Source: an uncultured Alphaproteobacteria bacterium | Lineage (GTDB): Bacteria > Pseudomonadota > Alphaproteobacteria > Thalassobaculales > Thalassobaculaceae | Length of the DNA stretch: 33,185 nucleotides | Direction of reading: 5' to 3' | Assembly: GCA_938028645.1 (NCBI GenBank) | Contig: CALIMD010000157.1 | Location: 1-33,185 of the forward strand | Shown here: positions 1-33,185 of the stretch, in pieces | Position numbering within the stretch: the first letter of the stretch is position 1 | How the letters are laid out: every line of letters begins with the position of its first letter | Made by a program: the position numbers and the translations under genes | Notes under the pieces: model-generated | Database searches by the model: none | Told to the model about the DNA's origin: nothing | What the model saw: the letters and a program-made list of their open reading frames with translations, nothing else

Positions 1-150
1 ACCAAATATTTAGATATTTTTCAATTATTTCATTTTGGTTAACATTGTAAAATTATCCACAACTCATCCACAAGAAGATTATTTTGCTAACAAATACAAG
101 CGATTAAACATCATTATCATACAGGCACCAAAACTGGTCCGAAAACATAA

Positions 151-1032
151 TTAAATATGCCCTAGAAATGGGATGATAGCCTTCAGTGTGGCCGTTGGGT
201 TTTCCTCCGGAAGAAAATGCCCACATTGCACCGAATGTCCAGAAACGGGCTGATCACACCAGTCGTTCCAAATGGAGATATTATCTAAATTATTACGGCC
301 CTCCCGTTGTCCCCACAACGTCATCACAGGGCAGCCGATTTTATTTCCCATTTGTTTATCTAGTTTATCGTTCTCCCAATCCGAGGTAGCACCTGCTCGG
401 TAATCCGCACAACAGGAAGCGATAACAGAAGTTTTGGAAAAACAGCGCAGGTACTCGGTCATTGCTGACGTACTGAAGCTATCTTCTATTTTAGCCCACG
501 AGTCTAATGTGTGTCGCAAATATCGCTCCGAGTCCAACCCTATCATATATTCAGGAAGGCCATGTGGCTGCGCCAAAAATTGCCAATGATATCCAGATAT
601 GAAAGCCTGTGCCGTCATTTTTTCCCACATCTCTGATGTTGGGATAATATCTAAAACGACCAATTTTCTGATCCGGTCCGGATGATCCAAAGCAAAACGA
701 TAGGCCACTCTACCGCCTCTATCATGACCAACAACTGAAGCAACCTCGATGGATAGATCATTTAAAACATGCTTAATATCTCTCGCCATCGCTCGCTTGG
801 AATATAATTGATTATCTAGGTCCGGATCAGGGCCGATGCTATCGCCATATCCCCGTAAATCAGGCAAAATAACAGTAAAGTTTTCCATTAAAATTGGTGC
901 CATTTTATGCCAACACACGTGTGTTTGGGGGTATCCATGCAGTAATATTAATGCCTCGCCTTGCCCTCCTATACGCAAATTTATATCAGCGTTTTCTGTT
1001 TTTATTCTTTTTAATTCAAAGCCATCAAACAC
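151..1032 (-). CDS. alpha/beta hydrolase, fluoroacetate/haloacetate dehalogenase-like
   Basis: HGYPQTHVCWHKMAP, GHDRGGRVAYRFALDHPDR, YHWQFLAQP, ADYRAGA and GHFLPEE motifs match the haloacetate dehalogenase family. Confidence 0.85.
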   Translation of the reverse strand: MFDGFELKRIKTENADINLRIGGQGEALILLHGYPQTHVCWHKMAPILMENFTVILPDLRGYGDSIGPDPDLDNQLYSKRAMARDIKHVLNDLSIEVASVVGHDRGGRVAYRFALDHPDRIRKLVVLDIIPTSEMWEKMTAQAFISGYHWQFLAQPHGLPEYMIGLDSERYLRHTLDSWAKIEDSFSTSAMTEYLRCFSKTSVIASCCADYRAGATSDWENDKLDKQMGNKIGCPVMTLWGQREGRNNLDNISIWNDWCDQPVSGHSVQCGHFLPEENPTATLKAIIPFLGHI

Positions 1033-1108
1033 AAATTTTTACCTCACCCAAAATATTACGATATCTACCCTTGACGGAAGCATAGATGACACCACCTCGC
1101 CCTTTTTA

Positions 1109-1921
1109 CTATTTACCAGAGAATTTCGGTTCACGCTTTTCTAAAAAAGCCTTATATCCCTCTTGGAAATCGGAAGTATCAAAACATTCAAAGCCCTCCA
1201 AAACTTCATCTTCACTCAATTTACCACCTGCGGACAAACCTCGCACAATTCTCTGGGCGAAACGCTTATGCCACCTATTCACCAACGGTGCACCAGCAGA
1301 AATTCGTTCAACCATCGATCTTAACTCAAGATCGAGATCCTTCTCTAGGACTACTTTATTCAATAGCCCTTTATTGTAAGCTTCCTCAGCATTAAAGATC
1401 CGACCTTCAAATAAGATTTCGAGGGCTATTGATTTTCCCACTAGCTCTATCAATCCAGCCATTTCATAGTGGGACATCACTAAACCGAGCCTATTGACGG
1501 GAATACCAAAACGAGAATTGTCGCTGGCAATCCTTAGATCACATACCGCGGCCAATTCCAAAGCCCCTCCAACGCATAACCCTTGAATACGAGCAATGAC
1601 TGGATGCCTACATTCTGCGATAGCCGCCATCGCCTTATGCATTAATTTTCCATACTCTGATGCCTTAGATGAATTCGCGCGCTCCAGCTCAAATTCTTTA
1701 ATATCTGCTCCAGGTCCAAGTGCCTTTTCACCGGCACCTCTTAGTACTATACATCGAACAGTTTCATCCTTATCCAAATCAATAAAAACTTGCCCAAGCC
1801 TCGCCCACATTTCCTTATTAAGAGCATTCAGTTTCTCTGGTCTATTTAAAACCACAGTTGCTAGCCCATCTAAACGCTCGACAAAAACGACACCATCGTG
1901 ACTCATATACGGTTCCTTCAA
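1109..1921 (-). CDS. enoyl-CoA hydratase/isomerase family protein (start may be the internal MSHDGV)
   Basis: Crotonase fold motifs: VVLNRPEKLNALN, GPGADIKEFE, IQGLCVGGALELAAVCDLRIAS. Confidence 0.9.
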   Translation of the reverse strand: MKEPYMSHDGVVFVERLDGLATVVLNRPEKLNALNKEMWARLGQVFIDLDKDETVRCIVLRGAGEKALGPGADIKEFELERANSSKASEYGKLMHKAMAAIAECRHPVIARIQGLCVGGALELAAVCDLRIASDNSRFGIPVNRLGLVMSHYEMAGLIELVGKSIALEILFEGRIFNAEEAYNKGLLNKVVLEKDLDLELRSMVERISAGAPLVNRWHKRFAQRIVRGLSAGGKLSEDEVLEGFECFDTSDFQEGYKAFLEKREPKFSGK

Positions 1922-1935
1922 AATAAGGTTTCTAT

Positions 1936-2727
1936 TTACTTGCTTATTATAGCATCCTTAAGACTTGGGATACCGGCCACTCTGTGTCTCACAGAATAAT
2001 CTAATGATTCTTCGCCCAAAGGAGCTATCTCCCATATCCATGTCTGACTCTGCCAAGGAAATGATACGTCGTTTAAAGCCGAGAACTTTCTTATTATTTT
2101 TCCAGAGGAGTCGAAAATTTCTCTCTCTATGTCAGTGATCAGACAGACGGTACCTGAGAAACTCGAGAGATAATTCAGGTGGCACTCAATCATTGTCATT
2201 GACATCTTTTGAATATCATCCTGGTTGATTTGCAAATGTTCTTCTAGAAACACAGATGGTAATATTGGCAGTTGAGACAAAATATTCAATGAAACAATCA
2301 AATCTGTCTGATCGTCATCCAGAAAACGAGTTGGCGAGCGGATACTCAAATTTCCATTTACAATGTTGTCTAAGCTCTCGGTAACATCATGAACAATCAG
2401 TTTTAAAGATGGGTTTCTCCACGCCATCCATCTAATCGGCAATGAGTGGACCAAGTCCACGAGAACGACTTCCTCGAAATGGGATAATAATTTCTTCAGC
2501 GGCAAATCATAACCAAGACCCGCCCCAAAAACTACAACCCGCCTGTTACCCACGGATTTGTCGATTGCTTTTTCTATATTTCTTTTACTTTCCGACAAAT
2601 GGTTTAACCATTTGTTTTTACAACGGCCATAACGGCTAATTATAGAAATATTTTCTTTTAAAAAACCCAAACGACGCGCCGTCGGGGGACATGGGGTAAT
2701 AGAAAAAAATATAGCCTCTAATAACAT
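1936..2727 (-). CDS. hypothetical protein with Rossmann/SAM-methyltransferase-like segment
   Basis: Long ORF with VVVFGAGLGYDLPLKKL..EEVVLVDLVHSLP, resembling a SAM-binding motif I/II arrangement. Divergent from the riboswitch operon. Confidence 0.6.
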   Translation of the reverse strand: MLLEAIFFSITPCPPTARRLGFLKENISIISRYGRCKNKWLNHLSESKRNIEKAIDKSVGNRRVVVFGAGLGYDLPLKKLLSHFEEVVLVDLVHSLPIRWMAWRNPSLKLIVHDVTESLDNIVNGNLSIRSPTRFLDDDQTDLIVSLNILSQLPILPSVFLEEHLQINQDDIQKMSMTMIECHLNYLSSFSGTVCLITDIEREIFDSSGKIIRKFSALNDVSFPWQSQTWIWEIAPLGEESLDYSVRHRVAGIPSLKDAIISK

Positions 2728-2754
2728 TGTCTTCCAATCCAGTTTCCCTGCATG

Positions 2755-2790
2755 TTGACATTATCGCAAATACAAAGCACTTTAAACGTC
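2755..2790 (+). promoter_or_regulatory. candidate promoter for the riboswitch operon
   Basis: Perfect -35 hexamer TTGACA at 2755-2760, about 35 bp before the riboswitch 5' end. The -10 is not a good match (around 2778-2786, cactttaaa). Confidence 0.4.
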
Positions 2791-2883
2791 ACTGATGCTG
2801 GGGTGTTCTTTTCGTTTTTCGAAAAGTTCTGAGATCATACCCATGGAACCTGAACCGGTTAACCCCGGCGTAGGAAGTCGTCC
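2791..2883 (+). ncRNA. TPP (thiamin pyrophosphate) riboswitch / THI element
   Basis: CTGGGGTG - P3 hairpin CTTTTCG-TTTTT-CGAAAAG - TTCTGAGATCATACCC - ATGGAACCTGAACCGGTTAACCCCGGCGTAGGAAGTC. This matches the conserved GGGGTG...CTGAGA...ACCC...GAACCTGATCCGGTTAATACCGGCGTAGGGAAG core in order and spacing. Confidence 0.95.
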
Positions 2884-2902
2884 GTATCCAGCCTCAGACG
2901 AC
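2877..2902 (+). promoter_or_regulatory. candidate expression-platform hairpin, alternative to riboswitch P1
   Basis: GTCGTC (2877-2882), overlapping the P1 3' side, is perfectly complementary to GACGAC (2897-2902). Confidence 0.4.
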
Positions 2903-2968
2903 AAGTTGTAAACGCTGTATCTTTGTTGACGATTGATCCAGCAAAATTGAGATAGTTGGGGGAACCAT

Positions 2969-4099
2969 ATGATTAAACTAACGAAGTTATTAACAATTTT
3001 TACTATGATAGTCCTTTTCCCAATTTCGGCAGAAACGAAAGAAACATATATTCCAATTCTTGTTCCTATAACAGGATTTCTATCTCTGGAGGGAACCGCG
3101 CAACGCAATGGAGCGATTCAAGCGCTAGATGAGGCTTCCAGCAGTCTAAAAATAAAATATGAAGTCTCGGATACATCCACATCCCCAGAGATCGCCGTAA
3201 CCGCCCTCCAAAGAGCATTGAGTCGGGGAAAGCCGGTGGCAATCGCAGCTCCCATATTCGGAACGCAAATGCTTGCAATGCTTCCAATTGCAAAAAGAGC
3301 AGGGGTTCCGCTTATAACAGTATCAGGTACTGCAAAACTTACGGAACTTGACAACCCGTTTATCTTTCGGTTTTTCCCCGGCGATGCTGTAGTTAAAGTT
3401 GCACACGCTCGATATGTTACTGAAGTTTTGAGAGCAAAGCGTCCAGCTCTCTTATATCAGACTACGGCTTATGGTCAGAGCGGTTACTCCCATTTGTCAA
3501 AGGCTTTAAGAAAAGCTGGAGTGCCACTAGTTTTTGAAGAAGCACTCGCTCCTTCTGTCAAAGATATGCTACCCGCATTAACCAAACTTAGAGCCGCTAA
3601 ACCCGATGTAATCTTATTACACCTACATTCGACACCAACTGCACTTGTCATTCGCCAAGCGCGTAATAGTGGTATTGAATTGCCAATTGTAGCTGGCTCA
3701 GCAATGCATCAACCATCCACAGCAAAACTTTTGAAAAACCATCAGTTGAGAGGCGTCTGTGCTGAAACCGCAGCATCTCCAATCTCGGAAACCCATCCCG
3801 AATTGATCCAATTTACCACCGAGTATAAAAAACGTTTTCAAACGCTGCCCGACGCTTTCGCACTGGCCCAGTATGATGGAATGAATATGGTTATTACAGC
3901 TTTAAGAAGTGGCGCAAAAACAGCTATGGATATTCGAAATTGGTTAGCCACAAATACGTTTAATGGTCTTGCGATGAAATATAAATCAGATGGCAAGGGA
4001 AACATGGGACATGACGCAACTATCGTGTGTTACGATGGGAAGACTAAAACACCGAAAATTACCAAGAAATATTTAAATGTCGACGGTACATTTAATTGA
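2969..4099 (+). CDS. ABC transporter periplasmic substrate-binding protein, LivK/Peripla_BP_6 type
   Basis: Signal peptide MIKLTKLLTIFTMIVLFPISAET; type I PBP body (GVPLITVSGTAKLTELDNPFIFRFFPGD...YGQSGY...); RBS-like GGGGGA before ATG; followed by LivHMGF-type genes. Confidence 0.88.
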   Translation: MIKLTKLLTIFTMIVLFPISAETKETYIPILVPITGFLSLEGTAQRNGAIQALDEASSSLKIKYEVSDTSTSPEIAVTALQRALSRGKPVAIAAPIFGTQMLAMLPIAKRAGVPLITVSGTAKLTELDNPFIFRFFPGDAVVKVAHARYVTEVLRAKRPALLYQTTAYGQSGYSHLSKALRKAGVPLVFEEALAPSVKDMLPALTKLRAAKPDVILLHLHSTPTALVIRQARNSGIELPIVAGSAMHQPSTAKLLKNHQLRGVCAETAASPISETHPELIQFTTEYKKRFQTLPDAFALAQYDGMNMVITALRSGAKTAMDIRNWLATNTFNGLAMKYKSDGKGNMGHDATIVCYDGKTKTPKITKKYLNVDGTFN

Positions 4100-4114
4100 T
4101 GAACTAAAGAACGA

Positions 4115-5017
4115 ATGTTAGATATCAGCCTTCAAATCATCCTCAATGGAATTTCCCTCGGCTGTGCTTATGCTTTGATCACTCTAGGGTTTGTTTTAGT
4201 CATTAATGCAATAGGAGCTGTAAACTTCGCGCAGGGCGATTTCGTAATGGCGGGTGGCTTCCTAACAGTTGTATTAGCCGAATTTATGGTCGCTGATAAT
4301 TTTAATCCTATTAGAGCATCCGGCTTGATTATATTGCCACTCGTTCTGATAAGCATGGCATGTTTTGGCTTTTTGTTTTCGTTGATCGCCTATAAACCTC
4401 TTAAAAACCGTCCTCCTGTGACAGTCTTCATTAGCACAATCGCTATGGGTTTAATTATCCAACACAGCATAAATGCTGGCTTCGGTCCTGAACCTCAAAT
4501 TGGCCCAGCTTTAATCAGTTCAGGAACGATAACTATTGGGACACTGACGATCTCAAAACAGCAAATATCTATCATCCTTTCTGCAAGTTTTTTGATTCTA
4601 TGTGTCGGTTTTTTAATGAATAAAACCCAACTTGGACGAAAATTAAGAGCCGCATCCCAAGATTCAGAAATGGCAGAATCAATCGGCATTAATGGACCGC
4701 AATGTATTTCTATTACATTTAGCCTAGCAATCGCACTCGCTGGCGCTGCTGGCCTTTTGCTTTCCAATCAATTTTTTGTAACCACAAGTGACGGCGGACT
4801 ATATATGCTAAAAGCGTATATAGCCGTTACTCTAGGTGGTTGGGGAAGGCTTGATGGGGCAGTTATTGCAGCATTAGCCGTAGGGTTATTTGAAGTTATT
4901 ATGGCGACATTAGTCTCTTATGTTGTTGCTGAAGCTCTCCTTTTTGCTGCCCTTTTATTAGTTCTTTTATTTCGCCCGTCAGGTTTATTTGCGGAAGCAA
5001 TTCAAAGGAGAACCTGA
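4115..5017 (+). CDS. ABC transporter permease, LivH type
   Basis: LNGISLGCAYALITLGFVLVINAIGAVNFAQGDFVMAGGF; multiple TM segments; TLGGWGRLDGAVIAALAVGLFE. Confidence 0.92.
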   Translation: MLDISLQIILNGISLGCAYALITLGFVLVINAIGAVNFAQGDFVMAGGFLTVVLAEFMVADNFNPIRASGLIILPLVLISMACFGFLFSLIAYKPLKNRPPVTVFISTIAMGLIIQHSINAGFGPEPQIGPALISSGTITIGTLTISKQQISIILSASFLILCVGFLMNKTQLGRKLRAASQDSEMAESIGINGPQCISITFSLAIALAGAAGLLLSNQFFVTTSDGGLYMLKAYIAVTLGGWGRLDGAVIAALAVGLFEVIMATLVSYVVAEALLFAALLLVLLFRPSGLFAEAIQRRT

Positions 5018-6729
5018 TGTCTTCGCTATATTCGAGAGACTTTATTGTTACGTTAATAATTATGCTAATTCCGTTATGCTTAGCATTAAATACTGATTCG
5101 TATGGCCAGCGTATCATGACATTATCTGGAATATATGCGATTGCTGCCATGGGCTATCATCTCATTTTTGGTCGTCTGGGCGCTTTATCCCTGGCACAAG
5201 GATGTTTTTTTGGGTTAGGGGCTTATTCGGCCGGCTTAATAGGAGTTCATTTTGGTTTAAGTTTTTTAACTTGCCTATTATTTGCGGTCATATTTACAGC
5301 TCTGGTATCCTTAATCATAGCACTTCCTGTATTACGATTAGAGTCACATTATTTTGCCTTGGCAACCCTTGGAATTGCCCAGGTTGCTCTATTAATCGCT
5401 ATAAATTGGACAGAGGTTACAGGGGGAGCAAATGGAACATATGGCATCCCGCAATTAGATTTATTTGGCGTGGAGCTATCGTCCTCTAGCGATGTTCTTA
5501 TATTTGTTTGGGTTATTTTGGTCATCATCGTGAGTTTAACTTTTTGGATAATGCGAGCTCCATTCAATTATCAAGTAACCCTGTTAAAAGATACTCCAGA
5601 AGTTGCAGCCTCATCAGGCATAGACATCGGCAGATGGCGCTTAACTTTCTTTATAATGAGTGCCATTTTTGGGGCGATAGCGGGAGCACTTCAAGCCTAT
5701 ACGATTGGTGTGGTCTCCCCTGCTACTTTGGAATTTCAAGTAATGGTAAGTATCCTTGCTATGACTGTGATCGGAGGGAAAAATCATCCCGCGGGCGCTG
5801 TGATTGGGGCAATATTACTCACCCATCTTCCAGAATGGTTTCGCTTCTTAGAGACGCATTATTTAATTGCCTATGGGGCGGCTCTTCTTTGTACTATCAT
5901 TGTCGCCCCAAGTGGAATTTTTGGTCTTTTTGAAAAATTTATAATTAGGAATCCGGGCTATGATGTGAAAAGCCTACCATCCAAAGAAAATAAGGCTGTC
6001 TCTGACACAAACAGCACCTCATTAGAAATACAAGGCCTCTCAAAAACATACGGGGGGATTAAGGCTTTAAAAAATTTAAATATGACCTTAACGAGCTATC
6101 AAATTGTTGGCCTAGTCGGTCCGAATGGGTCAGGAAAATCAACACTAATAAATATTATTTCAGGTTTACAACGCCAAGACGAAGGAACTATTGAACTCGA
6201 TGGTTCTTTTATAGAAAACACTGCCTCTTACAAACGATCGAATAGAGGGATAGCGCGAACATATCAAACGTCTTTACGTTCCTCAGATCTTAACGTTTAT
6301 CAGGCTATTTTAGCTTGTTCATCAAACCAACATAATCTCAAACATCGACATAACCAAACACATGCGATTTTAAGAAATTCTCGATTAATCTCCAAGACTG
6401 AAAGTATGGTAGGTGACTTGTCCACCGCAGACGCCCGAGAACTGGATCTGTGTATGGCGTTAGCAACAGAACCAAAAATATTACTATTGGACGAACCCGC
6501 CGCCGGTTTATCATCCGCAGAACAACAGTTTTTGAGCACTAAAATCCGTCACCTAGCTCAATCGGGAATATCAATCCTGATTGTGGATCATTCTATGGAT
6601 TTTTTACTACCCGTAGTTGATCGTTTAATATGCCTTGATCAAGGTTCAGTGGTAGCAGAAGGAGTACCGGCAAAAGTTTTAGCCGATCCTAAAGCCTTAA
6701 AATTATATTTTGGAAACGCCCGTTCATGA
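5017..6729 (+). CDS. fused ABC transporter permease/ATP-binding protein, LivM-LivG type
   Basis: N-terminal LivM-like TM domain (GRLGALSLAQGCFFGLGAYSAG; VIGGKNHPAGAVIGAILL) continuous with a C-terminal ABC domain (GPNGSGKST Walker A; ILLLDEPAAGLS Walker B; VDHSM H-loop). Confidence 0.92.
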   Translation: MSSLYSRDFIVTLIIMLIPLCLALNTDSYGQRIMTLSGIYAIAAMGYHLIFGRLGALSLAQGCFFGLGAYSAGLIGVHFGLSFLTCLLFAVIFTALVSLIIALPVLRLESHYFALATLGIAQVALLIAINWTEVTGGANGTYGIPQLDLFGVELSSSSDVLIFVWVILVIIVSLTFWIMRAPFNYQVTLLKDTPEVAASSGIDIGRWRLTFFIMSAIFGAIAGALQAYTIGVVSPATLEFQVMVSILAMTVIGGKNHPAGAVIGAILLTHLPEWFRFLETHYLIAYGAALLCTIIVAPSGIFGLFEKFIIRNPGYDVKSLPSKENKAVSDTNSTSLEIQGLSKTYGGIKALKNLNMTLTSYQIVGLVGPNGSGKSTLINIISGLQRQDEGTIELDGSFIENTASYKRSNRGIARTYQTSLRSSDLNVYQAILACSSNQHNLKHRHNQTHAILRNSRLISKTESMVGDLSTADARELDLCMALATEPKILLLDEPAAGLSSAEQQFLSTKIRHLAQSGISILIVDHSMDFLLPVVDRLICLDQGSVVAEGVPAKVLADPKALKLYFGNARS

Positions 6730-7454
6730 ATAACGCTACCCTAATCATAAGCAATCTCAATGCGAGTCATAAACGTGAACAAACCATCCGGGACATCGAA
6801 ATTACGCTAAAAGAGCATCAGTCTATGGTAATCTTTGGAGCCACTGGGGCAGGAAAAACGAGCCTATTGAGAGCTATAATGGGTTTAGATAAAATCTCTT
6901 CTGGAACCATTCAATTGAATGGACAGAACTTTCACACTATGAGCACACGACAGCGAGCGCATTTGGGAATTGGTTATTGTCCAGAGGGGCGACGCTTATT
7001 TCCAGGATTAACCGTTTGGGAAACCTTAGCAGTTACTTTCAATGGAAAAAAAGCAGAAAGAGATCGGCGCATTGATGAAATCTTTCACCTTCTGCCCGCC
7101 CTAAAAATTAAAAAAGGCGACAGGGCATGGTCTTTATCCGGAGGACAACAGCAGATGCTCGCAATTGCTAGAGCTACTATCAACAAGCCTAAACTAATCT
7201 TACTAGACGAACCAACACTAGGTTTATCACCTATAATGATAGATGAAATCATGGAAATTATAGGTTCCATAAAAGATAATGGCGCCACCATCCTCATGGC
7301 TGAACAGAAAATAGAGCCCAGTCTTTCAATAGGAGATTTAGTTGTCGTTTTATCCAGAGGAGAGATAATATACAAAGGACTGGGTGATGATATTGACCCC
7401 GATCAAATCGCTAGTATGGTAATGACCGGCAGCTTTGAACCTATACATAACTGA
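6726..7454 (+). CDS. ABC transporter ATP-binding protein, LivF type
   Basis: GATGAGKTSLLRAIMG Walker A; LGIGYCPEGRRLFPGLTVWE; WSLSGGQQQMLAIARA; LILLDEPTLGLSP. 4-bp ATGA overlap with the upstream gene. Confidence 0.94.
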   Translation: MNNATLIISNLNASHKREQTIRDIEITLKEHQSMVIFGATGAGKTSLLRAIMGLDKISSGTIQLNGQNFHTMSTRQRAHLGIGYCPEGRRLFPGLTVWETLAVTFNGKKAERDRRIDEIFHLLPALKIKKGDRAWSLSGGQQQMLAIARATINKPKLILLDEPTLGLSPIMIDEIMEIIGSIKDNGATILMAEQKIEPSLSIGDLVVVLSRGEIIYKGLGDDIDPDQIASMVMTGSFEPIHN

Positions 7455-7509
7455 AGAATTCGCATTTACTTTTCACACTCTCCAATAAAACTTAAACTGA
7501 GGATCTAGA

Positions 7510-8190
7510 ATGAACGGCGCCCTAACCCCTGACTTTAATAAAAGTCCCGCCCAATTGGCGGCAAATATATTATTAGATATAGAGGCAATTCATATTAGGC
7601 CCGATGATCCATTCACCTTCACGTCAGGTCGGTTGTCCCCAGTATATGTCGACTGTAGAAGAATCATATCTTTTCCTCGAGCCCGGTCAGAGTTAATGAA
7701 AATGAGTGTTAATCTTTTAAATCATACAGCTGGAGTTGAAGCCTTCGATGCAGTAGCAGGTGGGGAAACAGCCGGAATACCCTTTGCAGCTTGGATCGCT
7801 GAACTTTTAGGTCTACCCATGTTGTATATTCGAAAACAGGCAAAAGGTTTTGGCAGAAATGCTCGGATAGAGGGAACCTTTAAAGAGGACGCAAATATTT
7901 TACTTGTTGAGGATCTTGCAACGGATGGCGGGAGTAAACTGAGTTTCATAAATGCTATCCGCGAAGCAGGTGGAAAAGTGGACCATTGTTTTGTTATTTT
8001 TCATTATGGGAGTTTTCCAGAGAGTACTGTAAATTTGAAATCGGCCGGTGTCTCACTTCATGGTCTTTGCACCTGGTGGGATGTTCTCGAGGTTGCAGCA
8101 ACCCGTAATTATACGGCAGACCAAATAAACACGGTCAAAGATTTTTTAAATGACCCAGATGGCTGGGCAGAACGGAATAAATTAAGTTAG
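7510..8190 (+). CDS. pyrE: orotate phosphoribosyltransferase-like protein (PyrE family)
   Basis: FTSGRLSPVYVDCRRIISFPRARSELM, VAGGETAGIPFAA and PRPP-loop ILLVEDLATDGGSK; closely resembles alphaproteobacterial PyrE. Confidence 0.88.
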   Translation: MNGALTPDFNKSPAQLAANILLDIEAIHIRPDDPFTFTSGRLSPVYVDCRRIISFPRARSELMKMSVNLLNHTAGVEAFDAVAGGETAGIPFAAWIAELLGLPMLYIRKQAKGFGRNARIEGTFKEDANILLVEDLATDGGSKLSFINAIREAGGKVDHCFVIFHYGSFPESTVNLKSAGVSLHGLCTWWDVLEVAATRNYTADQINTVKDFLNDPDGWAERNKLS

Positions 8191-8237
8191 ATTCAAATAA
8201 CGCTATCGTTTTAAGATGATAAAGAGGAAATTATAAA

Positions 8238-8861
8238 ATGCTGATAATTCATGGACGTAGAAATTCGTCTAATGTTCAGAAGGTTGTGTGGGCGCTTAAC
8301 GAGATGGAGGTATCCTATGAACGTTTAGACGTAGGAGGCGAATTCGGTATTGTTAACGAGCCCCCATATCTTGCAATGAACCCTAACGCGAGAGTCCCCA
8401 CCATGGAAGAAAATGGTTTTATACTCTGGGAGTCTAACGCTATCGTTCGTTACCTAACCGCTAAGCACGACACCGGAGGCCTTTATCCTTCTGACCCAAA
8501 AGTCCGAGCCTCGGCCGATCGTTGGATGGACTGGCAACATACCAGTGTAGGGCAATATATTACTCCAATCTTCTGGGGTCTGGTTAGAACCCCAGAGAGT
8601 GAGCGGGATTTAGATCTTATAGAGTCAAGCCGCCTTGGTATGATCGCAGCCATGCAGATTTTAAATAACAACTTATCCGATAAAAACTTTGTCGCCGGCG
8701 ATGCATTTACCATGGGCGATATCCCATTAGCTATTCACGTTTATCGCTGGTTCCGGCTAATCCAAGATCGGCCTACAATGGAACATTTAGAAAATTGGTT
8801 TGATCGGCTTTCTAAACGATCCGCATTTAAAACCCATGTATTGGATATCCCTTTCACCTAA
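8238..8861 (+). CDS. glutathione S-transferase family protein
   Basis: Thioredoxin-like N-terminus GRRNSSNVQKVVWALNEMEVSYE; NPNARVPTMEENGFILWESNAIVRYL; alpha-helical C-terminus with FVAGDAFTMGDIPLAI. Confidence 0.92.
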   Translation: MLIIHGRRNSSNVQKVVWALNEMEVSYERLDVGGEFGIVNEPPYLAMNPNARVPTMEENGFILWESNAIVRYLTAKHDTGGLYPSDPKVRASADRWMDWQHTSVGQYITPIFWGLVRTPESERDLDLIESSRLGMIAAMQILNNNLSDKNFVAGDAFTMGDIPLAIHVYRWFRLIQDRPTMEHLENWFDRLSKRSAFKTHVLDIPFT

Positions 8862-8931
8862 AGGAAAAGTAGCTTTGGATTTAGCGAATTAGAAACTGCA
8901 TTGCTGTAGATAGTTTAAGAAAGATAAAATA

Positions 8932-10611
8932 ATGAGGGTTGGACTGTGGCTATTGGGGCTCTTAGTTTCACTGGTAACACTAAATTCGACTGAGGCATGG
9001 ACCAAGCAACGTCTTGTAATTGGAGTGACGCAGTTTCCTTCGACACTCAATCCTCTAATAGATTCAATGTTGATAAAATCGTACGTCTTAGCCATGGCAC
9101 GGCGTCAGATTTCAATAATTGATCACAACTGGGAGCCCGTTTGCCAGCTTTGTACTGAATTGGCGACTTTTGAAAATGGTCGCGCCAAAGTATTCTCCAT
9201 AAAAGATGAATACGGAAGGGCTACTGGAGAACGGGGTGTTAGAACCCGGTTCACTCTCAAAGATGAACTTTTTTGGGGGGATGGAACGCCGGTTACGACT
9301 GAAGATATCTTTTTCACGTGGCAAGTTGGCAAGCACAGAGAGACGGGTGTAACCAACCATCAATCTTTCACAGATATTATCGATATTGAAGTCCACGATG
9401 CTAAATCATTCACTATTATAAACAAGAAATTAGACTACCGGTATTATGCATTAAGTGGGTTTAATATTCTTCCCGCACATCTCGAGAGAGACGCCTTTAA
9501 AAAGCCACGCGACTATAGGAAAAAGACGCTATACCAAACAAACCCCACGCATCCGGGGCTATATAATGGCCCGTATCGTATCACTAAGATCGTCTCCGGA
9601 TCGTATATTGTTTTGGAACGGAATGAGTATTGGAAGGGAAAGCCTCCTGGTTTCAAACAAATACAAGTTAAAACAATAGAAAAAACCTCTGCATTAGAAG
9701 CTAATCTTTTATCTGGGGCAATCGACTATATCGCGGGAGAGGCAGGGCTTTCATTAGATCAAGCGGTATCATTTGAGAAGCGACATTCCAAAAGATATAA
9801 CGTTTCGTATAAACCAGGATTGATCTACGAACACCTAGATTTAATGTTGGACAATCCAATACTTTCTGACTTAAGAGTTCGAAAAGCATTAATCCATTCC
9901 ATCGATCGGACAGCTATCAGCAATAGGTTGTTTAGCGGCAAACAGCCTGTAGCGCATAATAAAATTCATCCATTAGATTGGATACACACAAATACCGTTA
10001 AGAAATATTCCTATGACCCCCAGAAAGCACGAGAACTTTTGAATGATGCTGGATGGAATACTATTAATGCGGGAATTAGATACAACTCATCCGGAAAGAA
10101 ACTTCAGCTAGAACTGATGTCAACTGCTGGAAATAGATCAAGAGAATTGGTAGAGCAGGTGCTACAAAGTTACTGGAAAGCCGTTGGTATTGAGATAAAA
10201 ATACGAAACCAACCTGCTCGCGTCCTATTTGGAGAGACTATTAGTAAAAGAAAATTTACCGGACTGGCAATGTTTGCTTGGTTATCCGCACCCGAATCAT
10301 TGCCGCGAACGACGCTTCATTCTCAATCAGTACCAACAAAAGAAAACAATTGGTCCGGACAGAATTATACAGGTTTTAAGAATCAATTAATGGACCAGTT
10401 GATTGACTCCATAGAGATAGAACTAGAAAAAGATAAACGAAAAAAGCTCTGGGAACAGTTACAAAGATTATATGCAGAGCAACTTCCTGCTATACCGTTG
10501 TATTTTAGGGCAAATAGCTTCATTGTTCCTAAATGGCTTAAGGGAATCAGACCAACTGGTCACATGTTTACATCAACTAACTGGGTAGAGGATTGGCACT
10601 TTATTAAGTAA
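8932..10611 (+). CDS. peptide/nickel-type ABC transporter substrate-binding protein (SBP_bac_5 family)
   Basis: Signal peptide; FTLKDELFWGDGTPVTTEDIFFTW; NGPYRITKIVSGSYIVLERNEYWKGKPPGF; LRVRKALIHSIDR. Confidence 0.92.
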   Translation: MRVGLWLLGLLVSLVTLNSTEAWTKQRLVIGVTQFPSTLNPLIDSMLIKSYVLAMARRQISIIDHNWEPVCQLCTELATFENGRAKVFSIKDEYGRATGERGVRTRFTLKDELFWGDGTPVTTEDIFFTWQVGKHRETGVTNHQSFTDIIDIEVHDAKSFTIINKKLDYRYYALSGFNILPAHLERDAFKKPRDYRKKTLYQTNPTHPGLYNGPYRITKIVSGSYIVLERNEYWKGKPPGFKQIQVKTIEKTSALEANLLSGAIDYIAGEAGLSLDQAVSFEKRHSKRYNVSYKPGLIYEHLDLMLDNPILSDLRVRKALIHSIDRTAISNRLFSGKQPVAHNKIHPLDWIHTNTVKKYSYDPQKARELLNDAGWNTINAGIRYNSSGKKLQLELMSTAGNRSRELVEQVLQSYWKAVGIEIKIRNQPARVLFGETISKRKFTGLAMFAWLSAPESLPRTTLHSQSVPTKENNWSGQNYTGFKNQLMDQLIDSIEIELEKDKRKKLWEQLQRLYAEQLPAIPLYFRANSFIVPKWLKGIRPTGHMFTSTNWVEDWHFIK

Positions 10612-10621
10612 TATCCAATCA

Positions 10622-10643
10622 TCTAAAGTAGTAACTCTTTAGA
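10622..10643 (+). other. intercistronic hairpin between SBP and permease genes
   Basis: TCTAAAG (10622-10628) / CTTTAGA (10637-10643) perfect 7-bp inverted repeat with an 8-nt loop in a 53-bp gap. Confidence 0.45.
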
Positions 10644-10664
10644 AATAGATTATAAATTTACTAC

Positions 10665-11627
10665 ATGATTAGATTTATTATCAGCCGAACATTTCAGTCA
10701 CTAATGGTACTCCTGATAATGAGTTTTATTATCTATTTGCTGCTGGGGCTTATGCCCGGCGACCCAATAGATTTAATGGTCGGATCTAACCCCGAGATCT
10801 CAAGCGATGACATACAAAGATTAAAAGAACTTTACAATGTAGATAAGCCAATACTTGAAAGATATTTAATTTGGATAACTAATGCTGTGCAGGGAGATTT
10901 TGGGTATTCCAGACTATTTTCTCAACCCATTATGGATATTCTCGCTCCCAGATTATTCAATTCAATAGTATTAATGAGCGTTTCGCTAGTTTTAGCTTTA
11001 TTAGTTGCAATACCCGCTGGTATTTACGCGGCAACCCATCCAAATTCTCTTCTAGAAAAAGCCATAAACTTTCTCTGCTTTGCTGGAATTTCAATTCCCC
11101 CATTTTGGTTGGCGCTTTTGTTTATTTTATTGTTTTCGGTATTCACTGGAGTTTTACCAGCCAGTGGAATGGAAACAATTGGTGATGGTAGCGTAATCGA
11201 CCGAGTTCACCATATGATATTACCGGTGGCAACTTTGTCCATGGCAACGATAGCGGGATACACACGGCACGTGAGTGCCTCTATGACCGAGGTTCTCCAA
11301 AACGACTTTATAAGAACTGCGAGAGCAAAGGGATTATTAGAAAAATCTGTCTTGTGGCGGCATGCCCTCAAGAATGCATTAATTCCCGTGGTGACAATCA
11401 TAGCGTTAGACTTTGGTTCTTTATTCTCTGGGGCACTAATAACAGAAACAATGTTTTCATGGCTTGGAATGGGAAAGACTATTTACGATGCCATAATTGG
11501 TAGCGACTATAATTTAGCGTTAATTGGCCTTCTGCTGGCCACAGTACTGACCTTAACAGCAAACATAATGGCTGATATTGCCTACGCCACTTTGGACCCG
11601 CGTATAAACTATCAAAAGAAAAACTAG
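10665..11627 (+). CDS. peptide-type ABC transporter permease, DppB family
   Basis: MIRFIISRTFQSLMVLLIMSFIIYLLLGLMPGDP; EAA loop TARAKGLLEKSVLWRHALKNALIPVV. Confidence 0.94.
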   Translation: MIRFIISRTFQSLMVLLIMSFIIYLLLGLMPGDPIDLMVGSNPEISSDDIQRLKELYNVDKPILERYLIWITNAVQGDFGYSRLFSQPIMDILAPRLFNSIVLMSVSLVLALLVAIPAGIYAATHPNSLLEKAINFLCFAGISIPPFWLALLFILLFSVFTGVLPASGMETIGDGSVIDRVHHMILPVATLSMATIAGYTRHVSASMTEVLQNDFIRTARAKGLLEKSVLWRHALKNALIPVVTIIALDFGSLFSGALITETMFSWLGMGKTIYDAIIGSDYNLALIGLLLATVLTLTANIMADIAYATLDPRINYQKKN

Positions 11628-12545
11628 ATGAGCACGCGAATTCTCAAAACACAAAAAAGTGCCTTTTTCTCTAGGTTTTTAAATACGTCCCCCGCTGTTA
11701 TTAGTCTTTCCTTTCTATCATTAATGATTTTAATAATTCTTTTGGCACCTATTTATGAATTTTTAAGAGCGGCAGACCCAACCCGAGTTGATTTATTTAA
11801 CCGGTTTTTGGGACCGAGTGGAACCTATATTCTTGGAACCGACGAACTGGGTAGAGATCTAATGTTACGCCTATTAAACGGCGGCAAAGTCTCTCTTTCA
11901 ATCGGCTTAATAACTTCAATTATCGTTGGCTCAATAGGAACTGTGCTAGGGCTCACATCAGGTTATTTCGGAGGGAAAATAGATTCTATTATAATGCGAT
12001 TTGCCGATACTATAATTTCACTTCCTCTTCTTCCTCTATTGATTGTTTTAACGGCAATAGATTTAAGTAAACTTGGCATTCCACAAACGTATATTGACAT
12101 GCCTTTCTTCAGCACTTGCAAAATAATAATAATAATTTCCATCGTTGGATGGCCCACAATAGCCCGTTTAGTGAGGGCTTCTACTTTAACGGTTAGAGAG
12201 GAAGATTTCATTAAGGTTGCATTAGCTCAAGGATATGGTCCAATGCGCATCATTTTTAGACATATACTGCCAAATGTTACTTCGCCAATCATTGTAGCAA
12301 CTACATTGGCTATTGGTAATATCATCCTTTTTGAAAGCGTATTGAGTTTTCTTGGCCTTGGAATTCAACCTCCTGTAGCCAGCTGGGGCAATATGCTTAC
12401 GGGTGCCCAGGAATTATTATACGAAGATCCAAAGCTTGCTATTTGGCCTGGCACCTTAATATTCTTAACGGTTATAGCATTCAACTTTCTTGGAGATTCC
12501 TTGCAAAGGGCTTTTAGAACTAGATCGATTCAGATCATTGAGTAA
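11628..12545 (+). CDS. peptide-type ABC transporter permease, DppC family
   Basis: GTDELGRDLMLRLLNGGKVSLSIGL; KVALAQGYGPMRIIFRHILPNV; FLGLGIQPPVASWGNML. Confidence 0.94.
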   Translation: MSTRILKTQKSAFFSRFLNTSPAVISLSFLSLMILIILLAPIYEFLRAADPTRVDLFNRFLGPSGTYILGTDELGRDLMLRLLNGGKVSLSIGLITSIIVGSIGTVLGLTSGYFGGKIDSIIMRFADTIISLPLLPLLIVLTAIDLSKLGIPQTYIDMPFFSTCKIIIIISIVGWPTIARLVRASTLTVREEDFIKVALAQGYGPMRIIFRHILPNVTSPIIVATTLAIGNIILFESVLSFLGLGIQPPVASWGNMLTGAQELLYEDPKLAIWPGTLIFLTVIAFNFLGDSLQRAFRTRSIQIIE

Positions 12546-12576
12546 AACCTACCAAAGTCTGTTATACAGTTAGACT

Positions 12577-12984
12577 ATGAAACGCATATTTTATTTCCTT
12601 ATTTTTAGTTTTGCCATTCTTTCCATTATTGGATGTGAGGAAACTATGCCCTTATCCTCTAATCAACGAGAGCTCAACCCCCCACCAGGAAATGGCTACG
12701 TTGGCAAGGTCTGTCTTTTGGTCCGAAATAAAGCGCCTTTCAGCATAACTGGAAGAGTACAGTTAAAATCACGCGAACGATCTAGTTTCCGGTTATCCCG
12801 CAATGAAAGCTATAAAATGTGTTTAACCGGGGAGCTGTATGGAGCTAATACCGTTTCATTCGTATTAACCAATTTTTTAACACTACCTTTGTTTTCTTGT
12901 TATACAAAAACAGATCGCTCTATTGATATTTATGCTCGACGCCGCGGTGATAGTTGGGTCTATACTGCAACCTGTCGAAAATAG
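12577..12984 (+). CDS. small putative lipoprotein, unknown function
   Basis: N-terminal hydrophobic stretch with lipobox LSIIGC; four further Cys residues; no recognised domain. Confidence 0.6.
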   Translation: MKRIFYFLIFSFAILSIIGCEETMPLSSNQRELNPPPGNGYVGKVCLLVRNKAPFSITGRVQLKSRERSSFRLSRNESYKMCLTGELYGANTVSFVLTNFLTLPLFSCYTKTDRSIDIYARRRGDSWVYTATCRK

Positions 12985-12991
12985 ACTTATA

Positions 12992-13927
12992 TCACGTCCA
13001 TTGTTTGATTAATTCTGGGGGCGGGAGCCTTTCCATATTTCTTTCTATTTCCTGGGAAGAGAGCAAGCTGGTTTGCGCTCCCTCAGCTAAGCAAGTGAGA
13101 CCACCTGCTACAGAAGCAAAACTCAGAGCCGACAAACTACTCTTCCCAATACTCAAACAAGCGGCAAAAACACCTACAAAAGCATCCCCAGCCCCAACAG
13201 TATCTAACGGTTTTAAATCAAGTGCTTTGGTCCGATATACACCACTACCGTTAGCTAAAACTGCACCTTCATCACCGAGTGTAACAATAGTTTCCGCATC
13301 ATATTTTTCAAAAAATTCCCTTGCATAATTTTTGGCTGAACCCTTTTTTCCGGCCAAGATCTTTGCTTCTCCGGCGTTTAAGATGAGGTAATCACAAAGT
13401 TTCAAAACGTCATCATCTAGTTTAAGTGCTGGTGCCAAATTAAGGACAATTCTACAACCGGCTTTTCGGGCCCGAAAAATTACTTTTCTGATCTCAGCGA
13501 TAGGCACCTCCATTTGAAGCACCAGTGTCGTATCCTCATTAAGTTGGGTATCAGTTACCTGGTCAGAAGTCGTTTTTAAATTGGCTCCACTTGCAACAAC
13601 AATCTGGTTTTCCCCTTCATTTTCCACCATTACACAGGCTGTACCGGTGGTAACTTGTCTTTGAATTATTCCACTTACCCCAACATTAGAGTTTTGGAGT
13701 GCGTTTATCACAGGGTTAGCAAAAATATCGGTTCCCACGCTCCCTATCATTTCAACGTGTCCTCCTAGACTGGCAGCAGCAACTGCCTGGTTCGCTCCCT
13801 TGCCCCCTGGTTGAAATTTATATTTCGAGCAAAGAACAGTTTCGCCTTTTTTAGGGAGGTTATTTACATTAAAAAATAAATCTGCATTCAACGAGCCAAA
13901 AACTAAAATCATGATGGGGTCTTCCAA
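12992..13927 (-). CDS. rbsK: ribokinase / PfkB-family sugar kinase (start possibly internal MILVFGS, ~13912)
   Basis: GSLNADLFFNVNNLPKKGETVLCSKYKFQPGGKGANQAVAAASLGG; DTVGAGDAFVGVFAACL. Confidence 0.9.
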   Translation of the reverse strand: MEDPIMILVFGSLNADLFFNVNNLPKKGETVLCSKYKFQPGGKGANQAVAAASLGGHVEMIGSVGTDIFANPVINALQNSNVGVSGIIQRQVTTGTACVMVENEGENQIVVASGANLKTTSDQVTDTQLNEDTTLVLQMEVPIAEIRKVIFRARKAGCRIVLNLAPALKLDDDVLKLCDYLILNAGEAKILAGKKGSAKNYAREFFEKYDAETIVTLGDEGAVLANGSGVYRTKALDLKPLDTVGAGDAFVGVFAACLSIGKSSLSALSFASVAGGLTCLAEGAQTSLLSSQEIERNMERLPPPELIKQWT

Positions 13928-13988
13928 CGAACGTTAATACCTGATAGAGCCTGAGACTAAGCGTGCAAATGGTCAACCCGGAAAAAAA

Positions 13989-15446
13989 ATGTCAACTATT
14001 TATCCCGTGATACTTTCAGGTGGTTCCGGAACTCGCTTATGGCCTATTTCAAGGCCTTTGTTTCCTAAACAATTTTTGGCTATTGATGGGCCATATAGTT
14101 TTTTTCAAGAGACAGCACTGCGTTTCAATAGACAAGAGAACTTTGCAGCACCAACGGTTATCTGTAATTCTGAACACCGTTTTATCGTAGCCCAGCAATT
14201 ATTAGATATTGATATTGTGCCTTCGAATATCATTCTCGAACCCGTTGGTCGAAATACTGCAGCCGCAGCCGCCATAGCGGCTATGAAAGTTAGTGAGAGC
14301 AACCCCAATGGGCTCGTCCTTCTTCTCGCATCCGATCATAAAATAAATAAGCCTCACCTATTGCGAGAAGCAGTGCGGTCAGCAATACCAGCGGCAAAAG
14401 GGAACCACCTTACAACTTTTGGAATTAAACCCAATCATCCAGAAACCGGGTTTGGGTATATCAAAATGGGGCAGCCCATTAAAGCTGCAGAAAACTGCTT
14501 CACCGTCGATAAATTTGAAGAAAAGCCCAACCTTGAAAGCGCTAAAGACTACATAAGATCCGGGGATTATCTATGGAACAGTAGTCTTTTCCTATTTAAA
14601 GCAGATACTTACTTAAAAGAATTATCTACTTTTGAACCGGAAATAGCTGATGCGTGCAGAACGGCACTCAATAACGCCACACCTGATTTAGATTTCATTA
14701 GATTGGATGAAGAAGCTTTCTCCAAAGCTCCCTCAATATCTATTGATTACGCAGTGATGGAGAAAACCCGTCAAGCCTGTGTCACACCAGTTGAACCTGA
14801 GTGGAATGATGCAGGATCCTGGACAGCATTATGGGAGATTTTAGAAAAGGATACCAATCAAAATGTTACAGTTGGAGATGTCATTCTAAAAAACACCAAA
14901 GACACGATAGTTCATGCTGGCTCGAGGCTAGTTGCAACCGTTGGTGTTAAAAATCTGGTTGTTGCTGAGACGCCAGATGCTGTTTTGGTAATGAACAAAG
15001 ACGACTCACAAGAAGTGAAAAAGGTTGTGGAAGTACTCAACTCCCAAGACAGAAGTGAAGCGAAGCACCATACAAAGGTGCATCGACCCTGGGGCAATTT
15101 TGAAGCGCTAATTTCAGAGCTCAATTACCAGGTGAAACGCATAACCGTGACCCCTGGCTCCACCTTATCTTTACAAACACATAAAAAGCGCTCCGAGCAT
15201 TGGGTCGTTATAACGGGCGTGGCCACCGTTACTCGCGGCCCCAGCCAGGATGAACTTGAAATTATAAATTTACACCAGAATCAGTCTATCGATATCCCAC
15301 TTGGATGGTTGCATCGGTTAGAAAATAAACAAAAAGGACCTTTGATTATTGTTGAGGTTCAATCCGGTGATTATTTGGGAGAGGACGACATAGAACGCTT
15401 TGAAGATATCTATGGAAGGGTGATTGAACCAAATAATGGGAAATAG
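13989..15446 (+). CDS. manC: mannose-1-phosphate guanylyltransferase / mannose-6-phosphate isomerase (type II)
   Basis: PVILSGGSGTRLWPISRPLFPKQFLAIDG; EPVGRNTAAAAAIAA; C-terminal cupin HRPWGNFE...LQTHKKRSEHWVVITG. Confidence 0.94.
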   Translation: MSTIYPVILSGGSGTRLWPISRPLFPKQFLAIDGPYSFFQETALRFNRQENFAAPTVICNSEHRFIVAQQLLDIDIVPSNIILEPVGRNTAAAAAIAAMKVSESNPNGLVLLLASDHKINKPHLLREAVRSAIPAAKGNHLTTFGIKPNHPETGFGYIKMGQPIKAAENCFTVDKFEEKPNLESAKDYIRSGDYLWNSSLFLFKADTYLKELSTFEPEIADACRTALNNATPDLDFIRLDEEAFSKAPSISIDYAVMEKTRQACVTPVEPEWNDAGSWTALWEILEKDTNQNVTVGDVILKNTKDTIVHAGSRLVATVGVKNLVVAETPDAVLVMNKDDSQEVKKVVEVLNSQDRSEAKHHTKVHRPWGNFEALISELNYQVKRITVTPGSTLSLQTHKKRSEHWVVITGVATVTRGPSQDELEIINLHQNQSIDIPLGWLHRLENKQKGPLIIVEVQSGDYLGEDDIERFEDIYGRVIEPNNGK

Positions 15447-15455
15447 GCACAATCC

Positions 15456-16508
15456 TTAGATTGAACGAACCAGATCAAGGCTCTGTTTGGACTTGCCGGT
15501 CTCTACCTGGGTTACCGCCTCAACCAAGGCAGCGTTAGCTGGCGCCGTTAGTCCTATTTCTGCGCCTTTTTCGACAACAAAGCCATTGATAGCATGGATT
15601 TCGGTACGTCGTTTCTTATCAATATCCTGCGCCATCGATGGTCTGGACGCATCGCTCCGTCCAATAGCGCTTTCTTCCATTACCTGTTCCATTGACGCTA
15701 TCATACCAGTATCACCATCCATCGCAGCAACCCAGTCATCTGGTTCAAACTTGTTGATGGTTTCTAATTGATAACCCAGCGCTTTCCCAATTTTAACTGC
15801 TTCACCAGCTAGTCTTATCGTCAATCGCCTGGTGATTGTCTCTTGATCACAGGCATTGGCTCCCAGACCTGAAGCTGCGCAGACGCCATTTCTCATCGCA
15901 TTCGCAACTAACTTGGACCAGCGTTCACCCCACAAATTATTTGTAACCTTCGCACTATCGACCACAGATAATAATTTAGCTATCTCCTCAATTCTGGGCG
16001 TTATACGACCATGTACCTCACCAGCTCTAAAAACAGTATGTTTTTTTCCGCCCAATGGGACCCCGCGCCTTACTTTACCAGGGCCTATGAGTTCTACGGC
16101 TATTTTAGCAGCTATACAGCCAGTCGTTCTGCCCCATCCAACAATATCAGCTATTGTCTCTTCATTAATACAGTTCTGTAATGAAACACAAAATCCCGTA
16201 GGCGAAAGATAATCTTTAACGAGCATAGTTGCCCAAGCCGTGTCATAAGACTTCATACAAATAAAGGCTATATCGATTGGCTTCTCTCGTTTCAGACCCT
16301 GAACGTCGGTTAACGTGATTGCTCTGGCCGAGGTATTAAAACACTCTGCATCTGTGAGACCTGACAATGTCAAACCATCATTATTCATTGCAGCGACATG
16401 TTCTGCCCAAGGATCAACAAAGATAACATCTTCCCCCATGCGAGCCATATAACCGCCTACATATGCACCAACGGCTCCTGCTCCCATTATCAAAATCCGT
16501 TTACCCAT
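15456..16508 (-). CDS. 2-dehydropantoate 2-reductase family oxidoreductase (ORF track extends to 16571; probable start MGKRIL)
   Basis: GKRILIMGAGAVGAYVGGYMARMGEDVIFVD Rossmann motif. AGGAG is well spaced before the ATG of MGKRIL. Confidence 0.85.
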   Translation of the reverse strand: MGKRILIMGAGAVGAYVGGYMARMGEDVIFVDPWAEHVAAMNNDGLTLSGLTDAECFNTSARAITLTDVQGLKREKPIDIAFICMKSYDTAWATMLVKDYLSPTGFCVSLQNCINEETIADIVGWGRTTGCIAAKIAVELIGPGKVRRGVPLGGKKHTVFRAGEVHGRITPRIEEIAKLLSVVDSAKVTNNLWGERWSKLVANAMRNGVCAASGLGANACDQETITRRLTIRLAGEAVKIGKALGYQLETINKFEPDDWVAAMDGDTGMIASMEQVMEESAIGRSDASRPSMAQDIDKKRRTEIHAINGFVVEKGAEIGLTAPANAALVEAVTQVETGKSKQSLDLVRSI

Positions 16509-16554
16509 TCCCATTCTCCTGTGCTGATATTTACTAATAGTAATCGAATAAAAT

Positions 16555-17403
16555 TTATTTGGGTACCTCATTGCTGCCTATGGTCAAACGATGCATTACT
16601 CGTCGCTCCCCATGATAGTCGTTTAAGGCTCGGTGCTGCGTGCATCTATTATCCCACAATACAAGGGTTCCTTTCCGGTATGGAACACGGCATGTAAAAT
16701 CAGGTTCTGCTGCATGCTCTCTTAAGAAATCAAGAAGCGGCTTACTTTCCTCAACAGTCATATCCTCAAAACGTGCTAGATGAGCAGCGCTAATATAAAG
16801 CACCTTTTTATCGGTTTGAGGATGCGTTCGTATTATTGGATGGAACGAAGCTTCTTCTGCTCGGTCTAAATTCGCCACATCAAAACGGGTAGACTTCATT
16901 CTCGCAACCCTGCCGCCAGAGTTTTTTAAAGCCGCTGAATACTCTGCATTCATGCCTTCTAATAATTCTTTCATACCATCCGAAAGACTCTCATATGCCA
17001 AATATAAGTTAGTTAACATGGTATCACCTCCTTTAGAGGGAACTTCTAACGCATACAACATTGTTCCCATCGGTGGCATATTGGTGAATGACATATCCGA
17101 ATGCCACTTTCCCCCGAAATTTCTTTTTTCGTCAGGTTCTTTGCGGATTTCAAATATTTCAGGGTGCTCAGGAAGGCCTTTAACAAACGGGTATGGTTCC
17201 AAGGAGCCAAACTTTCTGGCAAATGCCTTACATTCATCTGGTCCTAAAGTTTGATCATGAAATATAATGACTAAATTTTCTAATAATGCTTGATGAATTT
17301 CATCAAACGTCTTGTTATCTAGTTTTTTACTTAGATCTACGCCTCCTATCTCAGCTCCCATGGCACCTGATAGGGGATTTATAGTAATTTTCTTATATTG
17401 CAT
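16555..17403 (-). CDS. TauD/TfdA-family Fe(II)/2-oxoglutarate dioxygenase (probable start MQYKKITI; ORF track extends to 17508)
   Basis: WHSDMSFTNMPPMGTMLYALEVPSKGGDTMLTN (HxD) and distal QHRALNDYHGERRVMHRLTI (H...R). Confidence 0.92.
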   Translation of the reverse strand: MQYKKITINPLSGAMGAEIGGVDLSKKLDNKTFDEIHQALLENLVIIFHDQTLGPDECKAFARKFGSLEPYPFVKGLPEHPEIFEIRKEPDEKRNFGGKWHSDMSFTNMPPMGTMLYALEVPSKGGDTMLTNLYLAYESLSDGMKELLEGMNAEYSAALKNSGGRVARMKSTRFDVANLDRAEEASFHPIIRTHPQTDKKVLYISAAHLARFEDMTVEESKPLLDFLREHAAEPDFTCRVPYRKGTLVLWDNRCTQHRALNDYHGERRVMHRLTIGSNEVPK

Positions 17404-17637
17404 CGAGTAGATATCCAGAAGTTGATCTTTTCCATAAGTTGTTACAAACGTGGGCCTTTTGCAATCCACCCAGTCTCTACAGGTGTGATTATGATCACTT
17501 AAGGGCAAATATTATTGTTTGGCAGCGTGCAGGAAGAAGAATAATTATATTTTATGAAGTATATTTGTCAAAAATGAATTATTATCCGACACGGGCAATG
17601 ATAAATGCGACGTTAGTGAAGCCAGTGGTAATCTATT

Positions 17638-18594
17638 TTGCCTTCCGTCGACTGGTTCGATACATCACAGAATTTGTTATTGAAGTTTAGCCCACCCTTT
17701 GAGAACTGTGCCCCGTTTGTGTTAGAAAACTTATTCCCCATCTTATTATCTCTTACCGCTGCTTTCCTTTTTGCATTGGGAGCGATGTTTCAAAGCATGG
17801 GTTTGAAGCATATCGACTCTAAAAGCGGTGCTGCAATCACAATATCAACCTCTGCAATTCTTTTCTTACTTGCCGCACCATTTTTTTTGAACCTCGATCA
17901 CTTAGTGCATCCGGCTGTATTGATATTTGTATTGGTTGGTTGCTTTCGACCAGCGGTTTCTGCTAATTTAGCTTTAGCAGGGATGCGCTTTTTGGGGCCC
18001 ACGCTTTCGTCTACGTTGACCTCTACTAGCCCATTATTTGGAGTAGCTCTGGGCATTTTATGTCTAGGAGAAATTTTAACCTTACCTATAGCAATCGGAA
18101 CTATCATAATAGTTTTAGCGATTATGGTCCTTGCAAAGAAAGACGATAAAATTGCCACTAATTGGCCTATTTGGGCCCTCGCATTACCAATAGGCGCGGC
18201 AGCTATCCGCGCTTTTGCCCATGTATTAACGAAAATTGGCATGGAAGAAGTTCCAGATGCCTACCTCGCAGGACTGGTAGGTTTTGTAATATCAGCATTG
18301 ATCACTTTATGTATAAATAAATTCAGGCGTGGGACCCCGAGTCTTCCTTGGAGAACCCCGCCGGCTCGATGGTTTATGGGCGCAAGTGCTTGTTTTAGTT
18401 TGGCCGTTATAGCGCTTAATACTGCGCTTCATTTAGGCCAGGTTGTTCAAATAGTACCAATTGTTGCAGCTTCGCCCATTTTCACACTTATCCTCAGTGT
18501 ATCTATCTTTAGAAGAGAAAGAATTACTAAACGCATAGTATTGGCAGTTTTTATGGTAGTGCCTGCAGTGGCGTTAATAGCCACTTCTTCGTAG
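17638..18594 (+). CDS. EamA/DMT-superfamily transporter (start uncertain)
   Basis: About ten hydrophobic helices in two repeats: FPILLSLTAAFLFALGAMFQSMGLKHIDS...; SPLFGVALGILCLGEILTLPIAIGTIIIVLAI. Confidence 0.85.
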   Translation: MPSVDWFDTSQNLLLKFSPPFENCAPFVLENLFPILLSLTAAFLFALGAMFQSMGLKHIDSKSGAAITISTSAILFLLAAPFFLNLDHLVHPAVLIFVLVGCFRPAVSANLALAGMRFLGPTLSSTLTSTSPLFGVALGILCLGEILTLPIAIGTIIIVLAIMVLAKKDDKIATNWPIWALALPIGAAAIRAFAHVLTKIGMEEVPDAYLAGLVGFVISALITLCINKFRRGTPSLPWRTPPARWFMGASACFSLAVIALNTALHLGQVVQIVPIVAASPIFTLILSVSIFRRERITKRIVLAVFMVVPAVALIATSS

Positions 18595-18600
18595 TATTAA

Positions 18601-20007
18601 CTACCACCGAGGAGGACGGAGCTTGTGAAAATTAGTAACGGACTGAAAAGCTGCTCCTGCTTGCACAAGTAGCGGTTCAGATAAACGATTCCCAACTAAT
18701 TGAAGCGATAAAGGCAATTGGTTGGCATTTAGTCCACACGGCAGGGCTATGGTTGGCAACCCCGAAAAATCCATGGGCACAGTGAACCTTGAATCCCATG
18801 GATCCCTGTTTTGAGGGATTGGTCCATAGGCATTTTTTTCTGTGTATGGATATGCTGCCCGTGGGGTTGACGGACATAATAACAGGTCAATGCCGTCCAT
18901 TGTTCCCATGAGTGCCCCATTGCACTCCTGCCTGCTTTCTTGAGCTCTAGCGTAATCAATTGCGGAATAGCCAGCGCCTTGACGTAGCCATTCTCTGAAC
19001 CACAACCCATAGTCTTCACTGCGTTCGGGATAAAATTCTTGATGGGCAAATGCGGCTTCAGAACTGCACAATACTGGCCAAGCTTGCATATATTCTCTTA
19101 ATTTTTTTGGCATAGATACTTCAATTATTTCTGCACCCAGCTCACTCATAATCTTTAGACCATCCGCCACCGCCACAGCAAAATCTGCTTCTATATCTCT
19201 AGAACTATATTCTGAGTCCCATCCTATTCGTATCCCTTTAATACCGGATTCTACATTCATTAACATATCAGGAACCGGATCGAGTAATGCTGTAGGGTCA
19301 TTAACATCTGAACCTGAAATAGTTTGCATTATTATTCCGGCGTCTATTGCGCTTCGTGTTAATGGCCCCACATGATCAAGCGATTGTGCAAGGTCGAGCA
19401 CGCCATACCTACTTACTCTACCCCAGGTTGGTTTAAGACCAACAGTCCCGCAAACCGCTGCCGGATGACGAATAGACCCTCCGGTGTCACTCCCTATAGT
19501 CGCATATGCAAGGCCCGCGGCGGCAGCTACCCCCGAACCGCTTGAAGAGGCTCCAGGCCAATGGTCCTCTTTCCACGGGTTTTGTGGGACCTCCCTTTTT
19601 GGGTTATAACCGGCCATAGCGCCTTCTGTTAAATTGAGCTTTCCTAACAGAATGGCCCCAGCTGCTCTGAAACGTACAACAATCGTTGCATCATATGCCG
19701 GCTTAAAATCCTTCAGCACGGCTGTTCCCCCCATAGTCCGAACTCCTTTGGTGAAACAAAGATCCTTTAGGGCAATAGGGACGCCATGGAGAAACCCAAG
19801 GTAATCGCCAGACATGATTTGCTGCTCAGCTATTTGTGCTTGATCCATGGCCATCTCTGCCGTTACCGTCGCGTATGATTTTAATTCGGTGTCGACTGCA
19901 TCAATTCGACCCAGGAGATGTTCTGTAACCTCAACGGGAGAGATTTTTTTTTCTTTAATTAGTTTGGATAAGTCGAGAATGGATAAATAGTGTAACGGTT
20001 CTTCCAT
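18601..20007 (-). CDS. amidase (amidase-signature family, GatA-like)
   Basis: Catalytic Lys (GVPIALKDLCF) and Ser-cisSer segment (PGASSSGSGVAAAAGLAYATIGSDTGGSIRHPAAVCGTVGLKPTWGRVSRYG). Confidence 0.94.
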   Translation of the reverse strand: MEEPLHYLSILDLSKLIKEKKISPVEVTEHLLGRIDAVDTELKSYATVTAEMAMDQAQIAEQQIMSGDYLGFLHGVPIALKDLCFTKGVRTMGGTAVLKDFKPAYDATIVVRFRAAGAILLGKLNLTEGAMAGYNPKREVPQNPWKEDHWPGASSSGSGVAAAAGLAYATIGSDTGGSIRHPAAVCGTVGLKPTWGRVSRYGVLDLAQSLDHVGPLTRSAIDAGIIMQTISGSDVNDPTALLDPVPDMLMNVESGIKGIRIGWDSEYSSRDIEADFAVAVADGLKIMSELGAEIIEVSMPKKLREYMQAWPVLCSSEAAFAHQEFYPERSEDYGLWFREWLRQGAGYSAIDYARAQESRQECNGALMGTMDGIDLLLCPSTPRAAYPYTEKNAYGPIPQNRDPWDSRFTVPMDFSGLPTIALPCGLNANQLPLSLQLVGNRLSEPLLVQAGAAFQSVTNFHKLRPPRW

Positions 20008-20134
20008 TTTTAAAAACCTCCACTTCGAGATAAGAATAATTTGAAATACACGGACTTAAATAGTTATCAGGTTAGAGGATATTAAAAGTTTAAATGATAT
20101 AATGATTGAACAATTTTTATATATAGGAAGCAAC

Positions 20135-21025
20135 ATGATTACAGAAATAATAGGAGTTATTGGATTAGGCAATGCCGGGGGTGCAGTCGCGGGAGCCTTA
20201 GCAAGGAAAACTAAAGTAGTCGGTTTTGACCCTGACCCAGAGAGATGCTTACGTGCCGGAGATCTCGGTGTCGACTGTGTAAGTTCAACGGAAGAGCTTG
20301 CCGAGAAAACTGACCACATTATTCTTTCTCTCCCCAAACCAGAAATTTCTATCGCTGTTACAAAAACTCTCTGTGATAGTGCTTCAAGACCAAAGCTTCT
20401 TATCGAAACAAGCACAGTTACACCACAAACCGCAATTACCTGTAATGATCTATGTAAACAAAACGATATTGCTTATGTAGATGCAGCTATAGCAGGCGGC
20501 GTAGCTAGTATGGCAGCCGGTGAAATTACTTTTTTTCTTGGGGGAGCCGATGAGAATAAGAAGTTAGCCTCAAACATACTCAATTTAATAGCAGCAGGCA
20601 TCCATGATTTAGGACCCGTTGGAGCAGGAATGGGTACAAAGGTTGTTAATAACGGCGTGATGCATGCATTAATGGTAGTACTAATAGAAGCCTTCAGCAT
20701 GTCAAATAAGCTCGGCGTATCGAGCCAGACAATGATTGAAATTTTAAATAGAGAAGAAGGGTTGCTAAGGCCGCTAGTTCATCGAGTTCAAGAGAGAATG
20801 CAAGAAGGAAATTATGAGGGAGGTATGTCCGTCACGAATGCAAGGAAAGATTCTGTACTGGCTCTCGAGACAGCCCAACACCTCGGCGTACCACTTTTTG
20901 CTACGCTGGCAGCCCACACACCTTATGAAATAGCAGAAGCGAATGATATGGGCGACTTAGATTATGCCTCGTTAGCGTTATTATGGGAAAAGTGGGCTAA
21001 GGTAAGCTTCAAGAATACTGATTGA
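20135..21025 (+). CDS. NAD(P)-dependent beta-hydroxyacid dehydrogenase (3-hydroxyisobutyrate dehydrogenase family); ORF track starts at 20102, probable start MITEII
   Basis: IGVIGLGNAGGAVAGALARKTKVVGFDPD; YVDAAIAGGVASMAAGEITFFLGG; catalytic Lys GAGMGTKVVNNGVMHALM; AGGAAG RBS-like upstream. Confidence 0.88.
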   Translation: MITEIIGVIGLGNAGGAVAGALARKTKVVGFDPDPERCLRAGDLGVDCVSSTEELAEKTDHIILSLPKPEISIAVTKTLCDSASRPKLLIETSTVTPQTAITCNDLCKQNDIAYVDAAIAGGVASMAAGEITFFLGGADENKKLASNILNLIAAGIHDLGPVGAGMGTKVVNNGVMHALMVVLIEAFSMSNKLGVSSQTMIEILNREEGLLRPLVHRVQERMQEGNYEGGMSVTNARKDSVLALETAQHLGVPLFATLAAHTPYEIAEANDMGDLDYASLALLWEKWAKVSFKNTD

Positions 21026-21039
21026 CTTACTGAGGTACG

Positions 21040-22089
21040 TCAAAACCCCAGTTTCTTTTCCATTCCATATTGCTGAGCAAGGTCATGAAGTTTAGACCAC
21101 GTCGCGTCTTCTACCTCTATGCCATTAAGACTTCGTTCCTGCGCTCTTTTAAACTCGATTTCGCCAGGGTAGAGTACCTCATCAAACCCATCTGCGGGCA
21201 AAGTATTTTTTAAGTAGTGTGCAAAATCAGCAACTTCTTTTTTAAAAGTTTCAAGGGACCTGAATGCTTCAACCTTAAAGACGGCCATAAAACAGCCATC
21301 GTTATGACGACCACTTGGTTCAACACCGTGACCCAATCCAGTCAATATTCCTGAAAAAATCTCAATCATGGCCGATAATCCATAACCTTTATACCCTTCG
21401 GTACCCCCCAATGGAAGCAGCGGCCCACCTTCTTTGAAGGCTGCGGGATTAGTTGTAGCCTGACCATCTTTATCTATAATCCAGCCTTCAGGGATATCAT
21501 CCCCGCGCGCTAGCGCGAGATTAATCTTGCCTGCTGCCACCGCTGACGAAGCCATATCGATAAAGAAAGGGCCATCTAAGTTAGAAGGCATCGCGATAGA
21601 GATAGGATTTGTTCCCAAACGCTTTTCCCTTCCTCCAAATGGTGCCACATGCTTTGGTCCTCGACCCGAGTCAGCTGTTATCATGGCAATCATTCCCTCT
21701 TCGGCAGCCATAAGAGGATAACTTGCGAGCCTACCTATATGACCCTGACGAAAAACAGTAGCTGCTGCAACATTCTGTGTTTTGGCTTTTTCTATTGTAT
21801 ATTTCATCGCCCGTTCGTTAGCCACATAACCAAAGCCCCAGTGCCCATCTACCACGGTGGTTGTTGGTGACTCTTGAATTATTTCCCAATCAGCCCCAGG
21901 AACAATCTCGTTCTTCACAACCCGATCGATGTACGTAGGTATTTGAATAATTCCATGGCTATCATGCCCCGCAAGATTGGCTCCAATCACATGACGTGCC
22001 ACCGTTGCAGACTCTTCTTTTGGAGCCCCTGCTCCTTGTAACAAATTATCTGCTATCTCTTCTAAAATTTTGGCTTTAATAACAGGCAT
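21040..22089 (-). CDS. malate/L-lactate dehydrogenase family (Ldh2) oxidoreductase
   Basis: ARHVIGANLAGHDSHGIIQIPTYIDRV; VVDGHWGFGYV; GTNPISIAMP; LPLGGTEGYKGYGLSAMIEIFSG. Confidence 0.93.
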   Translation of the reverse strand: MPVIKAKILEEIADNLLQGAGAPKEESATVARHVIGANLAGHDSHGIIQIPTYIDRVVKNEIVPGADWEIIQESPTTTVVDGHWGFGYVANERAMKYTIEKAKTQNVAAATVFRQGHIGRLASYPLMAAEEGMIAMITADSGRGPKHVAPFGGREKRLGTNPISIAMPSNLDGPFFIDMASSAVAAGKINLALARGDDIPEGWIIDKDGQATTNPAAFKEGGPLLPLGGTEGYKGYGLSAMIEIFSGILTGLGHGVEPSGRHNDGCFMAVFKVEAFRSLETFKKEVADFAHYLKNTLPADGFDEVLYPGEIEFKRAQERSLNGIEVEDATWSKLHDLAQQYGMEKKLGF

Positions 22090-22201
22090 ACTTAAATACT
22101 CCCTACTACTTCATCTTATTAAAACTCAACGGCTATTTATAGAGTAGCCATAGAGGTGAGTTTCAAACATTGAGTTCAAAGCTTTAACTTTGATTAATGA
22201 A

Positions 22202-23593
22202 TTAATGTCCTCCACTAGGCATAGGAATACTCCAGTGCGCTGCAGTGGGATAATCAAGGCCAAGGTTCTCCCGTAACGTTGGCCCTGCATAATCCTTATG
22301 ATAAATCCCTCGCCTTTGAAGCTCTGGAACAACAAATTTAACAAAATCTTCATAGGCTCCCGGCACGTGCGTAGCTGCAATAACAAAACCATCACAAGCA
22401 CCGGTCGTGAACCATTCTTCCATTATATCGGCCACATCCTTACCACTACCAACCCAAGGGCTATGCAATAGTCCTCTCCCACTAAATTTCATAAACTCTC
22501 TGGGTGTCGGGTTCGTCTTTCCACTAGCCTCGAGAACACGGTTTCGTATACCTTGTATACCCTGCATCCCTTCTATCTCTTCAGTACTCAATGGCTCATC
22601 CATACCTCGGCTCCCAAAATCAAAATTTAGAGCCTCCGACAATAAAGATAATTGATCGAGATCTGTTGGCAAAGTATCAATTAACGCTCTTTTATCCTCA
22701 GCCTCCGATCTTGTCTCCGCACTTACGCAATGCGCTAGAACAGCCACTTTCACTTTATCTGGATCTCTACCATGAGCGGCTATATTTTCCTTAAAAGCCG
22801 CATATTCTTTTCTACCTGCCTCTATGTTTGGATATGCAACAAAAACTAGCTCCGCCCAACGAGCCGCAAATCTCTGTCCACGACCACTCTGTCCTGCCTG
22901 AATCAATACAGGATGTCCCTGTGGCGAACGGGGAACAGTAAATGGCCCCCGTGACTTGTAATAATCCCCTTCGAAGTCGATACGATGAATTTTTTTGGGG
23001 TCGGCAAATCGATTATTAACTTTATCCGCTAAAATTGCTCCCTCTTCCCACGAATTCCAATGTCCTAGAACGACCTCCATAAATTCGTCAGCACTATCAT
23101 ACCGTTTGTCATGCTCTATAACTTCAGTCCGCCCCATATTCATCGCCTCACCATCATTCAAAGATGTGACTATATTCCAGGCGGCTCGTCCTTTACTCAT
23201 CAGATCTAATGTTGAGAAGACGCGAGCCACGTGAAAAGGTTCATAATAAGTTGTTGAATATGTTGAACCAAGACCCAGGTTTTCCGTTGCCATACCCATA
23301 GTCATCAGAACGGTGACTGGATCCATTTTTACACATCTTATTCCGCCTTCAACCGTATGTTCATGGTTCCCGCCATACATATCCGGCATGGCCAAACGAT
23401 CATCAAAGAAGCCGAGATGAAATTTTCCTTCTTCCAAAACTTTGGCTATATGGCGATAAAAGTCTGGTGATGTAGAATCAACTCGTGACTCAGGATGACG
23501 CCATGAGGCAGCGAAATTTGTACAATTCTGTGCTTGCAGAAATGCGACTAAGGTCATCTGGCGCAAAGGGGAAACTCCATCTTTTATTTTCAA
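22202..23593 (-). CDS. LLM-class flavin-dependent monooxygenase, NtaA/SnaA/DszA family (track start is TTG; an internal ATG at RQMTLV is possible)
   Basis: WRHPESRVDSTSPDFYRHIAKVLEEGKFHLGFFDDRLAMPD; STTYYEPFHVARVFSTLDLMSKGRAAWNIVTS; HPVLIQAGQSGRGQRFAARWAELVFV. Confidence 0.92.
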   Translation of the reverse strand: MKIKDGVSPLRQMTLVAFLQAQNCTNFAASWRHPESRVDSTSPDFYRHIAKVLEEGKFHLGFFDDRLAMPDMYGGNHEHTVEGGIRCVKMDPVTVLMTMGMATENLGLGSTYSTTYYEPFHVARVFSTLDLMSKGRAAWNIVTSLNDGEAMNMGRTEVIEHDKRYDSADEFMEVVLGHWNSWEEGAILADKVNNRFADPKKIHRIDFEGDYYKSRGPFTVPRSPQGHPVLIQAGQSGRGQRFAARWAELVFVAYPNIEAGRKEYAAFKENIAAHGRDPDKVKVAVLAHCVSAETRSEAEDKRALIDTLPTDLDQLSLLSEALNFDFGSRGMDEPLSTEEIEGMQGIQGIRNRVLEASGKTNPTPREFMKFSGRGLLHSPWVGSGKDVADIMEEWFTTGACDGFVIAATHVPGAYEDFVKFVVPELQRRGIYHKDYAGPTLRENLGLDYPTAAHWSIPMPSGGH

Positions 23594-23930
23594 CGAACAA
23601 TGTTAACTAGTAAGAGAAGTAAATTACTGCTCATCAAATGTCGACAGCATCGAGACCAGATGACACCATACGGATGAATAATTTAGCTGACAGCTTTTTT
23701 CGAAAAATCAAAATAGCGATGGCAGGTATTCCGTTAAATTAAACGTGCTCGAAACTTTGGTTAAACCTATGGAAACCGTAGTGGTTGTAATTGATCCCTC
23801 TGCTTTTTATGTTAGGTGAATTCATACTAAGCTAGAGCAATAAATCATCCAGAAAGTATTGATTTACCAAATAAAAAAAACGTTTTTTGTGCCTCAAGCA
23901 CTTTTTGGAAACTTTGTTTTCAGGTAAATA

Positions 23931-23967
23931 AAAAGGCACTCTGTTATACACTTAAAAACAGAGTGCC
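23931..23967 (-). terminator. intrinsic terminator of the BMP transporter operon
   Basis: On the minus strand: GGCACTCTGTT-TTTAAGTGTAT-AACAGAGTGCC followed by TTTTTATTT; perfect 11-bp stem plus U-tract just after the stop of the SBP gene. Confidence 0.93.
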
Positions 23968-23995
23968 CCAAATAAAGTGTCAACAACAGCTATGG

Positions 23996-25072
23996 CTATT
24001 TAGGCAAAGATCCTTGAACCCCCTCAACATAAAAATTCATGCCAAGCAACATACCCGCATCAGCAACTTTTCCTGCCTCAACCACTATCTTACCTGTTTG
24101 GTCCTTTATAGGCCCGGAGAAAGGATGTAATTCCCCATTGCGGATTGCATCCTCTGTTTTTTTCGCCAGTGCTTGAACATCATCGGGCATGTTTGTGTAT
24201 GGAGCCATCTTGACCATACCTTCCTTCAAACCATACCAAACATCCTGGGACTTCCAAGAACCATCGATCGCAGCTTTTGTTCGTTCAACGTAATAGTTAT
24301 CCCAGTTATTAACGATTGCTGAGAGCTGAGCCTTGGGTGCAAACTTAATCATATCTGATGCCTGACCAAAGCCTTTTACCCCACGATTCTCGGCAACCTG
24401 CAGAGGCGCTGGAGAGTCTGTGTGCTGGCTGATTATATCAGCTCCCTGGTCAATCAGCGCTTTAGCAGCGTCACCCTCTTTACCAGGGTCGTACCAACTA
24501 TTCACCCAAACCACGCTGATTGTCATTTCTGGATTTACTGAACGGGCTCCAAGAAGAAACGCATTTATTCCTCGTACTACCTCAGGAATTGGGAACGACG
24601 CAACATAACCTATCTTATTGGTCTTGGATACTTTGCCAGCAATCACACCAGCAATGTAACGACCCTCGTAAAACCGAGCGCTATAAGTTCCCACATTCTT
24701 CGACTGCTTATAACCAGTTGCATGTTCAAACCGGACATTAGGGAATTTTTTTGCAACCTTCAAAGTAGGATTCATAAACCCAAAGGATGTTGTATAAATC
24801 ACTTTATGTCCTGTAGAAGCCAATTGCCGTATCACCCGCTCTGAGTCAGGGCCCTCTTTAACACTTTCAACGAATGTTGTTTTAACTTGAGTGCCCAGGG
24901 CTTTTTCAACGGCAAGTCTGCCAACGTTATGTCTATATGTCCAACCATGATCACCAATGGGCCCCACATAAACAAAGCCGACTTTTGTTTCAGCATTAGC
25001 GACGCCGACGCAGGATATCGTTGCTATTGTAAATACAGCTAATATTTCTCTAAGAAATGATTTTATTCTCAT
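23996..25072 (-). CDS. BMP-family (PnrA-like) ABC transporter substrate-binding protein
   Basis: Signal peptide; VGFVYVGPIGDHGWTYRHNVGRLAVEKALG; DSERVIRQLASTGHKVIYTTSFGFMNP; GADIISQHTDSPAPLQVAENRGVKGFGQASD. Confidence 0.93.
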   Translation of the reverse strand: MRIKSFLREILAVFTIATISCVGVANAETKVGFVYVGPIGDHGWTYRHNVGRLAVEKALGTQVKTTFVESVKEGPDSERVIRQLASTGHKVIYTTSFGFMNPTLKVAKKFPNVRFEHATGYKQSKNVGTYSARFYEGRYIAGVIAGKVSKTNKIGYVASFPIPEVVRGINAFLLGARSVNPEMTISVVWVNSWYDPGKEGDAAKALIDQGADIISQHTDSPAPLQVAENRGVKGFGQASDMIKFAPKAQLSAIVNNWDNYYVERTKAAIDGSWKSQDVWYGLKEGMVKMAPYTNMPDDVQALAKKTEDAIRNGELHPFSGPIKDQTGKIVVEAGKVADAGMLLGMNFYVEGVQGSLPK

Positions 25073-25133
25073 ATTTCGTTCCTCATTTTTCTAATCAAAT
25101 AGATCCCAAGCTAATTTTAAACGTCCCCAAATA

Positions 25134-26060
25134 TTATCTGGGAGGGTAAAACACCTTTCCAATACTTTGTGGAGCATTAATACGTATTTTCATCTTATCA
25201 CTGGAAATAAAAACTAACACAATTACCGTCGCTAAATATGGTAACATCGTCATAAATTGTGATGCGATATTTATTCCCCATCCTTGAACATGCAATTGCA
25301 AAATTGTAATAGCCCCGAATAAGTAAGCTCCAAACGCGATTCTTCCTGCCCGCCAAGTCCCAAATACCACTAGAGCTAATGCGATCCAGCCTCGACCAGC
25401 TGTCATATTCTCGGCCCAAAGGGGTGTATATACCAGTGAAAGATAACTACCTGCTAAACCGCTCATAAAACCGCCAAATAATACTGCTAAATATCGTACT
25501 GTAAGAACTGAATATCCAAGAGCATGGGCCGAATCGTGAGATTCGCCAACAGCTCGTAATATCAAACCTGAGCGAGTTTTAGATAAAAAATAGCCGACCA
25601 AAAGGATCATTAGGAAGGATAAATAAACTAATACATCATGCCCAAATAAAAGATCACCTAGTATTGGTATTGTTGATAAGACTCCAATATTCAGCTGAGG
25701 TAGAGGCTCTAAAGAGATCCCTACAAAGTTGCTACCAACTAAGGCACTTAATCCCACGCCAAAGATCGTTAAGGCTAATCCCGTTGCCACTTGATTTGCA
25801 AGACAGGTCAAAGTTAGGACTGCGAAAATAGCCGCAACTGCAACTCCAGAAAAAGCCCCTACCAAAATTGCGATTAAACCACTCCCAGTAGATACAGCTG
25901 CTGCAAAGGCGGCGATTGCGCCGACCAGCATCATACCTTCTACGCCCAGGTTCAAGACCCCTGCCTTTTCTGTAACAAGTTCGCCTGTAGCGGCCAACAG
26001 AAGAGGAGTTGAAGCCGTAATGATAGTTAATGCGACAGGTAATAAATCCATTACTCGCAC
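25134..26060 (-). CDS. BMP-type ABC transporter permease
   Basis: AATGELVTEKAGVLNLGVEGMMLVGAIAAF; LGYSVLTVRYLAVLFGGFMSGLAGSYLSL; AGRGWIALALVVFGTWRAGRIAFGAYLFG. Confidence 0.94.
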   Translation of the reverse strand: MRVMDLLPVALTIITASTPLLLAATGELVTEKAGVLNLGVEGMMLVGAIAAFAAAVSTGSGLIAILVGAFSGVAVAAIFAVLTLTCLANQVATGLALTIFGVGLSALVGSNFVGISLEPLPQLNIGVLSTIPILGDLLFGHDVLVYLSFLMILLVGYFLSKTRSGLILRAVGESHDSAHALGYSVLTVRYLAVLFGGFMSGLAGSYLSLVYTPLWAENMTAGRGWIALALVVFGTWRAGRIAFGAYLFGAITILQLHVQGWGINIASQFMTMLPYLATVIVLVFISSDKMKIRINAPQSIGKVFYPPR

Positions 26061-27157
26061 CTTTCACCGGTGAGAACAGATCTATGCGAAAATCTATATC
26101 TCACTAAAACATCGCACGCTAATAGGAAGAAAAGTAAAATCCCCTGGAATAACCCCGTTACCGCTGCCGGCAATCCAATTTCTATTTGGGCATTCTCACC
26201 TCCTATATAAGAAAGTGCCATTATTAACCCAGCAAAGAGAACGCCAACTGGGTGTAATCGTCCAAGAAAAGCAACAATTATAGCGGTAAATCCATAGCCC
26301 GGTGACACAGAAGGTAGTAATTGTCCAATCGTTCCCGAAACTTCAGCTATCCCAGCAAGTCCCGCAAGTCCTCCGCTTATAAGAAAAGATAACCATATGA
26401 GTCCTGACTGTTTGAAACCAGCATATTGAGCCGCTGTTGGAGCCAAACCTACGACCCTTAGTTGAAATCCAATAATAGTGCGAGTCATTAATATCCATGC
26501 TACCAAGACAACCAAAATTGCAAACATCGTTCCTAAATTTAATCGGCTATTCTCGATAAGAATGGGCAGCATGGCATAATCTGAGAAAATTTGGCTCTCA
26601 GGAAAATTAAAACCAGCGGGGTCACGCCAAGGCCCATGAACCAAATAGCTTAGGCACAGAACCGCAACATACGAGAGCATCAGGCTCGTTAAAATTTCAT
26701 TCGCATTAAATCTCGTCTTTAAAAATGCTGGAATAGCCCCCCAAAAAAGCCCCCCTAAAGTCCCCAGTACAAGCACTAATGGTAGTACCAGTATACTCTC
26801 CATATGTTGGCAGAGCAGTGCAGTCCCGCCACCAAATACTGCGCCCATAGTAAACTGTCCTTCTGCTCCAATATTCCAGACATTAGCTTTAAAGCCTATA
26901 GCAAGGCCGACCCCTATCAAAACTAGGGGTGTCGCTTTTACCAGCAGTTCTGTGATCCCGAACATAGTGGTTAATGGTTGGACGAAAAAAGTATACAGAG
27001 CGAGAAACGGATCTTTTCCCAGCAATGAAAATATTATCACACCACTGAAAAGCGTTAATATGATGGCAATGATAGGCGACAATATTACCCATTTTCCCGA
27101 TACCTCTAATCGAGGTTCTAAAACAAATTTTGGAAAAAATTGAAAGATTTGACTCAT
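26051..27157 (-). CDS. BMP-type ABC transporter permease
   Basis: KATPLVLIGVGLAIGFKANVWNIGAEGQFTMGA; GFTAIIVAFLGRLHPVGVLFAGLIMA; overlaps its neighbours by a few bp. Confidence 0.94.
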   Translation of the reverse strand: MSQIFQFFPKFVLEPRLEVSGKWVILSPIIAIILTLFSGVIIFSLLGKDPFLALYTFFVQPLTTMFGITELLVKATPLVLIGVGLAIGFKANVWNIGAEGQFTMGAVFGGGTALLCQHMESILVLPLVLVLGTLGGLFWGAIPAFLKTRFNANEILTSLMLSYVAVLCLSYLVHGPWRDPAGFNFPESQIFSDYAMLPILIENSRLNLGTMFAILVVLVAWILMTRTIIGFQLRVVGLAPTAAQYAGFKQSGLIWLSFLISGGLAGLAGIAEVSGTIGQLLPSVSPGYGFTAIIVAFLGRLHPVGVLFAGLIMALSYIGGENAQIEIGLPAAVTGLFQGILLFFLLACDVLVRYRFSHRSVLTGERCE

Positions 27158-28713
27158 TCTGTAGTTTTCCCACCCATTAATAAGCCTATTTGATCAACAG
27201 ACGCCGATTCTGTATTTATTAAAGGGGATAAGGTGCCCTGATAAAGAACAGCTATACGATCACAAATTTCAAAAATTTCATCTAGATCCTGAGAAATAAT
27301 TAAAATTGCACAGCCTCGTGCAGCAAGATCCAACAAAGATTTTCTTAAAAATACGGCAGCTCCTGCATCTACGCCCCATGTCGGCTGGGATACAATAAGA
27401 ATACGGGGGTTTTGAAGAATTTCACGCCCCAGAATAAACTTTTGTAGGTTTCCCCCTGAAAGATTACCTGTCTCCATTTCAAGACCGGTAGTTCTGACAT
27501 CAAAATCTGAAATTATTTTGTGAGTTAGATCACAAATTTCATTGGATTGTAAAAACCCTTTTTTCACTAAATTTAATTTTTGTGAGGTTGTGAGCAACGC
27601 ATTATCTTTGAGACTCATTTCCTTTATCGCAGCGTGGCCATATCTCTCTTCCGGAACAAAACCGGCTCCCATAGCACGACGCTCGGCCACTCTCATTGTC
27701 GAGACGCCTACACCATCAAAAAAAATAGTCTCATGAGAGCCAGTTTGTATTACCTCGCCCGACAAGGCTGCCATTAGTTCAGTCTGGCCATTTCCGGCAA
27801 CGCCTGCAATACCTACAACTTCACCCTTTTGAATATCAAAAGAAATGTTTTCCAGGTCCATCCCAAAGGGGTCATTAGACTTTAAATTTAACTTATTAAT
27901 TTGAACTCTATTGTCGTGACTTCCTGATTTCTTAGGCCTTTTTATATTATGTAATTTAGCCCCAATCATAAGTTCTGCCATAGTTTTTGCTGTTTCTAAC
28001 TTTGGGTTGCAAGTGGCGACCACAGCTCCGTTACGTAAAATAGTTGCAGTCCCACATAAGCTCTTAACTTCCGCCAATTTGTGGCTGATATACAAAATTG
28101 CACATCCTGATGATGCAAGATTTTTTAGCGTAGCAAAAAGGTTTAAAGTCTCCTGCGGCGTTAGTACCGATGTAGGTTCATCCAGTATGAGAAGCTTTGG
28201 CTTCTGGAGCAAACAACGAAGGATCTCGATACGTTGCTTCTCTCCTACGGAAAGGGAATGCACATAGCGATCTGGGTCAATCGGTAGTCCATAATTATCT
28301 GAAACTTCTTTAATTCTAAGAGCAATGGTTTTTAAATTTAATTTTTGATCATCTGCGATAGCAATATTTTCACAAACTGTAAGGGCTTCGAAAAGGGAAA
28401 AATGCTGGAAAACCATTCCGATCCCAAGGGATCTCGCCTGCGCTGGGTTCGATAAGCTCAATGCACCTTCTTCCCATTCGAAAGTACCTGCGTCAGGCTT
28501 TAATAAGCCATATATTATTTTGACAAGTGTAGACTTCCCTGCACCATTCTCGCCAAGTAGCGCATGAATTTCTCCTTGTTTTACGGTTAGGTCTATCGCG
28601 TCGTTGGCTAATATTCCGGGAAAGGACTTTGTGATCCCAGATAGCTTCAACAATGGAGCCAATTCCGGCTCGTCCAACTGGCCTATTTTTGATTTTGCTT
28701 TGTTTTGACTCAC
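27154..28713 (-). CDS. BMP-type ABC transporter ATP-binding protein (two fused NBDs)
   Basis: NBD1 GENGAGKSTLVKIIYGLLKPD, LSVGEKQRIEILRCL, LLILDEPTSVLTPQE; NBD2 GVAGNGQTELMAALSG, LSGGNLQKFILGREI, ILIVSQPTWGVD. Confidence 0.95.
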   Translation of the reverse strand: MSQNKAKSKIGQLDEPELAPLLKLSGITKSFPGILANDAIDLTVKQGEIHALLGENGAGKSTLVKIIYGLLKPDAGTFEWEEGALSLSNPAQARSLGIGMVFQHFSLFEALTVCENIAIADDQKLNLKTIALRIKEVSDNYGLPIDPDRYVHSLSVGEKQRIEILRCLLQKPKLLILDEPTSVLTPQETLNLFATLKNLASSGCAILYISHKLAEVKSLCGTATILRNGAVVATCNPKLETAKTMAELMIGAKLHNIKRPKKSGSHDNRVQINKLNLKSNDPFGMDLENISFDIQKGEVVGIAGVAGNGQTELMAALSGEVIQTGSHETIFFDGVGVSTMRVAERRAMGAGFVPEERYGHAAIKEMSLKDNALLTTSQKLNLVKKGFLQSNEICDLTHKIISDFDVRTTGLEMETGNLSGGNLQKFILGREILQNPRILIVSQPTWGVDAGAAVFLRKSLLDLAARGCAILIISQDLDEIFEICDRIAVLYQGTLSPLINTESASVDQIGLLMGGKTTE

Positions 28714-28839
28714 TAAAAAAACCAGTATTACGGCAAAGAGTAAATAGCTTACAAATTCTTCCTATTTTTATAACTTCATCGCTGAAATTTATATAATGAA
28801 TGTAAAAAAATTATATTTTCAGAATAAGATGTTTAAAAA

Positions 28840-30063
28840 TCATAGTCTAAGCTCTTTAACCGTAGATTTAATTTGGGATAATCCGAGTAAAGTTCTCCAC
28901 CGATGTAACTCCGACTCGATCATTTTTTTACGTCTTTTGGTTAACCTAACTCCCGGCTCCAACCAAAAACCACATACGACCAGATTATTTGATTTCTTAT
29001 TTGATTTCATTTCTATTCGGCCAATAAATCTATCTTTTTCGAGCATTGGATAAACATAATATCCATAAACTCTTTTTGATTGGGGGACATAAATTTCAAT
29101 TTTAAAATCAAACCCAAATAATCTCTGGGTTCTTTTACGGTCTCTAATGAGAGGATCGAATGGCGATAGAAAACGAACAATATTTGGTGGATCGGGTGCC
29201 ATTTCCAACCAGGAAAAAATATCTGGATGCGCCCAACTTACAACTTTGTCTCCATTTTTAGCCTCAACCTGTATTTCCATTATATAATTATGCTGAGATT
29301 TTTCACACCAGGTTTTAGCTTCTTGAGGCGTTACCCCTTCCCAGTATTGTGCGATTTCAGTATGTGAGCCAAACCCTATATTCTCTATAGCGGTTGTGCA
29401 GTTCCAATCTATATATTCTTGTTCTGAGTATTTAAGCTTTCTATACACATCCGGAATAACCCGTTCAGTCAGGTCATAGACTTTTTGAAACCCTTCTCTT
29501 TTTGCTACAGCCAGTTTACCGGTTCGCCATAAAAACACTAATGCTGCCTTTGAGGGGTTCCAGCCCCACCAAGATGATGACTTTTTCGATTTGTCTGGGA
29601 ATTCGTCGCCCCTATTCCATCTCAAATCACGTGATTTTGCCGCACCATTTTGCTCGATATGATGGAGAACACGTCGACATATTTCATCTGGGTCATCACC
29701 CATCCTATTTCTCCACCACCGGCTTCCCACCAGTTTGTCCCGCGTGCGCAAAAATCGATGGCCCCAATAGGGAAAGAATTCCATAGGAATAATCGAAGCA
29801 TCATGGGTCCAGTTTTCGAAAAGACTGCGCTTTTCTTCAAGATGGTAATCTAACCATGTGTGATCATAAGAATTACAACGGGAAAATAATATATGATGGT
29901 GAGCTCGCTCCGCTGTTTTTATACTATCTATTTGTACAAAGCCAATGCGCTTTATTATTTCAGGCAATGCCTCTTTATTATGATTATCCTTCAGGGAACC
30001 AGAAAGTCCGTGAAGAAATAAAAACAACCGGCGGGCGTCAGAGTTTGTCAATTCATTACGCAT
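28840..30063 (-). CDS. winged-helix DNA-binding protein, YcaQ/AlkX-like putative DNA glycosylase (HTH_42 family)
   Basis: LFLFLHGLSG...GFVQIDSIKTAERAHHHILFSRCNSYDHTWLDYHLEEKRSLFENWTHDASIIPMEFFPYWGHRF; C-terminal LSPFDPLIRDRKRTQRLFGFDFKIEIYVPQSKRVYGYYVYPML. Confidence 0.88.
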   Translation of the reverse strand: MRNELTNSDARRLFLFLHGLSGSLKDNHNKEALPEIIKRIGFVQIDSIKTAERAHHHILFSRCNSYDHTWLDYHLEEKRSLFENWTHDASIIPMEFFPYWGHRFLRTRDKLVGSRWWRNRMGDDPDEICRRVLHHIEQNGAAKSRDLRWNRGDEFPDKSKKSSSWWGWNPSKAALVFLWRTGKLAVAKREGFQKVYDLTERVIPDVYRKLKYSEQEYIDWNCTTAIENIGFGSHTEIAQYWEGVTPQEAKTWCEKSQHNYIMEIQVEAKNGDKVVSWAHPDIFSWLEMAPDPPNIVRFLSPFDPLIRDRKRTQRLFGFDFKIEIYVPQSKRVYGYYVYPMLEKDRFIGRIEMKSNKKSNNLVVCGFWLEPGVRLTKRRKKMIESELHRWRTLLGLSQIKSTVKELRL

Positions 30064-30118
30064 TTGAAATCCGCGTTGATCAAATCAATAAATTTATTTT
30101 TCTTAAATTTAAGTATAT

Positions 30119-31327
30119 TTAAACTTTTCTTGAGCAAAGAAAAAAGAGGTATGAACTAAAGCCCATGAAACTCAGTAATACAATAATAATAGCCATTGGG
30201 AGTGCCGTACCATCATGAAAGACACTTACCAAACCTCCAACAAAAGCTCCCAATGTCATCTGCAAAAAGCCAAAAAGAGAGGCCGCCGTGCCCGCCAAAT
30301 CGGGAAAAGGCTCTAGCGCTCCTGCTATAGCATTGGCTCCAATAAAGCCAAGGCTGCCGATAACAAAAAACAGGGGGATAATAACTCCATAGATGCCAAA
30401 TAAATTGTTTGCAATGGCTATAAAAAGAGAAAGTCCACCCAAGGCAGAAATCACACTTCCAACCCGCAACATTACGAGGGCGCCTTTGCGAAGAACCAAG
30501 CGCGTATTTATAATATTGCCAATAATGATACCTATTACATTCAGTCCAAAAAGCAGTCCATAATGCTCCTCTGGAACTCCAAAAATTTTTATATAAATAT
30601 ATGGCGAAGCTGCAAAATATGTGAACATGCAAGCGAAGGCAAATACTCCTGTTAAAATACAGCCAATTGATTGCCGATTACTAAGTATTCTTCGATAGCT
30701 ATTGATTAAAAACATTAGCGAAAAGGTCTTTCTTCGCTCAACAGGCAACGTTTCAGGAACACGCAAAAAGAGTGCTATTAAGCAAACCAAACCAAAACAC
30801 AATAATGCCAAAAAAATAGAGCGCCAGCCAAACAATATTAGAAGATAACCACCAACGGTAGGCGCTAATAAAGGGGTTATTGAGAAGGCTAAATTGATAA
30901 AAGATTGTGCTTGGGCCGCCTTATCGAGACTGAAAAGATCTCTTACAATTGCTCTTGCAATTACGCCGCCTACGGCGGCGCCCAAGGCCTGTATCAGTCT
31001 CGCAAAAATCAGCTGTTCTATTGTCTCAACAAAAAGGCACGCAAGGCCGCCAAAACAATAAAGTATGATGCCCCATATAAGTACTTTCCTTCTACCTAAA
31101 GCATCTGAAGCGGGTCCATAAATCAGTTGCCCAACAGCTAAACCAACAAAAAATGCACTAAGGGTTAATTGACTAGCCCCAGGCTCCCCAGCCAATTCCA
31201 TTTCTATTGTTGGAAGACTAGGTAAATACATATCTATTCCAGCTGCACCTAAAGCTGCTATCCCCCCAAGGATTAGTGTTAGCCCTCGAGTTGTTTTTCT
31301 ACTCAATTCGTCACCATTTTCTGACAA
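30119..31327 (-). CDS. Bcr/CflA-family drug resistance MFS transporter
   Basis: GIDMYLPSLPTIEMELAGEPGASQLTLSAFFVGLAVGQLIYGPASDALGRRKVLIWG; ALGAAVGGVIARAIVRDLF. Confidence 0.94.
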   Translation of the reverse strand: MSENGDELSRKTTRGLTLILGGIAALGAAGIDMYLPSLPTIEMELAGEPGASQLTLSAFFVGLAVGQLIYGPASDALGRRKVLIWGIILYCFGGLACLFVETIEQLIFARLIQALGAAVGGVIARAIVRDLFSLDKAAQAQSFINLAFSITPLLAPTVGGYLLILFGWRSIFLALLCFGLVCLIALFLRVPETLPVERRKTFSLMFLINSYRRILSNRQSIGCILTGVFAFACMFTYFAASPYIYIKIFGVPEEHYGLLFGLNVIGIIIGNIINTRLVLRKGALVMLRVGSVISALGGLSLFIAIANNLFGIYGVIIPLFFVIGSLGFIGANAIAGALEPFPDLAGTAASLFGFLQMTLGAFVGGLVSVFHDGTALPMAIIIVLLSFMGFSSYLFFLCSRKV

Positions 31328-31544
31328 AAGTTGCGATAATTATTTCAATTGATGCATTGTAATCTGCGATCTGTAACCAGTTACACGGACTCGCCAGATT
31401 TTTATTTGATCACGGAACATCACATGACCACGCTATACTTGTAAATAGGCTTTTCTTTAAATTATTTCGGGCAATACTGCCTTTTTATTATCTACTTGAG
31501 ATACCTGGTGTTACCAAGGTTACCTGTCTTAAGTCATTACTTGA

Positions 31545-32351
31545 TTAAGAAAGGCCTTTGGTGACAATTGAATCATCATTCAAAAAAGTCATCGGCTCCC
31601 AGTTTGTCGACCTCACGTAATCTGGCCTCGGATCATCAATGTCAATCGGGTGATTGGTGCAACGATTATAACAAAGGTAAATTTGCCATCTATCTTTCGC
31701 TGAAAGATTGTGCCCAGACGCATGGAGAGTGTTACAATCGAATATTGCAACTGTGCCCGGCTTTCCAGTTATTGCCACTGGATCAGAAAGATACTTCATT
31801 TGTTCTCTTACCATCATCGATGGTGTTGCATAAAATTTATAAACAGTGGAGTCCTCGAAATAGGGATCAAAGCGACCCTTTAAATGACTTCCCGGTAACA
31901 TATAAAGGCAACCTCCTAGCTCGGTTGCCTCGTCAAGCATAACCATAACGGTTATCATTTCAGGTTTCTTTATTCCATCCCGCTGCCATGAACCAAAATC
32001 TTGGTGCCAATGCCACACTGTACCTTCAATAGCTGGTTTCATATTAAGCTTGCAATGATGCATATATAGATTTTCATCTTGTAATAATTGCTGCGCAATA
32101 CCTAGAGATCTCGGCGTCCGAGATAGCGCCCTATAAGCAGGACTAAAAGTTGGTCCATCAGGTTCATGCATACGGAACATTGTTTTAGCCATTCCGTCAT
32201 TGCCTTCACGAAAAATACCCTCGGCATCGATTTGTCTTAACCTATCTGCTTCATTCCGTAATATGTTGACCTCAGCTTCATCGAATAATTCAGGAAACAC
32301 GAGAAACCCATCTCGAATATATGTATCATATTGCTCTGCTGTTAGTTTCAT
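31545..32351 (-). CDS. phytanoyl-CoA dioxygenase (PhyH) family protein (track start 32369; probable start MKLTAEQ)
   Basis: YIRDGFLVFPELFDEAEVNILRNEADRL; VWHWHQDFGSW (HxD); GGCLYMLPGSHLKG; GTVAIFDCNTLHASGHNLS (distal His). Confidence 0.92.
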   Translation of the reverse strand: MKLTAEQYDTYIRDGFLVFPELFDEAEVNILRNEADRLRQIDAEGIFREGNDGMAKTMFRMHEPDGPTFSPAYRALSRTPRSLGIAQQLLQDENLYMHHCKLNMKPAIEGTVWHWHQDFGSWQRDGIKKPEMITVMVMLDEATELGGCLYMLPGSHLKGRFDPYFEDSTVYKFYATPSMMVREQMKYLSDPVAITGKPGTVAIFDCNTLHASGHNLSAKDRWQIYLCYNRCTNHPIDIDDPRPDYVRSTNWEPMTFLNDDSIVTKGLS

Positions 32352-32491
32352 AGGAGTCTCCAGTCCCATCCGACCTATTCAAGAATAGTAGCAGTATATT
32401 TAAGCGTCTAAAATCTACTCCATGATGAATGATCCCTGAAGGAATTGATAAGGTGACAGTAGATAATCTTTATTGAATGGAGATTTTATCA

Positions 32492-33185
32492 ATGCTGGTT
32501 GTCCGCACAGAATGGCAGGATAATCCTCGGCCCATCGATGATGGAACCATGGTTGTTGCAATTGGCGATGTGCACGGTTGTTCGAAACACCTCGAGTTGA
32601 TGTACAAATCGATCGCAGACGATATTGAAACTCTGAACCCAGAAAAGACTATTTGTATTTTGATTGGCGATCTTATTGATAGGGGACCAAACTCGAAGGA
32701 ATGTTTAAAGCTTGCAGCACAAGGAGTTACATCCTTTACAGCAAAAATGAATGTTGAAGACATCGTTTTAAAGGGAAACCATGACGTGTGGTTATGCCGC
32801 GCGGTGAATGGTCAATTAACTGAAAGTGACTATCAAGCATGGAAACGCAATGGAGGGAAGGCAACGTTATTAAGCCTTGGTGTGAATATTGACCTTTCTA
32901 TTGAAACTTTGAAGAGAAAAATTGGAAAGGCCCTTCCTTCTACCGTCCGGAAAATGCTCACAAATATGTCTGAAAGTTTTCAAATTGAGCAGTTGTTTTT
33001 TGTGCATGCTGGTGTTGACCCAAGATATTCACTCTCTAACCAAACATTGGAAGCAAAAACCTGGATCAGAGATGAGTTTCTTGATGTCACCACATGGCCT
33101 TTCAATGAGATAATTATCCACGGCCATTCGATTGAACGCTTTTCAAAAAAACCAAAAATTTATAATCATAGAATCGGAATCGATA
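32492..33185 (+). CDS. PPP-type metallophosphoesterase / serine-threonine phosphatase-like, 3' end truncated by the window
   Basis: Manual translation from ATG 32492 (MLVVRTEWQDNPRPIDDGTMVVAIGDVHGCSKHLEL...ILIGDLIDRGPNSKE...VLKGNHDVWL...FFVHAGVDPRY...IIIHGHSIERF) stays open to the window end: GDxHG, GDxxDRG, GNHD, HAGV and GHS motifs. Not in the ORF track, presumably because it has no stop. Confidence 0.9.
   Translation, partial: MLVVRTEWQDNPRPIDDGTMVVAIGDVHGCSKHLELMYKSIADDIETLNPEKTICILIGDLIDRGPNSKECLKLAAQGVTSFTAKMNVEDIVLKGNHDVWLCRAVNGQLTESDYQAWKRNGGKATLLSLGVNIDLSIETLKRKIGKALPSTVRKMLTNMSESFQIEQLFFVHAGVDPRYSLSNQTLEAKTWIRDEFLDVTTWPFNEIIIHGHSIERFSKKPKIYNHRIGID

Follow-up and report, generated by a model that had tools for sequence, protein, structure and literature searches.

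A housekeeping pyrE gene beside a TPP-riboswitch-controlled Liv-type transport cassette in Thalassobaculaceae

The gene at positions 7510-8190 on the forward strand of the 33,185-nucleotide stretch of DNA analysed here (the window) is very probably a housekeeping pyrE that resides in an older gene block, while a TPP-controlled vitamin-B1 cassette occupies the adjacent upstream slot; the link between pyrE and the riboswitch is therefore one of position. The encoded enzyme would convert orotate and PRPP into OMP in the de novo synthesis of UMP. The older block would run enoyl-CoA hydratase, conserved protein / pyrE, (GST), oppABC, rbsK and manC, with the TPP-riboswitch-controlled B1 supply cassette seated in the slot that separates pyrE from the conserved protein gene. 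Most family genomes have a Liv-type ABC importer there, probably for thiamine or its thiazole part, and one genus that groups with that of the window has thiO-thiS-thiG-thiE with a TPP riboswitch of its own. Where the gap is as short as in the window, some read-through from the cassette into pyrE would be likely, and pyrE most probably retains its own expression. Thus, the B1-controlled uptake system would be the neighbour of pyrE by virtue of filling this space, which in close relatives is taken by genes for the synthesis of part of vitamin B1.

Identity and copy number of PyrE

The 226-aa translation of the open reading frame contains ILLVEDLATDGGSK and passes NF001729, the NCBIfam equivalog model for orotate phosphoribosyltransferase (322 bits, E 1.6e-96, against a cut-off of 245), which confirms its earlier identification as a PyrE-like phosphoribosyltransferase. 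It falls slightly under the cut-off of TIGR00336 (104.2 vs 106.8). Among solved structures it is closest to PDB entry 4OHC, an orotate phosphoribosyltransferase (E 4e-73), to which the acidic pair of the PRPP loop, E134-D135, and the flexible loop RKQAKGFGRNA can be aligned. The active-site stretches agree with those of 4OHC and are kept in 18 PyrEs of the family, among which the EDLATD portion of the PRPP loop is invariant. PyrF is also encoded in the same genome. Judged by its equivalog score and its loops, the window PyrE is a housekeeping orotate phosphoribosyltransferase, with its activity predicted from the sequence. Compared with the alphaproteobacterial PyrE represented by NF001729 and 4OHC, it has the same length, PRPP loop, RKxxKGFG stretch of the flexible loop, FTSGxxSPVYxDCR stretch and single copy per genome, and differs only in its neighbourhood, as it lies 3' of a TPP-controlled transport cassette.

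The preliminary description of this DNA had proposed a paralog with a salvage role, acting on an imported pyrimidine (e.g. HMP) or another base, for which the sole argument is the position of the gene after a TPP-controlled importer. Several lines of evidence oppose this proposal. A search of the genome for PyrE returned a single match, the window protein itself, and no second full-length PyrE was found in the 36 family genomes searched; the exceptions to one full-length copy per genome are G013, whose gene is split in the assembly, and two genomes of another genus with distant, weak matches only. Because the assembly is about 74% complete, a second pyrE could be absent from it, and no relative carries a second full-length copy. 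The loop EDLATDGGS, which had been taken as a departure from a housekeeping EDLTTAGGS, proved to be what unlinked alphaproteobacterial PyrEs usually have, and it is also found in transporter-linked ones, while several transporter-linked PyrEs outside the family carry EDLTTDGGS. The choice between EDLATDGGS and EDLTTDGGS is thus independent of transporter linkage, and the loop was rejected as a signature of it. The linked copies are not set apart in the phylogeny either: in a quick PyrE tree, which has several long branches and SH-aLRT values as its only support, unlinked copies fall among linked ones, and a single clade of transporter-linked PyrEs was rejected (AU p = 9.25e-73). Similarly, two reduced genomes of 1.48 and 1.52 Mb (G023 and G024) retain pyrE and have no match to the substrate-binding protein of the transporter. 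Moreover, it is kinases (ThiD) that activate HMP, and the reaction is no phosphoribosyl transfer. On copy number, equivalog match, tree and motif, a specialised paralog or salvage PyrE was rejected, and we regard it as extremely improbable.

A separate observation concerns the genus of G001 and G002, in which ThiG is present and PyrE is only distantly related (~30% identity); its native pyrE may therefore have been replaced.

The riboswitch, the cassette and their linkage to pyrE

The TPP riboswitch aptamer lies at 2789-2894 on the forward strand (RF00059, 57.6 bits against a gathering threshold of 54.3, E 5.9e-9) and no other was found in this genome assembly. Between it and pyrE, a four-gene Liv-type ABC cassette extends from 2969 to 7454 on the same strand. 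The cassette encodes a Liv/HAAT-type periplasmic substrate-binding protein (2969-4099, PF13458), whose relatives among PDB structures are of the HAAT type, followed by a LivH-type permease (4115-5017, PF02653), a fused LivM-LivG permease-ATPase (5017-6729, PF02653 and PF00005) and a LivF-type ATPase (6726-7454, PF00005). A forward-strand spacer of 55 bp (7455-7509), compatible with read-through, separates livF from pyrE, and the placement of pyrE after a riboswitch-controlled transporter, as originally described, is borne out. Since no forward-strand terminator was called between the aptamer and the gene start, nor in the spacer, the riboswitch likely acts translationally. A promoter scan of 2700-8300 returned 13 sites against 13.9 expected, and the leader folds no better than its shuffles (z 0.34).

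This arrangement extends well beyond the window. The substrate-binding protein is conserved behind TPP riboswitches in the family and in other alphaproteobacteria, and the cassette lies directly upstream of pyrE in about 21 of the 23 family genomes that allowed both to be located; pyrE is unlinked to it in G009 and G014, and contig ends interrupt the locus of G015. In most mapped loci a TPP element lies ahead of the substrate-binding protein gene, those of the family without one being either cut by contig ends or under the Rfam threshold. Outside the family, about a dozen loci with more distant PyrEs show the same order, with the cassette ahead of pyrE, and Azospirillum-type genomes have the TPP cassette with pyrE not nearby. 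The family-wide mapping led us to reject the idea that the linkage is an accident of one genome. As a counterpart to its paralog, the preliminary description had allowed for the genome's only PyrE happening to be co-transcribed. This second reading is supported as to the sole copy, in a genome that is about 74% complete, and is refined in two ways: the linkage is conserved in the family and beyond, and pyrE appears to be the older occupant of the site. Our search of the open-access literature turned up no account of this linkage of pyrE, and none of a TPP cassette of the Liv type.

Conserved adjacency raises the question of TPP control over pyrE itself, in which a single riboswitch-livF-pyrE transcript would lower UMP synthesis in response to abundant thiamine diphosphate. 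Such TPP-dependent expression is possible because livF and pyrE, on the same strand, are only 34-85 bp apart in the window and in Nisaea-type and Thalassobaculum-type genomes, and are joined in frame in one locus, L057; the spacer free of called terminators and the presence of TPP control ahead of pyrE also where the cassette is thiOSGE point the same way. However, the spacing varies considerably. The livF-pyrE gap reaches ~0.9 kb in L059, where (as in L101) it contains an added gene, and is similar in L081; it is ~2.8 kb in BAL199 (L069/L108), where L108 contains an opposite-strand ORF, with a similar gap in T. fulvum (L070). In most linked genomes outside the family, an opposite-strand SH3-like ORF stands between the cassette and pyrE. 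In addition, linkage is absent in G009 and G014, the reduced genomes preserve pyrE in the absence of the cassette, and we see no biochemical reason for TPP to repress an essential step of UMP synthesis. As several lineages have other ORFs in between, strict conservation of an operon was rejected; cassette-pyrE co-regulation is not conserved across lineages, and membership of pyrE in the TPP regulon seems unlikely to us. In the window itself, pyrE may be transcribed by read-through from the cassette.

The in-frame join occupies positions 5218-6591 of L057 (genome G034; also L098), where livF and pyrE form one open frame and the region between the short repeats ATGACCGGC and ATGAACGGC is absent. 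An internal ATG in this fusion gives the start MTGALTPD, as in other PyrEs. The sequence comes from a single cell (SAG AG-447-C21), and the join may be an amplification artefact.

A probable older block and the exchange of its upstream slot

The preferred reading, a resident housekeeping pyrE beside an exchangeable cassette, draws on the flanking genes. Directly 3' of pyrE, in the window and in nearly all mapped family genomes, is a glutathione S-transferase-like gene (8238-8861, forward strand, PF02798), followed in the window by an oppA-like binding protein gene and two permease genes (8932-12545, forward strand; NCBIfam assignment for 8932-10611). Across the slot from pyrE, both on the reverse strand, lie a gene for a conserved 263-aa protein that matches no Pfam family (1936-2727) and, as the outer flank, a gene of the enoyl-CoA hydratase/isomerase family (1109-1921, PF00378). 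The order pyrE-oppABC also occurs in genomes of other families that have no Liv cassette at the site (L189, L196, L199 and L202), with not all of the block neighbours present in each. The conserved protein gene adjoins pyrE without the Liv cassette in L199 and L202 and flanks the pyrE slot in several families, and the enoyl-CoA hydratase gene also flanks pyrE in L189, L196, L199 and L200. It therefore appears that pyrE and its neighbours are the older residents and that the TPP-controlled cassette is the exchangeable part. Alternatively, the cassette may have been lost in the families that are now without it.

The content of the slot differs in one genus, g3 (L077-L080). There, a TPP riboswitch is followed by thiO-thiS-thiG-thiE, read in L079, and then by pyrE, in the same slot and between the same flanks as the Liv cassette. 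The ThiG of g3 was identified by its Pfam model, as NCBIfam gave no ThiG call, and its ThiO is just below the NCBIfam cut-off. A TPP-regulated thiOSGE thiazole operon thus occupies the slot held in the window by the Liv cassette, but that operon is biosynthetic whereas the window cassette is for transport, and the two riboswitch sequences differ. In the PyrE tree, g3 falls within the linked genomes, beside the genus of the window (SH-aLRT 94), which makes replacement of the transporter by thiOSGE the probable direction of the swap. The riboswitch of g3 is unlike those preceding Liv cassettes, which suggests that it arrived together with its thi genes.

The two kinds of cassette also exclude each other at the genome level. 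Among 36 family genomes, 24 have the Liv cassette and 6 have ThiG, with an overlap of 0; the probability of this by chance is 5e-4, a figure that ignores relatedness, and the pattern could reflect no more than two evolutionary events. ThiE is nearly universal among the family genomes, and ThiC was found in only four, all of the Nisaea-type genus. TIGR01378, the model for thiamine pyrophosphokinase, has no matches in the family, a result of little weight since the E. coli and Caulobacter controls escape the model as well. In a Thalassobaculum-type genome (G029), a hydroxyethylthiazole kinase gene (ThiM, NF006830; L183, 2106-2948) is found near a second thiE.

The probable cargo of the transporter

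Because ThiG and the Liv cassette never occur together, the cassette probably supplies thiamine or its thiazole part. This assignment of substrate comes from context, namely TPP control, the anti-occurrence with ThiG and the swap of the slot with thiOSGE. A broader reading is that the slot is an exchangeable TPP-controlled module for vitamin-B1 supply, in which thiOSGE has, in one genus, taken the place of an undescribed Liv/HAAT-type ABC importer of thiamine or its thiazole part; we advance it tentatively, as somewhat short of an even chance.

Transporters of thiamin or its precursors under TPP riboswitch control are a known class (PMC3766115), which the window resembles in having a transport cassette directly behind RF00059. 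The table of marine transporters in PMC10881298 lists ThiBPQ, ThiT, ThiXYZ, ThiV, CytX, YkoF, ThiPerm and Omr1 and no Liv-type system, in contrast to the Liv/HAAT-type ABC cassette of the window (Peripla_BP_6, BPD_transp_2).

Homologous Liv-type substrate-binding proteins for which no TPP element was found were also observed, mostly in betaproteobacteria (L147, L151, L155, L159, L165, L167, L168 and L172). Their genes, read by eye, adjoin those for alcohol dehydrogenase-like, aldehyde dehydrogenase-like, tripartite-type binding protein-like or ferritin-like products, which suggests that these homologues serve another substrate or use.

For PyrE itself, these results have little consequence, since it is an ordinary essential enzyme. 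What is of interest is the transporter, together with the conservation of the neighbourhood and the exchange, at one and the same site, of a transporter for thiazole synthesis. Through the neighbourhood, the substrate of a widespread Liv-type transporter can be approached indirectly, because the holders of the transporter are without thiG and one genus has thiazole genes in the same TPP-controlled slot. Thiazole auxotrophs are described as rare in the data set of PMC10881298, whereas ThiG is absent from all 24 of the 24 family genomes that have the Liv cassette. If the proposed role of the cassette is correct, it would represent an additional route of vitamin-B1 acquisition for thiazole-deficient marine bacteria.
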